Source: Marinifilum sp. D714 (GTDB taxonomy: Bacteria > Bacteroidota > Bacteroidia > Bacteroidales > Marinifilaceae). Taken from it: a stretch of DNA of 64,000 nucleotides. The stretch covers positions 124,001 to 188,000 of the forward strand of contig NZ_JALPNU010000007.1 in the NCBI RefSeq assembly GCF_030851345.1. The letters are read 5' to 3'. How positions within the stretch are numbered: position 1 is the stretch's first letter; each line of letters opens with the position of its first letter. The position numbers and the translations under genes were made by a program. The notes beneath the pieces were generated by a model. That model made no database searches and was not told where the DNA came from. It saw only the letters and a program-made list of their open reading frames with translations. Below, one piece after another: positions 1-64,000 of this stretch.

Positions 1-392
1 ATTAAATTCAGATAGTTGATAAGGAATACTTTATTCTTTTGAAACAAATCAAGAACCGACTCTTTTGCCAAAGTGAAGATTTCCACATCTTCATTTGCTG
101 TTACATTTACTGGAAACTGATTTCTTTGGCCGAATAAAAAGGCGGAAGCAATGGGATAGGGCGCCATAATATCCTCAATTTTTATGCTCTTTCCTGATGG
201 ATCGAGCATTTCTCCTTTCACACTGCCTTTCATTACAATCATTAAATGTTCACAACGATCTTCACGAAAGGCAACCATGTCACCTTTTGAATATTTCCTA
301 ATTTTATACTGAGCACCCAGTAACAGAGATTCCATTTCTTCTGGTGTAATTCTTCTAAAAACTGGTGATTGAGAGAGTTGTTGAAATAGCAT
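1..392 (-). CDS. Crp/Fnr-family regulator, N-terminal part (3' end outside window)
   Basis: The start codon at 392-390 opens a frame that runs off the window edge, so only about 130 residues are visible. They form the cyclic-nucleotide-binding (cupin) sensor domain of Crp/Fnr regulators: a short helix, a basic patch with KYSKGD, then VMKGSVKGEM and ASAFLFGQ. The helix-turn-helix lies outside the window, so the ligand and DNA target cannot be judged. It follows the ABC exporter pair on the same strand after a 160-bp gap. Whether it belongs to that transcript is unknown. Family assignment is fairly safe; function is not. Confidence 0.75.
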   Translation of the reverse strand, partial: MLFQQLSQSPVFRRITPEEMESLLLGAQYKIRKYSKGDMVAFREDRCEHLMIVMKGSVKGEMLDPSGKSIKIEDIMAPYPIASAFLFGQRNQFPVNVTANEDVEIFTLAKESVLDLFQKNKVFLINYLNL

Positions 393-552
393 TTTGTTGT
401 TCCAATTATTATTTTCTCAATGATACGGGTTTCCAAGCAATCTTCAAAAAATAAAAGAGGGTTTTGTCCTTTTCTGGTAAGTAAGGACCACGCTCAGAAT
501 TATCCTAAGAAAGACATATTTATTCATGCAAATTTCAATTACTCATTAATTT

Positions 553-1788
553 TTAGACCATTTTCAATAAATTTCTTCTAAAACTGATTACCGAAATCGT
601 GGTAAGAACGGCACCAATTCCCAGTAGAATAATCATCTTAGGCAAAATATCGATAAGTGGCAATTGTCTCCAGAAAATATCAAAGAATCCTTCCATAGCC
701 CAGTAGTTTACTGAAATTACAGCCAGTTTTTTCATGATTGCAGGCATAAAGAAAAGAGGCATCATACTTCCGCCTATAGCTGAAATCACAAGAATAATAA
801 GAGTTGATAAACTTTCGACTTGTTTTCTACTTTTACATACCGATGCCATAAATATTCCGAAGCTTGAACAAGCTATGGCTGCACAAAGAATCATTAGAAT
901 AAGTGCGGGTAGGTTAATGAAAATATCTAAACCTAATGCCAACCAGGAATAAAGAAACATTACAGTTAATTGCAATACTGCCATGAAAAGGGTTGACAGC
1001 ATTTTACCATACAAAATTCCAGAAGGACTAACAGGAGCGATTAACAATCGACGAAAGGTACCATCTTCCTTTTCTTTTAATAAGGATGCTCCACTGGCTG
1101 ACACACTGAATAGCAGCATCATGATTGCTATACCTGCAATGGCTTGCACCAATCCAAGGTTTCCATTTTTCTTTTCACCAACAAGTGCTGTCATTGGAAG
1201 TTCAGAATTCTCTTCCATTTCAGACTGTTCTTCCGAATTGTTGAAGCCGTCGAATTGCTCTGCTACCTGGGCTTGTATATCTTCTAGTTCAGAATCCGAT
1301 AAGTCTGGATTTTTATCTTTAATCCATGTATTTACTTTGCCTTTTATGCCTTTCTTCATGGTTATTCCAAAAAGATTCGACCATAAAGCCTGCTGCAATA
1401 ATCCCATTTCAATCTCTTTGGCTTCATCATAAAACAATTCCATGGGTATTTTTTTGCCAGCTTCAACAGAATCCTGAAAGCCTTTGTACAATACTAAAAC
1501 AGCAGTTCTTTTTCCTTTTTTGATTAATGTTTCGGCTTCTTCATAGCTTGTAGCTTCCAACTTTAGTCCATCTTCAGCGTCTAAAGTTGAGAAAACTTCT
1601 TGTGACAGATCAGTTTTGTCTTGATCTGAAAACAGTAAGTTAATAGGTCTCGATTTCTCTGATTCTCCTATACCGCCATACATCAGCGCAAAAATGGTAA
1701 TTAATGCGATAGGTAAGAGAAGGGATAAGAATACTGCGGTTTTATCTTTAAAATATTGCTTGATATCTTTTAATGCGATTGTAAACAT
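553..1788 (-). CDS. ABC-2 type exporter permease
   Basis: Membrane subunit of an ABC-2 exporter, 411 residues. One transmembrane helix lies near the N-terminus (about 17-37). A long extracytoplasmic, acidic domain follows (about 40-210), then five or six helices in the C-terminal half (about 212-400). This is the usual layout of the ABC2_membrane_3 family, which pumps lipids, drugs or antibiotics. The conserved cytoplasmic loop LLKEKEDGTFRRLLIAPVS, characteristic of ABC-2 permeases, is present. Its ATPase partner lies 27 bp upstream on the same strand, so the two make a simple exporter operon. The substrate cannot be told from sequence. Confidence 0.85.
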   Translation of the reverse strand: MFTIALKDIKQYFKDKTAVFLSLLLPIALITIFALMYGGIGESEKSRPINLLFSDQDKTDLSQEVFSTLDAEDGLKLEATSYEEAETLIKKGKRTAVLVLYKGFQDSVEAGKKIPMELFYDEAKEIEMGLLQQALWSNLFGITMKKGIKGKVNTWIKDKNPDLSDSELEDIQAQVAEQFDGFNNSEEQSEMEENSELPMTALVGEKKNGNLGLVQAIAGIAIMMLLFSVSASGASLLKEKEDGTFRRLLIAPVSPSGILYGKMLSTLFMAVLQLTVMFLYSWLALGLDIFINLPALILMILCAAIACSSFGIFMASVCKSRKQVESLSTLIILVISAIGGSMMPLFFMPAIMKKLAVISVNYWAMEGFFDIFWRQLPLIDILPKMIILLGIGAVLTTISVISFRRNLLKMV

Positions 1789-1815
1789 TTTGCTAGGTTT
1801 TAGAATGGAAAGAGA

Positions 1816-2742
1816 TTAGTCGCGTAATGATTTACCAGTTAATTCAAGAAAAATACTTTCTAAGCTCAGACTTCTGATGTCTATCTTATCAAGCAGAAGT
1901 TCAGATTGTGAACATCTTTGAATTAACTCTGGTAACTCTGCATTAGCCTGCGATGAGGATAGAACTAAATGATTTTCATTCACAATAAGTTGTCCCTCGT
2001 ATCGATCGATTAATTGATCTAATCCATTTTTATTGGGATTGGAATATTTTAAATGAATTTCTTCTTTTATGGAAGAATTGGCTTTCAGCTCATCCAAACT
2101 TCCTTCTGCAATGATTCTTCCTTCATCAATAATTCCAATTCTGTCACACAAACGCTCTGCTTCTTCCATATAATGAGTGGTATAAATCATGGTTAACCCA
2201 CGAGAATGTAGTTCTTCAATGACTTCAAAAATCAAATTTCTACTTTGTGGGTCAATACCTACAGTAGGTTCATCCATAAATACGATTTTGGGGTCGTGAA
2301 GTAAAGCAGCGGCAATATTAATTCTTCTCTTCATGCCTCCGGAATAGGTTTTAACTTTGTGATTTTTTCTATCGGAAAGTCCAAGGAATTCCAATAACTC
2401 ATCACATTTGTTTTGGAGCTGCTTGCCTCTAATTCCATACATGGTACCCCAGAAATTGAGATTCTCAGAGGCTGTTAAATCTTCGTATAGAGCAATTTCC
2501 TGAGGGACAACACCAATCAACCTTTTACATTCCGTTAGATTTTGATACAATGATTTCTCTTCATAGAATATTTCACCTTCATCAGGCTTTAGCAGAGAAC
2601 TTAAAATACTAATGGTAGTGGTTTTACCAGCCCCATTGGGTCCAAGCATACCATATAATTCACCTTTTTGAATGTTCAGGTTTACATCAGTAAGAGCCTT
2701 AACTTCTTTGTAAGATTTTGATAGATTTTTTGCAACAAGCAT
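1816..2742 (-). CDS. ABC transporter ATP-binding protein
   Basis: ATPase that energises the neighbouring ABC-2 permease; 308 residues, cytoplasmic, working as a dimer on the membrane. Walker A GPNGAGKT is at 34-41, the signature YSGGMKRR is at about 138-145, and Walker B IVFMDEP lies about 15 residues further on, followed by the H-loop in TTHYMEEAE. The C-terminal 90 residues after the nucleotide-binding domain match the regulatory tail common in drug and antibiotic exporters (DUF4162 type). It is translated before the permease. An 8-bp inverted repeat sits immediately upstream of its start and could be an operator. Confidence 0.9.
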   Translation of the reverse strand: MLVAKNLSKSYKEVKALTDVNLNIQKGELYGMLGPNGAGKTTTISILSSLLKPDEGEIFYEEKSLYQNLTECKRLIGVVPQEIALYEDLTASENLNFWGTMYGIRGKQLQNKCDELLEFLGLSDRKNHKVKTYSGGMKRRINIAAALLHDPKIVFMDEPTVGIDPQSRNLIFEVIEELHSRGLTMIYTTHYMEEAERLCDRIGIIDEGRIIAEGSLDELKANSSIKEEIHLKYSNPNKNGLDQLIDRYEGQLIVNENHLVLSSSQANAELPELIQRCSQSELLLDKIDIRSLSLESIFLELTGKSLRD

Positions 2743-2747
2743 AAGGT

Positions 2748-2781
2748 TTGTGTAAGGTTAGCGATGAACTAATTTACACAA
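2748..2781. promoter_or_regulatory. inverted repeat upstream of ABC exporter operon
   Basis: Perfect 8-bp arms TTGTGTAA (2748-2755) and TTACACAA (2774-2781) are separated by 18 bp, with the inner arm 5 bp from the start codon of the ABC ATPase. The position suits an operator or a leader hairpin. No matching regulator lies beside it apart from the Crp/Fnr fragment. Weak call. Confidence 0.3.
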
Positions 2782-2814
2782 CTTAATTAGAATTATAAAA
2801 TCATTTTTAGGAAA

Positions 2815-5133
2815 TTAACGTAGCAAAGCAACATTGCCTTTCTTTAGCATTTTTTTGCCATCAAGGTAAGTAACCTCTAGTACGTAAATGTAAACATCGA
2901 TATCCTGCAATTCACCTTTATATGATCCATCCCAACCAATATTTATACTATTGGTTTCGAATATTTTCTGTCCCAATCGATTGTATATTACCAGGGTTGC
3001 ATTCTTGATATCTTTACCATAAATGAATAACTTATCATTATGACCATCGCCATTTGGAGAAAATGCTTTAGGTAGACCCACAAATGGATAATTTTCCAGA
3101 AACTCTATGGCTATTGTATCGTGAGCTATACAGTTGTGTTCATTTCGAACTTCCACCCAGTATTCTCCTGGTTTATTAATTGATATTTTCTGTGTAATTT
3201 CACCGGTTGACCACGTATAAATGCAATTTGGTATGCCAGCATCCAAATCTATTCCTTTATCAGGATATGAAATCAAATCCTGACCCAAATCCACATTAGG
3301 AGCTTCCTTAGTTGTTATTTCGATACAATCAGATTCTGTATTACCATTTGCATCAGTAACTTCCAGACAAAATTGTCCCTGCTTCTTAAGGTAAGTTTCA
3401 GGTGCGTCACAATTTATTCCACTCCAACGGTAAGTTAGAGGGGGAGCTGGATTTCCTTCAAGATTTACAGTGACAAATGTCGAATCCCCTTCACAAATAC
3501 TTTGGTCTTCCCCAAGAAATACGCCAAACTTTTGACCATGTTTATAATCGATAAATAATGTATCTTTATTTGAACATCCATATTGATCAGAAACCTCAAC
3601 AACAAATACTCCTCCAGTGTTAGCCACTATTGTTTGGTTTGTTTCTCCATTGTTCCAAAGGTAACCAGCCCCAGGGTTTTTTGCATCCAAGGTAGCAGTT
3701 TCGCCTTCCCAAAGCACCAAATCAGGACCTAAATTTACAATTGGGTTAGGATGATATTGAATAGTGGTACTTGCTGTTTTCTCAAAACCATCCGGATCTG
3801 TTACGGTAACAGAATATAATCCACCTTTTTCAATTGTTATTTCAGATTCTTTTATTCCTGTATTCCATTCATATTGATATTGCTGATCAATTGACAAACT
3901 GGGACTAAGAATCATCTTTTCATTGCCACACAGGTGAATAATTTCAGGTAATTCAATTTTAAATATCTCATTTTCAAGTTTAGCAGTAAATTCTTTAGTA
4001 CTGGAACAGCCATATTCTGAGGTTTTGGTAACCGAATATTTCCCACTTTCAGAAAGGATAATTGAACTATTGGTGGAACCATCAGACCATAGGTAAGTGC
4101 AATTTTCCTCATAAATATCAATTGTATACTCCTGATTTTGAATCACCACCAAATCATCTATCAATAATAGGGGAGAGTTTTGAACTTTAACTTCTACCGA
4201 TGCACTTACTTTTTGTTGGTCAGCTAAATCGGTAACAATCAATTTATATATACCAGCTTCGCTTACTTGGATGGATTTACTTGTTTCTCCATTGTCCCAT
4301 TGAAAAGAATAATTCGAAGGTAAATCCATAATGGGAATCAATTCGCAGGATTCTCCTTGGCAAATATTTTGTGTTTGGCCCAAATCAACCTTAAAACTTT
4401 TTACAAATTCAATACCTGCATAAATGGTGTCGCTGTTACAACCCATAATATCTGTTTCAATTAATTTTATAATGCCTGTGCCTTCAGTTTTTGGCCATTC
4501 AATTGTTAAATTAATGTCTTTTGTAGTTGATTTAATGGCAGTGTTATTTTCGTGTAATATCGCACCATCTGGCAATACAACCTGATATGTAGAGTTTTTA
4601 CCAATTTTTGCACTATAATTCAAGGTTGAACCTGTTTTGACCTTTGGAAAGTAATCATTGAATTCAGGGCCTGGTAAAGGTAATATTTGAATTGTGGCAG
4701 AGCGGGAATCTTCGGGAATATTCAGTGGGGTTAAGTCTTCTAACCAGGCTTCTTTTAATTCTATAGTGTAATACTGAGTCGAACCACTTAAGTTTCTTAA
4801 CGATAGTGAAAAATCATATTTGGAAAACTCAATTGCGTTGTTATCATTAAGAATTACTGCAGGACTATTGTTTATTGAGTAACTGGCAAACCACTTTTTA
4901 TCCTTAGGTCCTTCAATTGACAGATTTATTTCTTGTGTGGGTAGAATTTTTCCATTCGTTGCAGAGCAGTACATGGCTTCATAGTTAGCTATAATTTTAA
5001 CCACATCAAGGGTTTCGTTATTATTATTGTCCTGGGCCAGTACAAAAAATGGCAAAATTAATGCAACAAAGATGATAGAAATCTTAGAAGAGAAATAGAA
5101 TAATATGTGGCGTAAATTTGCCATGTGCAACAA
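2815..5133 (-). CDS. secreted PKD/Ig-repeat protein with type IX (CHU_C) sorting domain
   Basis: 772-residue exported protein. The N-terminus is a signal peptide (hydrophobic run ending FFVLAQ near residue 34); a start four codons in (5124) would serve equally well. The body holds about six Ig/PKD-like repeats. Several open with LG-x-D/Q and end in a W-x-x-G-x-T core, such as YLWNNGETNQTI and YTWSTGEITQKI. Paired cysteines in some repeats suggest disulfides. The last 85 residues, from AFSPNGDGHNDKLF to the C-terminus, are the gliding-motility-associated CHU_C domain that targets cargo to the type IX secretion system (type B signal). The protein is therefore expected at the cell surface or in the medium. 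No catalytic domain is visible, so an adhesin or structural role is inference. Confidence 0.85.
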   Translation of the reverse strand: MLHMANLRHILFYFSSKISIIFVALILPFFVLAQDNNNNETLDVVKIIANYEAMYCSATNGKILPTQEINLSIEGPKDKKWFASYSINNSPAVILNDNNAIEFSKYDFSLSLRNLSGSTQYYTIELKEAWLEDLTPLNIPEDSRSATIQILPLPGPEFNDYFPKVKTGSTLNYSAKIGKNSTYQVVLPDGAILHENNTAIKSTTKDINLTIEWPKTEGTGIIKLIETDIMGCNSDTIYAGIEFVKSFKVDLGQTQNICQGESCELIPIMDLPSNYSFQWDNGETSKSIQVSEAGIYKLIVTDLADQQKVSASVEVKVQNSPLLLIDDLVVIQNQEYTIDIYEENCTYLWSDGSTNSSIILSESGKYSVTKTSEYGCSSTKEFTAKLENEIFKIELPEIIHLCGNEKMILSPSLSIDQQYQYEWNTGIKESEITIEKGGLYSVTVTDPDGFEKTASTTIQYHPNPIVNLGPDLVLWEGETATLDAKNPGAGYLWNNGETNQTIVANTGGVFVVEVSDQYGCSNKDTLFIDYKHGQKFGVFLGEDQSICEGDSTFVTVNLEGNPAPPLTYRWSGINCDAPETYLKKQGQFCLEVTDANGNTESDCIEITTKEAPNVDLGQDLISYPDKGIDLDAGIPNCIYTWSTGEITQKISINKPGEYWVEVRNEHNCIAHDTIAIEFLENYPFVGLPKAFSPNGDGHNDKLFIYGKDIKNATLVIYNRLGQKIFETNSINIGWDGSYKGELQDIDVYIYVLEVTYLDGKKMLKKGNVALLR

Positions 5134-5317
5134 TTTTTCTCAAAATCAAGAAAAGTTTTCATTAAGTTTATCGATATAAAGATACTTCAAAATTATCAAT
5201 CTATGAATTTTAATCAATAATTTAAATTTATTCGTCAGTAAAAATAAGGTTTTAGTCCGAAAGGAAATTTTTGTTGAGTTAAATAAAAATCTATTGTGAT
5301 TGCAAAAAAATACAATG

Positions 5318-5333
5318 TGTAACATCGGTTACA
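5318..5333. promoter_or_regulatory. Crp/Fnr-type palindromic operator
   Basis: TGTAAC-ATCG-GTTACA is a perfect 6-4-6 palindrome with the half-site form used by the Crp/Fnr superfamily. Its centre (5325/5326) lies about 41 bp upstream of the transcription start predicted from the -7 box at 5355-5362, the classical class II activator position. It stands in the only intergenic space before the four-gene DUF1858/GTPase/ABC operon. The regulator could be an HcpR- or Fnr-type protein; which one is not known. Confidence 0.55.
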
Positions 5334-5354
5334 ATTTATTTTTCCTGAAGCATC

Positions 5355-5362
5355 TACATTTG
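5355..5362 (+). promoter_or_regulatory. Bacteroidota -7 promoter box (TACATTTG)
   Basis: Exact match to the Bacteroidota housekeeping -7 consensus TAnnTTTG, 31 bp before the start codon at 5394. No TTTG -33 element is seen at the right distance. The palindromic operator occupies that position instead, which fits an activator-dependent promoter. Confidence 0.55.
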
Positions 5363-5393
5363 CAATAGAAAATCAATAAAAATCGGTTTCACA

Positions 5394-6680
5394 ATGGAGA
5401 ATCAATATTTTAATAGCACAGATAGTTTGCTTGATATTTGTACCAAATATCCTGAAACAGTGAAAATTTTCGTTTCGAACGGATTCAAGCAATTAGAGGA
5501 TGATAAGAAAAGAGCTCTTTTTGGAAAGTCTCTTTCCTTGGAGATGGCTTTGAAGATGAAAAAACTGAATGTGGATACTTTTTCAGCATTGCTAGTGGAA
5601 GGTATTGATTCTGTTCGTGGGCAGGTTGATGGTGACTTAAACCAGAAGACAAAAGAGAAAAAAGAAGATTCGGTTCATGTTCAAGGTTTGTTGCCTTGTC
5701 CGGTTCGAGTTCCTTTAGTAGAAGGTATCGATTCTTTCATTGCTGACTATGAGAAGAAATACAACAATGAAATTGTGTATGATTTAAAGGCTGCCTCAAT
5801 GGGATTGGATTGGTTAATTGATGATGTAATCAACCAGGAGAATACCGATAAATTAGCAGATATATTTATTTCGGCAGGATTTGATTTATTTTTCGATGAA
5901 AAATTAATGGGTAAATTCAAAAAACAAGGTGTATTTAAAGATAGTACTGGCTTTGACCGATTAAATAAAGATTTTGACAATGAAGAGATTTGTTTGAAAG
6001 ATCCGGAAGGACATTATTCAATGATTGGAGTTGTGCCTGCAGTATTTTTGGTGAACACAGCAGAATTGGGTGACAGACCTGTGCCACGCACTTGGGCAGA
6101 TATCTTTAAGCCAGAATTTAAACGAAGTGTAAGTTTACCAATTAGCGATTTCGATTTGTTCAATTCCATGTTGTTGCATATCTACAAGGCTTATGGCGAA
6201 GAAGGTGTAAAAGGCCTTGGAGCTTGTTTACTGGAGAGCATGCACCCATCACAGATGGTAAAATCACATACCAAAAAGAACGAAAAACCTGCGGTAACCA
6301 TTATGCCATATTTCTTTACCAAGATGGTAAAACAAGGTGGACCAATGATTGCAGTTTGGCCTGAAGATGGTGCCATTATTAGCCCAATATTCATGCTAAC
6401 AAAGGAAGATCGTTTGGAAAAAACACAACCGGTTATCGATTTCTTTGCTTCGGAAGATGTTGGAGAGATTCTTTCTCACCAGGGATTGTTCCCAAGTATC
6501 AACCCGAATGTTGACAATAGGCTACCGGAAGAAAATAAATTTATGTGGTTGGGTTGGGATTACATTAATAATAATGACATTGGATCTTTAATAAAGAAAT
6601 GTGAAGCGATTTTTAATAACTCTATTCGAGATGAATCCTTCAAAAATCTTGGACCATTGTCTTATACACCAGGTAACTAA
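5394..6680 (+). CDS. DUF1858 domain fused to cytosolic ABC-type solute-binding domain
   Basis: 428 residues in two parts. Residues 1-70 are a DUF1858-like helical domain (LLDICTKYPETVKIFVSNGF), a module often found near hybrid-cluster and redox proteins; here it holds a single cysteine, C16. After a charged linker (about 83-95), residues about 98-428 resemble type II periplasmic binding proteins of the iron/thiamine class, with IGVVPAVFLVN, PRTWADIFKPEF and AVWPEDGAIISPIF. There is no signal peptide or lipobox, so the binding domain should stay in the cytoplasm, which is odd for this fold. First gene of an operon with a GTPase (44 bp downstream), an ABC ATPase and a small zinc-ribbon-like protein. 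The ligand is unknown; intracellular metal or cofactor handling is inference. Confidence 0.7.
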   Translation: MENQYFNSTDSLLDICTKYPETVKIFVSNGFKQLEDDKKRALFGKSLSLEMALKMKKLNVDTFSALLVEGIDSVRGQVDGDLNQKTKEKKEDSVHVQGLLPCPVRVPLVEGIDSFIADYEKKYNNEIVYDLKAASMGLDWLIDDVINQENTDKLADIFISAGFDLFFDEKLMGKFKKQGVFKDSTGFDRLNKDFDNEEICLKDPEGHYSMIGVVPAVFLVNTAELGDRPVPRTWADIFKPEFKRSVSLPISDFDLFNSMLLHIYKAYGEEGVKGLGACLLESMHPSQMVKSHTKKNEKPAVTIMPYFFTKMVKQGGPMIAVWPEDGAIISPIFMLTKEDRLEKTQPVIDFFASEDVGEILSHQGLFPSINPNVDNRLPEENKFMWLGWDYINNNDIGSLIKKCEAIFNNSIRDESFKNLGPLSYTPGN

Positions 6681-6724
6681 TCAGAGATTTTAATTTATTA
6701 TTCAGACTTTAAACAACACAACAT

Positions 6725-7432
6725 ATGAACTTAGTTACAGTATCAGGACCTCCTTCATCAGGAAAAACAGCAGTGATTCTTAAAACCATAGATTCTTTCC
6801 AGAAGCGTGGTTTGGAAGTTGGAGTAGTAAAATTCGATTGCCTTTATACCGATGATGATATTTTATATGAAAAAGCGGGTGTTAAAGTGAAGAAAGGATT
6901 GTCTGGATCACTTTGTCCTGATCATTATTTTGTAAGTAATATCGAAGAAGTTACCCAGTGGGGAATTAAAGAAGGTTTGGATATTTTAATTACCGAAAGT
7001 GCTGGTTTGTGTAACCGTTGTTCGCCTTATGTGAAAAGTGTGACTGCAGTTTGTGTAATCGATAATTTGAGTGGTATCAATACGCCAAAGAAAATTGGAC
7101 CAATGTTGAAATCTGCCGATATAGTAATTATTACCAAGGGTGATATTGTTTCGCAGGCTGAACGTGAGGTTTTTGCATCGAGAGTGAATACCGTAAATCC
7201 AGGAGCAAGCATTATGCACGTAAACGGATTAACTGGTCAGGGAGCTTACGAATTAAGTACTTTACTATACGATGAAAAAGTGGAGGTGAAAACATTGGTT
7301 GGTGAAAAACTTAGATTTTCTATGCCATCGGCTCTTTGTTCATACTGTTTGGGTGAAACCAGAATTGGTGAGAGTTACCAAATGGGTAATGTTCGAAAAA
7401 TCGACATGGAAGATAAGAAAGGTAAGAAGTAA
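6725..7432 (+). CDS. HypB/CobW/UreG-like P-loop GTPase with cysteine pairs
   Basis: 235-residue SIMIBI-class GTPase. The P-loop GPPSSGKT is at 8-15. A switch-like segment follows: KFDC at 36-39, then an acidic DDD. ITESAGLCNRC at 89-99 occupies the Walker B/G3 region. TKGD at 137-140 replaces the canonical NKxD base-recognition motif. Candidate metal ligands are C39, C64, C96, C99 and a C-terminal CSYC pair at 205/208. Relatives deliver Ni, Co or Zn into metalloenzymes (HypB, UreG, CobW); the target here is unknown. It begins 44 bp after the solute-binding gene and precedes the ABC ATPase, so the three are probably co-transcribed. A GTPase metallochaperone is the most likely reading, but the substrate is not determinable. 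Confidence 0.75.
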   Translation: MNLVTVSGPPSSGKTAVILKTIDSFQKRGLEVGVVKFDCLYTDDDILYEKAGVKVKKGLSGSLCPDHYFVSNIEEVTQWGIKEGLDILITESAGLCNRCSPYVKSVTAVCVIDNLSGINTPKKIGPMLKSADIVIITKGDIVSQAEREVFASRVNTVNPGASIMHVNGLTGQGAYELSTLLYDEKVEVKTLVGEKLRFSMPSALCSYCLGETRIGESYQMGNVRKIDMEDKKGKK

Positions 7433-7507
7433 TAAGTTTAAAGGAGAAAGTAAATAATCCAATGACTAGCCACTTGCTTTAGCTGGTGGGTTAAAAAGAT
7501 CGACACA

Positions 7508-8536
7508 ATGATTACAACACAAGATATACAACAACAAACAATTGCCGAGTTATTTGAGCAGTATCCTTTTCTACCTGGATTTTTCGAAGAAAACACCCTG
7601 GATGTAGATGGACAAATAAATGAAAAACTGGATGATTTTCTGAACATTTTGGATGATGAAGAGGAAAAAGAAAATCGTGCAATGGATAAGACTCAGGTAA
7701 TGGAATCCATGGCCGAATACATTACCCAAATGTTGGCTTTCCTTGGCGAAGATGAGGATGAGGGAGTGAATAGCATTACACTTTTGCCTGGAACCAATAA
7801 GTCGGGGGAAAAGGAAAAATTTGAAGAGTTGACCATTAACAAAAGTGAGATTGTTTGTATTGTTGGTCCAACAGGTTCGGGTAAAAGTCGATTGTTGGCA
7901 GATATTGAATGGGTGGCACAAAATGATACGCCAACATCCAGAACCATTTTGGTAAATGGCGAGAAAGGCGATAAGAAATGGCGAGTTACTTCGGGGCATA
8001 AATTGGTTGCCCAGTTGTCTCAGAATATGAACTTTGTGATGGACCTTTCGGTTTATGAGTTTTTGGAATTGCATGCTCAAAGTAGATTGGTTGAAGATGT
8101 AGAAGGCATAATCAACAAGATTTTTGAACAAGCGAATAATTTGGCTGGTGAAAAATTTAGTTTGGATACTCCGATTACTAGCTTGAGTGGTGGGCAGTCG
8201 AGAGCCTTAATGATTGCTGATACTGCCATTTTAAGTAAGTCACCAATTATTTTGATTGATGAGATTGAAAATGCAGGTATCGATCGTAAGAAAGCATTGG
8301 AACTGTTGGTAGGTGAAGAGAAAATTGTATTGATGGCGACTCACGATCCAATTTTGGCACTAATGGGAGATCGAAGAATTGTAATCAAGAATGGTGGTAT
8401 TCATAAGGTGATAGAAACCAGTGGCGATGAGCAAAACCTACTTTCAGAATTGGAAAGAATGGACAATGTGATTCAAAACATGAGAACTCGTCTTCGTCAT
8501 GGTGAAATTATTCGACAGGAAGACATTGGGTTCTAA
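7508..8536 (+). CDS. orphan ABC ATPase with N-terminal DUF1858-like domain
   Basis: 342 residues. The first 50 (TIAELFEQYPFLPGFFEENTL) resemble the DUF1858/ScdA-N helical module also seen in the first gene of the operon. The ABC domain follows: Walker A GPTGSGKS at 120-127, Q-loop near Q171, signature LSGGQSR at 226-232, Walker B IILIDEIE at 247-254, H-loop H279. No transmembrane segment and no permease gene is present anywhere in the operon, so this is not an ordinary transporter. Stand-alone ABC ATPases act in Fe-S assembly (SufC), translation (ABC-F, which has two domains) and enzyme activation such as AtwA. A chaperone-like ATPase for metallo-centre assembly is inference from the neighbours. 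Confidence 0.75.
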   Translation: MITTQDIQQQTIAELFEQYPFLPGFFEENTLDVDGQINEKLDDFLNILDDEEEKENRAMDKTQVMESMAEYITQMLAFLGEDEDEGVNSITLLPGTNKSGEKEKFEELTINKSEIVCIVGPTGSGKSRLLADIEWVAQNDTPTSRTILVNGEKGDKKWRVTSGHKLVAQLSQNMNFVMDLSVYEFLELHAQSRLVEDVEGIINKIFEQANNLAGEKFSLDTPITSLSGGQSRALMIADTAILSKSPIILIDEIENAGIDRKKALELLVGEEKIVLMATHDPILALMGDRRIVIKNGGIHKVIETSGDEQNLLSELERMDNVIQNMRTRLRHGEIIRQEDIGF

Positions 8537-8632
8537 CAATTAGTAATTATCAATTAAGAATTAATAATAGAAAATAATTATACTGGTTTTTGGCATTGCA
8601 TACGAATGACCATTGACTAGGACGAACTAATC

Positions 8633-8638
8633 AGGAGG
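8633..8638 (+). promoter_or_regulatory. Shine-Dalgarno site AGGAGG
   Basis: A full AGGAGG lies 8 bp before the ATG at 8647. Strong Shine-Dalgarno sites are rare in Bacteroidota, so this points to deliberately high translation of the small downstream gene and confirms its start. Confidence 0.6.
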
Positions 8639-8646
8639 AAATAATT

Positions 8647-8889
8647 ATGCATGACGGATGCGCAGGAAGCTTTGAGAACGGAAAACAAGTAGTTGATAAA
8701 ATTAGAATGATGGGCTTTGCAGAGCAATTGATGCCAATGCCTATGGATATTGAATGTCATGGTTGTAAGGAAACTTTTACCATGGAAGAATTCGAAGGAC
8801 ACTGCCCTAAATGCGATATGGTGCATGGTGTAACACCTTGTCACGCTTTCGACCCTAACAATATTATGGCTGCAGGTATCGGTTACTAA
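8647..8889 (+). CDS. small zinc-ribbon-like protein of the DUF1858/GTPase/ABC operon
   Basis: 80 residues with two CxxC knuckles, C37/C40 (ECHGC) and C53/C56 (HCPKC), plus C5 and C65. Sixteen residues separate the knuckles, the geometry of a zinc ribbon or rubredoxin-like metal site. Histidines and methionines around it (HDGC, MPMPMD, MVHG) may also bind metal. It is the last gene of the operon, 110 bp after the ABC ATPase, and is followed directly by a palindrome and a terminator. No named family was recognised. It may be a metal carrier or a partner of the GTPase; that is inference from context. Confidence 0.65.
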   Translation: MHDGCAGSFENGKQVVDKIRMMGFAEQLMPMPMDIECHGCKETFTMEEFEGHCPKCDMVHGVTPCHAFDPNNIMAAGIGY

Positions 8890-8912
8890 GATTAATAAGA
8901 GAATATAGATTA

Positions 8913-8932
8913 CCACGGGTTTAAACCCGTGG
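8913..8932. repeat. REP-like perfect palindrome
   Basis: A perfect 20-bp palindrome with half-site CCACGGGTTT lies 23 bp after the zinc-ribbon gene. G+C-rich palindromes of this type occur as dispersed REP-like elements in many genomes. It could also act as an extra 3' hairpin protecting the operon mRNA. Confidence 0.5.
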
Positions 8933-8940
8933 CAATTTAA

Positions 8941-8969
8941 CCCAACAGAATTTCCTGTTGGGATTTTTT
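8941..8969 (+). terminator. Rho-independent terminator of the DUF1858/GTPase/ABC operon
   Basis: Stem CCCAACAG (8941-8948) pairs with CTGTTGGG (8955-8962), followed by A and six T. It ends the four-gene operon cleanly before the GPP34 gene. Confidence 0.8.
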
Positions 8970-9023
8970 GTGTCAATAAATTTGTAATTTAGGTCACGTT
9001 ATTCACATACAATTCTATAAAAT

Positions 9024-9707
9024 ATGAATCTTAACTTAGTTGATCAACTTACATTATTGGCATTGGATGATGAGAAAGGAAGCTTTATAGCCGACAGTTT
9101 TTCTTTTGCATATGGACTAGCGGGAGCTGTAATTCTGGAACTTTCATTGCAGGAGAGAATTGAGGTAGAAGGAAAGAAGATAAAGGTAAAATCAAAAGAA
9201 ACTTGTGGTGATGCATTGTTGGATTATTTTCTGGACAAAATAAAGCACTCCAAAAAACAGAGGTCGATTCAAACTTGGGTAGAAATAATTGGAGAAAAGT
9301 TTTCCTATATTAAAGATGAAACACTTGCTAAACTTATCGACGAGGGGATTCTGAAAAAGGAGGAGAAAAAGATTCTTTGGATTTTTTCTGTAGATAAATT
9401 TCCAACTGAAAATGCAAAGCCAGAGAATCTACTCAGAAAACGCTTGAATGATATCCTTATCAACGATTGTGAGGTTGACATGAATGAAACCATGTTGATC
9501 AGCCTGATTGACATGTGCGAACTTAATCAGGAAGTTTATGGCAAGGAGAGAGCCAAAGAGTACAAGAAAAAAATAAAAGGAATTATAGAGAAAGGGCAGT
9601 TGAGCTCTTCAATAGGAAAGGCAGTAAAAGAAATACATGAAGCATTAATGGCGGTGATTGTTGTTTTAATTACCACTTCAGCGGTAACAACAACGATCTC
9701 TTCATAA
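9024..9707 (+). CDS. GPP34 (GOLPH3/Vps74-like) family protein
   Basis: 227 residues matching the GPP34 fold: LTLLALDDEKGSF at the N-terminus, YGLAGAVILELSL at about 30-43, a region around ETCGDALLDYFLDKI, and a WIFSVDKFPTE segment. In eukaryotes GPP34 proteins (GOLPH3, Vps74) bind phosphatidylinositol-4-phosphate at the Golgi. Bacterial members are known but their role is not; membrane phospholipid binding is the usual guess. The last 20 residues are hydrophobic (AVIVVLITTSAVTTTISS) and could insert in a membrane. It stands alone between two spacers, so context does not help. Confidence 0.8.
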   Translation: MNLNLVDQLTLLALDDEKGSFIADSFSFAYGLAGAVILELSLQERIEVEGKKIKVKSKETCGDALLDYFLDKIKHSKKQRSIQTWVEIIGEKFSYIKDETLAKLIDEGILKKEEKKILWIFSVDKFPTENAKPENLLRKRLNDILINDCEVDMNETMLISLIDMCELNQEVYGKERAKEYKKKIKGIIEKGQLSSSIGKAVKEIHEALMAVIVVLITTSAVTTTISS

Positions 9708-9772
9708 ATTAGATATTCTTTTTCAGCTCTGATATTCGTAAATTGAATGTCAATTCACTTAAATCAGTACAG

Positions 9773-9985
9773 ATGAAAACAGCAAGATTAAAACCTGGAA
9801 TTACACATAGGGAAATATTGATTTTTCTGATTTCCTCATTGGCAATTGTATTGTTTCTCTTTTATGTAGACGAAGGATACTATTCTTTTGATTGGATAAA
9901 AGAACCATTTGCTCTTGTGCTTGTATTGATTTGGCTCCTACATTTTTGTGTCAAATATTGCTTCATGTTTTACTGTGGAGAGTAA
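9773..9985 (+). CDS. small membrane protein, probably frameshifted (remainder to 10080)
   Basis: The frame from ATG 9773 encodes 70 residues with two hydrophobic helices (about 17-33 and 45-65) and stops at 9983-9985. In the overlapping -1 frame the sequence continues without a stop to 10080. It adds a basic loop (KDSVVRTVL) and a third hydrophobic helix (FFGIVTGITLVISAFYFF). The pieces join naturally into one three-helix protein of about 102 residues. Either a single-base insertion has broken the gene, or the short form is real and the downstream frame is chance. No family was recognised. An upstream TTG at 9743 is a less likely start. Confidence 0.5.
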   Translation: MKTARLKPGITHREILIFLISSLAIVLFLFYVDEGYYSFDWIKEPFALVLVLIWLLHFCVKYCFMFYCGE

Positions 9986-10185
9986 AAGATTCAGTAGTCA
10001 GAACAGTTTTAAGTACTTTTTTCGGAATAGTAACAGGTATTACGCTGGTTATTTCTGCTTTTTATTTTTTTTCATATTAAAGAGTTAGCTGAAGAGGTAA
10101 TACAATCAGCGAAAATCATTAACATCATACGAAATCTGCGTCTGAATTATTTATCTTCACACTTCTAAAATTAAAGAATGTGAAC

Positions 10186-10845
10186 ATGAACAAAGAGCAG
10201 ATCATAAATCAAACTGTAGAATTTGTAAAGCAAACATTGGCCAATGCCGAAGGAGGTCACGATTGGTGGCACATTTACAGGGTATGGAAAACGGCCAAGC
10301 ATTTGGCACAAGACGAAAAAGTTGATCTGTTTGTTGTTGAATTGGGTGCCTTACTTCATGATATTGCCGATTCAAAATTCCACAATGGCGATGAGAGTGT
10401 TGGACCGAAAATGGCAAGAGAATTTTTATCTTCTCAGCAGGTTGATGAGGATGTAATTGTACATGTGGAGCAGATCATCAGCAATATTTCTTTTAAAGGA
10501 GGAGAGGCTCAAAAGTTCAAATCACCAGAGTTGGATGTGATACAAGATGCAGATAGAATGGATGCCATTGGCGCAATAGGCATTGCTCGCACCTTTAATT
10601 ATGGCGGCCACAAAAACAGGGAAATTTATAATCCGGAAATTGAACCTAATCTAAATATGACAAGGGAAGAGTACAAGAACTCAACAGCTCCAACCATCAA
10701 TCACTTCTACGAAAAACTATTGCTGTTAAAAGACAGAATGAATACCAAAGCTGGTAAAACCATGGCTGAACAACGCCATCAGTTTATGGTGCAATATTTA
10801 GAACAGTTTTATAGAGAGTGGGAAGGACAGTTTTATAATCTATAA
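10186..10845 (+). CDS. HD-domain phosphohydrolase
   Basis: 219 residues counted from ATG 10186; a GTG two codons earlier is possible. The HD superfamily metal ligands are visible: H25 in GGHDWWH, H58/D59 in LGALLHDIAD, and a distal aspartate in DVIQDADRMDAIG. The pattern matches the YedJ/YpgQ-type HD phosphatases, cytosolic metal-dependent enzymes acting on nucleotides or pyrophosphate. The segment AIGAIGIARTFNYGG after the last ligand is typical of that family. Stand-alone gene. A weak 7-bp hairpin (10856-10881) without a T-run follows the stop. The true substrate is not known. Confidence 0.85.
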   Translation: MNKEQIINQTVEFVKQTLANAEGGHDWWHIYRVWKTAKHLAQDEKVDLFVVELGALLHDIADSKFHNGDESVGPKMAREFLSSQQVDEDVIVHVEQIISNISFKGGEAQKFKSPELDVIQDADRMDAIGAIGIARTFNYGGHKNREIYNPEIEPNLNMTREEYKNSTAPTINHFYEKLLLLKDRMNTKAGKTMAEQRHQFMVQYLEQFYREWEGQFYNL

Positions 10846-11052
10846 ATAATTTTTCCAGAGGCGGCCTTCTTACTGCCTCTGCTTGTATACAATTGGTAGA
10901 ACTATACTGAAGGACAGCAAGCAAATTAAGCCATCTGTTTCTTTGTTTGCATTTTATTGTTTTGTAGATTCATAAATTTAAAACTAATAAGGCAATATTT
11001 TAAATTGTCAATATTTTATAGCTCCTAGTCTAGGAAAGCAAGGGATTTTATC

Positions 11053-12657
11053 ATGCGAAAAAAGAAAAAAATAGAGATATTAAAAGAGTCATTTGGAGCG
11101 TTAAAAAATGATGCATTTAATTTTGATTCGATTGGTAGTTATTTTAAAAATAATAGCAATAGCGAGTCGTTTCATATTCTATCCGATAAGACCTGTAATG
11201 ATCTGGATTTTGAAGAACTATTCATGTTTCTGGATCGTACAAATTCGAAAGTTGGTCAGCAGTATTTGTATAATAAATTAAGAAGCATCCCTGCACAATC
11301 GGAAGCGCTTGAGTTCAAAGAGAATTTGATTCATAAGCTTTCGCAAGATGAACAGCTTAGAGTTAATACTCAGTTACATCTTGATAAACTCAGCAAGACA
11401 GAAGCTTATTATATTGCCTCTTTATTTCAAGGAGAGTATGAGAAAGCTCCCTGGTGGTTCTTTGTTATTCGTTTGTTATCCTTTACCAGTTTGTTGTCAT
11501 TATTAATGATTCCGTTTAATGCAAAAATGTTCTTTGTTTTTTTTGGAACTTTCATTGTCAACATCGGATTTCACTATTGGAACAAAAGGAATTTATACAA
11601 ATACCTGGGGTCTATTCCGCAGCTTTTAAAATTGAATAGTATTGCGGCTAAGTTATTTAAAGTATCAGAATTTAAAGAAATTAATCAGGAGCTTAAAAGC
11701 TCAATTCAAGTGTTAAAGCAGGTTCGAAACAGAATGTCATTCTTTCGATTAGAAGCCAATCTGCAAAGTGAATTTGAAGCCATATTTTGGGGAATCCTCG
11801 AACTGTTTAAAATCGCTTTTCTTCTTGAACCACTGTTACTATTTGGTATTTTAAAACGATTAGATAACAAGAGAAAAGAAATTGAAAATGTTTATTGTTT
11901 TATTGGAGAAATAGATGCTTTGATTTCTATTGCCTCCTTAAGAAAAGGGATCGATTATTATTGTATACCTACAATTACCAAGTCTGAAATCAAGGCTGAA
12001 AAGGTTTATCATCCATTGATACCGTATTGTATTTCCAATACCATTGAGGTGAATGAAAAATCCATTTTACTGACAGGTTCAAATATGTCTGGAAAAACAT
12101 CTTTTATCAGAACCATGGGGTTGAATATGATTTGCGGACTGACCATCAATACCTGTTTTGCAGAAGCAATGACTTTTCCTCGTTTGCGAATTTACTCTGC
12201 CATCAGAATTAACGATGATCTAATAAATGACAAAAGCTACTACTTTGAAGAAGTTTTGACCATTAAGGAGATGATTAATAATGCCTCAAATGGCAAAGCA
12301 AACCTGTTTTTGTTAGATGAAATTTTCAAAGGAACCAATACCGTTGAGAGGATATCTGCAGGGAAAGCTGTTCTTTCAGCTTTAAGCAAGAGCAATAATT
12401 TTGTATTTGTATCTACTCATGATATCGAACTTACCGATCTCTTGACAGATGAATATGAATTGTATCACTTTAGTGAAGTTGTAAACGAGAATAAGGTGGA
12501 TTTTGATTACAAGTTGAAACCTGGGAAATTGAAGAATAGAAATGCAATTCGAATACTTGAAATTAACGATTATCCCGACGATGTAATAGATGAAGCAATT
12601 GCCATTTCAAAAAGTCTAGATCAATTAACAATCGAAAATAAACATACGGTATCATGA
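11053..12657 (+). CDS. membrane-anchored MutS-like ATPase
   Basis: 534 residues. The C-terminal third is a MutS-type ATPase: Walker A GSNMSGKT at 342-349, Walker B with D422/E423 in FLLDEIFKGTN, and a SAGKAVL helix after it. There is no mismatch-recognition domain I and no DNA-binding clamp of classical length. Instead, residues about 134-176 contain two hydrophobic helices, and a helical core follows that resembles MutS domain III. The protein is therefore an integral-membrane MutS paralogue, a group seen in Bacteroidota, often annotated as DNA mismatch repair protein, with no established role. The next gene overlaps its stop by 4 bp (ATGA), so the pair is translationally coupled. Confidence 0.8.
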   Translation: MRKKKKIEILKESFGALKNDAFNFDSIGSYFKNNSNSESFHILSDKTCNDLDFEELFMFLDRTNSKVGQQYLYNKLRSIPAQSEALEFKENLIHKLSQDEQLRVNTQLHLDKLSKTEAYYIASLFQGEYEKAPWWFFVIRLLSFTSLLSLLMIPFNAKMFFVFFGTFIVNIGFHYWNKRNLYKYLGSIPQLLKLNSIAAKLFKVSEFKEINQELKSSIQVLKQVRNRMSFFRLEANLQSEFEAIFWGILELFKIAFLLEPLLLFGILKRLDNKRKEIENVYCFIGEIDALISIASLRKGIDYYCIPTITKSEIKAEKVYHPLIPYCISNTIEVNEKSILLTGSNMSGKTSFIRTMGLNMICGLTINTCFAEAMTFPRLRIYSAIRINDDLINDKSYYFEEVLTIKEMINNASNGKANLFLLDEIFKGTNTVERISAGKAVLSALSKSNNFVFVSTHDIELTDLLTDEYELYHFSEVVNENKVDFDYKLKPGKLKNRNAIRILEINDYPDDVIDEAIAISKSLDQLTIENKHTVS

Positions 12658-12887
12658 AAAACAAACTAATCATCTCACCCTTGTTTATAGCATTGGGTAT
12701 CTTGATTAAATTTTTACTAAAAGAGGGACACATCCTCATTGATGAGGAAATTATGAACTTTTTAGCAGGCTTCTTTTTAGGGGTTGGAATTGGATTCTTG
12801 ATAGAAAGCATATGGACCAGGTTTGGTAAGAAAAAAAAACATAAAAATAAGAACGAGGCAATTTCTTCTCGCTATTTCTTGATTTGA
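12654..12887 (+). CDS. small membrane protein coupled to MutS-like ATPase
   Basis: 77 residues. Two hydrophobic helices, about 4-22 and 36-53, the second glycine-rich (FLAGFFLGVGIGFLI), are followed by a strongly basic tail (FGKKKKHKNKNE). Its ATG overlaps the stop of the MutS-like gene (ATGA at 12654-12657), so translation is coupled and the products may interact in the membrane. No named family was recognised. Confidence 0.65.
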   Translation: MKNKLIISPLFIALGILIKFLLKEGHILIDEEIMNFLAGFFLGVGIGFLIESIWTRFGKKKKHKNKNEAISSRYFLI

Positions 12888-12987
12888 ATTTTACTGTCAA
12901 CTAAACTATATTTGAAAGGAAAGCAATTGATCATTCCAAAAATTCCAAAACACCACACCACTAAATTGAACCTTAAACTAAATTGTC

Positions 12988-14556
12988 ATGTTTAAAACAA
13001 AACGATTAAGCTGCCTTCTGTTATTGGTATTTTGCCTTAGCAGTATCTTGGTTAAAGCCCAAGGATTAAGCTCATCTCAAATTGATTCCCTTGCCAATAA
13101 AACATTAGAATCCTTTCCAATGGCTGGATTTGCCGTATCGGTAGTTCACAATGGAGAAGTAGTACACGCCAAAGGTTATGGAGTAAGATCCATTGAAAGC
13201 AAACAAGCTGTGGATGAAAATACTTTGTTTGCTATAGCTTCAAACAGCAAATCATTTACCGCTGCAGCTTTGGCCATATTGGTTGATGAGGGAAAATTGT
13301 CATGGAAGGATAAGGTGGTGAAGCACATTCCTGAGTTTACCATGTACAACTCCTATGTGCGAGATAATTTTACTGTGGAAGACTTGCTGTGTCACCGTAG
13401 CGGGCTTGGATTGGGCGCAGGTGACTTGATGATCTTTCCTGATGGCAGCGATTTCACCATTGATGATATCCTGGATAGTTTTCAGCACCAAACACCAGTG
13501 TCGGACTTTCGTACCAAGTACGATTACGATAATTTGTTGTACATCGTAGCGGGAGAAATCATACATAGACTGAGTGGCATGAGCTGGGCAGAATTTGTAG
13601 AGGAGAAAATTATGAAACCACTGCAAATGAATGCTTCTGCAGGATCGTTCAAGAGAATTAAAAACAAGGATAATGTAGCATTGCCACATTCATCGGAGTA
13701 TGGCGAGTTGGAAATTGTGGATGCCTACACCAATCCATTAATGGATGCTGCAGGTGGCATTTACGCCAGTGTAAATGATTTGAATAAATGGTTGATGATG
13801 CATTTGAATGGTGGAAAGTATGGGGAAGATGAGCAATTGTTTTCATCGCAAAACCAAAACAACATGTGGAGAGCTCACACCATGCTTCAGTTTTCGGCCA
13901 AAGGAAATGGCAAATACGAGAACCATTACAAAGCCTATGGTTTGGGTTGGGTGATCGAGGATTATAAAGGGTATACCATCATCAGTCATACCGGGGGATT
14001 GCCAGGCATGCTTTCAAAAACCGTATTGATTCCTGAGCTGAATGTGGGGATTGCGGTTTTAACCAATACACTACCTGGTGGGTATGCTTATTACATGATT
14101 CCGCAAGCCATTATCGATTCGTATATCGAAGCCAAACCAACCGATTGGAATGCCTTTGCAGCAGAGCGTCTAAAAGGAACGCAAAACAAGGTAGATTCAG
14201 TTGTGAATGCCGTTTGGAATACGGTTGATCTTGCCAAAGATGTAGCGATCCAAAAGAAAGACTACATTGGTTTGTATTGTGACAAGTGGTTTGGGAAAAT
14301 GGAAGTGTATGAGAAGGATGGTGAATTGTGGATGCGCTCCCTACGATCGCCTAAACTAACTGGTAAGATGCATTATTACAAGGCCAACAGCTTTGCGGTA
14401 AAATGGGCTTATCGCGATATGAATTGCGATGCTTTTGCCATTTTTGCCCTGGATGAGGAAGGTAAAGCACAAGGATTAAAAATGAAAGGAATCTCGCCCA
14501 ATATCGATTTCAGTTTCGACTTTCAGGATTTGAATTTGAAAAGGGTAGAGGAGTAA
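12988..14556 (+). CDS. exported serine hydrolase (class C beta-lactamase/penicillin-binding fold)
   Basis: 522 residues with a signal peptide (hydrophobic run to about residue 24, VKAQ). The three catalytic motifs of the class C beta-lactamase/PBP4 fold are present: S85-x-x-K88 (SNSK), Y180-x-N182 (YDN) and the KTG equivalent H334-TGG. After the hydrolase domain (about 30-375), the C-terminal 120 residues form a beta-rich domain of DUF3471 type, common in such proteins. Members are DD-peptidases, esterases or D-aminopeptidases in the periplasm; true beta-lactamase activity is uncommon. Monocistronic. Its stop codon is embedded in a 7-bp tandem repeat. Confidence 0.85.
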   Translation: MFKTKRLSCLLLLVFCLSSILVKAQGLSSSQIDSLANKTLESFPMAGFAVSVVHNGEVVHAKGYGVRSIESKQAVDENTLFAIASNSKSFTAAALAILVDEGKLSWKDKVVKHIPEFTMYNSYVRDNFTVEDLLCHRSGLGLGAGDLMIFPDGSDFTIDDILDSFQHQTPVSDFRTKYDYDNLLYIVAGEIIHRLSGMSWAEFVEEKIMKPLQMNASAGSFKRIKNKDNVALPHSSEYGELEIVDAYTNPLMDAAGGIYASVNDLNKWLMMHLNGGKYGEDEQLFSSQNQNNMWRAHTMLQFSAKGNGKYENHYKAYGLGWVIEDYKGYTIISHTGGLPGMLSKTVLIPELNVGIAVLTNTLPGGYAYYMIPQAIIDSYIEAKPTDWNAFAAERLKGTQNKVDSVVNAVWNTVDLAKDVAIQKKDYIGLYCDKWFGKMEVYEKDGELWMRSLRSPKLTGKMHYYKANSFAVKWAYRDMNCDAFAIFALDEEGKAQGLKMKGISPNIDFSFDFQDLNLKRVEE

Positions 14557-14593
14557 AGGAGAAAGGAGAAAGGAGAAAGGAGAAAGGAGAAAG
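14555..14593. repeat. tandem heptamer (AAAGGAG)5.6
   Basis: Five full copies and one partial copy of AAAGGAG begin within the TAA stop of the serine hydrolase. A change in copy number would not alter that protein because the stop precedes the repeats. Confidence 0.8.
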
Positions 14594-14714
14594 TTGCAGT
14601 CATCCCGAGGAAACGAGGGATCTCTTTACAATATTAAAAGGCCAAGAGCCAAGGAAAAAGAGGCAAGTTACAAGGGCGGAAAAAGCATTCAGCATTCAGC
14701 AATTGATGCAGGCC

Positions 14715-14745
14715 CAAAGTCCCCCTTTAAATGGGATTTAGGGGG
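14715..14745. repeat. dispersed intergenic repeat with CCCCCT/AGGGGG stem (copy 1)
   Basis: CAAAGTCCCCCTTT followed by AGGGGG forms a hairpin. A close relative is found at 17786-17818. The whole spacer 14594-14765 is made of such low-complexity, repeat-like pieces, including a CCCGAGG/CGAGGG motif near 14604 and ATTCAGC reiterations near 14690. No gene is seen there. Confidence 0.5.
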
Positions 14746-14765
14746 TAAGCCTAAACTAAGCCAAT

Positions 14766-15212
14766 ATGATTGACTATATAGACATTGAACCACAAGAAAT
14801 CTCTTTGATTAAAGAAGTTTGGATATGCAATAAAGAATTTCATGAAGAGATTGATGAGAACTTTACCTCTCAGTATGCAAGTTTGGATTTTGAAACTCGA
14901 ATGAACGCCATTGTTCAGAGTGGAAAGAACTTGAAAATAAGCATTGCAAAAAAGAACAATCGCATTTGCGCATATTGTATCTCAAGTATTGAAAATTGCA
15001 AGGGAGAAATAGAATCTTTGCATGTGTTGGAAAGTGAAAGGGGAAATGGAATCGGAAAAAAATTAACCCAGATGCACTTGGAGTGGCTAAAATCAAAGCA
15101 GTGTAAAGAAATAGGCTTGTATGTTGCTTCGTGCAACGAGAATACAATTGCCTTTTACAAAGAACTTGGTTTGCTACCCAACCTTACCTACATGCAATTA
15201 AAGGATTGGTGA
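14766..15212 (+). CDS. GNAT-family N-acetyltransferase
   Basis: 148 residues, complete. The acetyl-CoA pyrophosphate-binding loop ERGNGIGKKL (about 95-104) follows the beta-4 strand IESLHVLE. The C-terminal SCNENTIAFYKELGL matches motif B of GCN5-related acetyltransferases. The acceptor substrate cannot be inferred. It stands alone between repeat-rich spacers and ends in a terminator with a seven-T run (15270-15297). Confidence 0.85.
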   Translation: MIDYIDIEPQEISLIKEVWICNKEFHEEIDENFTSQYASLDFETRMNAIVQSGKNLKISIAKKNNRICAYCISSIENCKGEIESLHVLESERGNGIGKKLTQMHLEWLKSKQCKEIGLYVASCNENTIAFYKELGLLPNLTYMQLKDW

Positions 15213-15220
15213 TGAACCTT

Positions 15221-15270
15221 ATTTACATGTCTGGAATCTTTGAGATGCTGACATGTTCGTGAAAATATAG
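15221..15270. repeat. dispersed intergenic repeat family, copy A
   Basis: Contains CATGTC...GACATG arms and the core ATCTTTGAGATGCT. Related copies lie at 15341-15388 and 17861-17896, each 3' of a gene. Copies A and C both end just before a terminator hairpin with the shared stem sequence AGCCGCA. Confidence 0.5.
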
Positions 15271-15297
15271 AGCCGCACAATGTTGTGGCTTTTTTTA
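15270..15297 (+). terminator. terminator after GNAT gene
   Basis: AGCC(G)CACAA pairs with TTGTGGCT, followed by a run of seven T. Confidence 0.75.
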
Positions 15298-15340
15298 TTA
15301 TGGAATGATTGGCTTACTTTCTATGGAATCGTAAACTGCA

Positions 15341-15388
15341 TTTACATTTCAAGCATCTTGAAGATGCTTGACGTGTTTGTGAAATAAG
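15341..15388. repeat. dispersed intergenic repeat family, copy B
   Basis: Centre is a near-perfect palindrome: TCAAGCATCTT, one G, then AAGATGCTTGA (15349-15371). Sequence kin of copies A and C. It lies 5' of katG rather than 3' of a gene. Confidence 0.5.
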
Positions 15389-15485
15389 AAAACAATATGC
15401 GCTTAATGGTGTTTTGATTTTAAAGCGGTAAATATCTGTGAATTAAAACGTGAGAAGTTTTTGATCAAGCTTACTTCTTTCGTAA

Positions 15486-17720
<2,235 letters not shown>

Positions 17721-17785
17721 AAGGAGCGTTCAGTATTTAGCAATCAGCTTACAGCATCCAGCAATCAGAATTTATTTGCAGCGGA

Positions 17786-17818
17786 CAAAGTCCCCCTTTC
17801 AGGGGGGATATAGAGGGG
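17786..17818. repeat. dispersed intergenic repeat with CCCCCT/AGGGGG stem (copy 2)
   Basis: ACAAAGTCCCCCTTTCAGGG matches 14715-14745 with a shortened loop. A reiterated AGCATCCAGCAATCAG-like stretch precedes it, as in copy 1 (ATTCAGC repeats). Confidence 0.5.
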
Positions 17819-17860
17819 TGTTAAGCGAAGCATCAACGAACTTGTAAATAATAAAATGCA

Positions 17861-17896
17861 TGCACATGTCTGGTTTCTTTAAGATGCTTGGCATTT
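17861..17896. repeat. dispersed intergenic repeat family, copy C
   Basis: ACATGTCTGG and AAGATGCTTGGCAT are shared with copies A and B. It lies immediately before the katG terminator. Confidence 0.45.
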
Positions 17897-17903
17897 AAAA
17901 ACA

Positions 17904-17936
17904 AAAGAGCCGCATTATTGTGTGGCTCTTTATTTA
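17904..17936 (+). terminator. terminator after katG
   Basis: AAAGAGCC pairs with GGCTCTTT across a 12-nt loop, followed by a T-rich tail. Confidence 0.7.
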
Positions 17937-17981
17937 TTAAAGAGTTTAAGGGAGAGAATGTAACAATTGAGGGAATGTTGA

Positions 17982-18527
17982 TAGTACTTGTTATCTGATT
18001 AGCTGTATGTAAATGATAGTGAGGTGTATCTGTAGTTCAGTTAAGTGCATTTGGAGTAAGATTAATAGGACAAATTGATACATTAATTGAACTCGTAGGA
18101 TAATTAAATGAATAGATTATAAGGCTAAAAGAATCTGGATATTGGTAAGGTTTAGCTGTAATTAGATTAAATGAATTTGAATAATTGGTAGGGTGATTTA
18201 TAGGTAGTTTAAATGGACTTGTTTACCAATTAAATGTATTTGTATGATGATGAAGTGTATCTGTAAAGCAATTAAGTGTATCTGTATAACAATTTAGTGT
18301 ATCTGGAGTAAGATTAAGGGGACAGGTTGACAGATTAAAAGGATCTGGAGAATGATTAAACGGACTGATTGTCAGTTGAAGAGTATCTGTATGATGGTGA
18401 AGTGTATCTGTAAACTGATTAAGTGTACCTAAATCATAGTTAAGATCATGAAATGAATGGTGAAATAAAACTGTAATATGTTTAAATGTATTTGTATGCT
18501 TATTAAGTAAGCTTGTGAATTGATCAA
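17982..18527. repeat. array of about 26 diverged 21-bp tandem repeats
   Basis: Unit starts fall every 21 bp with no insertion or deletion, for example 18024, 18045, 18066, 18087, 18108, 18255, 18276, 18297, 18318 and 18402 through 18507. The best-conserved units read GTGTATCTGTA, six variable bases, then TTAA or TGAA; divergence is high at the edges. All plus-strand frames contain stops. One minus-strand frame shows a recurrent L-I-x-L-Q-I-H heptad but is broken by several stops. A decayed coding repeat or a phased non-coding array are both possible. The array fills most of the 1-kb gap between katG and the nuclease gene; the remaining 18528-18807 shows nothing recognisable. Confidence 0.85.
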
Positions 18528-18807
18528 GCGAAATACAATTGACCTCTGGAATCCGTAATGAGACATGGAATTCAAACTTGAATGACTATCTGTTGTTGCC
18601 ATAAGAATTAAGAGATGTAATTTATCTTTTATTTCGTTAAGCTATAAAAGCCTATAAATTAATCATAGGAATGCTTTGATTGAACTTTATTGTTTTGTAG
18701 ATTAGAAGTTCATTATCACATTGCAATAATATAATTCTACTATTTCTTATTTTCTAATCAACTTTTTGCATGTGATTTTTACTAATGTGTTACTTAAACA
18801 TACCCAA

Positions 18808-20667
18808 ATGAAACTTGTAAAAATATTAGATCTTGTTAATTCGTTAGAGAAAAACTCTTTCCTCAAGATTATTGATTGTATTAAGTCCTCAAACCCTAAG
18901 AACGCTAAAGAGATAGATAAAATTTTATCTGATAGCAGTAATGATCTAAAGAATGTTGATAGTTTAAATATTTCAAAAGTATTTGACCTGGTCAAGTCTG
19001 AGTTTGCTGAAACTGTAAAATCAGAATTCGTTAATACTACCTCACAGCTTGATATTTTAATTGATATTATCATTAAGGATGGTAACTGTATTTTAAAGCA
19101 AGATTGGCTAGCTCGATTGTATGAAAAAGAACTAAAGAATATTAAAGAGAGAACAAAAAGTCTTAAAGTTCAACTAGAGGATGAAAAATCTGAAATTCCT
19201 GAACTGCTAAGGAGAGATTATGAGATTTATAGAGCATGTGTTGAAACAGCATATATAAATGATGGAGATAATAATCGAGATGCAAAAATCACGGATGACG
19301 AACTATCAATACTTTTGACCTTAGCTAATGCATTAGAGCTATCACAAGAAGAAGTTAAGATGATAAATTACTTAACTATTCCACCTGAAAAATTAGATAT
19401 CGATTCTATAATAACATTTCTTAAAAATATTGGAGTAATCTTTTATTCAAGGAAAAACAATTTGGTTTATGTTGCGGATGAGGTTGTTGCAGTACTAAGA
19501 GAAATGAGACAAAAAGAGATTGCGGATAAATACTATAGAAGAGTATTGAAAACTTTTAAAGAATCGCAACTAAATCTTGTGTGTAGAAAGCACAATATCA
19601 ATATTAAAGATTTAGATTATGAAGAAAAAGTAAATCGTATAATCACCAGTGGAATTTCATTTACAAACTTATTAAAAACGGGAATTTATAAGGATGGAGT
19701 TAATCTAACTGAGAAGAAAAAATTCTTAAATGAATTATGGGAGAATGGATTGAAAGTTGAATCTTCATTGAGAGGAACAACACTTGAGGATAAAATTGAG
19801 AATTTGATTTTATTCTTTAAGGAGCAGGAGAAAGATGAAAAAGTTGGTATTTCTATAGAAGGTTATGAGAGACTTTTAATTGATTTAATCGAAGAGTTAA
19901 AAACATTTAGAAAAACATTTCTAAAGAAGTTTGAAATGCCTGAAGAGACTGTAATAAACAGTTCTACTCTTCTGGATTGTAATATTAAACCAAGAGATAT
20001 CTTAGATATACTGAATGCAGATGAACTCAAAGAGTTTGTTAATGTGAAAGGCTTAAAATCTAGAGGAGATCTAGTTTTAAATATTTTAGACGCATATAAA
20101 GATGCAGAAAACTTAATGATTGAAAATTACGAAGCTATTGGTTTCCGAAACCTGGAATTATTAAGAGAAAATGGAATAACAATTAAAGAGAGTGAATTAG
20201 GACTAAAGTTCGAAGATATCACTAAAACCATTTTTGAAAAGCTTGGTTTTAATGTTGATGAAACATTAAAGAAAAAGCTTAACAATGCAAAAAACAAAAT
20301 GGATTTAGTTCTAAATCTGGGAAATGAAGATGTAATTATTGTTGAGTGTAAGACAGTAAAAGAGAGTGGATACAATAAGTTTAGCTCGGTTTCAAGACAA
20401 ATGAAGTCCTATGTTAATGTTGCCAAAAATAATGGTTACAATGTTGTTAAATCACTTTTAGTAGCACCAGAATTTAGTGATGACTTTATAAACGAATGTG
20501 ATTTAGAATTTGAAATAAACCTTTCACTTATTACGGCAAGTTCTATGGGTAACATTCTTGAAGGATTTAAAAATTCAAAACACAAACAATTTCCTTATCA
20601 ATTATTATTAAAAGATGTGCTTATTAAAGAGGAGCGTATATTAAAGGCGATGGCTAAAAAGAATTAA
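18808..20667 (+). CDS. putative PD-(D/E)XK nuclease with SAP-like motif
   Basis: 619 residues from ATG 18808; an in-frame ATG at 18766 would add 14 atypical residues. The C-terminal domain has a restriction-endonuclease-like core: E469 (FEDITKTIFEKLGF), D499 (KMDLVLNL) and E513-x-K515 (IVECKT), then QMKSYVNVAKNNGY. Before it, about 400-435, lies a SAP-like helix-extended loop-helix (ADELKEFVNVKGLKSRGDLV), a DNA-binding motif. Residues about 150-190 (ITDDELSILLTLANALELS) recall a TerB/EF-hand-like helical segment. The N-terminal part is helical and charged. No methylase or helicase partner is adjacent. A single-gene defence nuclease is plausible but unproven. It is flanked by the 21-bp array and a hairpin element. 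Confidence 0.65.
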   Translation: MKLVKILDLVNSLEKNSFLKIIDCIKSSNPKNAKEIDKILSDSSNDLKNVDSLNISKVFDLVKSEFAETVKSEFVNTTSQLDILIDIIIKDGNCILKQDWLARLYEKELKNIKERTKSLKVQLEDEKSEIPELLRRDYEIYRACVETAYINDGDNNRDAKITDDELSILLTLANALELSQEEVKMINYLTIPPEKLDIDSIITFLKNIGVIFYSRKNNLVYVADEVVAVLREMRQKEIADKYYRRVLKTFKESQLNLVCRKHNINIKDLDYEEKVNRIITSGISFTNLLKTGIYKDGVNLTEKKKFLNELWENGLKVESSLRGTTLEDKIENLILFFKEQEKDEKVGISIEGYERLLIDLIEELKTFRKTFLKKFEMPEETVINSSTLLDCNIKPRDILDILNADELKEFVNVKGLKSRGDLVLNILDAYKDAENLMIENYEAIGFRNLELLRENGITIKESELGLKFEDITKTIFEKLGFNVDETLKKKLNNAKNKMDLVLNLGNEDVIIVECKTVKESGYNKFSSVSRQMKSYVNVAKNNGYNVVKSLLVAPEFSDDFINECDLEFEINLSLITASSMGNILEGFKNSKHKQFPYQLLLKDVLIKEERILKAMAKKN

Positions 20668-20687
20668 TCATGAAAAAAGATTATAAA

Positions 20688-20767
20688 TCCCCATGCTGGT
20701 GCGCGATTCTATCGCGTTCCATTTTTAAACAGAGCCACATGAGAAGACTCATGCTGTAGTGAGGGGA
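20688..20767. repeat. double-hairpin dispersed element, copy 1
   Basis: Begins 20 bp after the nuclease stop. Outer arms TCCCC (20688-20692) and GGGGA enclose hairpin I, CGCGAT-TCT-ATCGCG (20702-20716), and hairpin II, CATGAG-AAGA-CTCATG (20738-20753). Two further copies lie at 21942-22051 and 23064-23141. Hairpin II differs from copies 2 and 3 by a compensatory pair (T-A here, C-G there), so the fold and not just the sequence is conserved. Confidence 0.75.
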
Positions 20768-20818
20768 CATCAAATCACTACTAGACATCAATATGGAAAT
20801 TCTATATTAATTTGATAC

Positions 20819-21187
20819 ATGACGTTTAAGTTTTTTTTATATAGCTACTTTTTTATAGTCTTTTTATTATTCGCTGTGATGCTTTGGCTTGATCGAAATA
20901 TAAAGACAGTAAAGCAACGCTACATTAATAAATGGACATTATATATTCTCTTAGGCATACTGGTATCTATTATTATCTCAATGAAAATTTCAGTTAGTGC
21001 TGATATACCAGATTACTACGAGTTAGGTGCGATGGAATGGATTTTGGTTCCTCTATTCATTGGTATGATAACAATTCTAGTATACTTGGTACTCTTACTT
21101 TTCAGTAGAAAGTTGCGACTACATGCTGGAATTGGTTTGATTTTATTCAATTTAGCAGTAGGAATTTATTACTACCACTTGATATAA
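20819..21187 (+). CDS. small integral membrane protein, unknown
   Basis: 122 residues with four hydrophobic helices (about 4-24, 41-57, 74-96 and 101-120) joined by short basic or acidic loops. There is no signal peptide and no recognised motif. It lies between hairpin-element copy 1 and the hutD-like gene. No family assigned. Confidence 0.55.
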   Translation: MTFKFFLYSYFFIVFLLFAVMLWLDRNIKTVKQRYINKWTLYILLGILVSIIISMKISVSADIPDYYELGAMEWILVPLFIGMITILVYLVLLLFSRKLRLHAGIGLILFNLAVGIYYYHLI

Positions 21188-21305
21188 AGAAAAAACAGAG
21201 TAGTATAGTTGGTTATAGCTAATGCCGTGGTTCGGATCGGCTGGATACAGAAGTGAGATTTTAACGATAGAACTATAAACAAGCATAAAAGATCAAAAGC
21301 ACTAA

Positions 21306-21938
21306 ATGAAGAACTTAGATAAAATAAATAAAAATTTTACTGTGGATTCTAGTGAAGAATTAAAGGAACTTAATGTGAATAATTACCGAATTAAAAAAGA
21401 GCATCTGGCCAGCAAGTGGACTGGTGGAACAACTACCGAATTGTATATTTTTCCTGAAGACTCTCAATATAAAAATGGAGATTTCCTTTTCAGGATATCA
21501 AGCGCGACGGTGGAAATCGAAGAATCAACATTTACTCCATTGCCGGGAGTTGAACGAATCCTTATGGTACTTGATGGACAAATACAACTGGAGCATGAAC
21601 ATCATCACAGCAAGCTTTTAGCACCTTTGGATACGGATCATTTTCAGGGTGAATGGACAAGCTTGTCGAAAGGAAAATGTACCGACTTTAATCTGATGTG
21701 CAAATCGGACACCAAGGGCAAAATGAAAGGTTTTAATGTTCTGGAAAATACCGAGCAAAAAATTGATATGGATGGTAAAATGAATTTCATTTTCCTTTAT
21801 AAAGGATTAATTGAAATTAACGGGGCCAGACTAAGCGATGGTGATTTGCTCATTGTAGAATCTCCATCCTTAAATAATACACTTAAAGCTTTGCAGCAAA
21901 GTAAATTTGTGGTGGTTAATATCACAGAGCTAAAATAA
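21306..21938 (+). CDS. HutD/Ves family protein
   Basis: 210 residues, a bicupin-like HutD/Ves protein. The hallmark KWTGGTTTELYIFP and FRISSATVE segments are followed by FTPLPGVERILMVLDG and the conserved glutamate/histidine strand LEHEHH. HutD is linked to histidine utilisation and Ves to cold-associated functions, but neither has a proven activity. Here no hut genes are adjacent, so the role is unclear. The first 25 residues are extra relative to typical members and polar. Hairpin-element copy 2 begins 3 bp after the stop. Confidence 0.8.
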   Translation: MKNLDKINKNFTVDSSEELKELNVNNYRIKKEHLASKWTGGTTTELYIFPEDSQYKNGDFLFRISSATVEIEESTFTPLPGVERILMVLDGQIQLEHEHHHSKLLAPLDTDHFQGEWTSLSKGKCTDFNLMCKSDTKGKMKGFNVLENTEQKIDMDGKMNFIFLYKGLIEINGARLSDGDLLIVESPSLNNTLKALQQSKFVVVNITELK

Positions 21939-21941
21939 GCG

Positions 21942-22051
21942 TTTAAACCCGATGCTTTATAAATGATCTGGCTGGTGCGCGATTCAATCGCGTTCCATTT
22001 TTTTGAACAGAACCACACGAGAGGACTCGTGCGGTAGCCTTGGGGGTTTAA
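21942..22051. repeat. double-hairpin dispersed element, copy 2
   Basis: Outer arms TTAAACCC and GGGTTTAA pair across about 100 bp, with inner GGCT/AGCC pairing. Hairpin I is CGCGATT-C-AATCGCG; hairpin II is CACGAG-AGGA-CTCGTG. It lies directly 3' of the HutD gene. Confidence 0.75.
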
Positions 22052-22092
22052 TATTACAAATGATTCATTTCTTAAATAAAAAAGAATAAACT

Positions 22093-22281
22093 ATGGAAAA
22101 AGCTTATAAATCATTAGGAATTTTACTTGTTATTTTTGGGGTAATATCCATGTTACTTTTATTAGCAAAAGGATTCAATTTTTATCAATTAGAAAATAGA
22201 TATTTGTTTGGGGCCTTGGTTTTTGTGGCAATTACTTTTCCAGCTTTTGGAATCAAGTTGCTTAGGAAAAATAAATTATAA
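22093..22281 (+). CDS. small membrane protein, two helices
   Basis: 62 residues with two hydrophobic helices (about 8-27 and 38-57) and a basic C-terminus (LLRKNKL). It stands 43 bp before the GNAT gene and just after hairpin-element copy 2. No family recognised. A complete frame and a consistent membrane pattern support it as a gene. Confidence 0.5.
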   Translation: MEKAYKSLGILLVIFGVISMLLLLAKGFNFYQLENRYLFGALVFVAITFPAFGIKLLRKNKL

Positions 22282-22323
22282 TTTTTATTGTCAGTTTTAA
22301 TTGAGATAAACAGACTACAATAA

Positions 22324-23055
22324 ATGAATAATCAGGTAATAAATAACTTATACGAACTTTGGGAACAAATTGGCAATATCACCAATAGGATTTCAAAAAC
22401 AAACAGTTATACCGCAGTTTCGATGGGTGATTCGGATTGGCCTAACAGAATTTTTAATTTGGAAAATAATGCTGAAACATTAAGTAAAATTGTACAATTA
22501 AGTAGGAGAGGAAAGACCCCTGAGATGATAACAATTCCAAAGCCAAATGACTTAAGTGGAAATCCCAATCTGGAATTTGTGATGGCGCAAAAAAATATGG
22601 CTCTTGATTTAAAATTATTCTCAAGTACTACAATTACCAATCCTAATATCAAACAAGTAGTAACAGAAGAGAATGCCTTAAGCTTTGCGGAAACAGCATC
22701 AAAATCTTTTGGATATAAAGTGGACGATCAAGTAATCAATGAAATCCTTAAAATCTCTAAGAGCATTAGATTATTTACATATCAAGAAAATAAGGAGAGT
22801 TTGGGCTGTGGAATTGTATTTTTTGATTCTCGTAATAATGCAGGGTTACACATGATTGGAACACTTCCGAAAGGCAGAGGAAAAGGAATCGGGAAAAATA
22901 TGACAGAGTATTTATTAATGGAAGCGAAAGAAAATAATGCGAGAACATGTGTTCTTCATGCTTCAAAAATGGGAGAGCCAATCTATATAAAATTGGGCTT
23001 CAAGACCTATGGAGAACTTGAAACTTATAGGGTATTGAAGGAAAGAAATAACTAA
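22324..23055 (+). CDS. GNAT-family N-acetyltransferase (two-part)
   Basis: 243 residues. The C-terminal half carries the acetyl-CoA loop GRGKGIGKNMTEYLL and the motif B region LHASKMGEPIYIKLGFKTYGEL, a clear GNAT fold. The N-terminal 110 residues (NSYTAVSMGDSDWPNRIF and following) resemble the degenerate first half seen in double-GNAT proteins, without an intact acetyl-CoA loop. Substrate unknown. Hairpin-element copy 3 starts 8 bp after the stop. Confidence 0.8.
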   Translation: MNNQVINNLYELWEQIGNITNRISKTNSYTAVSMGDSDWPNRIFNLENNAETLSKIVQLSRRGKTPEMITIPKPNDLSGNPNLEFVMAQKNMALDLKLFSSTTITNPNIKQVVTEENALSFAETASKSFGYKVDDQVINEILKISKSIRLFTYQENKESLGCGIVFFDSRNNAGLHMIGTLPKGRGKGIGKNMTEYLLMEAKENNARTCVLHASKMGEPIYIKLGFKTYGELETYRVLKERNN

Positions 23056-23063
23056 AGCTAATA

Positions 23064-23141
23064 CCCTTGCGGGTGCGCGATTCAATCGCGTTCCGTTTGT
23101 AAAATAGGACCATACGAGAGGACTCGTGCGGTAGCGGGGGC
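23064..23141. repeat. double-hairpin dispersed element, copy 3
   Basis: CCCTTGC at the 5' end pairs with GCGGGGG at the 3' end. Hairpin I CGCGATT-C-AATCGCG is identical to copy 2. Hairpin II TACGAG-AGGA-CTCGTG has a T-G wobble at the base. It lies directly 3' of the GNAT gene. Confidence 0.75.
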
Positions 23142-23193
23142 AATTTTTAAAATAAAACCCATACTAATGTGCAACACTAGAAGGACAAAATAA

Positions 23194-23922
23194 ATGGAGA
23201 AACTTAAAACAATAGCCAGTTTTGATTTGCCGCATGAAGCTCATTTTGCCAAAGCGAAATTAGAATCTGAAGGAATAAAAGTCTTTTTAAAAGATGAACT
23301 TACCGTGCAGGTGGATAATTTTATTTCTAATGCCATTGGTGGAGTCAAATTACAAGTTTTTGAGAGAGATGTTATAAAATCAAATGAGATTCTGGTGGAA
23401 GCAGGATTTCTTAAACCTAAGAATATTGAATCTGATCTTTACGAATCTAATTTATCTAAGTTAACATCTAGAATACCACTAATTGGAAGATTAGGTTTTG
23501 AGATAAGAATGCTTGTAATATTGGCAGTTTTAGCGATTGCTGTATTAGTTCCTATTGTACTTTCATCTTTGCCCAGCAAAACAGAATTAATTACTCGTGA
23601 AACTTGGTATCTGAATAGGATTAGATACAACGGGAAATACTATAAGCCACAAACAAATGAATTAAAATTAGTATTGTCAAATGGATATTCAGAAAATATT
23701 AAATTCTATGAGGGAGGAACGGTTCGGATGCCTGGTTTTAATACGCCTTCAATTGAGGCAAAATGGAAATTGGAAAATAATAAACTCGTAATATTTGATT
23801 CGGACACATTAAACTACATTTATGATGGCAGTTATGATCTGAATGTGAATTCAAATTCAATTTCTCTTACATCTAAATCAACAAAAATAGTTGGGCGCAT
23901 TGAGAGAGTTCATCTTTTTTGA
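23194..23922 (+). CDS. DUF2007-containing membrane protein
   Basis: 242 residues. The N-terminal 75 residues match DUF2007 (putative signal-transducing PII-like fold): TIASFDLPHEAHFAKAKLESEGI then GGVKLQVFERDVIKSNEIL. One transmembrane helix (about 107-128) leads to an extracytoplasmic beta-rich domain of about 110 residues (ETWYLNRIRYNGKYY, WKLENNKLVIFD) that resembles a lipocalin-like stress domain. An inside sensor coupled to an outside domain is inference. It is the last gene before the convergent MATE gene, with a shared terminator between. Confidence 0.7.
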   Translation: MEKLKTIASFDLPHEAHFAKAKLESEGIKVFLKDELTVQVDNFISNAIGGVKLQVFERDVIKSNEILVEAGFLKPKNIESDLYESNLSKLTSRIPLIGRLGFEIRMLVILAVLAIAVLVPIVLSSLPSKTELITRETWYLNRIRYNGKYYKPQTNELKLVLSNGYSENIKFYEGGTVRMPGFNTPSIEAKWKLENNKLVIFDSDTLNYIYDGSYDLNVNSNSISLTSKSTKIVGRIERVHLF

Positions 23923-24001
23923 AGAATCCCCACAGTTAGCAAAAGTTTGTAGCTCGTGTATTTCGAAAGCAAAAAGCGCTTAACGGTAAAACAAAAAACT
24001 G

Positions 24002-24030
24002 AGCGAAGCTAAATGCTTCGCTTTTCTTTT
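24002..24030. terminator. bidirectional terminator between DUF2007 and MATE genes
   Basis: AGCGAAGC and GCTTCGCT form the stem. There is a T-run on the plus side and an A6 run (T-run on minus) on the other, serving both convergent genes. Confidence 0.75.
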
Positions 24031-25366
24031 AAAATCTCTTAAGTAAATACTTGTATCGCAATTGGAATAGTGTGCAGCAAATGGATAAACCAACCGGAAA
24101 GCCAAACCATATTCCTACTGCACCAAAGCCCCATACAAATGCCGATAGGTAGCTAAAGGGCAAGGAAATCACAAAGTAAGATACAAAGGTGATGATTACT
24201 GGAATGCGAGCATCAGCGAATCCTCTAAGGGTGCCGGCAAGTACAATCTGAATGCCATCAACCAACTGAAAAATACTACAAACAACGAGCATTTGTGCTG
24301 CCAGGTTGATAACCGTGTGATTGTTGGTAAACATTAGTGGCAAAATGTTGCGAGCTCCTATAAATACAAGCATTAAAAGTGCACAATACAGGTACATCAG
24401 ATGCATGGCCGTTTTGGTTGCTTTTTTAATTCCAAGGCTATTGTTCTCCCCCTTGTAATGACTCACGCGTATGGTGGTTCCGGCTCCCAATCCTTGATAG
24501 ATCATGAAACCAAGAGTTGAAAGGGTTATGGCAACCTGGTGGGCAGCCAAACCTATTTCACTTACCCATCCCATCATAATGGCGCATAAGCCGAAAGCAC
24601 TGGCTTCCATAACCAATTGACCTCCCAATGGAAGACCAAGCTTCACAATTTGTATGCATTTGTCCCAACAAAATCTGCTTTGCTGGTATAGCTTTACAAA
24701 GAATTTGAACTTCTCATTTCTATGGAAGAGTATGATAAAAGCAATGGCCATAAATGTTCTGGCCAATAAGGTTCCTACTCCGGCACCTATAAGACCCAAC
24801 TCGGGTAAACCCATTTTTCCATACATAAACAGGTAATTTCCTACTACATTGATTAAGTTGGCCCAAAGCATAATCTTCATGGCTGTTTTGGTGTCACCAA
24901 CCCCTTCAGCAAATTGCTTAAAACCATAAAATATCATCATGGGCACTACCGATATCATAAGAATTGCCAAATAATCTTGTGAGGCTTGCAATATAGATTC
25001 AGGTTGTCCCATATGTGGAATCAGAAAATACAGAATCAGCAATACCACAGCCAAAGCTACGCCCATAAATGTATTGGCCAGTAAGCCATTCTTAATCCAT
25101 GATCCTATGGAATCATAGTCCTTCTCTCCATAGTTTTTTCCGATTAATGGAGTTAATGCAAAGGAGTAACCCATTCCAAATATCAAAACCAGGCTAAACA
25201 GGGTGTTGGTAAATGATGCCGCAGCAAAGGGAGTGGTTCCCAATTGACCAATCATTACATTATCGATTAAACCAACTGTAATTTGTCCTGCTTGTGCGAT
25301 AATAACCGGAATGCTAAGCGATAGTGTTTTTTTATATTCGGTGGAATGTTGCTTCCAAAATTTCAT
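24029..25366 (-). CDS. MATE-family multidrug/cation antiporter
   Basis: 445 residues with about 12 transmembrane helices in two similar halves. The N-terminal signature IPVIIAQAGQITVGLIDNVM and GTTPFAAASF, and the repeat-half KLGLPLGGQLVMEAS, identify the MATE (MatE) fold, a Na+ or H+ driven exporter of cationic drugs or metabolites in the inner membrane. Complete. Divergently transcribed from a Crp/Fnr-type regulator 141 bp away, which may control it; that is inference from position. Confidence 0.93.
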   Translation of the reverse strand: MKFWKQHSTEYKKTLSLSIPVIIAQAGQITVGLIDNVMIGQLGTTPFAAASFTNTLFSLVLIFGMGYSFALTPLIGKNYGEKDYDSIGSWIKNGLLANTFMGVALAVVLLILYFLIPHMGQPESILQASQDYLAILMISVVPMMIFYGFKQFAEGVGDTKTAMKIMLWANLINVVGNYLFMYGKMGLPELGLIGAGVGTLLARTFMAIAFIILFHRNEKFKFFVKLYQQSRFCWDKCIQIVKLGLPLGGQLVMEASAFGLCAIMMGWVSEIGLAAHQVAITLSTLGFMIYQGLGAGTTIRVSHYKGENNSLGIKKATKTAMHLMYLYCALLMLVFIGARNILPLMFTNNHTVINLAAQMLVVCSIFQLVDGIQIVLAGTLRGFADARIPVIITFVSYFVISLPFSYLSAFVWGFGAVGIWFGFPVGLSICCTLFQLRYKYLLKRF

Positions 25367-25473
25367 AGTAAGTATATAATTGATTTGTGTTTCGATACTG
25401 ATTGTTCAGTATTGAAATTCAGTTTTCTGATTTTCCGGCTGCAAATATATTTCGGTCAAAAGGCAAATTGCTT

Positions 25474-25481
25474 TACATTTG
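25474..25481 (+). promoter_or_regulatory. -7 box TACATTTG of Crp/Fnr gene
   Basis: Exact TAnnTTTG match 26 bp upstream of ATG 25508, which supports that start over the longer in-frame ATG at 25346. Confidence 0.55.
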
Positions 25482-25507
25482 TTAAGTCAGAATCAAAAAA
25501 TGTTTTT

Positions 25508-26098
25508 ATGAGAAATGCAATTTCCGCTATCGATAGGTATTACAAACTGTCGAAACAAAGCAAAGATTTAATCATTCATGAATTCGAAGAAGTTCGGATG
25601 AAGAAAGGAGAGGTGTTAATTCATGAAAACATTCGCTCGCCTTACCTGTATTTTATCGAAGAAGGCGCAGTAAAGAATCATTATATCGATGAGAAGGGAA
25701 ACAAGAAGGTGGTTTGGTTCGGATTTGAAGGCAATATCTGTTTTTCAATGAATTCATACATTGATATGAATTACATTCATGAAACAACGGAATTGCTGGA
25801 AGATAGCTTGTTTTACAGGGTGAAAATAAATCATGTAAAAGCATTGTTTAAAGATCATTGTGATTGGGCAAATTGGGGCCGATGCTTTATGGAAAGTGTT
25901 TTTATAAATACCATTCATGAGTTGGATGAATTTAAATCGCTTGCTACCAAAGAAAAATACATGAAGCTCATTGAGAACAATCAGAATGTGAAGGAAAGGG
26001 CTCCTTTAAAGGATATTGCTTCCTATTTGGGTGTTTCACCGGTAACCATAAGCAGGTTGAGAAAAGAATTGGGATTTCAGGAAAACAAGGATTTTTAA
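25508..26098 (+). CDS. Crp/Fnr-family transcriptional regulator
   Basis: 196 residues from ATG 25508. The longer frame from 25346 would overlap the MATE gene and add a non-homologous hydrophobic stretch. The N-terminal cyclic-nucleotide-like domain reads YFIEEGAVKNHYIDEKGNKKVVWFGFEGN. The C-terminal helix-turn-helix is at about 160-185 (LKDIASYLGVSPVTISRLRKEL). Regulators of this Bacteroidota type respond to redox or metabolic signals not predictable from sequence. It has no cysteine quartet like Fnr. The DUF1835 gene follows 12 bp downstream, and MATE is divergent. Confidence 0.88.
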   Translation: MRNAISAIDRYYKLSKQSKDLIIHEFEEVRMKKGEVLIHENIRSPYLYFIEEGAVKNHYIDEKGNKKVVWFGFEGNICFSMNSYIDMNYIHETTELLEDSLFYRVKINHVKALFKDHCDWANWGRCFMESVFINTIHELDEFKSLATKEKYMKLIENNQNVKERAPLKDIASYLGVSPVTISRLRKELGFQENKDF

Positions 26099-26110
26099 TA
26101 TTTGAAGCAT

Positions 26111-26866
26111 ATGCATAGAACCTATCACATTGTAAACGGTGATTGTTTAAAAGAGATGTTTCCCAAAAATATCGAGGGAGAAATAATTGTGGCTCGTGAA
26201 TGTTTGGTGGATGGTGAGGTATCTGGTGACAGTTTGGATGAGTTATTGCAGGTTCGGGCAAAGTTTATTTGCAGCAAGTATCCTATAGATAGTGAAGAGG
26301 AATATCATCAGGGAACTTCAGCAGAACTGAAAAAAATACTGGAGATAAATGAGAAGGATGAGGTGAACCTATGGTTCGAAGATGATCTGTTTTGCCAGGT
26401 GAATTTTTGGTTTTGCTTGAATCTTCTGTTCGAGAACCATAAGAAACAGAACATTTTTCTGGTTCGACCCAATAAAGGCAATGAATACAGCTTTGGCAGA
26501 ATGAATCAGGAGGAACTATCCGTGGCTCATGAGCACAAAATGTCAATTGAAGGCAAATCATTGGAACTGTTGGCCAAATTGTGGAGGATGTATCAGCATG
26601 AGAATTGGATGGAGATGCATGCACTTGCTGAACAATTGAAAGACCAATTCCCTTTTTTACTTCCTGCTGTAAATGCACAAATTGATCGTTTGTCAAAGGA
26701 AAAGTATGAAGGCCGACCAAAGGAAAGTTTACGAAAAATTATAAGCGATTTAGAAACTACCGAATTTGCACCCGTATTTCAGGAGTTTTGCCAAAGAGAA
26801 GAAGTTTATGGTTTCAGTGATTTACAGGTGCGTGCTCTGCTGGATGAAATCTTAAAGAATAAATAA
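26111..26866 (+). CDS. DUF1835 domain protein
   Basis: 251 residues from ATG 26111; a TTG at 26102 would add three. The N-terminus HIVNGDCLKEMF and IIVARECLVDGEVSGD, then LLQVRAKF, match DUF1835. The helical C-terminal half (WRMYQHENWMEMHALAEQL, PAVNAQIDRL) is of the kind usually paired with it. No biochemical role has been established for the family. It lies 12 bp after the Crp/Fnr gene and probably shares its transcript. Confidence 0.8.
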   Translation: MHRTYHIVNGDCLKEMFPKNIEGEIIVARECLVDGEVSGDSLDELLQVRAKFICSKYPIDSEEEYHQGTSAELKKILEINEKDEVNLWFEDDLFCQVNFWFCLNLLFENHKKQNIFLVRPNKGNEYSFGRMNQEELSVAHEHKMSIEGKSLELLAKLWRMYQHENWMEMHALAEQLKDQFPFLLPAVNAQIDRLSKEKYEGRPKESLRKIISDLETTEFAPVFQEFCQREEVYGFSDLQVRALLDEILKNK

Positions 26867-27028
26867 CTCTTTTTGTCACTGCTACTTATAATGATAACCC
26901 CTAAGAAGTATTAAAAAAATGCCTTAATCCCCATAAAGCCACTTTTTGTCAAGAGTGGGCTAAGAATGTGAATCTAAGTTTTAATGTCTGCGTAACAACC
27001 CCTAGCTTACTGCTACCAAAATATGTGT

Positions 27029-27346
27029 ATGAAGAATTGTTGGGAGATAATGAAGTGTGGACGGGAAGAGAATGGTGAGAATGTGAAGGATTTGGGAGTT
27101 TGCCCAGCCGCGCTTCCCAACGAATATGATGGAGTTCACAATGGACATGCCGGAGGTCGATTTTGTTGGACGATAACAGGAACTTTATGTCATGGCAAGC
27201 CTGGTGGAACTTTTGCACAGAAATTTCTTACCTGCCTGACTTGTAAGTTTTTTAAGCATGTGCAAGAGGAGGAGGAGCGGTATTTTATGGTAACTCCAAC
27301 ACAGGCAAAAGCAAACGCTAAGTGTAAACTACTAAATGCGAAATAA
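27029..27346 (+). CDS. two-CW domain protein
   Basis: 105 residues from ATG 27029; an ATG two codons upstream is possible. Two cysteine-tryptophan modules are visible: NCWEIMKCGRE...LGVCPAA at the N-terminus and RFCWTITGTLCHG...CLTCKFF after it. This spacing defines the two-CW family of small cytosolic, presumably metal- or Fe-S-binding proteins, also found attached to sensor proteins. Function is unknown. Monocistronic with a strong terminator. The 155-bp spacer before it shows no recognisable feature. Confidence 0.75.
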   Translation: MKNCWEIMKCGREENGENVKDLGVCPAALPNEYDGVHNGHAGGRFCWTITGTLCHGKPGGTFAQKFLTCLTCKFFKHVQEEEERYFMVTPTQAKANAKCKLLNAK

Positions 27347-27350
27347 AATC

Positions 27351-27394
27351 AAGAGACAAAAATGAAGAATTGACTTCTTTTTGTCTCTTTTATA
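27351..27394 (+). terminator. terminator after two-CW gene
   Basis: AGAGACAAAAA(T)GAAG pairs with CTTCTTTTTGTCTCT, followed by a T-rich tail. Confidence 0.75.
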
Positions 27395-27466
27395 TTTTAG
27401 TCCAAGTTCAATCTGTATAGTCCTATTCAGAACCATTTGTAACATCCCTTAGCTAGAGAAAGATAA

Positions 27467-28609
27467 TTAATGATTTTTTGTTCCTCTTGTAAAGATCCAA
27501 GAGGCAATGATTGCAGTAAACGGTGCAACCAATACCAATCCAAAACTACCAACCAAGGTATGAAGGATTTCTCCTGAAACATAGTTCAGGTTTAGGATGT
27601 TAATCATTGGAGTTCCCTGTGCAATAAATACCATCAAAAGAGCAGAGAAACCACCTGAGTAGGCAAGAAGAAGAGTGGTTGTCATGGTTCCTACAACAGC
27701 TTTTCCAACTTCGAATCCTGAACGACGCAATTCCTTTCTGCTAATCTCTTTGTTTGCCTGGTATACTTCTGCTTGCGAGGCTGAAATGTCCATAGCAATA
27801 TCCATTACAGCACCCGAAGAGGAAATGAAAATCCCGGCAAGGAAAATTTCAGTAAGGTTCAGGTAATTGTATCCCGAGTAAAGCAAGGTTTCCGAAAAAG
27901 GTTTAATGGCACCATGAATATTAAAAAGCGTACCAAACAATATGGCCATGATACAGGTAACTGCAACTCCACTCATTGCACCTAAAAAAGCGCTTAAACC
28001 TTTTTTATTGGTACCTGCTACCAAAAATATAATTACCGATGTTAGTAAGGCTACAATAGCCAATGAAAGTGGGATAGGAGGAAAACCTTTTAGCAATCCT
28101 GGCAACAGTAATTTCCATATGGCAATGCCTGCAAACATAAAGGATAGCATGGCTTTAATGCCTGTCCATCCTGCAAAAGCTACCAAGATGATTACAAATA
28201 GAGCCAAAAGAAATGCTTCCAATCGAATGCGATAATGATCCACCACTGTGGCACTAATAATTTGTGAGTTATCCTCGTTTAAATTGAGCACAGTAAGCGT
28301 TTTGTCTTTCGGCAGAAAGAATTTGTCGAACTCCATTCTTCCTACCAGCTGATTAAAAGCATTTAGCTCTTCTCCCTTAAACTTACCGTTTAGGATTCTG
28401 ATTTTTAAGCTTTGTGTGCCTGTCTTAATAATACCTGTCTCAACAATTAAACTGTTATCGGTTTCTAAAACCAATGCTCTTACACGAGTTGTGTTTTTGT
28501 CTGCTTGGGTTTCGAAACCATTTGGGAGTAGTACAATTATCGAGCTTAACACGATTAAAAGTACAATCAGAATTAAATCGGATTTTTGAGGAATGCTGAA
28601 TTTAAACAT
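27467..28609 (-). CDS. YibE/F family membrane protein
   Basis: 380 residues. A first membrane helix (about 12-30) is followed by an extracytoplasmic domain of about 90 residues, then seven or so helices. Conserved YibE/F segments are visible: LLPGLLKGFPPIPLSL, SSSGAVMDIAMDIS and GTMTTTLLLAYSGG. The family is widespread in Firmicutes and Bacteroidota with no assigned substrate. It stands alone, convergent with the two-CW gene. Confidence 0.88.
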   Translation of the reverse strand: MFKFSIPQKSDLILIVLLIVLSSIIVLLPNGFETQADKNTTRVRALVLETDNSLIVETGIIKTGTQSLKIRILNGKFKGEELNAFNQLVGRMEFDKFFLPKDKTLTVLNLNEDNSQIISATVVDHYRIRLEAFLLALFVIILVAFAGWTGIKAMLSFMFAGIAIWKLLLPGLLKGFPPIPLSLAIVALLTSVIIFLVAGTNKKGLSAFLGAMSGVAVTCIMAILFGTLFNIHGAIKPFSETLLYSGYNYLNLTEIFLAGIFISSSGAVMDIAMDISASQAEVYQANKEISRKELRRSGFEVGKAVVGTMTTTLLLAYSGGFSALLMVFIAQGTPMINILNLNYVSGEILHTLVGSFGLVLVAPFTAIIASWIFTRGTKNH

Positions 28610-28640
28610 TTGGCAAAGTTAGAAAAGAAAAATGTAGGAG

Positions 28641-28688
28641 ACGCAGATCATTATGACTTTGTATGATTGTTTATGATCTGGTTGGCTG
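28641..28688. repeat. direct intergenic repeat, copy 1
   Basis: GCAGAT..TTATGACTTTGTATG and TTGTTTATGATCTGGTT recur with few changes at 28841-28890, 200 bp away. The gap 28610-28960 contains these repeats, a third weaker relative near 28915-28950, and no gene. Confidence 0.5.
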
Positions 28689-28840
28689 TATTCAATTGGA
28701 GCTTTTGGCTTATGGATTTGAATCATCATTGATCAAGTTGATTTGTGTATTACATAGGACGAGATTTCAGTATGAAAATGTGCATTTGGTGTTCACTTCT
28801 CCTCAAGGAGAAGGATAGGATGAGGTATATTGAAAAGGAT

Positions 28841-28890
28841 GAAGCAGATTAATTACGATTTTGTATGATTGTTTATAACCTGGTTAGATG
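28841..28890. repeat. direct intergenic repeat, copy 2
   Basis: About 80 percent identical by eye to 28641-28688, in the same orientation. Confidence 0.5.
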
Positions 28891-28960
28891 AACACATTCA
28901 AAGGCGTTGAAAATTTACGATTTCAAATCATAAATAATCATGATGATCTGTGTCAAAGTA

Positions 28961-28987
28961 AAAAAAAGCCCCGCATTTGCGAGGCTT
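28961..28987 (-). terminator. terminator of alkaline phosphatase gene
   Basis: Read on the minus strand: AAGCCTCGC, loop, GCGGGGCTT, then a run of T immediately after the gene. Confidence 0.8.
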
Positions 28988-28992
28988 AAGAA

Positions 28993-30519
28993 TTATTTGT
29001 TCTCTATTAATTTCATTAAGTTTTTTGGAACATCGGTATTGTCGAAGAATCCGGTAAACAAATCGGCTCCAACCCCAATGGAACGAATTGGAATTGGCGC
29101 AGCTGTGTGAGAAAAAGATGTCCAACCAATACCAGCTTTTTGCGATAAAATATGACAGGCAGTTGTTGTGAATGGATCGTAACTACCATATAGCAAATAA
29201 AACTGATCGTCTTTCTTCATTTTCTTGTTGTAGTTCATGCTTTTTTCAAAGGCAGTTTTTAGTTGCTGCATCTCGAATTCACTTAAATCAAGACCTTTTT
29301 CAGTACAACCTAAACCAAAGTGTTTTTTCGCCAATTCCAAACCATCTTCTACTTTGTAGTTTCCTTTGTTGTTCTTTTTGTAGTCTGAAATTAAGTTGGA
29401 GAAACTTTCGTAAGAAACATTTTGGTGTTTTAGAAGTGCAAAGGCTGAATCGTAATGACTACCTGCAAATCCTAATGCCATACCTCCGGTTTCATGATCG
29501 CCGGCAACCAAAATTAAAGTTTCATTTGGATGTTTTTTGTAAAAATCCAAAGCGACGGAGACAGCATTATCGAACTGAATGACTTCCTGAATTGCAGTTG
29601 CAGCGTCGTTGGCATGACACGCCCAGTCGATTTTACCACCTTCAACCATCATGAAGAATCCATTTTTGTTATTTAATAGTTCAATTCCTTTTTCGGTAAA
29701 TTCGGCAAGAGAGATATCTGATTTTCCATTTTGATCGATGAAATAAGGAAGAGATTTTCCACCAACTAATTTTGGTGCAATACTGATGATTTTATCATCA
29801 CCTTTCTTTAATGCTTTAAATTCTTCTATAGAATTGGTAAATCTATACCCTCTGGCTTCTGCAATTTTTATAGAATTGCTTTCTTTTTGTTCTAAATCAA
29901 CGGCTCCTCCCATGCCAAAATTGGCCATGGTGTTTTTGTTATCAATTTTGCCATCGCCTTCAGGATGCTTAATTCCTCCACCAGCAAAGTAGTTAAAACC
30001 ACTTTTACTTAAATCAAGGCTTATATTATAGTACATACTTCTACTAGGTTGATGAGCATAGAAGGAAGCAGGGGTTGCATGATCAATCGAAACAGAAGAT
30101 ACAATTCCTACTTTATATCCATTATCTCTGGCCATTTCAGCAATTGTCTGCAAAGGTTTTTGCCTTTTTGCATCCATGCCTATTGTATTAATTGATGTTT
30201 TTTCTCCTGTAGAGAGTGCAGTTCCTGCTGCTGCAGATCCTGTAATAAATCTGTCGGTAGCATAAGTGGTATAAAAACCTTGCTTTGGTAATGTGTTTAG
30301 TTTTAATTTTTGGATTCCATTGGTATTGTTAATGGCTCCCAAATAGGCTTCAGCAGTGTTGGTTTGTGATAAGCCCATACCATCTCCAATAAAATAGAAA
30401 ATGTACTTTGGAGATGCCCCCTGATAGTTGTCTCTTTCGCTAGGTTGTGCAAAAACACTGCTAATGCAGAATGTAAAAGCAAGAATCAGGTAAATAGTGA
30501 TTGGTTTTAATCGTGTCAT
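28993..30519 (-). CDS. alkaline phosphatase (PhoA family), exported
   Basis: 508 residues with a signal peptide (cleavage near SVFAQ, residue 25). Metal and phosphate site motifs: FIGDGMG with D46, ITGSAAAGTAL with the nucleophile S95, EGGKIDWACHAND and AGDHETGG. In Escherichia coli PhoA the residue before the nucleophile is aspartate; here it is glycine (G94), a variant that may change metal occupancy. The periplasmic enzyme releases phosphate from monoesters. Monocistronic with its own promoter (30540-30547) and terminator. Confidence 0.92.
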   Translation of the reverse strand: MTRLKPITIYLILAFTFCISSVFAQPSERDNYQGASPKYIFYFIGDGMGLSQTNTAEAYLGAINNTNGIQKLKLNTLPKQGFYTTYATDRFITGSAAAGTALSTGEKTSINTIGMDAKRQKPLQTIAEMARDNGYKVGIVSSVSIDHATPASFYAHQPSRSMYYNISLDLSKSGFNYFAGGGIKHPEGDGKIDNKNTMANFGMGGAVDLEQKESNSIKIAEARGYRFTNSIEEFKALKKGDDKIISIAPKLVGGKSLPYFIDQNGKSDISLAEFTEKGIELLNNKNGFFMMVEGGKIDWACHANDAATAIQEVIQFDNAVSVALDFYKKHPNETLILVAGDHETGGMALGFAGSHYDSAFALLKHQNVSYESFSNLISDYKKNNKGNYKVEDGLELAKKHFGLGCTEKGLDLSEFEMQQLKTAFEKSMNYNKKMKKDDQFYLLYGSYDPFTTTACHILSQKAGIGWTSFSHTAAPIPIRSIGVGADLFTGFFDNTDVPKNLMKLIENK

Positions 30520-30539
30520 GTTTTTGGTTTAAATTTTTT

Positions 30540-30547
30540 CAAAACTA
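30540..30547 (-). promoter_or_regulatory. -7 box TAGTTTTG of alkaline phosphatase gene
   Basis: Exact TAnnTTTG on the minus strand, 20 bp upstream of the start codon. Confidence 0.5.
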
Positions 30548-30609
30548 CAAAAAAACATTTATCTGTAATGATTTTAAATAGTAAAAGAAAGTTAAATCTA
30601 TATTAGATT

Positions 30610-32514
30610 TTATTTCATGCGTTCAATGCTTTGTTTGTTCTTCTCGTTAAAGAAGTTTTTGCCTTCTGGAGAATACAAATGGTCTACATATTCTTTGAAA
30701 TAAGCAATTACCTTATCGCGAACCACTTTCATGGTAGAGTTCAATAATTTATTCTCTTCGGTAAATCCTTCAGGCAAAATGGCAACTGCAGTAGGCAACC
30801 AGCGATGCGGAAACATTTCCTCATATTTTCCACCTGGACGATATTCGTTCAGTTCTGATTGTAATAAATCCAAGGCAACTTTCTGACCTTCTTCCGAATC
30901 AGGAGTAAGATTTTGCTCTTTCAGTTTGGCTACAATTGCTGCTTTATTAGGAACTATAAGAGCTATGGTATAAGGATCCTGATTGTTATACAAGATACAC
31001 TGATCCATCAATGGCGATTGATCAACAAAAGCTTCTTCGATTCCTTCAGGACTGAATTTTTCTCCGTCGTTTGCAATAAGTAAAGACTTGAATCGTCCAA
31101 GTACATGCAAGAAACCATCTTTGTCCATATAACCCATATCACCGGTATGCAACCATCCATCTCTAAGTGTTTCTGCTGATGCCTTTTCATTCTTCCAGTA
31201 ACCTTTCATTACGTTACTGCCTTTTATTACAATCTCACCTTTCTCACCAACAGGTAGGGCATTGCCATCATCATCACAAATGTTTAGGTCCATATTGCTA
31301 ACCAAAAATCCCGATGAACCCAATTTGTGCTTGTGATGAGCATTTGATGAAATAATAGGAGAGGCCTCTGATAATCCGTAGCCTTGGTACATTGGAATGC
31401 CGATGGCATAAAAGAATTTCTGCAATTCAATATCAAGCAATGCGCCACCTCCAACAAAGAATTTTAAGTTGCCTCCAAAGTTCTCTCTAATTTTCGAGAA
31501 TAGTATCTTATCGTAGAACATGTACATTGGTTTCAGGAACATTCTGCTTCCCTTGCCTTTGTTCCATCCATGATCGTTATACTTGTAGGCCAGTTTTAAT
31601 GCTTTGTTGAATAATTTCTCAACTTTAGGACCTTTGGCTTTTATTCCTTTCTCAATGTTTTTTCTGAAGTTCTTAGCCAAAGCAGGAACACTCATTAAAA
31701 TGTGAGGCTTAATTTCCTTGATGTTTTTAGGAATGTTTTTCAATGCCTCCATTGGCGATTTACCTTGTTGCACGGCAGCAATAGATGCCCCTTTCAGCAT
31801 AAAACTATAGATTCCGGCAGTATGAGCGAAAGAATGATCCCATGGTAAAATCAACAAGGTCTTGTAATACTCAGGAATGTGCATTAAGCTCGACGATTGA
31901 ATTACATTGCTTGTGTAATTGTTATGCGTTAGAATAATTCCTTTAGGATCAGCTGTTGTACCAGAAGTATAGGAAATATTAGCGTTATCATCAGCTTGTA
32001 TTTCTTGTTGAATTTTATCCAAATCATTTTTGTCATCTTCGGCAAGTATTTCACCCAAGCTCATGATATCCGAAAGGAAAACTTCAATTCCATCTACTTC
32101 AATATCTTCATCAATTACTATGATTTTTTCCAGAGTTTTGATTTCATCCTTAATCAAACGAATTTTTTCCAGATGATTTTTTGATACAATAACGTACTTT
32201 GCTTCGGAGTGAATTAATCTGAATTTTAATTCATTTTGTGCGTCAAGTTTTACAGATAAAGGCACATTTACAGCACCAGCAAATAATATTCCTAGTTCTG
32301 AAAGAACCCAAGCATTTCTTCCTTCCGATAAAAGACCAATTCTATCTCCTTTATCAATACCGGAAGCATACAAGCCATAGGCTAAAAGTTTAACTTGTTT
32401 ATGCAGTTCCTTGTAGCTCAGTGATTCATATTTCTCTCCTGTATGCTCCCACAAATATGGATTGGAACCATATTTTTTTACACTTTCCTCAAAAAGTTGA
32501 ATTATAGTATTCAT
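30610..32514 (-). CDS. long-chain acyl-CoA synthetase (AMP-forming)
   Basis: 634 residues of the ANL adenylating superfamily. The phosphate-binding loop YTSGTTADPKGI is at about 181-192. YQGYGLSEASPII (adenine binding) and GWLHTGDMGYMDKDG (hinge aspartate) follow. The C-terminal lid carries the catalytic lysine region near LNSTMKVVRDKV. Overall length and the PILLPWDHSFAH-like segment fit Bacteroidota long-chain fatty-acid-CoA ligases. It activates fatty acids with ATP and CoA for lipid synthesis or degradation and acts at the inner face of the membrane. Monocistronic. Confidence 0.9.
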   Translation of the reverse strand: MNTIIQLFEESVKKYGSNPYLWEHTGEKYESLSYKELHKQVKLLAYGLYASGIDKGDRIGLLSEGRNAWVLSELGILFAGAVNVPLSVKLDAQNELKFRLIHSEAKYVIVSKNHLEKIRLIKDEIKTLEKIIVIDEDIEVDGIEVFLSDIMSLGEILAEDDKNDLDKIQQEIQADDNANISYTSGTTADPKGIILTHNNYTSNVIQSSSLMHIPEYYKTLLILPWDHSFAHTAGIYSFMLKGASIAAVQQGKSPMEALKNIPKNIKEIKPHILMSVPALAKNFRKNIEKGIKAKGPKVEKLFNKALKLAYKYNDHGWNKGKGSRMFLKPMYMFYDKILFSKIRENFGGNLKFFVGGGALLDIELQKFFYAIGIPMYQGYGLSEASPIISSNAHHKHKLGSSGFLVSNMDLNICDDDGNALPVGEKGEIVIKGSNVMKGYWKNEKASAETLRDGWLHTGDMGYMDKDGFLHVLGRFKSLLIANDGEKFSPEGIEEAFVDQSPLMDQCILYNNQDPYTIALIVPNKAAIVAKLKEQNLTPDSEEGQKVALDLLQSELNEYRPGGKYEEMFPHRWLPTAVAILPEGFTEENKLLNSTMKVVRDKVIAYFKEYVDHLYSPEGKNFFNEKNKQSIERMK

Positions 32515-32717
32515 CGATATATTATGTCAGTCTGATGTATAATGAATTAAGAAAGCCAAAAGTAATCGATTCGGGAGTCAAAACAAATAATCCATTTAAA
32601 ATTAATTAATGTTTAAATTGATTGAATTCTATTCTTATGCGATTTGGTTTTAGGAATTGCTTTGCCAATACTTTTCAGAAATGTTTAAAGCCAATTGATG
32701 CTTAAATTTAGACACTG

Positions 32718-32807
32718 CAACTTGCAGGACAAGGACTGAAGCTTTAAATTGTATTTTTTACATGTGTTTGATAGGAGTTTAAACCTTAAATGTATCCCTG
32801 CAAGTTG
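32718..32807. other. long-range inverted repeat in 587-bp spacer
   Basis: CAACTTGCAGG (32718-32728) and CCTGCAAGTTG (32797-32807) are perfect 11-bp arms with a 68-bp loop. The spacer 32515-33101 separates the acyl-CoA ligase from the aminotransferase and is otherwise A+T-rich with no gene. It could be a structured leader or a small RNA; no T-run follows the second arm. Confidence 0.35.
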
Positions 32808-33101
32808 TGGTAGGTCGATTAAAGATTAAAATATCTCTTTGCTAAAGGTTTTTGTATGCCTTAAGGGTTTGGAATGGGCATTGTTCTTTTTTATTGTTCA
32901 TTTTGATTGGTAATTAAGGATGATTCTAATCTTTTAACCCCTTAAAAAAGCTGATATTTCTTCTTGTTTTTGCAGGTGCAAATATCTATTTTGAAGCCGA
33001 TTATCAAAAAAGCAATAAGATTAATATCTAATTTCGTTTTCACCCTAAACGAATACAAGATTGTCTTAATAGAAAGAAACCTAAAAACTAACCCTAACCC
33101 A

Positions 33102-34574
33102 ATGAGTAGTTTAGAAAAATATTTTAAAAAGTTTCGAAAGAATACAGTTGGTTACGATGCTAGCTTTTATTCCCCTTTTGGAAAGCAAAAGATTGTATAT
33201 GCAGATTGGATTGCCAGCGGACGTTTGTACGCACCCTTGGAAAAGAAGATGTTAAAAGAGTTTGGCCCTTATGTTGCCAACACGCATACGGAAACCAACG
33301 AGACCGGAACTTTAATGACTCAATCTTACCATAGAGCTCAGGAATTAATCAAAGAACATGTTAATGCAGGTCCGGACGATGTAATCATTCATGCCGGATT
33401 TGGGATGACGGCTGTTGTAAATAAACTGCAGCGTATTCTTGGACTGAAAGGTTGTGGTATGATTGGTAGATATCAATGTCAAAAAGAAAGAGAAAAACCA
33501 GTGGTTTTTCTGACTCATATGGAGCATCATTCCAATCAAACTTCCTGGTACGAAACCAATGTTGATGTGGTAGTGGTTCCACCAGGCGAAGATTTAACCA
33601 TTAGCCTGGATAACCTGAGAGCCGAGTTGGAAAAATATAAGGATAGAGAGATGAAAATTGGTTCATTTACGGCCTGTTCCAATGTAACTGGTATTGTTAC
33701 TCCATATTATGAGATGTCTAAAATTATGCATGAATATGGTGGAATCTGCTTTATTGATTTTGCCGCATCGGCGCCATATGTTGACATTGATATGCATCCT
33801 GCCGATCCAAAAGCAAAACTGGATGGAGTTTTCTTTTCACCTCATAAATTTCTGGGAGGTCCTGGATCTTCAGGGGTAATGATTTTTGATTCGAAATTGT
33901 ACAATTGTGAGGTTCCCGACAATCCGGGAGGAGGAACGGTTGATTGGACAAATCCTTGGGGAAAATACAAGTTTGTTGATAATATTGAAGCTCGTGAGGA
34001 TGGTGGAACTCCAGGTTTTCTTCAAGCCATACGTACTGCTTTGGCAATTGAGGTTAAGAATCAAATGGGCACCAAGAATATTGCAGATAGAGAAGAAGAA
34101 CTTTTAGATTTGGCTTTTGGTAAATTAAAGGCAGTTAAAGATGTTCATGTCCTTGCCGACAATGTTCAGAAGAGATTGGGAATTCTTTCATTTTACGTTG
34201 AGTACATTCATTACAATTTGTTGGTAAAGTTATTGAATGATCGATTTGGAATTCAGGTAAGAGGTGGCTGTGCTTGTGCCGGTACTTATGGGCATTATTT
34301 GCTGGAAGTAAGTCAGGAACAATCGGATGCCATTACCAGTGAAATTACTTCGGGCGACTTATCGCATAAGCCAGGTTGGGTGCGTTGGTCTTTACATCCA
34401 ACAACAACAAACAAAGAGGTACTTTATTTTATCGACTCTTTGGAAAAGGTAATCGAAAACTATGAGGAGTGGAAAAATGATTACACTTACAATCGTAAAG
34501 TGAATGAATTTTACTACAGCGGAGATAAGAATATCAAGAAAAAAATAGAAGTGAACGGTTTATTCGATCTATAA
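33102..34574 (+). CDS. class V aminotransferase (cysteine-desulfurase-like, PLP)
   Basis: 490 residues from ATG 33102; the in-frame extension to 32964 lacks family similarity. Fold type I PLP enzyme: HMEHHSNQTSW at the cofactor site, FIDFAASAPYVDIDMH, and the Schiff-base lysine in FFSPHKFLGGPGSSG. The segment RGGCACAGTYGHYLL near 390 holds two cysteines, resembling the active-site loop of SufS/NifS relatives. It may be a cysteine or selenocysteine lyase or a related desulfurase. No suf or isc genes are adjacent, so the substrate remains open. Monocistronic with a strong terminator. Confidence 0.85.
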   Translation: MSSLEKYFKKFRKNTVGYDASFYSPFGKQKIVYADWIASGRLYAPLEKKMLKEFGPYVANTHTETNETGTLMTQSYHRAQELIKEHVNAGPDDVIIHAGFGMTAVVNKLQRILGLKGCGMIGRYQCQKEREKPVVFLTHMEHHSNQTSWYETNVDVVVVPPGEDLTISLDNLRAELEKYKDREMKIGSFTACSNVTGIVTPYYEMSKIMHEYGGICFIDFAASAPYVDIDMHPADPKAKLDGVFFSPHKFLGGPGSSGVMIFDSKLYNCEVPDNPGGGTVDWTNPWGKYKFVDNIEAREDGGTPGFLQAIRTALAIEVKNQMGTKNIADREEELLDLAFGKLKAVKDVHVLADNVQKRLGILSFYVEYIHYNLLVKLLNDRFGIQVRGGCACAGTYGHYLLEVSQEQSDAITSEITSGDLSHKPGWVRWSLHPTTTNKEVLYFIDSLEKVIENYEEWKNDYTYNRKVNEFYYSGDKNIKKKIEVNGLFDL

Positions 34575-34597
34575 GACAGAGTTCTTTAAAAATATTC

Positions 34598-34630
34598 AAT
34601 GCTTATCTGATTTTTGGATAAGCATTTTTT
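34598..34630 (+). terminator. terminator after class V aminotransferase
   Basis: AATGCTTATC pairs with GATAAGCATT, then T6. Confidence 0.8.
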
Positions 34631-34722
34631 ATGTCGATTAAGTCGAAGATTCTAATTTTACATTCACTTATTACGAAAACTTCATCCAAAAATTTATAAA
34701 TGTGCAAATACAAATATTTTTA

Positions 34723-34730
34723 TATTTTTG
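34723..34730 (+). promoter_or_regulatory. -7 box TATTTTTG of metallophosphoesterase gene
   Basis: Exact TAnnTTTG match. It overlaps the TTG codon (34728) that would otherwise be the first in-frame start, so translation must begin downstream. Confidence 0.5.
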
Positions 34731-34757
34731 GTAAAGATTAACCAATCAGATCAAAAA

Positions 34758-35693
34758 GTGTACGATATAATAGGAGACATTCACGGAGAGGCGGAAACAC
34801 TAAAGAAACTGTTGAATTCCTTGGGATATACCGAAGGAGAATTGGGATATACTCACCCCGAAAGAAAGGCTGTATTTGTTGGTGATTTTGTAGATAGGGG
34901 ACCTGAGATTTTTAAGACCCTAAGCATTGTGATGAAGATGGTGACATCGGGAAATGCTTACGCGGTAGTAGGAAATCATGAGTTGAATGTTCTGGCTTAT
35001 TATACAAAAGATAATGATGGTATATTTTTACGCGATCATAACCTAAAGAATAAGACTCAAATCAAAAAAACTTACGAAGAATTTAAGCTTGATAAGGCAA
35101 AGCGTAAAAAATATCTGAAATGGTTGCGTTCTCTTCCAATTTTCCTGGAGTTGGATGGGTTTAGAGTGGTTCACGCTTCATGGGACGACGAGGCTGTTGA
35201 GATTATAAAGAAAGAAAATCCTGAAAACAGGCTTAGCAAGAAGTTTTTAAGAAGAATCTATTTCGAGCGTGGAAAAGTATTCAATGCTTTAATGTTATTG
35301 CTAAAGGGCAGGGAGTTTACTATGCCCGACGATATGGTGCTTAAAGATGGTTATGGTTTTAAACGTACCGCATATAGAATAAAATGGTGGGAACCAATGC
35401 AAGGAAAGGGCTTTGAGGATATTTCATTTGGGAATAAATTTCAACTTCCCAATTACACGATTCCTCGCGAACTTTGTTATGATATTCCTCTTTATCCTAA
35501 AGATGAATTACCTGTGTTTTTTGGGCATTATTGCCTAAATGGGAAAGCAGGTGTAATTCGTGAGAATCTTTGCTGTGTGGATGGTTGCATTGCAAATGGA
35601 GGCATAATGGTGGCCTATCAATGGAATGGTGGACCATTGGATTCTGAGAACATCGTAAAAATAGAAAAGGTAAAAAAAGTAGAGATTTTATAG
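34758..35693 (+). CDS. metallophosphoesterase (PrpE/diadenosine-tetraphosphatase-like)
   Basis: 311 residues if GTG 34758 is used, giving the family-typical N-terminus MYDIIGDIHGEAE. No ATG is available in frame, and the TTG at 34728 lies inside the probable -7 promoter box. Calcineurin-like metal motifs: GDIHG, GDFVDRGPE, GNHELN, VVHASWD and FFGHYC. The arrangement matches PPP-family phosphatases such as PrpE and bis(5'-nucleosyl)-tetraphosphatase, cytosolic Mn/Fe enzymes. The C-terminal FGHYCLNGKAGVIRENLCCVDGC resembles diadenosine-tetraphosphatase-like members. Protein or dinucleotide substrate not resolved. Confidence 0.82.
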   Translation: MYDIIGDIHGEAETLKKLLNSLGYTEGELGYTHPERKAVFVGDFVDRGPEIFKTLSIVMKMVTSGNAYAVVGNHELNVLAYYTKDNDGIFLRDHNLKNKTQIKKTYEEFKLDKAKRKKYLKWLRSLPIFLELDGFRVVHASWDDEAVEIIKKENPENRLSKKFLRRIYFERGKVFNALMLLLKGREFTMPDDMVLKDGYGFKRTAYRIKWWEPMQGKGFEDISFGNKFQLPNYTIPRELCYDIPLYPKDELPVFFGHYCLNGKAGVIRENLCCVDGCIANGGIMVAYQWNGGPLDSENIVKIEKVKKVEIL

Positions 35694-35811
35694 GTATATA
35701 CCGATTGTGAAAATATATGAGTCATTGCTTCGCAAGCTCACACTGCCTAACATTTTCTACATCGCCATTATACTATTTTCTATAATAGCTCATTAAATAT
35801 TACATTAGGTA

Positions 35812-36186
35812 TTACTTACCCATTTTCTTTGAATAGATTAAAAATAGGATTCCTGAAAATGACAAAGGAATCAGAATTAGGAATACCGCCCAACTCATTG
35901 TATCCAAAAATCCATAAAGAGCGATTGCCACACTGCTTACAATCATGATGTAGGCACTGATTTTGATTTTCCAGAAGGAGAGAAGAAAACCCGCACCATA
36001 TAGCATAGAAAGGACGTAAAATACAAAAATCCAGAATTCGGTATACTCAGATTTGTTGTCAAGAATTTCAATAAATTCAGGAACCATAAACAACAGAAAG
36101 ACTCCGGCAATTAAAAATCCTATAATCCTTGCGATCAGTAGAAAAAATCTCGATGGATGATCTTGATAATTCGTTCTTCTTTCCAT
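35812..36186 (-). CDS. small membrane protein, four helices
   Basis: 124 residues from ATG 36186; the longer frame from 36249 adds 21 residues without membrane character and is less likely. Four hydrophobic helices (about 14-33, 48-68, 74-92 and 97-117) and a short basic tail. No recognised domain. It stands alone between the metallophosphoesterase and the divergent HAD gene. Confidence 0.6.
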   Translation of the reverse strand: MERRTNYQDHPSRFFLLIARIIGFLIAGVFLLFMVPEFIEILDNKSEYTEFWIFVFYVLSMLYGAGFLLSFWKIKISAYIMIVSSVAIALYGFLDTMSWAVFLILIPLSFSGILFLIYSKKMGK

Positions 36187-36334
36187 GATTCGTTTTTGAA
36201 TTGTTGAGAAAAATAGCAATACTTCGCGGTTACAATTAAAATTAATCAATTGTTAAGATAAAGTCAAGCAAAGCGAGTGATGTTGGATTTTATGGGATTG
36301 TTCGTAATTTCGCACAAGATTAAATACTTCTTTT

Positions 36335-37027
36335 ATGGATAAGATTAAGGTAATTGGCTTTGATGCAGATGATACGTTATGGGTTAACGAGCCATATTTT
36401 CGTGAAACAGAAATGAGATTCTGTGAGTTGTTAACCAATGGAATGAGTCTTGATGAAGTTACAAAAGAGCTTTTCAAGATTGAAATAGGCAACATTCCTT
36501 TGTATGGTTATGGCACTAAAGCTTTTATTTTATCCATGATTGAAACAGGTTTGAAAATTACCAATGGCAATCTATCTTCGGAAAAAGTGCAAGCGATTTT
36601 AGAGTTGGGGAAGGAACAAATCAATAAACCTGTTGAATTAATAGATGGAGTAGAGTCCGTTCTAAAATCCTTGTTTGGAAAATATCGTTTGATTGTAGCA
36701 ACAAAGGGAGATTTGCTCGATCAGGAGCGCAAGCTTAAGAAATCAGGATTGTTAAAATACTTTCATCACATCGAGGTATTGAGTGATAAACAAGAAAGTG
36801 ATTACGAGAAACTAATCAAGCATCTGGACATTGAACCTGAGGAGTTTTTAATGGTTGGGAATTCTTTAAAATCAGATATTCTGCCTGTTTTGAATCTTGG
36901 AGGCAAGGCTGTTCATGTGCCATTTCACACTACCTGGGTACACGAAATGGTTGAAGAAGAAGAAATTTCCAATTCAGACTTTCAAAAGATCGAGAAGATT
37001 GAAGAATTGATTAGTTGCGTTTTATAG
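36335..37027 (+). CDS. HAD-superfamily hydrolase
   Basis: 230 residues. Motif I DxDxT is GFDADDTLW (D10, D12). Motif II is VATKG, motif III is the lysine after SDKQESDYEKL, and motif IV MVGNSLKSDI replaces the usual GDS-x-x-D with GNS-x-x-SD, a known variant. The alpha-helical cap follows motif I (C1 type, as in phosphoglycolate phosphatase or YjjG-like nucleotidases). Substrate not predictable. Its 3' end overlaps the convergent cyclophilin gene by 17 bp. Confidence 0.88.
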   Translation: MDKIKVIGFDADDTLWVNEPYFRETEMRFCELLTNGMSLDEVTKELFKIEIGNIPLYGYGTKAFILSMIETGLKITNGNLSSEKVQAILELGKEQINKPVELIDGVESVLKSLFGKYRLIVATKGDLLDQERKLKKSGLLKYFHHIEVLSDKQESDYEKLIKHLDIEPEEFLMVGNSLKSDILPVLNLGGKAVHVPFHTTWVHEMVEEEEISNSDFQKIEKIEELISCVL

Positions 37028-37586
37028 ATAGGATTTTAACTCGTTTACTCAGCATTTGTCCCTGGTCTTTTTGTGTTTGGATTTTTTTGACTACATCCAT
37101 TCCTTTTGTGACTTTCCCAAAAGCAGCAAAACCTTGTCCATCGGGGTTCCGCATTCCGCCAAAATCTAGTTCTGGTTGATTGCCAATACAAATAAAAAAC
37201 TCGGTACTTGCCGATCCGGGTTCTAATCTGGCCATGGAGATTACTCCATTGGTATGCAGAATACCAGTTTCTTTGGTGGTTTCGTGATTTATGGTAGGCA
37301 GCTTATTCACGATTGAATCATGGAATAAGCCTCCTTGTATTACCTGAATCTTTATATCATTGTGCGGCTGATTGTCCAATCTGACAACTCGGTAAAAACA
37401 AGCATCTTTAAAAACATTTTCATCAATGTTTTGCATGAAATGTTTCGCCGTAATGGGCGCTTTGTCCTCAAATATTACCAATTCAATTTCACCCAAATCA
37501 GTATTAATGGTAACGGTTGGGTTTTGCGAATTGCAAGCAAATACCGTTAACACAAAGGCGATAATAATGATGCTATATTTTTTCAT
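37011..37586 (-). CDS. cyclophilin-type peptidyl-prolyl isomerase, lipoprotein
   Basis: 191 residues. A signal peptide ends in a lipobox-like VFAC with C18, so it is predicted to be a lipid-anchored envelope protein. The cyclophilin fold is clear: ITAKHFMQNID, FYRVVRLD, IQGG, GVISMARLEPGSASTEFFIC and AFGKVTKGMDVVKKI. It catalyses cis-trans isomerisation of proline bonds during periplasmic protein folding. Last gene of the SpoIIM/MoxR/DUF58 operon, 12 bp after DUF58, which places a folding helper with an envelope-related complex. Confidence 0.88.
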   Translation of the reverse strand: MKKYSIIIIAFVLTVFACNSQNPTVTINTDLGEIELVIFEDKAPITAKHFMQNIDENVFKDACFYRVVRLDNQPHNDIKIQVIQGGLFHDSIVNKLPTINHETTKETGILHTNGVISMARLEPGSASTEFFICIGNQPELDFGGMRNPDGQGFAAFGKVTKGMDVVKKIQTQKDQGQMLSKRVKILSIKRN

Positions 37587-37598
37587 GGTTGCGAGAAA

Positions 37599-38930
37599 TT
37601 AAATCAAACCTCTGGATTTCAATTCCAAATATTTATTCAAACTGTTTATCGTTAGATCTTTTGGATCAGTCAATATCGTATGAATACCATACTTTTCCAA
37701 CTCTTTTGCAATTAGTTTTTTATCGAATAAGAACTTTTCTCCAATGGTTTTTACGTAAATATCTTCAATGCTATCAGCTGTTTTTCTAGTCATTTCTTCA
37801 ATTTCCGAATTGTTAAAGAAAATCACAACCAAAAGATGATCTTTAGCCAAACCCTGTAAATAGGGCAGTTGCCTTTTCATGGAATCCAAACTTTCGAAGT
37901 TCGTGTACAGCATAAGCAAACTTCGGCCTCTAACAAAGTGCTTTACCGATGAATAAAGCAGCTCATAATTGGGTTCAGGATAATCGGTTTCCTGATTGTA
38001 CAAAACCTCCATGATTTTCTTTACTTGTGTTCTTCTTCCTCCTGCACGAATATTGGAATGAACATTTTTACCAAAGCAAAGTAAACCTGCCTTATCGTGT
38101 TTTAAAATTGCAGTGTTCGATATTACCAAGCTTGTATTTATGGCATAATCCAACAGGCTAAGTCCATAAAATGGCATTTTCATGGATCTGCCACAATCAA
38201 TAATCGAATATACAGGCTGTGCCTTCTCATCCTGGTATTGATTTACCATGATCTGTGATTTTCTCGCTGTTGCCTTCCAGTTTATGGTTCTGTAATCATC
38301 TCCTTTTACATACTCACGAATCTGATCGAATTCCATTTGATGCCCAATTCTGCGAATTTTTTTGATTCCAAAATCAGTTAATCGGTTCGAAATAGCCATT
38401 AGTTCGTACTGGCGCATTTGCATGTATGAAGGATAGCAAGGAACCATTTCCGAATTACCCAACTTAAACCTTCGTTTGATGATTTTTAAGAACGAATAGG
38501 CATAAACATTAATTACACCAAAATGATACTCTCCGCGACTCAAAGGTCTAAGCGAGTAATTAAGCAATTTTTCTTCTCCTGCTTTTAGCGATAGTGAATA
38601 GTTAAAATCCCTCTTTTGAAACTGAATTGGAATTTCATCAATCAAATCAATATTAACTGTAAAACTGTAGTTGTGCTGTAGCTTAATTTGAATCGGATTT
38701 TCATCTCCATTTGAAAGCTTTTCCAGGCAAATTCGTTCTGCCTGAACAGCATCTTTAGTCCGATACAACAGAAGAATATCAAAGCCCAAAGCTATCACAA
38801 AAAACAGGCAGGCAAGTTTTGCTATGGTATATAGTACTGGGATAAAAAAGCCCAATACAGATATTACAGCAATAGCACTTATCAGCCAATAGAAAAAAGG
38901 GTGTAGGTATAAAGATTTTATAAACTTCAT
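37599..38930 (-). CDS. DUF58 domain protein
   Basis: 443 residues. Two membrane helices at the N-terminus (about 12-52) are followed by a beta domain, then the DUF58 region FDQIREYVKGDDYRTINWKA with a von Willebrand-like continuation (VYSIIDCGRSM, MIDAS-like). DUF58 proteins are the standard partners of MoxR AAA ATPases and are thought to form chaperone-like complexes acting on envelope or metalloenzyme targets. Its ATG overlaps the MoxR stop codon by 1 bp (TAATG), so the two are translationally coupled. Confidence 0.9.
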   Translation of the reverse strand: MKFIKSLYLHPFFYWLISAIAVISVLGFFIPVLYTIAKLACLFFVIALGFDILLLYRTKDAVQAERICLEKLSNGDENPIQIKLQHNYSFTVNIDLIDEIPIQFQKRDFNYSLSLKAGEEKLLNYSLRPLSRGEYHFGVINVYAYSFLKIIKRRFKLGNSEMVPCYPSYMQMRQYELMAISNRLTDFGIKKIRRIGHQMEFDQIREYVKGDDYRTINWKATARKSQIMVNQYQDEKAQPVYSIIDCGRSMKMPFYGLSLLDYAINTSLVISNTAILKHDKAGLLCFGKNVHSNIRAGGRRTQVKKIMEVLYNQETDYPEPNYELLYSSVKHFVRGRSLLMLYTNFESLDSMKRQLPYLQGLAKDHLLVVIFFNNSEIEEMTRKTADSIEDIYVKTIGEKFLFDKKLIAKELEKYGIHTILTDPKDLTINSLNKYLELKSRGLI

Positions 38931-39910
38931 TATCGTGGGATTTCAATACCTTCCAAAATGTGATGAATGATTTCCTTTGGTTTAATTCCTTCCATTTCCT
39001 TCTCAGGGGTTAAAATTAAACGATGATGTAAAACCGGAGCAATAATGTTTTTGATATCGTCAGGAGTCACAAAATCGCGTCCATGAATGGCAGCGAATGC
39101 CTTGGCTGCTGTCATTACCGAAACCGATGCACGAGGAGAGGCTCCCAAAATAATTCCAGGATGATTTCTGGTCTTTTGAACAATCTGCACAATGTATTTT
39201 CTAAGGTTTTCATCGATATGAATGGACTGAACTCTATCTTGCATTTCTTTAATTTGATCAGCAGATATTACCTTGTTTATGATTTGAGTCTCTATAGCAC
39301 CTCTTCGTTCATGTTTGGTTTCAAGAATACTTAATTCTTCCTCTTCGCTTGGATATTCAAACTCAACTTTCATTAAGAATCTATCCAATTGCGCTTCAGG
39401 CAATCGATAAGTTCCTTCCTGTTCGATTGGATTTTGTGTTGCCAATACCCAAAATGGTTCACCCATTTTATAGGTGTTTCCATCAATACTCACCTGGTAT
39501 TCTTCCATTACTTCAAACAGGGCAGATTGAGTTTTGGCAGGAGCACGGTTGATCTCATCAATCAACACAATGTTCGAGAAAATTGGACCTTGGTTGAATT
39601 CAAATTCCGATTTGCTCATGTTAAAGATGGTAGTACCCAAAACATCCGATGGCATTAAATCAGGTGTAAACTGTATTCTTGAAAAATCAGAACTGATTGC
39701 TTTTGCCAATAGCTTTGCCGATAAAGTTTTTGCAATTCCCGGAACACCTTCAATTAAAATGTGCCCTTTAGAGAATAGACCAACAAGTAGTAGGTCTATG
39801 TTTTTTTCTTGTCCAACAATTACTTTTTGGATCTCAAACTTAATTTGATTGATTAGCTGATTTAATTCACCTAAATCAATTCTATTTTCGAATTGTGTGT
39901 TTCTTTCCAT
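38930..39910 (-). CDS. MoxR-family AAA+ ATPase
   Basis: 326 residues from the ATG at 39910 (MERNTQF); a start eight codons upstream would overlap the preceding gene. Walker A GVPGIAKT, Walker B VLIDEINR, sensor 1 ATQNP, arginine finger region in LPEAQLDRF and sensor 2 GASPRAS are all present. MoxR ATPases are cytosolic chaperones that remodel partner complexes with DUF58 and related membrane proteins. It is placed centrally in a seven-gene operon, 14 bp after DUF4350 and overlapping DUF58. Confidence 0.93.
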   Translation of the reverse strand: MERNTQFENRIDLGELNQLINQIKFEIQKVIVGQEKNIDLLLVGLFSKGHILIEGVPGIAKTLSAKLLAKAISSDFSRIQFTPDLMPSDVLGTTIFNMSKSEFEFNQGPIFSNIVLIDEINRAPAKTQSALFEVMEEYQVSIDGNTYKMGEPFWVLATQNPIEQEGTYRLPEAQLDRFLMKVEFEYPSEEEELSILETKHERRGAIETQIINKVISADQIKEMQDRVQSIHIDENLRKYIVQIVQKTRNHPGIILGASPRASVSVMTAAKAFAAIHGRDFVTPDDIKNIIAPVLHHRLILTPEKEMEGIKPKEIIHHILEGIEIPR

Positions 39911-39924
39911 ATGATGTGATTGTC

Positions 39925-41112
39925 TTATTTGCAATTATTATAGATGTACTCAATTTTGGAGTGGAAATCTTCCAAACCCTCCTGAGTTAAATGTGTTAAT
40001 GTTTCGATTGATTTGGATTGATCGAACAGCATTCGCAAGGTTTTTTCCGGTAAACCAGATCTACTGCTCAATTCTTTGATGTTTTCCTTCTTGAATTCGA
40101 TGTGATATCGAGATCGAATGAATTCTTTAAAGTATTTGAGTTTCTTATCTGCAATATCTTTGTGGTTCTTCTTGGTATAATACAAAGAACCTAAAGTTTG
40201 AATAAATTCAAGAGAAGTGTTTCTCAATGGTTGTATTATTGGAATAATTCTCTGTTGTCTTTTTCCTTGAAACAGAAGCAAGAATATCAAACAGAAAAAC
40301 AATAGGTAAAAACCCAATTTTAATGGCGGATGGGTTAATAGGTACCTTAGTGGCGAACTGTGTCTTAATGCTCTTGTTGGTTTGTAATACTCATCCCAAA
40401 CAATTGATAGGTTAGGAAGATAGCTAAAAGCCCCTGCAATGTAATCTGCATTATTAGCTTCAACCACGTTGTAATTGGTAAATGCCAATGGTTGGCAGCT
40501 ATAAAAGATATTTCCTTTGCCAAATTGTTTTTTAATAAATTGGATATTCTTATCTACATCTCTTCCCAGTACAATTAAACTGTCTCTGTTAAATTTTTCA
40601 ATGCTTACAACATCAAAAGCCTTTTCGTATTTATATTTTTTATTTAAGGAGATATTCTGGTTTTCCAATTTTTGAATACGCACCGTTTTTCCTAGATTGG
40701 AAAACATTACATTGGGCGTAAGGCTAAGGTCAAGTGTATCTGCTAAGGGATGACTAATTGATGATGCTGCAATAAAAATTTGATTTCCATTCTCGGCAAG
40801 TTTCACCAACTTATCGACGTCCCATTTTTGCATTTCCAGATTGTTGGTAATGAAAATGTAGTTTTTAAGAGGATCTGATATCCCGCTTTCGGGATAATTA
40901 AAAACAGGAATTGTTTTGAATTCTACTTCATTGTTTGGAAACAATTCTGTTTTAATCAGGTCCATTAACAGATAGGAGCCAAAAGGTCTTTTGTCATCAG
41001 AATTGAAGTTTTGCGTCCAGTCGATTGGTGTTGGAGCAAATAGTTCAACAAGAAACAACACTATGAGTATGATGATAAACGGATAAGTTGATTTTGGAAT
41101 TATCAGTTTCAT
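39925..41112 (-). CDS. DUF4350 domain membrane protein
   Basis: 395 residues from ATG 41112; the longer frame overlaps the upstream gene. A membrane helix at about 10-25 is followed by an extracytoplasmic DUF4350 domain (NSDDKRPFGSYLLMDLI, FITNNLEMQKWDVDKLV, GKGNIFYSCQPLAFTN). A second helix follows at about 270-290 (LGFYLLFFCLIFLLLF), then a cytosolic tail with helices like NIKELSSRSGLPEKTL. DUF4350 resembles a GATase1-like fold without catalytic residues. It sits 1 bp after DUF4129 and 14 bp before MoxR, as in other genomes with this cluster. Confidence 0.85.
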   Translation of the reverse strand: MKLIIPKSTYPFIIILIVLFLVELFAPTPIDWTQNFNSDDKRPFGSYLLMDLIKTELFPNNEVEFKTIPVFNYPESGISDPLKNYIFITNNLEMQKWDVDKLVKLAENGNQIFIAASSISHPLADTLDLSLTPNVMFSNLGKTVRIQKLENQNISLNKKYKYEKAFDVVSIEKFNRDSLIVLGRDVDKNIQFIKKQFGKGNIFYSCQPLAFTNYNVVEANNADYIAGAFSYLPNLSIVWDEYYKPTRALRHSSPLRYLLTHPPLKLGFYLLFFCLIFLLLFQGKRQQRIIPIIQPLRNTSLEFIQTLGSLYYTKKNHKDIADKKLKYFKEFIRSRYHIEFKKENIKELSSRSGLPEKTLRMLFDQSKSIETLTHLTQEGLEDFHSKIEYIYNNCK

Positions 41113-41113
41113 A

Positions 41114-41848
41114 TTATTGGTTTCTTGTATTAAACAATGAGTTAAATTTTTCGAAATCCTGCCCAATTAAGGCATATTCTTCTTGAATTATCGAAAAGTT
41201 TCCATACCAAACAGCTTCGTACAGATTGCTTAGCTTATTAAAGTCTGTTTTTACTTGCTGGTCTTTTATTTCGTTGATGTAATCGTAATTGGTTTTTTCG
41301 GCCTTCCAGTTGATGAAATTATTTTTGCTAAGTGATTTTAAAGAGGACAAGAACTGGTAACGAACTGCAAGTCTGAATTCTCCCATTTTAACGGCTTTTG
41401 CAATTTCCTCGTCCCAATTCACACTTTCAGGATTTACATCATCGGCAAAGGGAATATTCATAATTTTTTGATGCGGACTGAACAGTCCACTTGAGTTACT
41501 TTTGAGGATAATGTAAATGAGAAGAATTATTAGTCCGCCTAGGATGATGTATCGCAAATACCATACTACTCCAAGGCTTTTCACTAAAAAGACATACCAC
41601 CGGTTCAGCATCAAGCGTATTTTATCGAATAGGCTGATGTTTTCAACTTCAGAAAACTCGTAGTTAAAATCCTTTTGTTGGCGATAGTTTTCAATTCTAC
41701 TTTTGGTAATGTCTTTTTTATAAATCTCTACTTGACCTTTATCAAGAATTAAGGTATCTGCCTCATTGGTTTGGACAGCAAAGAGTTTGGTTCCCGATAG
41801 TATCAGGAACCAAGTTATTAAAATTAATATTCTAAACGGGTTATTCAT
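41114..41848 (-). CDS. DUF4129 domain protein
   Basis: 244 residues from ATG 41848, which begins a good signal peptide (MNNPFRILILITWFLILSG). The longer frame adds 36 residues and overlaps the preceding gene. A transmembrane helix (about 92-115, LRYIILGGLIILLIYIIL) leads to a cytosolic C-terminal DUF4129 domain with the typical FRLAVRYQFLSSLKSL and YEAVWYGNFSI. Function is unknown, but it is a regular partner of MoxR and DUF4350. Confidence 0.82.
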   Translation of the reverse strand: MNNPFRILILITWFLILSGTKLFAVQTNEADTLILDKGQVEIYKKDITKSRIENYRQQKDFNYEFSEVENISLFDKIRLMLNRWYVFLVKSLGVVWYLRYIILGGLIILLIYIILKSNSSGLFSPHQKIMNIPFADDVNPESVNWDEEIAKAVKMGEFRLAVRYQFLSSLKSLSKNNFINWKAEKTNYDYINEIKDQQVKTDFNKLSNLYEAVWYGNFSIIQEEYALIGQDFEKFNSLFNTRNQ

Positions 41849-41924
41849 CTGTTTATAATTAGATATTTTAGGCCAGATGTAACTTACCAATTCTAAATAA
41901 TTATTTTCATGTGTGAGGTAATAA

Positions 41925-42794
41925 TTATTTAGAAATGGACGTTTCATTATTACCAACAGTTTCCAAATCCTTTAATAAAGCCGGGCTTTGTTTTCTTTCA
42001 ATTAAATTAAAGTACAATATAGAAATTGCAATCATAGGTATTAATTGTACAAATGCATATCCAATGGTTTGAATAATTGAGAAAATAATAGTGACCGATT
42101 TGCTTGGAGTTATATTATCTCCTGTATTCGTAAGATATTCTATAATAAGTGTATGTATTCCTGAAGGTAGTTTAAAAGTTAGATTGAAAATATAGCAAAT
42201 GATACTAATTACGAATAAAAATGCAAAGGCATTCCACCAGTTGTTTTTGATTAAGTTGAAGCATCCACTCAATGCATTACCAATACTTTCATTCTCAAAA
42301 ACGATAATTGGCATAACTAAACTAAGACAAATGGATAAATAAATTCCTGGGATTAATACAACTACAAAACCTAATGTCATCAAAATTCCACATAGAATCA
42401 TAGCACCAAAAATTTTCCCAATATTGCCAAGAATGGCCTTTCTTACCTCATTTAATTCAAAATTATTAGAACCTTTTTCGCGATATAATTTAATGTATTC
42501 TAAAGAGAACGATATTGTTATGGTGTAAGTTAGTAACATCATAATCATCATTCCTACTATAATTCCTGCAATCTCTGTATAATTTGTTAGGAAGGGATTA
42601 TTATCCTGTTGTGGTATTAATACTCGATATTGAAAAAGTCCAAACAAGATACCATACAATAAACTAAATGGTAGAACATAGTACAGCATTCCTTTTGATA
42701 AGTTTTTAAAGTTGTACTTTATAAAAAGAAAAGTGTCGCTAAAAAGAAGCCCAAAATCTCTTACTTTTTCAAGTCTAAAATTCTCTGTAGTCAT
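41925..42794 (-). CDS. integral membrane protein of MoxR/SpoIIM operon
   Basis: 289 residues with six hydrophobic helices (for example FLVMLPFS-like 38-55, IIVGMMIMMLLTYTITIS 75-95, ILCGILMTLGFVVVLIPGIYLSICLSLVMPIIV 135-167). The glycine/proline-rich VLIPGIYLSICL segment resembles DUF975 or glycerophosphodiester-phosphodiesterase-membrane-domain proteins. No catalytic motif. It lies 3 bp after SpoIIM, so almost certainly co-transcribed. Confidence 0.7.
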   Translation of the reverse strand: MTTENFRLEKVRDFGLLFSDTFLFIKYNFKNLSKGMLYYVLPFSLLYGILFGLFQYRVLIPQQDNNPFLTNYTEIAGIIVGMMIMMLLTYTITISFSLEYIKLYREKGSNNFELNEVRKAILGNIGKIFGAMILCGILMTLGFVVVLIPGIYLSICLSLVMPIIVFENESIGNALSGCFNLIKNNWWNAFAFLFVISIICYIFNLTFKLPSGIHTLIIEYLTNTGDNITPSKSVTIIFSIIQTIGYAFVQLIPMIAISILYFNLIERKQSPALLKDLETVGNNETSISK

Positions 42795-42797
42795 TTT

Positions 42798-43760
42798 TTA
42801 TAATTTATGTTGATTCTTATATACTTTAACAGGATTAATAACAAAATACCAAATGATAAATGAAAAGGAGCTGATGATTATAGCCCAGCTCAGTGCCATT
42901 GGCATGTCGGTGTGTCTGGTTACGAAACCTTCCAAAAAGCCTGCAACTATGAATATTGGAAAGATTCCAGCAATAATTTTTACTCCTTTTCTAACACCCA
43001 TTTGTATTGATGTTTTTCGAGGCAGAGTTCCTGTAAATATTAAGCTATTTCCTAAAACAATACCTGCAGCGCCCGCAATTACAATAACCGATATTTCCAA
43101 GGCTCCATGTATCCATATTACCCGGGTCGATTCCCAAAATAAATCGTGTCGCACAAAGAAGTATGTGAAACTACCCAGCATAACTCCATTAGAGAATAAC
43201 ACATATCCAGTTCCGAAAGCAGTGAAAATTCCCAGTACAAATGCCAGTATAGATACTTTTACATTATTAATTGTGATGCCCAGAAACATTAAGGTTTGTC
43301 CATGTTGTTTGTAAACAGCCATTGGATCACTCTTTTCAATGTTGTTCAAAGTCATGTTTACATAGTCATCTCCTAAAATGGTTCTAACAAATGCTTGATC
43401 TCCTCTTGAAGATAAAATTCCAATTAGAACAGATACAGAGAAGATCAAAAAAGCATATAGCAATTGCTTTCTTATGTCGTACAGTGTTAAAGGAAGTTCG
43501 GTAGTCCAAAAATTTCTGAATGCTCCTTTTTTTGCCTTTTTGTTCTTGTAAATTTGTTGATGAACCCGCATACTTAACTGATTAAGGTATGCAGTAGTTG
43601 AAGACTTGGGGAAAAATGTTCTGGAGTAAGATAAATCATCAGTAATTTGGATGTATAAGTTAGCCAAAGTATCTGGATTACTTACTGATTGATCCTTAAT
43701 TAACAGCTCAAATTTTTCCCATTTATCCTTATTTCGATTAAGAAATACAATTTCTTTCAT
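42798..43760 (-). CDS. SpoIIM-family (stage II sporulation M-like) membrane protein
   Basis: 320 residues from ATG 43760 (MKEIVFLNRNKDKW). A cytosolic helical N-terminal segment of about 100 residues is followed by six or seven helices. SpoIIM family features: NNVKVSILAFVLGIFTAFGT, GVMLGSFTYFF and WIHGALEISVIVIAGAAGIVLG. This organism is not a sporulator by any sign here; the family is widespread and often stands beside RDD and MoxR genes, as in this window. First gene of the seven-gene minus-strand operon and divergent from RDD. Confidence 0.9.
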   Translation of the reverse strand: MKEIVFLNRNKDKWEKFELLIKDQSVSNPDTLANLYIQITDDLSYSRTFFPKSSTTAYLNQLSMRVHQQIYKNKKAKKGAFRNFWTTELPLTLYDIRKQLLYAFLIFSVSVLIGILSSRGDQAFVRTILGDDYVNMTLNNIEKSDPMAVYKQHGQTLMFLGITINNVKVSILAFVLGIFTAFGTGYVLFSNGVMLGSFTYFFVRHDLFWESTRVIWIHGALEISVIVIAGAAGIVLGNSLIFTGTLPRKTSIQMGVRKGVKIIAGIFPIFIVAGFLEGFVTRHTDMPMALSWAIIISSFSFIIWYFVINPVKVYKNQHKL

Positions 43761-43967
43761 AAATATTAGAGCCAATAGTCTGTGTTAGATCGCTAAAGTT
43801 ATTTTAAATAGTTTAATAAACAATGGTGCTTGTTGATAATTTACATCATATTTATTTAAGTTGTAGAAAAACAGTAGTGTATGAATTCTGGTTAATAAAT
43901 TATGCTTGTAAATTTTCATCTTTTGTTTGCGATGGGTATATTCGTTCTGTATTAAACAAAACTACCT

Positions 43968-44684
43968 ATGTCTAAAATTGGAATTGAAACTACTCAGAAT
44001 GTACAATTAAATTTCCCACTGGCGAGTGTTGGAGAAAGAATTGCAGCTTATCTGCTTGATGCTGTATTTATTGGTGTTTGTGCTTTTTTTATAGCCATGA
44101 TGATTGGACTATTGGGAGAGGCATTTGCAATAGGATTTGTTTTTTTGGTACCAGTTTTATTTTATAGTTTACTTTTTGAAACCTTTATGAATGGACAAAC
44201 TCCAGGAAAGCGTATCATGAAAATAAAGGTTTGTAAGATTGATGGAGATGCTCCGGGATTTATTCACTATTTAATTCGTTGGATGTTTCGTTTGGTAGAT
44301 ATTACTTTGACTAATGGTGTAGCAGCAATACTTACTATTGTTATTGGTGAAAAAGGCCAAAGAATTGGAGATATTCTTGCAAAAACAACTGTGGTTAAAA
44401 CGAACCATACCTTGAAACTTACCAACACCATATTATCTGAGATACCAGATAATTATCAATTGGTTTTTCCGGAAGCAAGAAAAATTGAGGATAAAGATTT
44501 GGAGCTTTTCAAAAGAGTGATACAACAACTGAAATCGATGGACGATCCTGTAGAAAAGTTGACCTTTGGTTTAAAAGCTCGTACAAAAGTGATGGAGCAA
44601 TTAGGCATAAAAACAGAAATGAAGCCAGAGCAATTTTTCCAAACCTTGATAGATGATTATAACTTTATTCATAAAAACTTATAA
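43968..44684 (+). CDS. RDD-family membrane protein
   Basis: 238 residues. The RDD domain spans about 20-150: ASVGERIAAYLLDAVFIGV with the name-giving R and D, GQTPGKRIMKIKV, then a helix and RIGDILAKTTVV. Three or four helices are followed by a soluble C-terminal region of about 90 residues containing KLTFGLKARTKVMEQL. RDD proteins include transporters (Na+/H+) and proteins of unknown role. It is divergent from SpoIIM, a pairing seen in many genomes, which suggests a shared envelope function. Confidence 0.9.
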   Translation: MSKIGIETTQNVQLNFPLASVGERIAAYLLDAVFIGVCAFFIAMMIGLLGEAFAIGFVFLVPVLFYSLLFETFMNGQTPGKRIMKIKVCKIDGDAPGFIHYLIRWMFRLVDITLTNGVAAILTIVIGEKGQRIGDILAKTTVVKTNHTLKLTNTILSEIPDNYQLVFPEARKIEDKDLELFKRVIQQLKSMDDPVEKLTFGLKARTKVMEQLGIKTEMKPEQFFQTLIDDYNFIHKNL

Positions 44685-44692
44685 ATCAGTAG

Positions 44693-44728
44693 AAATCGAC
44701 AAAAATTAATTTTTGTCGATTTTTTTTG
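44693..44728 (+). terminator. terminator after RDD gene
   Basis: A perfect 15-bp palindrome with half-site AAATCGACAAAAATT is followed by a T-run. Confidence 0.85.
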
Positions 44729-44802
44729 CGTCCATTTTTCATATTCTGCGTCTACCTGATTGAGATTAAAATTTAAATGTAGAAAGTAAAAAATTAAAGA
44801 AT

Positions 44803-45057
44803 ATGAATAACGAATGTTGTGGATCTCAAGTGTATCATACAGGGGCGTGTTGTAATGATGATAATGTGAAGGCCGAATTGGTAGACCAGGTTTTAAATGC
44901 TCAGGAAGAAAAGCCTTTAAAAGATTGTGCTTGTAAGGGACTTGGCCCATGTCAGTGTCCGCCAGAAAATAAGGAAAAGAATGATATTGCTGATCAATTT
45001 AAAGATATGAAATACGTTATTGATGCGTGTGGCTGTGGTGAGGGTTGTGGCTGCTAA
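44803..45057 (+). CDS. cysteine-rich small protein next to SigZ
   Basis: 84 residues with 12 cysteines: two CC pairs near the N-terminus (C5/C6, C16/C17), CACKGLGPCQC in the middle, and a C-terminal CGCGEGCGC. The spacing resembles metallothionein-like clusters, so soft-metal (Zn, Cu, Cd) binding is plausible. No signal peptide, so cytosolic. SigZ, which also ends in cysteine pairs, starts 180 bp downstream. The association suggests a shared metal response, but no binding assay or homologue could be checked. Confidence 0.65.
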   Translation: MNNECCGSQVYHTGACCNDDNVKAELVDQVLNAQEEKPLKDCACKGLGPCQCPPENKEKNDIADQFKDMKYVIDACGCGEGCGC

Positions 45058-45204
45058 ATCAACAGAAATATATTTGCCTTTCTATTCAGAATAACCACTA
45101 CTAATTAATTTTCACAAGACCATTTATTTATTATTTCGTGTGAGCGGAGAAATAAGTAAGTGGTTTTTTATTTAGAATAGTTATAGATAATTTTTCAAAA
45201 TTTA

Positions 45205-45212
45205 TATTTTTG
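45205..45212 (+). promoter_or_regulatory. -7 box TATTTTTG of sigZ
   Basis: Exact TAnnTTTG, 24 bp upstream of the start codon, so sigZ has its own promoter separate from the cysteine-rich gene. Confidence 0.55.
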
Positions 45213-45236
45213 CTCTATAGTTTAATTTGAGAATGT

Positions 45237-45788
45237 ATGGTAGAGCATATATGGAGAACATATCACAAACAATTGCTTTCTTTTATTCGAAAAAGAGTAT
45301 CCGATTCAGCTTTGGCAGAAGATTTATTACAGGAGGTTTTTATAAAGATTCACAATAATATTGATACTTTACAAGAAGGAAAGAAGGTAAAAGCATGGTT
45401 GTTTCAGATAACCAGGAATACCATAATTGATCACTATCGTCGCTGTGAGCATCATGAAGAATCAGAAATTCAGCTTCTTGAGTTAGAAGATGAAAATGAT
45501 GTTGATGCAATGGCCGATATCCAATCTTGCATTGTGCCTATGATCAAATCTTTGCCCGAGGATTATCGAAATGCACTTTTGTTAAGTGAGTTGAATGGCT
45601 TGAGTCAGAAAGAACTTTCAGAAAAACTACAAATTTCATATTCTGCTGCTAAATCGAGAGTTCAGCGTGGAAGAAATCTTTTAAAGAAAGCACTAAGTAA
45701 GTGTTGTAGTTTTCAAAAAGATTCTAAAGGAAGAATCATCGACTATGAAAAGAAAGCATCAAGCTGTAACAATTGCAGAGAAAATTAA
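45237..45788 (+). CDS. sigZ: RNA polymerase sigma factor SigZ
   Basis: 183 residues. ECF-type sigma-70: region 2 (ALAEDLLQEVFIKIHNN, WLFQITRNTIIDHYRR) and region 4 (LPEDYRNALLLSELNGLSQKELSEKLQISYSAAKSRVQRGRNLL). SigZ is recognised by its C-terminal extension, here KCCSFQKDSKGRIIDYEKKASSC with CC and CNNC, a possible zinc site. It replaces the anti-sigma control seen in most ECF factors, since no anti-sigma gene lies next to it. The start is supported by the -7 box 24 bp upstream. The regulon is unknown; metal or redox sensing is inference. Confidence 0.88.
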   Translation: MVEHIWRTYHKQLLSFIRKRVSDSALAEDLLQEVFIKIHNNIDTLQEGKKVKAWLFQITRNTIIDHYRRCEHHEESEIQLLELEDENDVDAMADIQSCIVPMIKSLPEDYRNALLLSELNGLSQKELSEKLQISYSAAKSRVQRGRNLLKKALSKCCSFQKDSKGRIIDYEKKASSCNNCREN

Positions 45789-45822
45789 AAAAGCCATTAG
45801 CTTCAAAACTAATGGCTTTTTT
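45787..45822. terminator. bidirectional terminator, sigZ and lipoprotein genes
   Basis: AAAAAAGCCATTAG and CTAATGGCTTTTTT are perfect arms around an 8-nt loop. Serves both convergent genes. Confidence 0.85.
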
Positions 45823-45829
45823 AAATCTA

Positions 45830-46978
45830 TTAATACCTGTTGTAAAATCTTCTCAACTCCTGTGTGAGATCTGTATAAATTGGTTTGGTAAATTCAATAA
45901 ATAAATCTTGGTGTGGAGGTGGCAATATTGGTTCTTGTTCGCAAATTTCCAGCTCTTGCTTGGTCAATGCTCTTTCATCTCCATTAAAATGTCCCCACTC
46001 GTGGAACCAATTGAACTGACCACCAAATTGCTTGTCGTTGATGATTTTTTGGTTGCCAAACTCAATCACCTTCAAGGAAAGCAATCCTTTCGAAATGACT
46101 TCTCTTTTGTGAAGGTGTAATTTTGCTTTTACTTTATTGTATACTTTAATTTTCTCTCCATTTTTTAGCGTTGTGCTTCCTACTTCTACACTATCGGTAC
46201 TAATTACTTCTTTCTCATAATTGGTGTCGTGAGTTTCTCCAACAACAAAATCTTCAAATCCCATGGAAATAATTTGATCTGGATATTCAAGTTTTTCAAG
46301 TTCAGCTTGCTTAGGAGTGTAAAAACGCACAAATCTTCTTTTGATATTGTGGAAAAGGTATTGAGTTACCTGATCCTGGAAAAACTCTGAACTTAGCTTG
46401 TACTTTTGAGAATTAACCGGGATGTGCTCAATGATCACTTTTAAGGTTGCCATGTATTCTGCCTCCTCAAGTTTGATCTGAACATCTTTGTAATTGGGAA
46501 CAAAACCATTGGCTTTTTGGAAGTGGTTGTAGGCATTGATTCCATCTTGTCGGCCACCTTTTGCCAATGCATTTAAGCCAGCCTGGTAACATTCAGGTGC
46601 AGCATTTAGCTTTGCCTGTTCCAATTCATACTGGTATGATTTTGGATTTGGAATCAAGCGAATGGCTGCCGGACATCTGTTGATGTCGTTGTACATTCGA
46701 TTCAACAACTGATATTTATCCACAGACCTGGTATTCTTAAAAGGATCGGCAGACGCCTTTAAATTATTAATTTCTCTCTCGTACCATTGTACTGCTAACG
46801 GGTAGCTTGAAAGTAATGTTTCCTGCGCTTTTACTTTATCAGGATTTGACCTTAAACGATCAACTGCTTTTGTAACTGCTGTAAAATAATTTCCCTGTTG
46901 TAATGCTTTTTCACCAGAACTACAGGCCGATAAGCTAATAATAAATACTATTAAAATGTAGTGTAAAGTTTTGTTCAT
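45830..46978 (-). CDS. lipoprotein with TPR-like repeats, unknown function
   Basis: 382 residues. The signal sequence ends with a lipobox (ISLSAC, C19), so it is predicted to be lipid-anchored. The mature N-terminal half is helical with TPR-like units (LQQGNYFTAVTKAVDRL, YQAGLNALAKGGRQDGINAYNHF). The C-terminal half is beta-rich (VYNKVKAKLHLHKREVISKGLLSLKVIEF) and ends FIEFTKPIYTDLTQELRRFYNRY. Similar TPR-lipoproteins are common in Bacteroidota outer membranes; function unassigned. It has its own -7 box. Confidence 0.75.
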   Translation of the reverse strand: MNKTLHYILIVFIISLSACSSGEKALQQGNYFTAVTKAVDRLRSNPDKVKAQETLLSSYPLAVQWYEREINNLKASADPFKNTRSVDKYQLLNRMYNDINRCPAAIRLIPNPKSYQYELEQAKLNAAPECYQAGLNALAKGGRQDGINAYNHFQKANGFVPNYKDVQIKLEEAEYMATLKVIIEHIPVNSQKYKLSSEFFQDQVTQYLFHNIKRRFVRFYTPKQAELEKLEYPDQIISMGFEDFVVGETHDTNYEKEVISTDSVEVGSTTLKNGEKIKVYNKVKAKLHLHKREVISKGLLSLKVIEFGNQKIINDKQFGGQFNWFHEWGHFNGDERALTKQELEICEQEPILPPPHQDLFIEFTKPIYTDLTQELRRFYNRY

Positions 46979-47000
46979 GTTTAGTGGTTTTATTCATAGG

Positions 47001-47008
47001 CAAATTTA
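47001..47008 (-). promoter_or_regulatory. -7 box TAAATTTG of lipoprotein gene
   Basis: Exact TAnnTTTG on the minus strand, 22 bp upstream of the start. The rest of the 277-bp spacer 46979-47255 shows nothing else. Confidence 0.5.
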
Positions 47009-47255
47009 AATTAGTACTACGACAATGCCATGGGATTGTTTCTATTTATTTGCCATACTTGTTTAGAAAACTTAAACAAATAGCGAGCCATTTTTTTACA
47101 ATGGCAAACTTTAGCAATAATATTTTAACATTCGAGCATGGATTATTACAATTTCTTAACTCCACATAAATTACAATTTATCATTTCATAAACTTTCTTA
47201 TCAAATAAGTTAACAAGCGGAAAGTACTTTTACCTATAATCAAGTAGATGAATTT

Positions 47256-48125
47256 ATGACAAAAATTAAGCGAAAGGTAGAAGTTGTAGTTTTATCTGAT
47301 ATACATTTGGGAACAATAGGATGTAGAGCTGATGAACTACTGAAATATCTAAATTCGATCCAACCTAAAAAACTAATATTGAACGGTGATATTGTGGATA
47401 TCTGGCAATTTAAAAAAAGATATTGGCCTAAATCCCATATGCGTATTATTAAACACATTACATCTTTATTGTCAAAAGGAGTTCCAGTTTACTACGTAAC
47501 TGGTAATCATGATGAATTGCTGAGGAAATTTGAGGGATTTACTTTAGGCAAATTACAAATTGTAAACAAGTTGATTTTAAATCTAAATGGCAAGAAAGCA
47601 TGGGTGTTTCATGGCGATGTTTTTGATGTTACCATGCAATATGCCAAATGGTTAACAAAGCTTGGTTCAATTGGATATGACCTGTTGATCATGATCAATT
47701 CAATGGTGAACTACTTTGCAAAACTAATTGGGCGTGAGAAAGTTTCTTTATCAAGAAAAATAAAAAACAGTGTAAAGTCTGCAGTAAAATACATCAATAG
47801 TTTCGAGCAAACTGCAGCAGAAATTGCTATTGATAAGGGCTATGATTACGTTGTGTGTGGTCATATTCATCATCCGGAATTTAAGGAAATAAAATCTAAG
47901 AACGGATCGACATGTTACCTGAACTCAGGTGATTGGATTGAAAGTTTAAGTGCATTGGAGTATCATAAAGGAGAATGGAGCATTTATGAATACAATAAAG
48001 ATCAGAATGCGAAATCCTTAGAGCCTGATTTAGAAAGTTATAAACTGGAGGATGATGAAAAAATTTTTAAAGAGATGCTTGTGGATTTTACATCTATGTC
48101 TGGAAAAACAATTTCAGTTTCATAA
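47256..48125 (+). CDS. UDP-2,3-diacylglucosamine diphosphatase-like metallophosphoesterase (LpxH-like)
   Basis: 289 residues of the calcineurin-like fold. Metal ligands are seen in SDIHLG, NGDIVDIW, TGNHDE, FHGDVFD and VCGHIHHPE. The pattern, with DIHLGT and an inserted helical hairpin (KLGSIGYDLLIMINSMVNYFAKLIG), is that of LpxH-like UDP-2,3-diacylglucosamine hydrolases, which act in lipid A biosynthesis at the inner membrane. In Bacteroidota the exact substrate of this subfamily has not been proven, so LpxH function is inference. The glycosyltransferase gene follows by 64 bp. Confidence 0.82.
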   Translation: MTKIKRKVEVVVLSDIHLGTIGCRADELLKYLNSIQPKKLILNGDIVDIWQFKKRYWPKSHMRIIKHITSLLSKGVPVYYVTGNHDELLRKFEGFTLGKLQIVNKLILNLNGKKAWVFHGDVFDVTMQYAKWLTKLGSIGYDLLIMINSMVNYFAKLIGREKVSLSRKIKNSVKSAVKYINSFEQTAAEIAIDKGYDYVVCGHIHHPEFKEIKSKNGSTCYLNSGDWIESLSALEYHKGEWSIYEYNKDQNAKSLEPDLESYKLEDDEKIFKEMLVDFTSMSGKTISVS

Positions 48126-48189
48126 CAAGCACAATGCAAAAAAGATCTTGGAAATTATTAAGAACTGTTATTTGATCTAGAATTATTTA

Positions 48190-49197
48190 ATGAAAATATT
48201 ATACGGAATTCAAGGAACTGGTAACGGACATTTGAGTCGTGCCATTGAACTTATACCGCATCTTCAGAAAGAAGCCGAAGTTGACATATTAATATCAGGA
48301 TTGCATCATGACTTGGAGTTTAATCATCCCATCAAATACAAAAAGCAAGGGTTGGGATTTTTCTTTGGTAAGAATGGTGGAATTGATATCTGGAAAACCA
48401 TCAGAAAATTTAATATCTATAGATTTTTAAAAGATATAAAATCATTGCCTGTAGAGGAATATGATTTGGTAATTAGCGACTTTGAGCCCGTTACTTCGTG
48501 GTCCTGTAAACTCAAGAAAGTGTTTTGTTTAGGATTGAGCCATCAATCGGCCATGTTGAATTCAAGAACACCAATGCCTGAGAAAATTGAGTTTTTAGGT
48601 TATCAGGTTCTGAAAAATTATGCGCCATGCAACCACAATGTGAGTTTTCACTTTAAGGAGTATGGACATAACATGTTTACTCCTGTTATCAGGAGAGAAA
48701 TAAGATTATTGGAGCCCGAGAATAATGGCTACTATCTTGTTTATTTGCCTGCTTACTCTGATGAGAAACTGATTTCTGTACTTTCGCACTTCCCGAATTA
48801 TAGATGGGTGGTTTTTTCGAAACACTGCAAAAACAGATATCGCTTCGAAAATGTTGAGATTAACCCGGTAAATGGAGAGGCCTTTATCAAGAGTTTGAAA
48901 GATTGTGCAGGAGTTCTTTGCGGAGCTGGATTTGAAACTCCTGCTGAGAGTTTGTTTTTGGGAAAGAAGCTTGCCGTGATTCCAATGAAAAATCAGTTTG
49001 AGCAAGTTTGTAATGCTCACGCATTAAAAGAATTGGGAATTCCTGTAATTGCAGATTTAGAGGAAGATGGCCCTGCCAAAATAAAAGAATGGATTAATGA
49101 TGGAGTTGCAATTGAGAAATTAAACTATCCTGATAATGCAAGGTCGGTGATTGAATTTCTTTTGCATCATTATGCAGGTCAGGAAAAGGTGGAGTAA
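48190..49197 (+). CDS. glycosyltransferase, GT28-like (MJ1255 type)
   Basis: 335 residues. The N-terminal loop GIQGTGNGHLSRAIEL and the C-terminal donor-binding GAGFETPAESLFLGKKLAVIPMKNQFEQ are typical of GT-B family 28-like enzymes, the MJ1255 group. It transfers a sugar from a nucleotide donor to an unknown acceptor, probably in envelope glycan or glycolipid synthesis, consistent with the LpxH-like neighbour 64 bp upstream. No transmembrane segment; membrane association, if any, is peripheral. Confidence 0.82.
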   Translation: MKILYGIQGTGNGHLSRAIELIPHLQKEAEVDILISGLHHDLEFNHPIKYKKQGLGFFFGKNGGIDIWKTIRKFNIYRFLKDIKSLPVEEYDLVISDFEPVTSWSCKLKKVFCLGLSHQSAMLNSRTPMPEKIEFLGYQVLKNYAPCNHNVSFHFKEYGHNMFTPVIRREIRLLEPENNGYYLVYLPAYSDEKLISVLSHFPNYRWVVFSKHCKNRYRFENVEINPVNGEAFIKSLKDCAGVLCGAGFETPAESLFLGKKLAVIPMKNQFEQVCNAHALKELGIPVIADLEEDGPAKIKEWINDGVAIEKLNYPDNARSVIEFLLHHYAGQEKVE

Positions 49198-49264
49198 TCC
49201 ATTTTAGGCTTGTTCGAAAGTGACATTTGTTGTATTTTGATCTGACCAACAGAAAATTATAACT

Positions 49265-50506
49265 ATGTCAGAATTTATTAATAACAATGCCGCTCGCATT
49301 GATTCTCTTTTTCAGTTTTGTTTAGACCTTATTAATGGGAAAAATGGGAAAGAATTAATCAGCACTCATCAGGAGGCGATTGATCATTTATGCCCCAACG
49401 ATATTATTCAGGTGGTTCATAGGTTGGTTGAGGAAGATTTACCAATGGAAGATCTGAAGATAGGGATCAATAAATCATTGAATGTCTTCCACAATGCTAT
49501 TATTGATCATGAAACGCCAGAATTAGAACCCAATCATTTCCTGGGGATTTTAATGCGGGAAAATGGAGAGTTGGAAAAACGATTAGTGGAAATCAAGCCT
49601 TTGGTTAAATCTTTTAATAAGGCACAAACTGAGGAGCAATTAAAGAACGATCTGCAGGAAATTCGTTATAGAATTGAGGAGTTTGCAGAATTCGAAAAGC
49701 ATTATTTACGAAAAGAGAATATCTTCTTTCCTTATTTTGAGAATCAGTATCCCGAGTACAAATGTTTGGGCGTTATGTGGTCTATTCATGACGATATCAG
49801 ACGCATAAGGAAGGAATTGTTGCAGGCCCTTGCCACCGAACAAGCGGATCTGAAATTGATTAACAAACTGATTGGAGACCTGTTCTTTTTAAAGTATACC
49901 ATCATTTTCAGGGAAGAATATTTGCTATTCCCCGTTGCATTGAATGCCGTATCATCTGATTTATGGGATGAAATGAACCAACAAAGCATGGAAGTAGGAT
50001 TTAGCTTTATCGATCCCCCGGTTTTTACTCCAGGTCGAAAAAGTAAAAAATCCAAGTCATTTTCATTCGAGGGAAAAGAGCTCGATGCAAAGCAATTGGG
50101 CAACACCTTACTGAATTTTGATACTGGCTTAATGAGCTTGGACCAGGCAATGATGCTTCTGAATCATCTACCTGTTGACATCACCATGATTGATGAAAAT
50201 GACAGGGTGAGGTTCTTTTCTAACCCTAAGGACAGGTTCTTTACCCGCTCTAAAGCCATTATAGGCAGAACAGTTCAGAACTGTCATCCACCCGAAAGTG
50301 TACATATTGTTGATGAGTTGCTGAAAGCCTTTAAATCGGGAGAAAAGGATAGCGAACCCTTCTGGATTCAGATGCAAGGCAGGTTTATTTTAATTCAATA
50401 TTTTGCTTTGCGCGATGATGAAGGAAGCTACAAAGGTTGTATTGAAGTAAGTCAGGATTTAACTGAGCTTAAGACTTTGGAAGGAGAGAAGAGATTGATG
50501 GAGTAA
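49265..50506 (+). CDS. DUF438-hemerythrin-PAS protein
   Basis: 413 residues in three domains. DUF438 (about 5-75) contains a HPNDIIQ-like segment, here HLCPNDIIQVVHRLVEEDLP. A hemerythrin-like HHE domain (about 85-230) has ligand-like residues in HFLGILMREN, HYLRKENIFFPYFE, HDDIRRIRKEL and EEYLLFPV. A PAS-like domain (about 300-405) reads MIDENDRVRFFSNPKDRFF and FILIQYFALRDDEGSYKG. DUF438 often accompanies DUF1858-type redox modules. The protein is predicted to sense O2 or NO in the cytoplasm, but no output domain follows PAS. Monocistronic. Confidence 0.88.
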   Translation: MSEFINNNAARIDSLFQFCLDLINGKNGKELISTHQEAIDHLCPNDIIQVVHRLVEEDLPMEDLKIGINKSLNVFHNAIIDHETPELEPNHFLGILMRENGELEKRLVEIKPLVKSFNKAQTEEQLKNDLQEIRYRIEEFAEFEKHYLRKENIFFPYFENQYPEYKCLGVMWSIHDDIRRIRKELLQALATEQADLKLINKLIGDLFFLKYTIIFREEYLLFPVALNAVSSDLWDEMNQQSMEVGFSFIDPPVFTPGRKSKKSKSFSFEGKELDAKQLGNTLLNFDTGLMSLDQAMMLLNHLPVDITMIDENDRVRFFSNPKDRFFTRSKAIIGRTVQNCHPPESVHIVDELLKAFKSGEKDSEPFWIQMQGRFILIQYFALRDDEGSYKGCIEVSQDLTELKTLEGEKRLME

Positions 50507-50531
50507 ATTGAAGGCAGATATTTCAAACAAT

Positions 50532-50562
50532 AAGCCCTGAAAGAATTTTCCTTTCAGGGCTT
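50532..50562. terminator. hairpin between DUF438 gene and thioesterase gene
   Basis: AAGCCCTGAAAG and CTTTCAGGGCTT form a perfect 12-bp stem with a 7-nt loop between convergent genes. T-runs are weak on both sides. Confidence 0.7.
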
Positions 50563-50582
50563 AATATTTAATATCGATTTAT

Positions 50583-50957
50583 TTACAATCTGCTCATGAA
50601 TTTTACAGGATCGATAATATAGCGAACGTGGAAAGCAGAACCAATTTGTCCATCTTCGTCAGCTGCTTCAATTTCGAAACTTAATTTTTTACCATCTACT
50701 TTTACCAATTTTGCAGTGCAAGTAATTTTAGCACCAAGCTTGCTGGCTTTGATGTGTTTGGTATCAATTTGAATTCCAACAGAGTCCATTCCTTCTTCAA
50801 GATCAGCATCGATGCAAGCCACTGCAGTTCCTTCCATAAAAGCAACCATTGCAGGAGTTGCATAAACATCCAATTTTCCTGATCCGTGATATTTTGCTGT
50901 ATTTTGTTCGCCAACAATCATTTCTTGTGTGGCAGTTAATCCTTCTTTTAAAGCCAT
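50583..50957 (-). CDS. FlK-like hotdog thioesterase
   Basis: 124 residues, hotdog fold. Features of the fluoroacetyl-CoA-thioesterase-like family are visible: YATPAMVAFMEGTAVACID (helix with conserved E), VGIQIDTKHIKASKLG with the conserved H, and ITCTAKLVKVDGKKLSFEIEA. It hydrolyses a small acyl-CoA of unknown identity. It lies 12 bp after prfC on the same strand and is likely co-transcribed, with no known functional link to translation. Confidence 0.85.
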   Translation of the reverse strand: MALKEGLTATQEMIVGEQNTAKYHGSGKLDVYATPAMVAFMEGTAVACIDADLEEGMDSVGIQIDTKHIKASKLGAKITCTAKLVKVDGKKLSFEIEAADEDGQIGSAFHVRYIIDPVKFMSRL

Positions 50958-50969
50958 ATTCTGTCTGAT

Positions 50970-52544
50970 TTAAAATTCTGATGTAAAATGGAATTCAAGA
51001 TTCGGATAATTTGATTGTGCCATTTGAAGCATGTACCCTGAATCTGCAAGGAAAACATCTCTACCATGCTTGTCTTTAGCCATGTACTGATATTTTGCCT
51101 TTTTGAATTCTTTTAATTGTTCCTCATCCTCGGTTTTAATCCAACAAGCTTTGTGAAGCATGATTGGTTCCCAACGACAGGATGCACTGTACTCGTGTAG
51201 CAAACGATACTCGATTACTTCGAACTGTAGAGCGCCAACGGTTCCAATTACTTTTCTTCCGTTGAACTGAGAAACAAACAACTGCGCAACCCCTTCATCC
51301 ATTAACTGGTCAATCCCTTTTGCCAATTGCTTCGATTTCATCGGATCAGCATTTTCGATGTACTTGAACAATTCAGGTGAGAAGCTTGGAATTCCTTTAA
51401 AGTTGATTTTTTCACCTTCAGTAAGAGTATCTCCAATTTTAAAGTTACCTGTATCGTGCAAACCAATAATGTCACCAGGGAAAGCTTCCTCTACAATTGA
51501 TTTTTTCTCGGCCATAAATGCTGTTGGGCTCGAGAACTTCAACTTCTTGCCATTTCTTACATGCAGATATGGTTTGTTTCTTTTAAAAGTTCCCGATACA
51601 ATCTTTACAAAGGCAATTCTGTCTCGGTGGTTTGGATCCATATTCGCATGGATCTTAAACACAAAACCAGAGAATTTTTCTTCTTCCGGTTCGATTACTC
51701 TTTCAACCGTCTGACATGGCAGTGGAGAAGGAGCTACCTTAATGAAGACATCTAATAATTCGCGCACCCCGAAATTGTTCAAGGCTGACCCAAAGAATAC
51801 CGGCGCAATTTTAGCATCCAAATACTCCTGAACATCAAATTCAGGATAAACTCCCGATACCAAATCCAACTCCTCACGAAGTACTTCTGCATCTTCTCCA
51901 ATGTACTCTTCCAATTTCGGATTGGAGATATCATCAAATTCGATACTCTCTTCTACAGTTTGAGTAGCAGGAGTAAACAAACTTAAATTTTTGTGATAGA
52001 TATTGTAAACACCTTTAAAGTCAGGGCCCATGTTAATTGGCCAACTCAAAGGATTTACACTCAATTGCAATTCTTTTTCAATTTCATCAAGCAAATCAAA
52101 AGCATCTTTACCCAAGCGGTCCATTTTGTTAATGAATACGATCACAGGTGTTTTACGCATTCTACAAACCTTCATTAGCTTTCTGGTTTGTGCCTCAACT
52201 CCTTTGGCAACGTCAATTACAATAATTACACTATCGCAGGCTGTTAAGGTACGGTAAGTATCCTCTGCAAAATCCTGGTGACCTGGAGTATCAAGGATGT
52301 TTATTTTATGTCCTTTGTATTCAAATCCCATTACCGATGTTGCAACCGAAATACCTCTCTGACGTTCAATTTCCATGAAGTCAGAAGTTGCAGTTTTCTT
52401 AATCTTGTTTGATTTTACAGCACCTGCAACATGAATTGCACCACCAAAAAGAAGCAATTTTTCGGTTAGTGTAGTTTTACCAGCATCCGGGTGTGAAATA
52501 ATTCCGAACGTACGGCGTCTTTTAATTTCTTCTTTGAAACCCAT
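50970..52544 (-). CDS. prfC: peptide chain release factor 3
   Basis: 524 residues, the normal length for RF3, a GTPase that removes RF1/RF2 from the ribosome after termination. G1 [11 protein letters not shown]2 region [10 protein letters not shown]3 [13 protein letters not shown]4 NKMDR and G5 SWPINMG are all seen. The C-terminal domains end with [23 protein letters not shown], as in PrfC. First gene of a two-gene minus-strand operon. Confidence 0.97.
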
Positions 52545-52698
52545 TTATAGAATTGTATTTACTTTCAAAATTTAGCTTGCAAAAGTAATAATTAATACCG
52601 ACAACTTATAGAATATATTGCGTTTAAAACTTTAATTCCCGGTTAATAATTGAATCTTTTTCTTATCTTCACGCTTCCAAAATTCAAAACACACTTAA

Positions 52699-53205
52699 AT
52701 GAAGCAAATTGGGTTACTTTCCGATACACATGGGCATCTTGATTCAGTTGCATTAAAGCATTTGAGTGATTGTGATGAAATTTGGCATGCTGGAGATATT
52801 GGAAATATTGAAACGGCAGAAACTCTTGATCAAATCGCACCTCTCGTTGCAGTTCACGGCAATATCGATGGTCAGGAAGTTCGTTCCAAATATCCAAAGC
52901 ATAATCGATTTACCTGCGAAAATGTGGATGTATGGATGACTCATATTGGAGGATATCCTAAAAGGTATGATGTAAATGTGAAGCCGGAAATTTTTAACAA
53001 TCCGCCACAACTTTTTATTTCAGGACATTCCCATATTTTAAAAGTAGTATTCGACAAGGAGTTGAACTTGTTACATATTAATCCTGGAGCATCAGGATTA
53101 CAGGGGTTTCACAAGGTGCAAACATTAGTGAAATTTATAATCGATGGTAAAGACATTAAAGACCTTCAGGTGGTCGAATTCGGAGCAAAGGGTAGATCTC
53201 TTTAG
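52699..53205 (+). CDS. YfcE/MJ0936-type phosphodiesterase
   Basis: 168 residues, a compact calcineurin-like phosphodiesterase. Metal motifs are LSDTHGH, HAGDIGN, VHGNID, THIGGYP and ISGHSHILK. The size and order match the YfcE/MJ0936 group, small Mn-dependent phosphodiesterases of unknown physiological substrate. Divergent from prfC, 154 bp apart. Monocistronic. Confidence 0.9.
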   Translation: MKQIGLLSDTHGHLDSVALKHLSDCDEIWHAGDIGNIETAETLDQIAPLVAVHGNIDGQEVRSKYPKHNRFTCENVDVWMTHIGGYPKRYDVNVKPEIFNNPPQLFISGHSHILKVVFDKELNLLHINPGASGLQGFHKVQTLVKFIIDGKDIKDLQVVEFGAKGRSL

Positions 53206-53571
53206 CGGAATTAAAATTCAAACCTGAAATCAAATTTATTAGGGGGAATTTTTCGGGGTATGCTAAAATTATGCCAAAGGTGTAAATTTTGAGTTTTCTT
53301 AAACAAGAAATTTACCGTCATCTTTTTAAAATACCAAGTTTTTGTTATATTTAGATATCTAAATTTGATCTTGTTTAACACTTGTTTATAAGTTTTGGAT
53401 GAGGCTAAAATATTGAGATTTAGAAATATCAGCATTTAGAAATATGTGTCAAAAATACGCATAAAAAGATCGGGAAATCTGAAAAGGCATATCCAAATTT
53501 TAAGATTTTCGATTGTTAAGTGTTGAAGGGCCAAAATTTGAAATAAAAATTAATCAAAAAATTCACTAGAC
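53206..53571. other. 366-bp intergenic region upstream of aconitase
   Basis: A+T-rich leader between the YfcE-like gene and the aconitase gene. No open reading frame with coding character is present. A short palindrome TTAGATATCTAA lies at about 53349-53360. No clear terminator or -7 box was recognised. Confidence 0.4.
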
Positions 53572-55836
53572 ATGCTATTTGATTTTGAATTGATAAAATC
53601 TGTTTACGAGAAGATGCCCGAAAGGGTGAATAAAGCCAGAAATGTTCTTGGCAAACCACTAACTTTAAGTGAAAAAATATTGTATTCACACTTATCTGTT
53701 GAAGAAAAAGGTGAAAAATTTGAAAGAGGAGTAGATTACGTAAATTTTGCTCCAGATAGAGTCGCTATGCAGGATGCTACTGCTCAAATGGCTTTGCTTC
53801 AGTTTATGAATGCAGGTAAAGCAAAAGTAGCGGTTCCATCTACAGTGCATTGTGATCATTTAATTCAGGCATCAATAGGAGCAGAAAAGGATTTAGCTGA
53901 TGCTAAGGATCAAAACAATGAAGTATATAACTTTTTGGAATCTGTATCTAATAAATATGGTATTGGATTTTGGAAACCAGGAGCTGGTATTATACACCAG
54001 GTAGTTCTTGAAAACTATGCATTTCCTGGAGGTATGATGATTGGTACCGATTCGCATACTGTAAATGCAGGAGGATTGGGTATGGTAGCCATTGGTGTTG
54101 GAGGAGCTGATGCGGTTGACGTGATGGCAGGAATGCCTTGGGAGCTAAAAATGCCCAAGTTAATTGGCGTAAAGCTTACAGGTAAATTAAGCGGATGGGT
54201 TTCTCCTAAAGATGTAATATTAAAAGTGGCTGGTATTCTTACCGTAAAAGGTGGTACTGGTGCAATTGTAGAATATTTTGGCGAAGGTGCAGATGCCATG
54301 TCATGTACTGGTAAAGGAACCATTTGTAATATGGGTGCGGAGATTGGTGCTACCACTTCTATTTTTGGTTACGATCAGAATATGAGTAACTATTTGCGTC
54401 ACACAGGTCGTGAACAAGTTGCAGATTTGGCTGATGTAGTGATGGAGCATTTGCGTTCGGATGAAGAGGTTTATCAGAATCCAGAAAAGTATTACGATGA
54501 GTTGATTGAAATTAATCTTTCAGAATTGCAACCTTACATTAATGGTCCATTTACACCTGATTTGGCTCATGAATTATCATCTTTTGCCAAAGCTGTTAAA
54601 GAGAATGATTATCCACAGACTTTGGAAGTTGGTTTGATTGGATCTTGTACCAATTCATCTTACGAAGATTTATCGAGAGCAGCATCACTTGCAAAGCAGG
54701 CAAAAGATAAAAACCTTAAAGTGAAGGCCGAGTTTGTAGTAACTCCAGGTTCAGAATTAGTCCGTTATACAACGGAAAGAGACGGAATCCTGAAAGAGTT
54801 TGAGGATATTGGAGGTGTGATCATGGCCAACGCTTGTGGTCCTTGTATTGGACAATGGAAACGCCATACTGATGATCCTACAAGGAAAAATTCCATTATA
54901 ACTTCTTTTAACAGAAATTTTGCAAAAAGAAATGATGGAAATCCAAATACGCATAGTTTTGTAGCTTCGCCTGAATTGGTAACGGCTATGGCTATTGCCG
55001 GTGATTTGTGTTTCAATCCAATGACTGATACTCTGATTAATGAAGATGGAGTAGAGGTGAAGTTGGATGAACCAACAGGATTGGAATTTCCCCCAAATGG
55101 ATTTGATATGAAGGATTCTGGTTATCTGGCTCCTCAGGCAAATGGTTCGGAAGTCGTGGTAGATGTGAAACCGGATTCGGAACGTCTTCAGTTATTGGCT
55201 CCTTTTGGAGAATGGGATGGTGCGGATTACAAAGGATTAAATCTGTTGATAAAAGCCAAAGGAAAATGTACTACAGATCATATTTCTATGGCTGGTCCAT
55301 GGTTGAGGTTCCGTGGTCATTTGGATAATATCTCGAACAATATGCTGATTGGAGCTGTTAATTATTTTAACGAAGAGACCAATTCCATTTTCAATCCGGT
55401 GAACGGTACTTACGACGAAGTTCCTGCTACAGCAAGAGCGTTAAAGGCTAAAGGAGTAGGTTCTATTGTAGTTGGCGATGAAAACTATGGTGAAGGATCA
55501 TCAAGAGAACATGCAGCAATGGAGCCGCGTCATTTGGGTGTTAAAGCGGTTATCGTGCGTTCTTTTGCTCGAATTCATGAAACCAATTTGAAAAAACAAG
55601 GTGTATTGGCACTGACATTTGCCGACAAAACGGATTACGATAAAATTCAGGAAAAAGATCAGATCGATATTAATGGTTTAACCGATTTTACTCCTGGACA
55701 ACCATTAACACTTGTTGTAACACATGAAGATGGTACAAGCGATCAAATTGTTGCGAATCATTCGTACAACAAGGTTCAAATTGAGTGGTTTAAAGCAGGA
55801 AGTGCACTGAATTTAATCAGAAAACAAAACAACTAA
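53572..55836 (+). CDS. acn: aconitate hydratase
   Basis: 754 residues, mitochondrial-type aconitase. The [4Fe-4S] cysteines C359 (GSCTNSS), C422 and C425 (ACGPCIGQW) sit one residue from the pig enzyme numbering. [14 protein letters not shown], the swivel-domain [17 protein letters not shown] and [14 protein letters not shown] are present. It isomerises citrate to isocitrate in the TCA cycle. The citrate synthase gene follows 68 bp downstream without a terminator, so the two consecutive TCA steps are probably one transcript. Confidence 0.97.
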
Positions 55837-55904
55837 AACAATAAACATTTCATAATTCTGGAATCAATTACCCCACTTGATTCCAACTCTAAAGTATAGA
55901 CCAT

Positions 55905-57239
55905 ATGAAGAAAACACTAAAACATACTTTGTCTGAAAAGATTGAAGAACACAGACCAAGAACGAAACGCCTGTTAAAAGAATATGGAGATGTGGTTGTA
56001 GATAATGTAACCGTATCTCAGGTGATTGGAGGAATGAGGGGATTGAAATCACTGGTTACTGATATTTCTTATTTAGATCCTGAAGAAGGTATCCGTTACA
56101 GAGGATATACATTGGGAGAAGTAATTGAAAACTTACCAAAACCCAAAGGTGGAACAATGCCTTATGTAGAAGGTTTGTTTTATTTACTGCTAACTGGAGA
56201 TTTTCCTAATCAGGAAGAGGTAATGCAGGTGGTAGATGAATTTAGCAAAAGAAGAATTGTTCCTCGCTATGTTTATGAGGTAATTGACTCTTTCCCATGT
56301 TGCAGTCATCCAATGGCAATTTTCTCTACTGCAATTTTAACACTGAATCGTGAATCGGTATTCAATCGCCAATATCATGCAGGTTTGAATAAAAAAGATT
56401 ATTGGGAAGCTACATATGAAGATGCGCTAAACCTATTGGCTAAACTTCCGGAAATTGCTTCTTATATCTATAACAAATTGTATCGACAAGGACCAAGAAT
56501 TCAATCAAACCCTAACTTGGATATGGGAGGGAATTTTGCTCACATGATGGGAATTGATTCTCCTTATGATGATGTGTCTCGTCTTCACTTTATCATTCAT
56601 AGTGATCATGAAAGTGGTAACGTTAGTGCTCATACAGGTCATTTGGTAGCGAGTTCCTTATCTGATATCTATCTGTCAATATCAGCAATGATTAATGGTT
56701 TGGCAGGACCTCTTCATGGTTTAGCTAATCAGGAAGTGTTAAGATGGCTGCAGGATGTGATGGATAAGATGGGTAATAAATTGCCTACCGAAGATGAGAT
56801 GAAACAATTTGTTTGGGATACTCTAAATTCAGGACAGGTAATTCCAGGTTTTGGTCATGCGGTATTGCGTAAAACAGACCCTCGTTACATGTTGCAGCGA
56901 GAATTTAGTTTAAAGCATCTACCCGATGATCCAATTTTCAAATATGCAGATTTACTTTACAATGTAGTGCCTCCAATTTTGAAAGAGCATGGTAAGGCGA
57001 AAAATCCATGGCCGAACGTAGATGCTCAGTCAGGTGTAATCCAATGGCATTATGGTGTTACCGAATATGATTTCTATACGGTTTTATTTGGTATCGGTAG
57101 AGCTATTGGTATTTGTGCCAATATTATTTGGGATAGAGCATTAGGATATCCTCTGGAAAGACCTAAATCTATTACAACTGATATGCTTGAGAAAATAGCT
57201 GGTATTAAAAAAGAGGTAGTAGAAACACAACAAAGTTAA
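55905..57239 (+). CDS. gltA: citrate synthase, eukaryote-type
   Basis: 444 residues. Catalytic H271 (AGPLHGLANQE), H318 (GFGHAVLRKTDPRY) and D373 (NVDAQSG) align with pig H274, H320 and D375. The sequence HSDHESGNVSAHTGHLVASS is closer to mitochondrial enzymes than to the hexameric E. coli GltA, so this should be a dimeric, eukaryote-like citrate synthase. It condenses acetyl-CoA and oxaloacetate. Second gene of the acn operon. Three strong hairpins follow its stop. Confidence 0.95.
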   Translation: MKKTLKHTLSEKIEEHRPRTKRLLKEYGDVVVDNVTVSQVIGGMRGLKSLVTDISYLDPEEGIRYRGYTLGEVIENLPKPKGGTMPYVEGLFYLLLTGDFPNQEEVMQVVDEFSKRRIVPRYVYEVIDSFPCCSHPMAIFSTAILTLNRESVFNRQYHAGLNKKDYWEATYEDALNLLAKLPEIASYIYNKLYRQGPRIQSNPNLDMGGNFAHMMGIDSPYDDVSRLHFIIHSDHESGNVSAHTGHLVASSLSDIYLSISAMINGLAGPLHGLANQEVLRWLQDVMDKMGNKLPTEDEMKQFVWDTLNSGQVIPGFGHAVLRKTDPRYMLQREFSLKHLPDDPIFKYADLLYNVVPPILKEHGKAKNPWPNVDAQSGVIQWHYGVTEYDFYTVLFGIGRAIGICANIIWDRALGYPLERPKSITTDMLEKIAGIKKEVVETQQS

Positions 57240-57259
57240 ACGATTATAAAACAAGGCAG

Positions 57260-57296
57260 AAAGCTGATTTCAATTTATTGATTTCAGCTTTTTTTT
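57260..57296 (+). terminator. terminator after citrate synthase (hairpin 1)
   Basis: AAAGCTGA pairs with TCAGCTTT, with further CAAT/ATTG pairing inside, then a T-run. Confidence 0.8.
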
Positions 57297-57301
57297 ATAA
57301 A

Positions 57302-57342
57302 AAAACTGTAAAAAAGTCTGGTGATAACTTTTTTACAGTTTT
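57302..57342. terminator. second hairpin after citrate synthase
   Basis: Perfect 16-bp arms, AAAACTGTAAAAAAGT and its complement, with a 9-nt loop, directly after the first terminator. Confidence 0.6.
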
Positions 57343-57399
57343 GAAGCAAAAACTAACAATATGGAAAAGTTCCAATAAATACGATTTAATAAGTGGGAA

Positions 57400-57457
57400 A
57401 TACTTCAAATCCTACTAAACTCTAACCCTTACCTAAACAATGTAGGATTTGAAGTAT
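57400..57457. repeat. third inverted repeat in the 491-bp spacer
   Basis: Perfect 16-bp arms, ATACTTCAAATCCTAC and complement, around a 26-nt loop. No T-run follows. It could be a small-RNA hairpin or the remains of a short mobile element. The rest of 57458-57682 holds no gene. Confidence 0.55.
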
Positions 57458-57682
57458 ATTTCGCAGTTGAAAATTAAACTACCTCTCTACTCACTCACAA
57501 TGATTGTATGGTTAAACATTGTGATTTCCCTTTCACATTACAAATATGGTTTCTTTTGTGACAGAAAAATAGATTGAATTTACCCAAACTGCTCTGTTTA
57601 TATACTCAAAATGCAATGGGTATTTTACGCCATAGGAGACATAAGTAAAGGTAAAGTTTAATGAGGTTGTATTGTAGGTAAG

Positions 57683-57723
57683 AAAAAAGCCAATCTTTTT
57701 ATGACTTGTAAAGATTGGCTTTT
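57683..57723 (-). terminator. terminator of the 598-residue TIM-barrel-like gene
   Basis: On the minus strand AAAGCCAATCTTT pairs with AAAGATTGGCTTT and is followed by a T-run. Confidence 0.8.
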
Positions 57724-57730
57724 GTATGGT

Positions 57731-59527
57731 TTATGATTCTGTTTTTATCAGAATACTCTTAATTTCTCCTTCTAATTTTTCCAGATCTTTGGAGACTTGA
57801 TTTTTCATGTCATTGTACTTATCTGAAAACTTTTGAGAAAGGCCTTTATAGTAATCTACACCACTTAAAAGATTTTTCTTAAATCCTTCGAGAGATTTAA
57901 CTTGCTTAGGAATTGGATTCTTGATTTCCGATACTTGCTCTTTTAAGTAATCGTAATACAAATTCAATTCTTTAATAAACATGTGAGGCCTGTCTTTTCT
58001 ATCGATCAAATTGGTACGATTGTAAATGTGATCAATCATTTCCTTTAGCTTCACCTTTTTAGTGAAATATGCAAGGTTTGGCCCAGGACAAATTGAAACA
58101 CCATCACCATCTTTCTTCGTATCAATGTCATTCACCAAATAGGAAGCAGTGGATAATCCCTTACACAAGCAAGTTTTTTGAAGTAAAAGATTTATCTCCT
58201 TCTCAAGTTCTTCTTTTGGTAAGTTTTGTTCTCTTAAGTGAGCTAACTTTAACTTCTGATACTGTCGAGAAGCGGTACAAATTGGTTCCTTGGTAAACTC
58301 AGTGTTTGCAATCATGTATCGCTTGGTACAAGGACTTCCTGGTTTATTTTGCTTCAATCTGTCCCAAACATCGGCATCTCTTGTGTTGCTATTCAAATTA
58401 TTGAATCTTACTCCTAGAGGAGAAGCGTGACTTAGAGACAGATCTTCTTCATTGGCTTTTTCAAGCAATGACAATGTTTTTTCATCAACATCGCAAGCTT
58501 CTGGAACCATTAAAAACGGAGAACCCCAGCCAATTGAATCCAAATTGTATTGCTGCATTAGGAATTCATGTTCTTCTGCAGTTCCTACACCTCCCTGGGC
58601 GGTAACTTTAATACTTAGTGGCTCGGAAGGAACAGTTTTTCCCTTTTCTTTTAAGGTGTCAAAAAGAACAGGATTAAGACTATCTCTTAGTTCATCTCGC
58701 TTCTCTTTGAACTCCTGCAAAATAGGCCCCATCAAAAAACCATCAGTGGCAAATGCGTGCCCACCACAGTTCAAGCCTGATTCAATTCGATATTCCGAAA
58801 TCCAGATTCCCTTTTTGGCAAGAAAGCGTCCTTGAATTAGAGCCGATCGGTAATCGCTCACTTTCAGAACAATTTTTTTCTTGATATATCCATTTGTATC
58901 TGGATAGAAATCATCGAACTGCTCAAGGTAGCCATACAAACGTGGGTTCATTCCAGCAGAAAGGACCATGGAGCTCTCCAGGTTACTCATCGCAAATCCA
59001 CGAAGAGCTGCATGGGCATCATTGAATTCTACAGGTAAATCTTCACCTTCATATTGGTTTCCTTTGTCTAATTTGGTCATGATATTTACATCAATAGACC
59101 CAAGAGGAAGGTTATTGCTTAACCATTCTTTTGCTTCTTTCACATAAGGATTATCAGCAAATTTTTCTTTGAACTCTTTCTTTACTTCCGAGAAATCAGG
59201 TAGTAGGTCAAGATATTCTTCTAATTCTTTTCCTTTATCCTGAATTGATTCTTTAAGATTTTCAAACTTCTCCTTCACCAAATTATCTAGTAAATTTAGA
59301 TAAGATGTAATTCTTTCTGCACGAAAATCTTTGGTCTTTTCTGTAATAGGCTTAAAAGGAAGACTTAATTTCTTACAGTACATTTCTCGCATTTTCTCTA
59401 CAAGAACATCATCTACGATTGATACTACCGAAGAAATTCCCAAATGAGCCACTTTTACAGGAGTATCCACTGTAAATCCTGTACCCATAACAGGAATGTG
59501 GAAACTATGTCCTAAAATTTTACTCAT
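57731..59527 (-). CDS. large nitronate-monooxygenase-like protein with cysteine-rich region
   Basis: 598 residues, no signal peptide. Parts resemble FMN-dependent nitronate monooxygenase/TIM-barrel enzymes: GTGFTVDTPVKVAHLGISSVVSIVDD at the start, SGLNCGGHAFATDG near 255, and AQGGVGTAEEHEFL with SIGWGSPFLM near 315-340. The remainder is unusual. A helical insertion lies at about 60-140. A cysteine-bearing section at about 400-490 (SPCTKRY, EPICTASRQY, KTCLCKGLSTASYL, SICPG) could hold an Fe-S cluster. A coiled C-terminus follows at 500-598. No named family is assigned with confidence; an FMN/Fe-S oxidoreductase of unknown substrate is inference. Confidence 0.6.
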   Translation of the reverse strand: MSKILGHSFHIPVMGTGFTVDTPVKVAHLGISSVVSIVDDVLVEKMREMYCKKLSLPFKPITEKTKDFRAERITSYLNLLDNLVKEKFENLKESIQDKGKELEEYLDLLPDFSEVKKEFKEKFADNPYVKEAKEWLSNNLPLGSIDVNIMTKLDKGNQYEGEDLPVEFNDAHAALRGFAMSNLESSMVLSAGMNPRLYGYLEQFDDFYPDTNGYIKKKIVLKVSDYRSALIQGRFLAKKGIWISEYRIESGLNCGGHAFATDGFLMGPILQEFKEKRDELRDSLNPVLFDTLKEKGKTVPSEPLSIKVTAQGGVGTAEEHEFLMQQYNLDSIGWGSPFLMVPEACDVDEKTLSLLEKANEEDLSLSHASPLGVRFNNLNSNTRDADVWDRLKQNKPGSPCTKRYMIANTEFTKEPICTASRQYQKLKLAHLREQNLPKEELEKEINLLLQKTCLCKGLSTASYLVNDIDTKKDGDGVSICPGPNLAYFTKKVKLKEMIDHIYNRTNLIDRKDRPHMFIKELNLYYDYLKEQVSEIKNPIPKQVKSLEGFKKNLLSGVDYYKGLSQKFSDKYNDMKNQVSKDLEKLEGEIKSILIKTES

Positions 59528-59714
59528 GAATTGTTTTTATTGATTTAATGATACTTTAGCAATGTTATGCATTGACTTTTTTATCGTGTGGCAAGTTAGA
59601 TCAAATAGCCATCAAATCAAAGATAATTCAAGAGAAAGTGCTTCATATTAAAGTTAAAGCTTATGAAAGTTGAATAAGAAGTGTTGTGATGTTTTTCAAA
59701 AAATAAATTAATCC

Positions 59715-60221
59715 TTAAAATAATTCGAATTGTTGTGAATCATTGCCTAAATCAATACCTTCTATTTGTAATAGTTTGGCTTTAATATCAAGTCCTCCAG
59801 CATAGCCTGTCAGTTTTCCATTTTTACCTATTACTCTATGACATGGAATGATTATTGGAATTGGATTTTTTGAGTTGGCCATTCCAATTGCTCTACAAGC
59901 ATTGGGTTTTTCAATGGAATTGGCGATGTCTTGGTACGATTTGGTTTCTCCAAAAGGAATTTCTTCCAATTCTTTCCAAATTTGTTTTTGAAAAACCGTT
60001 CCATCTGGATCCAATTGCAATTCAAATTGAATTAGTTGATTATTGAAATAGGCAAGGAGTTGTTCTTTTGCCTCTGAAAGTTTCTCAGTACTTTGTTCCC
60101 AAGTGCTTGAAATTTCGAAAGGTTTCAATTGATCTTCAAAAAGAATCTTTTTCAAGCCTTTATCGCTCGCTAAAAGTAACAGGTCTCCAATTGGAGTGTT
60201 GATGATATCGAAATAGAGCAT
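59715..60221 (-). CDS. ogt: methylated-DNA-protein-cysteine methyltransferase
   Basis: 168 residues. The active-site PCHRV with C127 and the following KLTGYAGGLDIK loop identify O6-alkylguanine-DNA alkyltransferase, which repairs methylated guanine by suicidal transfer. The N-terminal domain (about 1-70) and the helix-turn-helix (SYQDIANSIEKPNACRAIGMANSKNP) are complete. Last gene of the tatD-tcdA-ogt group, 19 bp after tcdA. Confidence 0.93.
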   Translation of the reverse strand: MLYFDIINTPIGDLLLLASDKGLKKILFEDQLKPFEISSTWEQSTEKLSEAKEQLLAYFNNQLIQFELQLDPDGTVFQKQIWKELEEIPFGETKSYQDIANSIEKPNACRAIGMANSKNPIPIIIPCHRVIGKNGKLTGYAGGLDIKAKLLQIEGIDLGNDSQQFELF

Positions 60222-60240
60222 ATGCTTTTAATCTTCAAAT

Positions 60241-60963
60241 TTAAGAATCAGCCAATAATCCTTTAACTACTACCGATGAAATGAAACAACCAAACAAAGG
60301 AGGCATGTATGAAATGGTTCCTACATTTGATTTTTTGTTTCTGCTTTCATCCAGAATCACTGCATCTTTAGAAACATCTTCAGGAGAGAATACTACTTGT
60401 ACTCCTTTGTATAGACCAAGTTTATGAAGGCGTTTTCGTAGCATGCGAGCCAATTTACAATTGTATGATTTTGATATATCGGCAATTTGAATCTTACTTG
60501 GATCTGTTTTGCCGCCAGCACCCATTGCACTTACAATTTTTAAATTGTTTTGCAGACTATGGTAGATCAAGAAAATTTTTGGGGCTAGTGTATCAATGGC
60601 ATCAACCACATAATCATATTCCTCTTCCTTTAATACTTCAATCATTCTATCATCTTTAAGATATTCATTAAGAATTCTTAGGTCCAAATTAGGATTGATA
60701 TCTAAAAGACGAGCTCCCATTACCTCAGCTTTGTCTTTGTTCACATTTGATGTTGTTGCTGGTAGTTGTCTGTTAATATTCGATGTGTCAATGGTATCGC
60801 CATCAACAATGGTCATTTTTCCTACTCCGGCACGACAGATCTGCTCTGCTGCATATGCTCCAACTCCTCCTAATCCAACCACAAGAACATGCGAATTCTG
60901 TAATTTTTCTAGTTTTTCACTTCCCAATAACAGATTCGTTCTGCTCAACCACTCTTCACTCAT
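60241..60963 (-). CDS. tcdA: tRNA threonylcarbamoyladenosine dehydratase
   Basis: 240 residues, ThiF/E1-like. The nucleotide loop VVGLGGVGAYAAE (28-40), IVDGDTIDTSNINRQ and the downstream YDYVVDAIDTLAPKI match TcdA (CsdL), which cyclises t6A to ct6A at tRNA position 37 using ATP. Length is standard. It starts 3 bp after tatD and precedes ogt by 19 bp, so all three are one transcript. Confidence 0.92.
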   Translation of the reverse strand: MSEEWLSRTNLLLGSEKLEKLQNSHVLVVGLGGVGAYAAEQICRAGVGKMTIVDGDTIDTSNINRQLPATTSNVNKDKAEVMGARLLDINPNLDLRILNEYLKDDRMIEVLKEEEYDYVVDAIDTLAPKIFLIYHSLQNNLKIVSAMGAGGKTDPSKIQIADISKSYNCKLARMLRKRLHKLGLYKGVQVVFSPEDVSKDAVILDESRNKKSNVGTISYMPPLFGCFISSVVVKGLLADS

Positions 60964-60966
60964 ATT

Positions 60967-61626
60967 TTAAAAACACTTTAGGTAATTTAATAGAATTTGC
61001 TTTTTTAATACTTCAATATCAATTCCTTTTATTTCTGCCGCTTTTTGATAAATTTTTCTAATATCGATTTGCTTATCATCAGTTTCTAGAAATATTTTTT
61101 CCAAAGGGATTTCACGAAAAACGCTTTGAAGTTTTTCGTTTCTTAACAAGTTTTCTCCAAATGAAAGGAAAAATCCAAACTTTAATAAATCCTTTGCCAA
61201 TTGCAAGCTCTTATTATAGCCATGAAAAACCCATGCAGTTCCAGTGTCGTTTTCTTGTTTGATTCTAAGAAGCTCTTCTTGAGATTTAACGCAGTGAATA
61301 ATTACTGGTTTTTGCTTTAATTTGGCCATTTGAAGTTGTGCGATAAAAACCTTTTCTTGAATGGAAATATCTGTATCCATCAATTTATCAAGACCAATTT
61401 CACCAATGGCTATGTTATTCTTGTCGGCAGTTAATACTTCTAAATAGTTATCTATAGAATCGATCTCTAATTTTTCAATGTCCCAAGGATGTATCCCTTT
61501 GGAATAGGCTTGATCTTTATTCAATTCAATTTTAGATTCACCAATATTCATATTAAAAATAGAAAGGATTTCTGGATCCGAATCCACTTGATGTGTATGA
61601 ATATCTATGTAAGGAATTGATGCCAT
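60967..61626 (-). CDS. TatD-family hydrolase
   Basis: 219 residues, shorter than typical TatD (about 260). The metal site HxH is IDIHTHQVD. Later ligands include the glutamate in AIGEIGLDKL, VIIHCVKSQEEL, WVFHGYNKS and FLETDDK. It is a metal-dependent deoxyribonuclease or amidohydrolase-like enzyme. The normal QREVFxRQL segment is present as QEKVFIAQLQMAK. First gene of the tatD-tcdA-ogt transcript with its own -7 box at 61646-61653. Confidence 0.88.
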   Translation of the reverse strand: MASIPYIDIHTHQVDSDPEILSIFNMNIGESKIELNKDQAYSKGIHPWDIEKLEIDSIDNYLEVLTADKNNIAIGEIGLDKLMDTDISIQEKVFIAQLQMAKLKQKPVIIHCVKSQEELLRIKQENDTGTAWVFHGYNKSLQLAKDLLKFGFFLSFGENLLRNEKLQSVFREIPLEKIFLETDDKQIDIRKIYQKAAEIKGIDIEVLKKQILLNYLKCF

Positions 61627-61645
61627 ATTTATGAATTAATAAACG

Positions 61646-61653
61646 CAAAAATA
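61646..61653 (-). promoter_or_regulatory. -7 box TATTTTTG of tatD
   Basis: Exact TAnnTTTG on the minus strand, 19 bp upstream of the start codon. Confidence 0.5.
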
Positions 61654-61859
61654 AGAATATTGCATGGTAAGCCAAAGTGAAGAGAATATGTGATAAATAA
61701 AATTTTTAATAAGCTTTTAATTATTTGAATGTTGCAATTACTTCTGGCTGCAATTCGTCAAAAATGTATGAAAAAATCACTGAAAGCCTTGTTTAATGGT
61801 AGATTCTTGCTTACTTTGCAAGTAGAAACAGAACGTTCTTTGCATATAGAATAAAAGCA

Positions 61860-62037
61860 TTCCGCATTAATTAGCGATTGTTAAACTCAACAGTTATCAC
61901 ATACCGAGAAAGCAACATGCTTGCAAAAGCAGGCCCCAACCTTCGGGTTGCTTCGGCACAGGGGAAACTTGACCAAGCAGGCACTCAAATCCTGTCGTAC
62001 AGGAGTTTAAAATCCCATTAATTAATGCGGTTTTTTT
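61860..62037 (+). ncRNA. structured RNA, 6S-like architecture
   Basis: About 178 nt of nested pairing. The closing stem is CCGCATTAATTA (61862-61873) with TAATTAATGCGG (62019-62030), followed by T7 as a terminator. The second stem is TTAAACTC (61881-61888) with GAGTTTAA (62003-62010). Then come a large open region, an arm TGCTTG/CAAGCA, an inner CCCCAACC-TTCG-GGTT hairpin closed by GGGG, and a small CCTG/CAGG hairpin on the 3' side. A closed end stem, central bubble with a 3' side hairpin and one long terminal arm at this length is the shape of 6S RNA. Sequence identity to known 6S could not be tested. No protein frame is present. Plus strand chosen from the T-run. Confidence 0.55.
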
Positions 62038-62059
62038 ATGTCCTTTTGTGTGATTTGCT

Positions 62060-62707
62060 TTAAATAGAATTGCTTTCTACCTGTTTCAATTTATAGTTGG
62101 TACCTTTTTCTTCAAAATTGGGTTCCAATACTTCCCAGCATATTAATTTTACAAGAATTCGCTCCGCTTTATATCTGCTTATTTTCGCCAGTTTGCAGAA
62201 TTTATTCAAACTAATGTTTTCATTAATTTTTAGGTGTTCCAGCAGTAAACTTTCAGTTTTGGTATATTCCAGGTAAGTGCCAGTTGGTTTCGATTTGCGT
62301 TTCCAAACTTCCAGGAGAATTCGGTTTGCTAGTTTATTTTCATCATCTTTTCGTACGTATGCCAGCCACTTTCCATTTTCATTTTGTGCATAATGGGGCA
62401 TATTACTTGATGGTTCTATTGTAATTTCAAGTACATTTTTACCATGAACGGTCCAAACCTTACTTTCAAATTCGATTTTAGGTTTGGAATACATTTCAGC
62501 TGCAGCCTGAATCATATGAAACTCTTCATCAACCTTGGTTCCAGCAATTTTTCCATTGTCTTTAACACCAATAAGTAGTCTGCCTCCATCGGTATTGGCA
62601 AAGGCTGATAATGATTTGGCAATTTTTCGTGAATCGGTAATGCAAAATTTGAAATCTTGCTGTTGGTGTTCGCCTTCACGAATCAGTTTTTCTATATAGT
62701 GAACCAT
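62060..62707 (-). CDS. AlbA_2 (Schlafen-like) DNA-binding domain protein
   Basis: 215 residues from ATG 62707; an ATG two codons upstream is possible. The AlbA_2 domain spans about 8-125: GEHQQQDFKFCITDSRKIAKSLSAFANTDGGRLLIGVKDNGKIAG and IEPSSNMPHYAQ. A C-terminal winged-helix segment follows at about 145-205 (LLEHLKINENISLNKFCKLAKISRYKAERILVKL). The family includes predicted transcriptional regulators and Schlafen-related proteins. The ATP-binding AAA_4 name is historical. Targets unknown. 43 bp downstream of the U32 peptidase gene on the same strand. Confidence 0.82.
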   Translation of the reverse strand: MVHYIEKLIREGEHQQQDFKFCITDSRKIAKSLSAFANTDGGRLLIGVKDNGKIAGTKVDEEFHMIQAAAEMYSKPKIEFESKVWTVHGKNVLEITIEPSSNMPHYAQNENGKWLAYVRKDDENKLANRILLEVWKRKSKPTGTYLEYTKTESLLLEHLKINENISLNKFCKLAKISRYKAERILVKLICWEVLEPNFEEKGTNYKLKQVESNSI

Positions 62708-62756
62708 AATCAAAAAACTTTAACGGTTCGTAATATCTAATAAATTAATTAAGCGA

Positions 62757-64000
62757 TTATCCAAAAATAATCTTCATTTCGCAGCGTTGACAGTTGAATT
62801 CCAACTTGTAGCGATTTTTATTATCGACCAAAAACAGTGCCTGATTTTTCTTTTTTTCTGTCTTGGTTAGTTTTTGGCACATTCCAAACTCATGACGCAA
62901 ACAATGCTTGGTAGTCATGATGGCTTTACCTGAATGATTTTTTTGTAGTTCGAATCCTTTTTCGATTTTTTCCACTCCGCATTTATGATAGAACTCTTCG
63001 GCCTTGCAATTTACCACATTTCCCATATAAGTTAATTCTTTTGCAGGATATTGTGGATGAGCGATAAGTAATCTGTTTTCTTCCTGTTTTGCAGCTTCTA
63101 TTCTAATCTGTGTTAATTGTTCCAAGCATTGTCTGCGCAGATCATTTAATCTCTTGGCTTGGATAAAAGGAACTCTCTCAAAGTTGATTTCGATATTGTT
63201 GATTTCAAAGATAGAATCACCACTTTTTTGAAGTTGCTTTTTGATATTGCTTAAAGCCAATTCTTCATTTTTTGCACTTTCAAAGTCTTCCTGAATTTGA
63301 ATATTTGCTGAGATTTCATCTTCATCAATCGCAGTAAGATTTACACACCCATCGAAAATATCCAGGTAGAATTCAACGCCAATTTTTCTAATGGCATTGT
63401 CCTTTTTCAAAAGCTTCGCAAATTTATGATCGTTGTTACGAAACAAGCTAACTCCTCTCTGAAGCATGCCCATGTCATTGGGAAAAATCTTGTTTCCTTG
63501 AACGCCATTTACCTGAAATCCTTTTAAGAGCTTGTTTTTGTTGAAGAAACAAAGTCCATCACCATTGTGTAGTTTAAATTTGCTATCAACAACAATGTGA
63601 TCTTTTTTCACTTCTCTGATTTTCCCAATTTCTTTACCCATCGATTTTGGCGTATGGAAATTGGCAATTTCAGGAATTCTTCCCGTAAAAAAGTAAGGAG
63701 TATAACCACGATTAAAAGTAACATCAGGATCGGGTTTAAAACCAGGCTTTATTGTTCCCGATGAAGCTTGTTCGTACTCCCTTTTCTTATTAAATATTTT
63801 ATCCAAAGATTGTCGATAGTGGCTCGTAACATTCTTTAGGTAAGAACTATCTTTTAATCGGCCTTCAATTTTTAAAGAACAAATCCCAGCGTCTACAATT
63901 TCACTTAAATGATCAGTCAAATTCAGATCCTTTAGAGACAGAAGGTGTTTATCCTTGGCGATTACTTTTCCCTCATCATCAACCAAATCATATTTCATAC
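62757..64000 (-). CDS. U32-family peptidase (5' end outside window)
   Basis: About 413 residues visible; the frame is open at the window edge and the first visible ATG is internal, since YDLVDDEGKVIAKDKHLLSLKDLNL belongs to the middle of U32 proteins. The signature DAGICSLKIEGRLKD is present, followed by a beta-rich region (GKIREVKKDHIVVDS, GDGLCFF). Four C-terminal cysteine motifs are seen (NCKAEEFYHKC, KHCLRHEFGMC, NCQRC). U32 members such as TrhP and RlhA modify tRNA or rRNA rather than cleave protein. Which of these applies here is uncertain. Confidence 0.88.
   Translation of the reverse strand, partial: MKYDLVDDEGKVIAKDKHLLSLKDLNLTDHLSEIVDAGICSLKIEGRLKDSSYLKNVTSHYRQSLDKIFNKKREYEQASSGTIKPGFKPDPDVTFNRGYTPYFFTGRIPEIANFHTPKSMGKEIGKIREVKKDHIVVDSKFKLHNGDGLCFFNKNKLLKGFQVNGVQGNKIFPNDMGMLQRGVSLFRNNDHKFAKLLKKDNAIRKIGVEFYLDIFDGCVNLTAIDEDEISANIQIQEDFESAKNEELALSNIKKQLQKSGDSIFEINNIEINFERVPFIQAKRLNDLRRQCLEQLTQIRIEAAKQEENRLLIAHPQYPAKELTYMGNVVNCKAEEFYHKCGVEKIEKGFELQKNHSGKAIMTTKHCLRHEFGMCQKLTKTEKKKNQALFLVDNKNRYKLEFNCQRCEMKIIFG

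Follow-up and report, generated by a model that had tools for sequence, protein, structure and literature searches.

An intergenic array of 21-bp repeats in Marinifilum and a genome-wide class of arrays with clustered unit lengths

How can a tandem repeat lose most of its sequence and still keep the length of its units? This question is raised by a noncoding stretch in the window, a segment of 64,000 nucleotides from Marinifilum sp. D714 (contig NZ_JALPNU010000007.1, positions 124,001 to 188,000), for which an earlier note, made from the letters alone, had described about 26 strongly diverged 21-bp units in perfect register at 17982-18527, had proposed selection on spacing or a former coding repeat of seven residues, and had pointed to a putative nuclease gene next to it. 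Intergenic repeats in bacteria are usually regarded as junk or as mobile debris. Here, the array (array 1) is compared with other arrays of its own genome (G000) and with 56 relatives, i.e., 57 genomes including its own, among them the sister genome G001 and Marinifilum sp. D737 (G002).

The array and its surroundings

The array is real, although slightly longer than first described, comprising about 28 units with a start near 17940 (Table 1). Autocorrelation of 17982-18527 yielded an identity of 0.512 at lag 21, 0.546 at lag 42 and 0.505, 0.498, 0.540 and 0.545 at lags 63, 84, 105 and 126, compared with 0.287 and 0.282 at the off-period lags 20 and 22; the highest identity at lags 15-63 in 1,000 2-mer shuffles of the array was 0.389, so the predicted peak at 21 bp is clearly present. 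Lag 7 is not among the best lags. The unit consensus on the plus strand is approximately GTGTATCTGTA-N6-TTAA, and the 26 units of 17982-18527 share a mean identity of 52%. These units are contiguous and range from 19 to 90% in identity, which separates them from CRISPR with its near-identical repeats and unique spacers, and TRF at default settings picks up just the best parts of the array (18227-18305, 18299-18389, and 18377-18427). The GC skew of 0.55 over 17961-18527 indicates a strong strand bias, the largest among the 33 arrays surveyed below; strand skew was rejected as a common principle of the arrays, the class as a whole not being extreme (p = 0.44) and array 1 alone being so.

Table 1. 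Features at and around array 1 (positions in the window)
Feature	Position	Strand	Description	Basis
Terminator-like hairpin	17904..17931	+	Just 5' of array 1	Consensus scan: 1 found, 0.3 expected
Array 1	17940..18527	.	About 28 tandem 21-bp units, noncoding	Autocorrelation, unit rows, G001 orthologue, G000 paralogue
Spacer after array 1	18528..18640	.	Fast-diverging	30/111 aligned bases differ from G001
Conserved stretch 5' of the nuclease-like gene	18641..18807	+	Probable promoter region of the nuclease-like gene	1/161 bases differs from G001 over 18641-18801
Nuclease-like ORF	18766..20667	+	Likely ATG at 18808; neighbour of array 1	No family assigned

The hairpin preceding the array is also present in G001, and a similar one is found at the D737 locus. 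Downstream, divergence from G001 changes sharply, amounting to 4.8% in array 1, 27% in the spacer and 0.6% in the stretch after the spacer. A segment of about 40 bp, TTTATTTCGTTAAGCTATAAA (window 18612-18672), lies just 5' of the nuclease-like gene and in D737 also follows this gene. At E < 0.01, a single further copy exists in the 1.26 Mb of the own genome searched. The segment is also found beside another array (C50:332026, L275), and these occurrences suggest a small dispersed element or a part of a promoter. The nuclease identity of the gene could not be confirmed, as no family in Pfam, NCBIfam or PADLOC fits the ORF. Its supposed link to the array was not supported either: the gene is present without array 1 in D737, and the neighbours of other arrays are diverse. 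A mobile nuclease cassette travelling with the array likewise found no support, as the gene occurs in D737 without the array and also in other genera.

On the other side, the upstream neighbour of array 1 is an ORF with a Pfam peroxidase match (15522-17720), which we take to be katG-like. Together with a small, presumably acetyltransferase-like ORF (14766-15212) it lies within 14746-17764, a stretch missing at this locus in both G001 and D737, and both edges of this stretch match the same approximately 50 bases of G001, which would be expected of a direct repeat. Further upstream, at 14549-14593, the heptamer AGGAGAA is repeated, and this repeat is longer in G001.

Unit lengths and positions of arrays across the genome

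Array 1 belongs to a class of intergenic arrays, spread over the genome, in which unit lengths cluster irrespective of sequence. The survey script required a mean identity of at least 47% over 105 bp, scanned periods 7-69, and was applied to a sample of 1.264 Mb, about a quarter of the genome and including the window, with genes defined as long ORFs rather than by trained gene prediction. All 33 noncoding arrays with a period of 12-69 bp, three of which fall in one region (L088), have unit lengths of 20-23, 41-45 or 62-66 bp, namely 20 (one array), 21 (nine), 23 (five), 41 (five), 42 (seven), 44 (two), 45 (one), 62 (one), and 66 bp (two), and none lies elsewhere. This corresponds to about 26 arrays per Mb in the part of the genome sampled. 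Coding arrays in the same DNA have other periods (33, 57, 69), and the method is therefore not blind to them. After block shuffling, no array was called in 464 kb of the own genome, and two were called in 400 kb of G009. With TRF at loose settings, all 25 arrays below 70 bp in the own genome fall at 20-23, 40-46 or 61-67 bp, with one longer array each at 82, 126, and 198 bp. In 10 of the 15 arrays of 41-45 bp, another sub-lag scores better than half the period, so that these lengths do not result from a simple doubling of 21. Apart from these classes, the survey returned seven heptamer arrays and one octamer array in the own genome, and arrays of period 7 are frequent among the Bacteroidota sampled, with 28 noncoding ones in 80 named loci.

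In 400 kb of G001, 10 of 10 noncoding arrays fall into the same clusters, two of them at loci that had been included on account of arrays 1 and 2 (array 2 being a paralogue described below). The other genomes gave noncoding arrays (period of at least 12) in the clusters in 3/3 (G015), 2/3 (G009), and 0/1 (G032) cases, and the 80 named loci, mostly from Bacteroidota genomes and chosen for the nuclease-like gene, in 8/19. The corresponding TRF counts were 6/6 in G001, 1/2 in G009, 3/3 in G015 and G032 together, and 7/13 in the named loci.

Few arrays resemble one another in sequence. Among 34 arrays including array 2, five pairs are related at E 1e-4, and two more share a motif by eye (L089 with C28:81611, and C50:173661 with C50:273527); neither a motif common to the arrays nor a binding protein could be found. 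At L088 6771-8296, a 21-bp array has two mutually related arrays of 66-bp period nearby, and G004 has several matches to part of this neighbourhood. Arrays of 21 bp with other sequences also came to light in other genera, through weak protein matches in G007 (two loci), G019, and G034 and through the search for the nuclease-like gene in G030, while the remaining weak protein matches examined had no 21-bp period. In some of these arrays of other genera (L043 1-290, L052 1415-1640, L042 1516-1650, L040 1495-1750, and L036 4400-4690), many units contain a 12-bp palindrome (TGTCCCGGGACA, AATTGTACAATT), and about 1 kb separates the L036 array from an orthologue of the nuclease-like gene downstream.

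With respect to genes, 12 of the 33 arrays lie in convergent, 4 in divergent and 17 in tandem gaps, so that convergent gaps are enriched over the 4.8 arrays expected from their share of bases (p = 0.0015), and of the 17 arrays in tandem gaps 13 are closer to the gene that ends upstream of them, on its 3' side (p = 0.02). This placement resembles that of the BIME/REP elements of enterobacteria, which are likewise dispersed and intergenic and are found at 3' ends and between convergent genes; REP units, however, are related palindromes, whereas array 1 has no dyad symmetry. TIGR-Tas guide arrays, in which short constant and variable parts alternate, share this alternation with the Marinifilum arrays, but the latter are dispersed and not located beside one effector gene. 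The Nop domain that characterises Tas proteins (PF01798) had no match in the own genome (E 0.01), and TIGR-Tas was rejected; the same search was positive in 4 of 14 control genomes, all archaea.

Substitutions, indels and fixed slots

Array 2 lies at about G000:C39:357273-357712 and matches array 1 with 78% identity over 161 bp, inside the arrays only. Among the 56 relatives both arrays were found only in G001, next to a marginal 34-base match (E 0.009) of G025 to the flank of array 2. After alignment, the length of each array differs from its G001 counterpart by one 21-bp unit and by nothing else. For array 1 this exact unit is the sole indel, the strict register described earlier thus holds, and the random indels between units that would speak against it were not seen. 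The sequence of array 1 is without clear constraint: it has diverged by 4.8%, close to the 6.0% (11/184) measured at fourfold sites in the gene next to it, whereas the immediate flanks have diverged by 18% and 27%.

In D737, array 1 is missing from the interval that separates the counterpart of the gene at window 12988-14556 from the nuclease-like gene; this interval contains a stretch that resembles, by eye, modules of a 41-bp family found elsewhere in the own genome (G000:C50:273527). The 21-bp array at the array 2 locus of D737 (L301 1958-2377) does not match array 2 itself at E 0.01, although it is flanked by homologous DNA, 390-460 bp of it noncoding before the array and a gene after it. 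A related array in G003 lies at a contig end, its following gene being on another contig, so that its slot is presumptive. A single locus carries 21-bp arrays without detectable similarity in G000/G001 and in G002/G003 (with the slot in G003 presumptive), and the sequence in this slot may have been either replaced or changed beyond recognition. The arrays of G000, G002, and G003 at the L089 locus belong to one family; in G001 the array has a 41-bp period and matches this family over short pieces only, 31 bp at best (E 0.002), mainly the right flank being clearly orthologous at this locus. In G002, furthermore, the L078 array is missing and the L095 array is shorter by about ten lost units; these two cases were left out of the pairs counted below.

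Seven arrays could be aligned between congeners in 13 pairs, each of which includes G000, so that the pairs are not independent. The main count used strict gap costs, borders set by the analyst and afterwards trimmed, and a merging of gaps that favoured the arrays, as array gaps were merged if their sum was a multiple of 21 and flank gaps only if it was zero. Under these conditions the arrays showed 609 substitutions in 3883 aligned bases and five indels (-21, +21, -21, -1, -41), and the flanks 779 substitutions in 5268 bases and 44 indels, of which two are multiples of 21. Non-unit indels therefore number 2 per 609 substitutions in arrays and 42 per 779 in flanks (Fisher p = 1e-8), and changes by whole units 3 per 609. 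A recount with equal treatment of arrays and flanks under eight settings of borders (both sets), gap costs and merging gave 2-21 non-unit indels in arrays and 39-92 in flanks, with p from 1.6e-6 to 3e-12. As the choice of arrays had favoured those with an intact register in the own genome, the expectation was also halved, which leaves 16.4 non-unit indels expected and 2 seen (p = 1e-5). The central claim of the earlier note, that length is kept while sequence is lost, is borne out by these counts and by the dissimilar 21-bp arrays at one locus. The register is not absolute, as the L085 array mixes units of 20 and 21 bp and indels of 1 and 41 bp occur within arrays.

Consensus columns evolve more slowly between species, with a pooled Spearman coefficient of -0.49 compared with -0.11 ± 0.09 in 400 neutral simulations, which assume uniform mutation and have a minimum of -0.33, none being as low as the observed value. 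Taken singly, three of the seven arrays are significant (L078, L089, and L088), and array 1, array 2, L080, and L095 are not.

Proposed selection on spacing and its rivals

Drifting sequence combined with kept length is what selection on spacing predicts, and the indel counts therefore suggest purifying selection on the spacing of the units. We assign a probability of about 0.4 to the reading that the arrays, placed between transcription units, offer phased sites to a DNA-binding or architectural protein; the aligned arrays do retain a constant spacing against substitution, as phased arrays should. Each module would hold a protein on the DNA, or a structure stabilised by protein, at a distance of about two helical turns from its neighbour, and the array would be occupied as an ordered series of modules. 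Behind a terminator and before the next promoter, such a series would have an architectural or insulating role between one transcription unit and the following one. Because sequences vary from one array family to another, several proteins might be involved, or recognition might proceed largely by shape and spacing. The arrays of 23 bp (5/33), 44 bp (two), and 45 bp (one) speak against a strict helical phasing on one face, as does the failure to find equally phased spacings of three or five turns (31-32 or 52 bp) in the part of the own genome surveyed. A module of about 21-23 bp set by the footprint of a protein would fit both these arrays and the missing spacings.

The main rival, which we consider somewhat unlikely, is that the arrays are neutral minisatellites, generated by duplication or slippage with a quantum of about 21 bp and left to decay where nothing selects against them, as in convergent gaps or downstream of terminators. 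It agrees with the preference for the 3' side of genes and for convergent gaps, the least constrained DNA, with the diversity of the 20 neighbouring proteins scanned (16 with a Pfam match), which have no common theme, with substitution rates that are alike in arrays and flanks, and with the observed gain and loss of whole units. However, flank-like decay would have left 33 small indels where 2 were seen, an imbalance that is robust over settings, and the turnover of units is too slow to purge those of aberrant length. The slower consensus columns also speak against neutrality, although gene conversion could contribute to them, as do the 41-45-bp arrays that are not simply doubled. Rather unlikely is the alternative that the arrays are mobile minisatellites, repeats that travel inside MITEs and reach new loci with the help of a transposase. 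Arrays 1 and 2 are indeed paralogous at unlinked loci, four further pairs show relatedness at E 1e-4 (in one case between neighbours, in another over only 32 bp), one slot holds different arrays in different species, four matches of 32-45 bp link the flanks of five different arrays including array 1, and the best candidates for inverted ends around array 1 are short, imperfect arms (12 nt, 83%; 17898-17909 and 18685-18696). On the other hand, no general leader or tail was found: the 68 flanks of 34 arrays (2278 pairs) yielded 13 matching pieces, nine of which lie within the L088 region or on the two sides of a single array. Likewise, arrays 1 and 2 are alike only internally, the segment beside array 1 has a single further copy in the part of the own genome searched (E < 0.01), and the terminal motif of BrickBuilt occurs at chance frequency in the window and not at all near array 1.

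The closest known case is that of Porphyromonas gingivalis, in whose strain W83 repeats of 22, 23, and 41 nt are noted, the 23-nt repeats forming the BrickBuilt minisatellite within a MITE and the 41-nt repeats 464/PgRS (PMC4596501). The mobile reading draws on this case, since P. gingivalis belongs to the same class and its 23- and 41-nt arrays lie in MITE-like elements (PMC4596501), and its three unit lengths match the Marinifilum clusters. Both sets of arrays are found in Bacteroidia, are intergenic, consist of imperfect direct repeats without spacers, and expand and contract by whole units; array 1, with its period of 21, is in this respect of the BrickBuilt type (tandem, intergenic direct repeats of about 23 nt). 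BrickBuilt is described there with leader, tail and IS-like terminal inverted repeats, with 19 related copies in one strain and with at most 11% mismatches within an element (PMC4596501), whereas no general flanks were found for the Marinifilum arrays, which form small families, many of them sharing the unit length only, and the units of array 1 agree far less with one another. TAACTGA and other heptamer direct repeats have been described in Beggiatoaceae, Cyanobacteria, and some Bacteroidetes (PMC4679880). They are numerous, intergenic and tandem, and heptamer arrays also exist in the own genome (14549-14593), but they have a 7-nt unit of one fixed sequence, and array 1 has no best-lag signal at 7. 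Other repeats are described in PMC5771137 and PMC4060949, and in the accessible portions of these two papers and of PMC4679880 there is no 21-bp length rule; our search of the open-licence PubMed Central literature found no report of one.

Two further explanations concern array 1 as a gene remnant or as a transcript. That the units are the remnant of a heptad-repeat protein on the minus strand, the coding origin considered in the earlier note, is highly improbable, and coding on either strand was rejected. All six frames contain stops; the recurrent LIxLQIH frame noted before does contain stops, eight of them, but another minus frame (xTDTLNx) is more open, with only two across 200 codons and three (G000) or two (G001) in the matching frame of the paralogue. 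So few stops are predicted by the composition of the units alone, as column shuffling yields 3.35 (p = 0.31), and both stops of array 1 are also present in G001. Weak tblastn matches (E 0.009-0.09) to long open frames of G046, G053, and G027 might favour a protein origin; however, no match outside G000 and G001 is below E 0.004, matches at four loci (G007, G019, G034) fall within the 21-bp arrays of different sequence, no frame is free of stops in most other arrays inspected (L089, L073, L042, and L052 being exceptions), and array indels are, with two exceptions, whole units rather than any multiple of 3. A transcribed array whose units work as RNA hairpins or protein-binding sites is likewise improbable, if less so. 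Dyad symmetry of the unit reaches z ≥ 3 in 9 of 33 arrays of the own genome and p < 0.05 in 7 of 15 arrays of an earlier set that included other genomes, but array 1 itself has none (p = 0.76), and on both strands its folding does not surpass that of shuffled sequences (z +1.75 and +0.21). Rfam gave nothing at threshold around array 1, with two sub-threshold matches over the preceding terminator, and nothing at the arrays of six further loci, a riboswitch and two tRNAs being found elsewhere in those loci. Palindromic units as a shared principle were rejected, dyad symmetry exceeding chance in some arrays only.

Returning to phased sites held by selection on spacing, what the arrays share and what species keep is the length of the repeat and not its sequence. 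A broader and more doubtful proposal is that Marinifilum, and to some degree other Bacteroidia, possess a sequence-independent intergenic length ruler of about 21 bp, which selection would hold at two helical turns and their multiples, which would yield ordered, protein-covered segments between transcription units, and whose array families would be replaced in fixed slots. The clustering of unit lengths is less marked in other Bacteroidota (8/19 arrays in the 80 named loci, and 0/1 in G032), which also speaks against phased sites. Confirmation would point to a rule for spacing in bacterial chromosomes, set physically or by proteins, and the 22-, 23-, and 41-nt repeats of P. gingivalis would gain a wider context.
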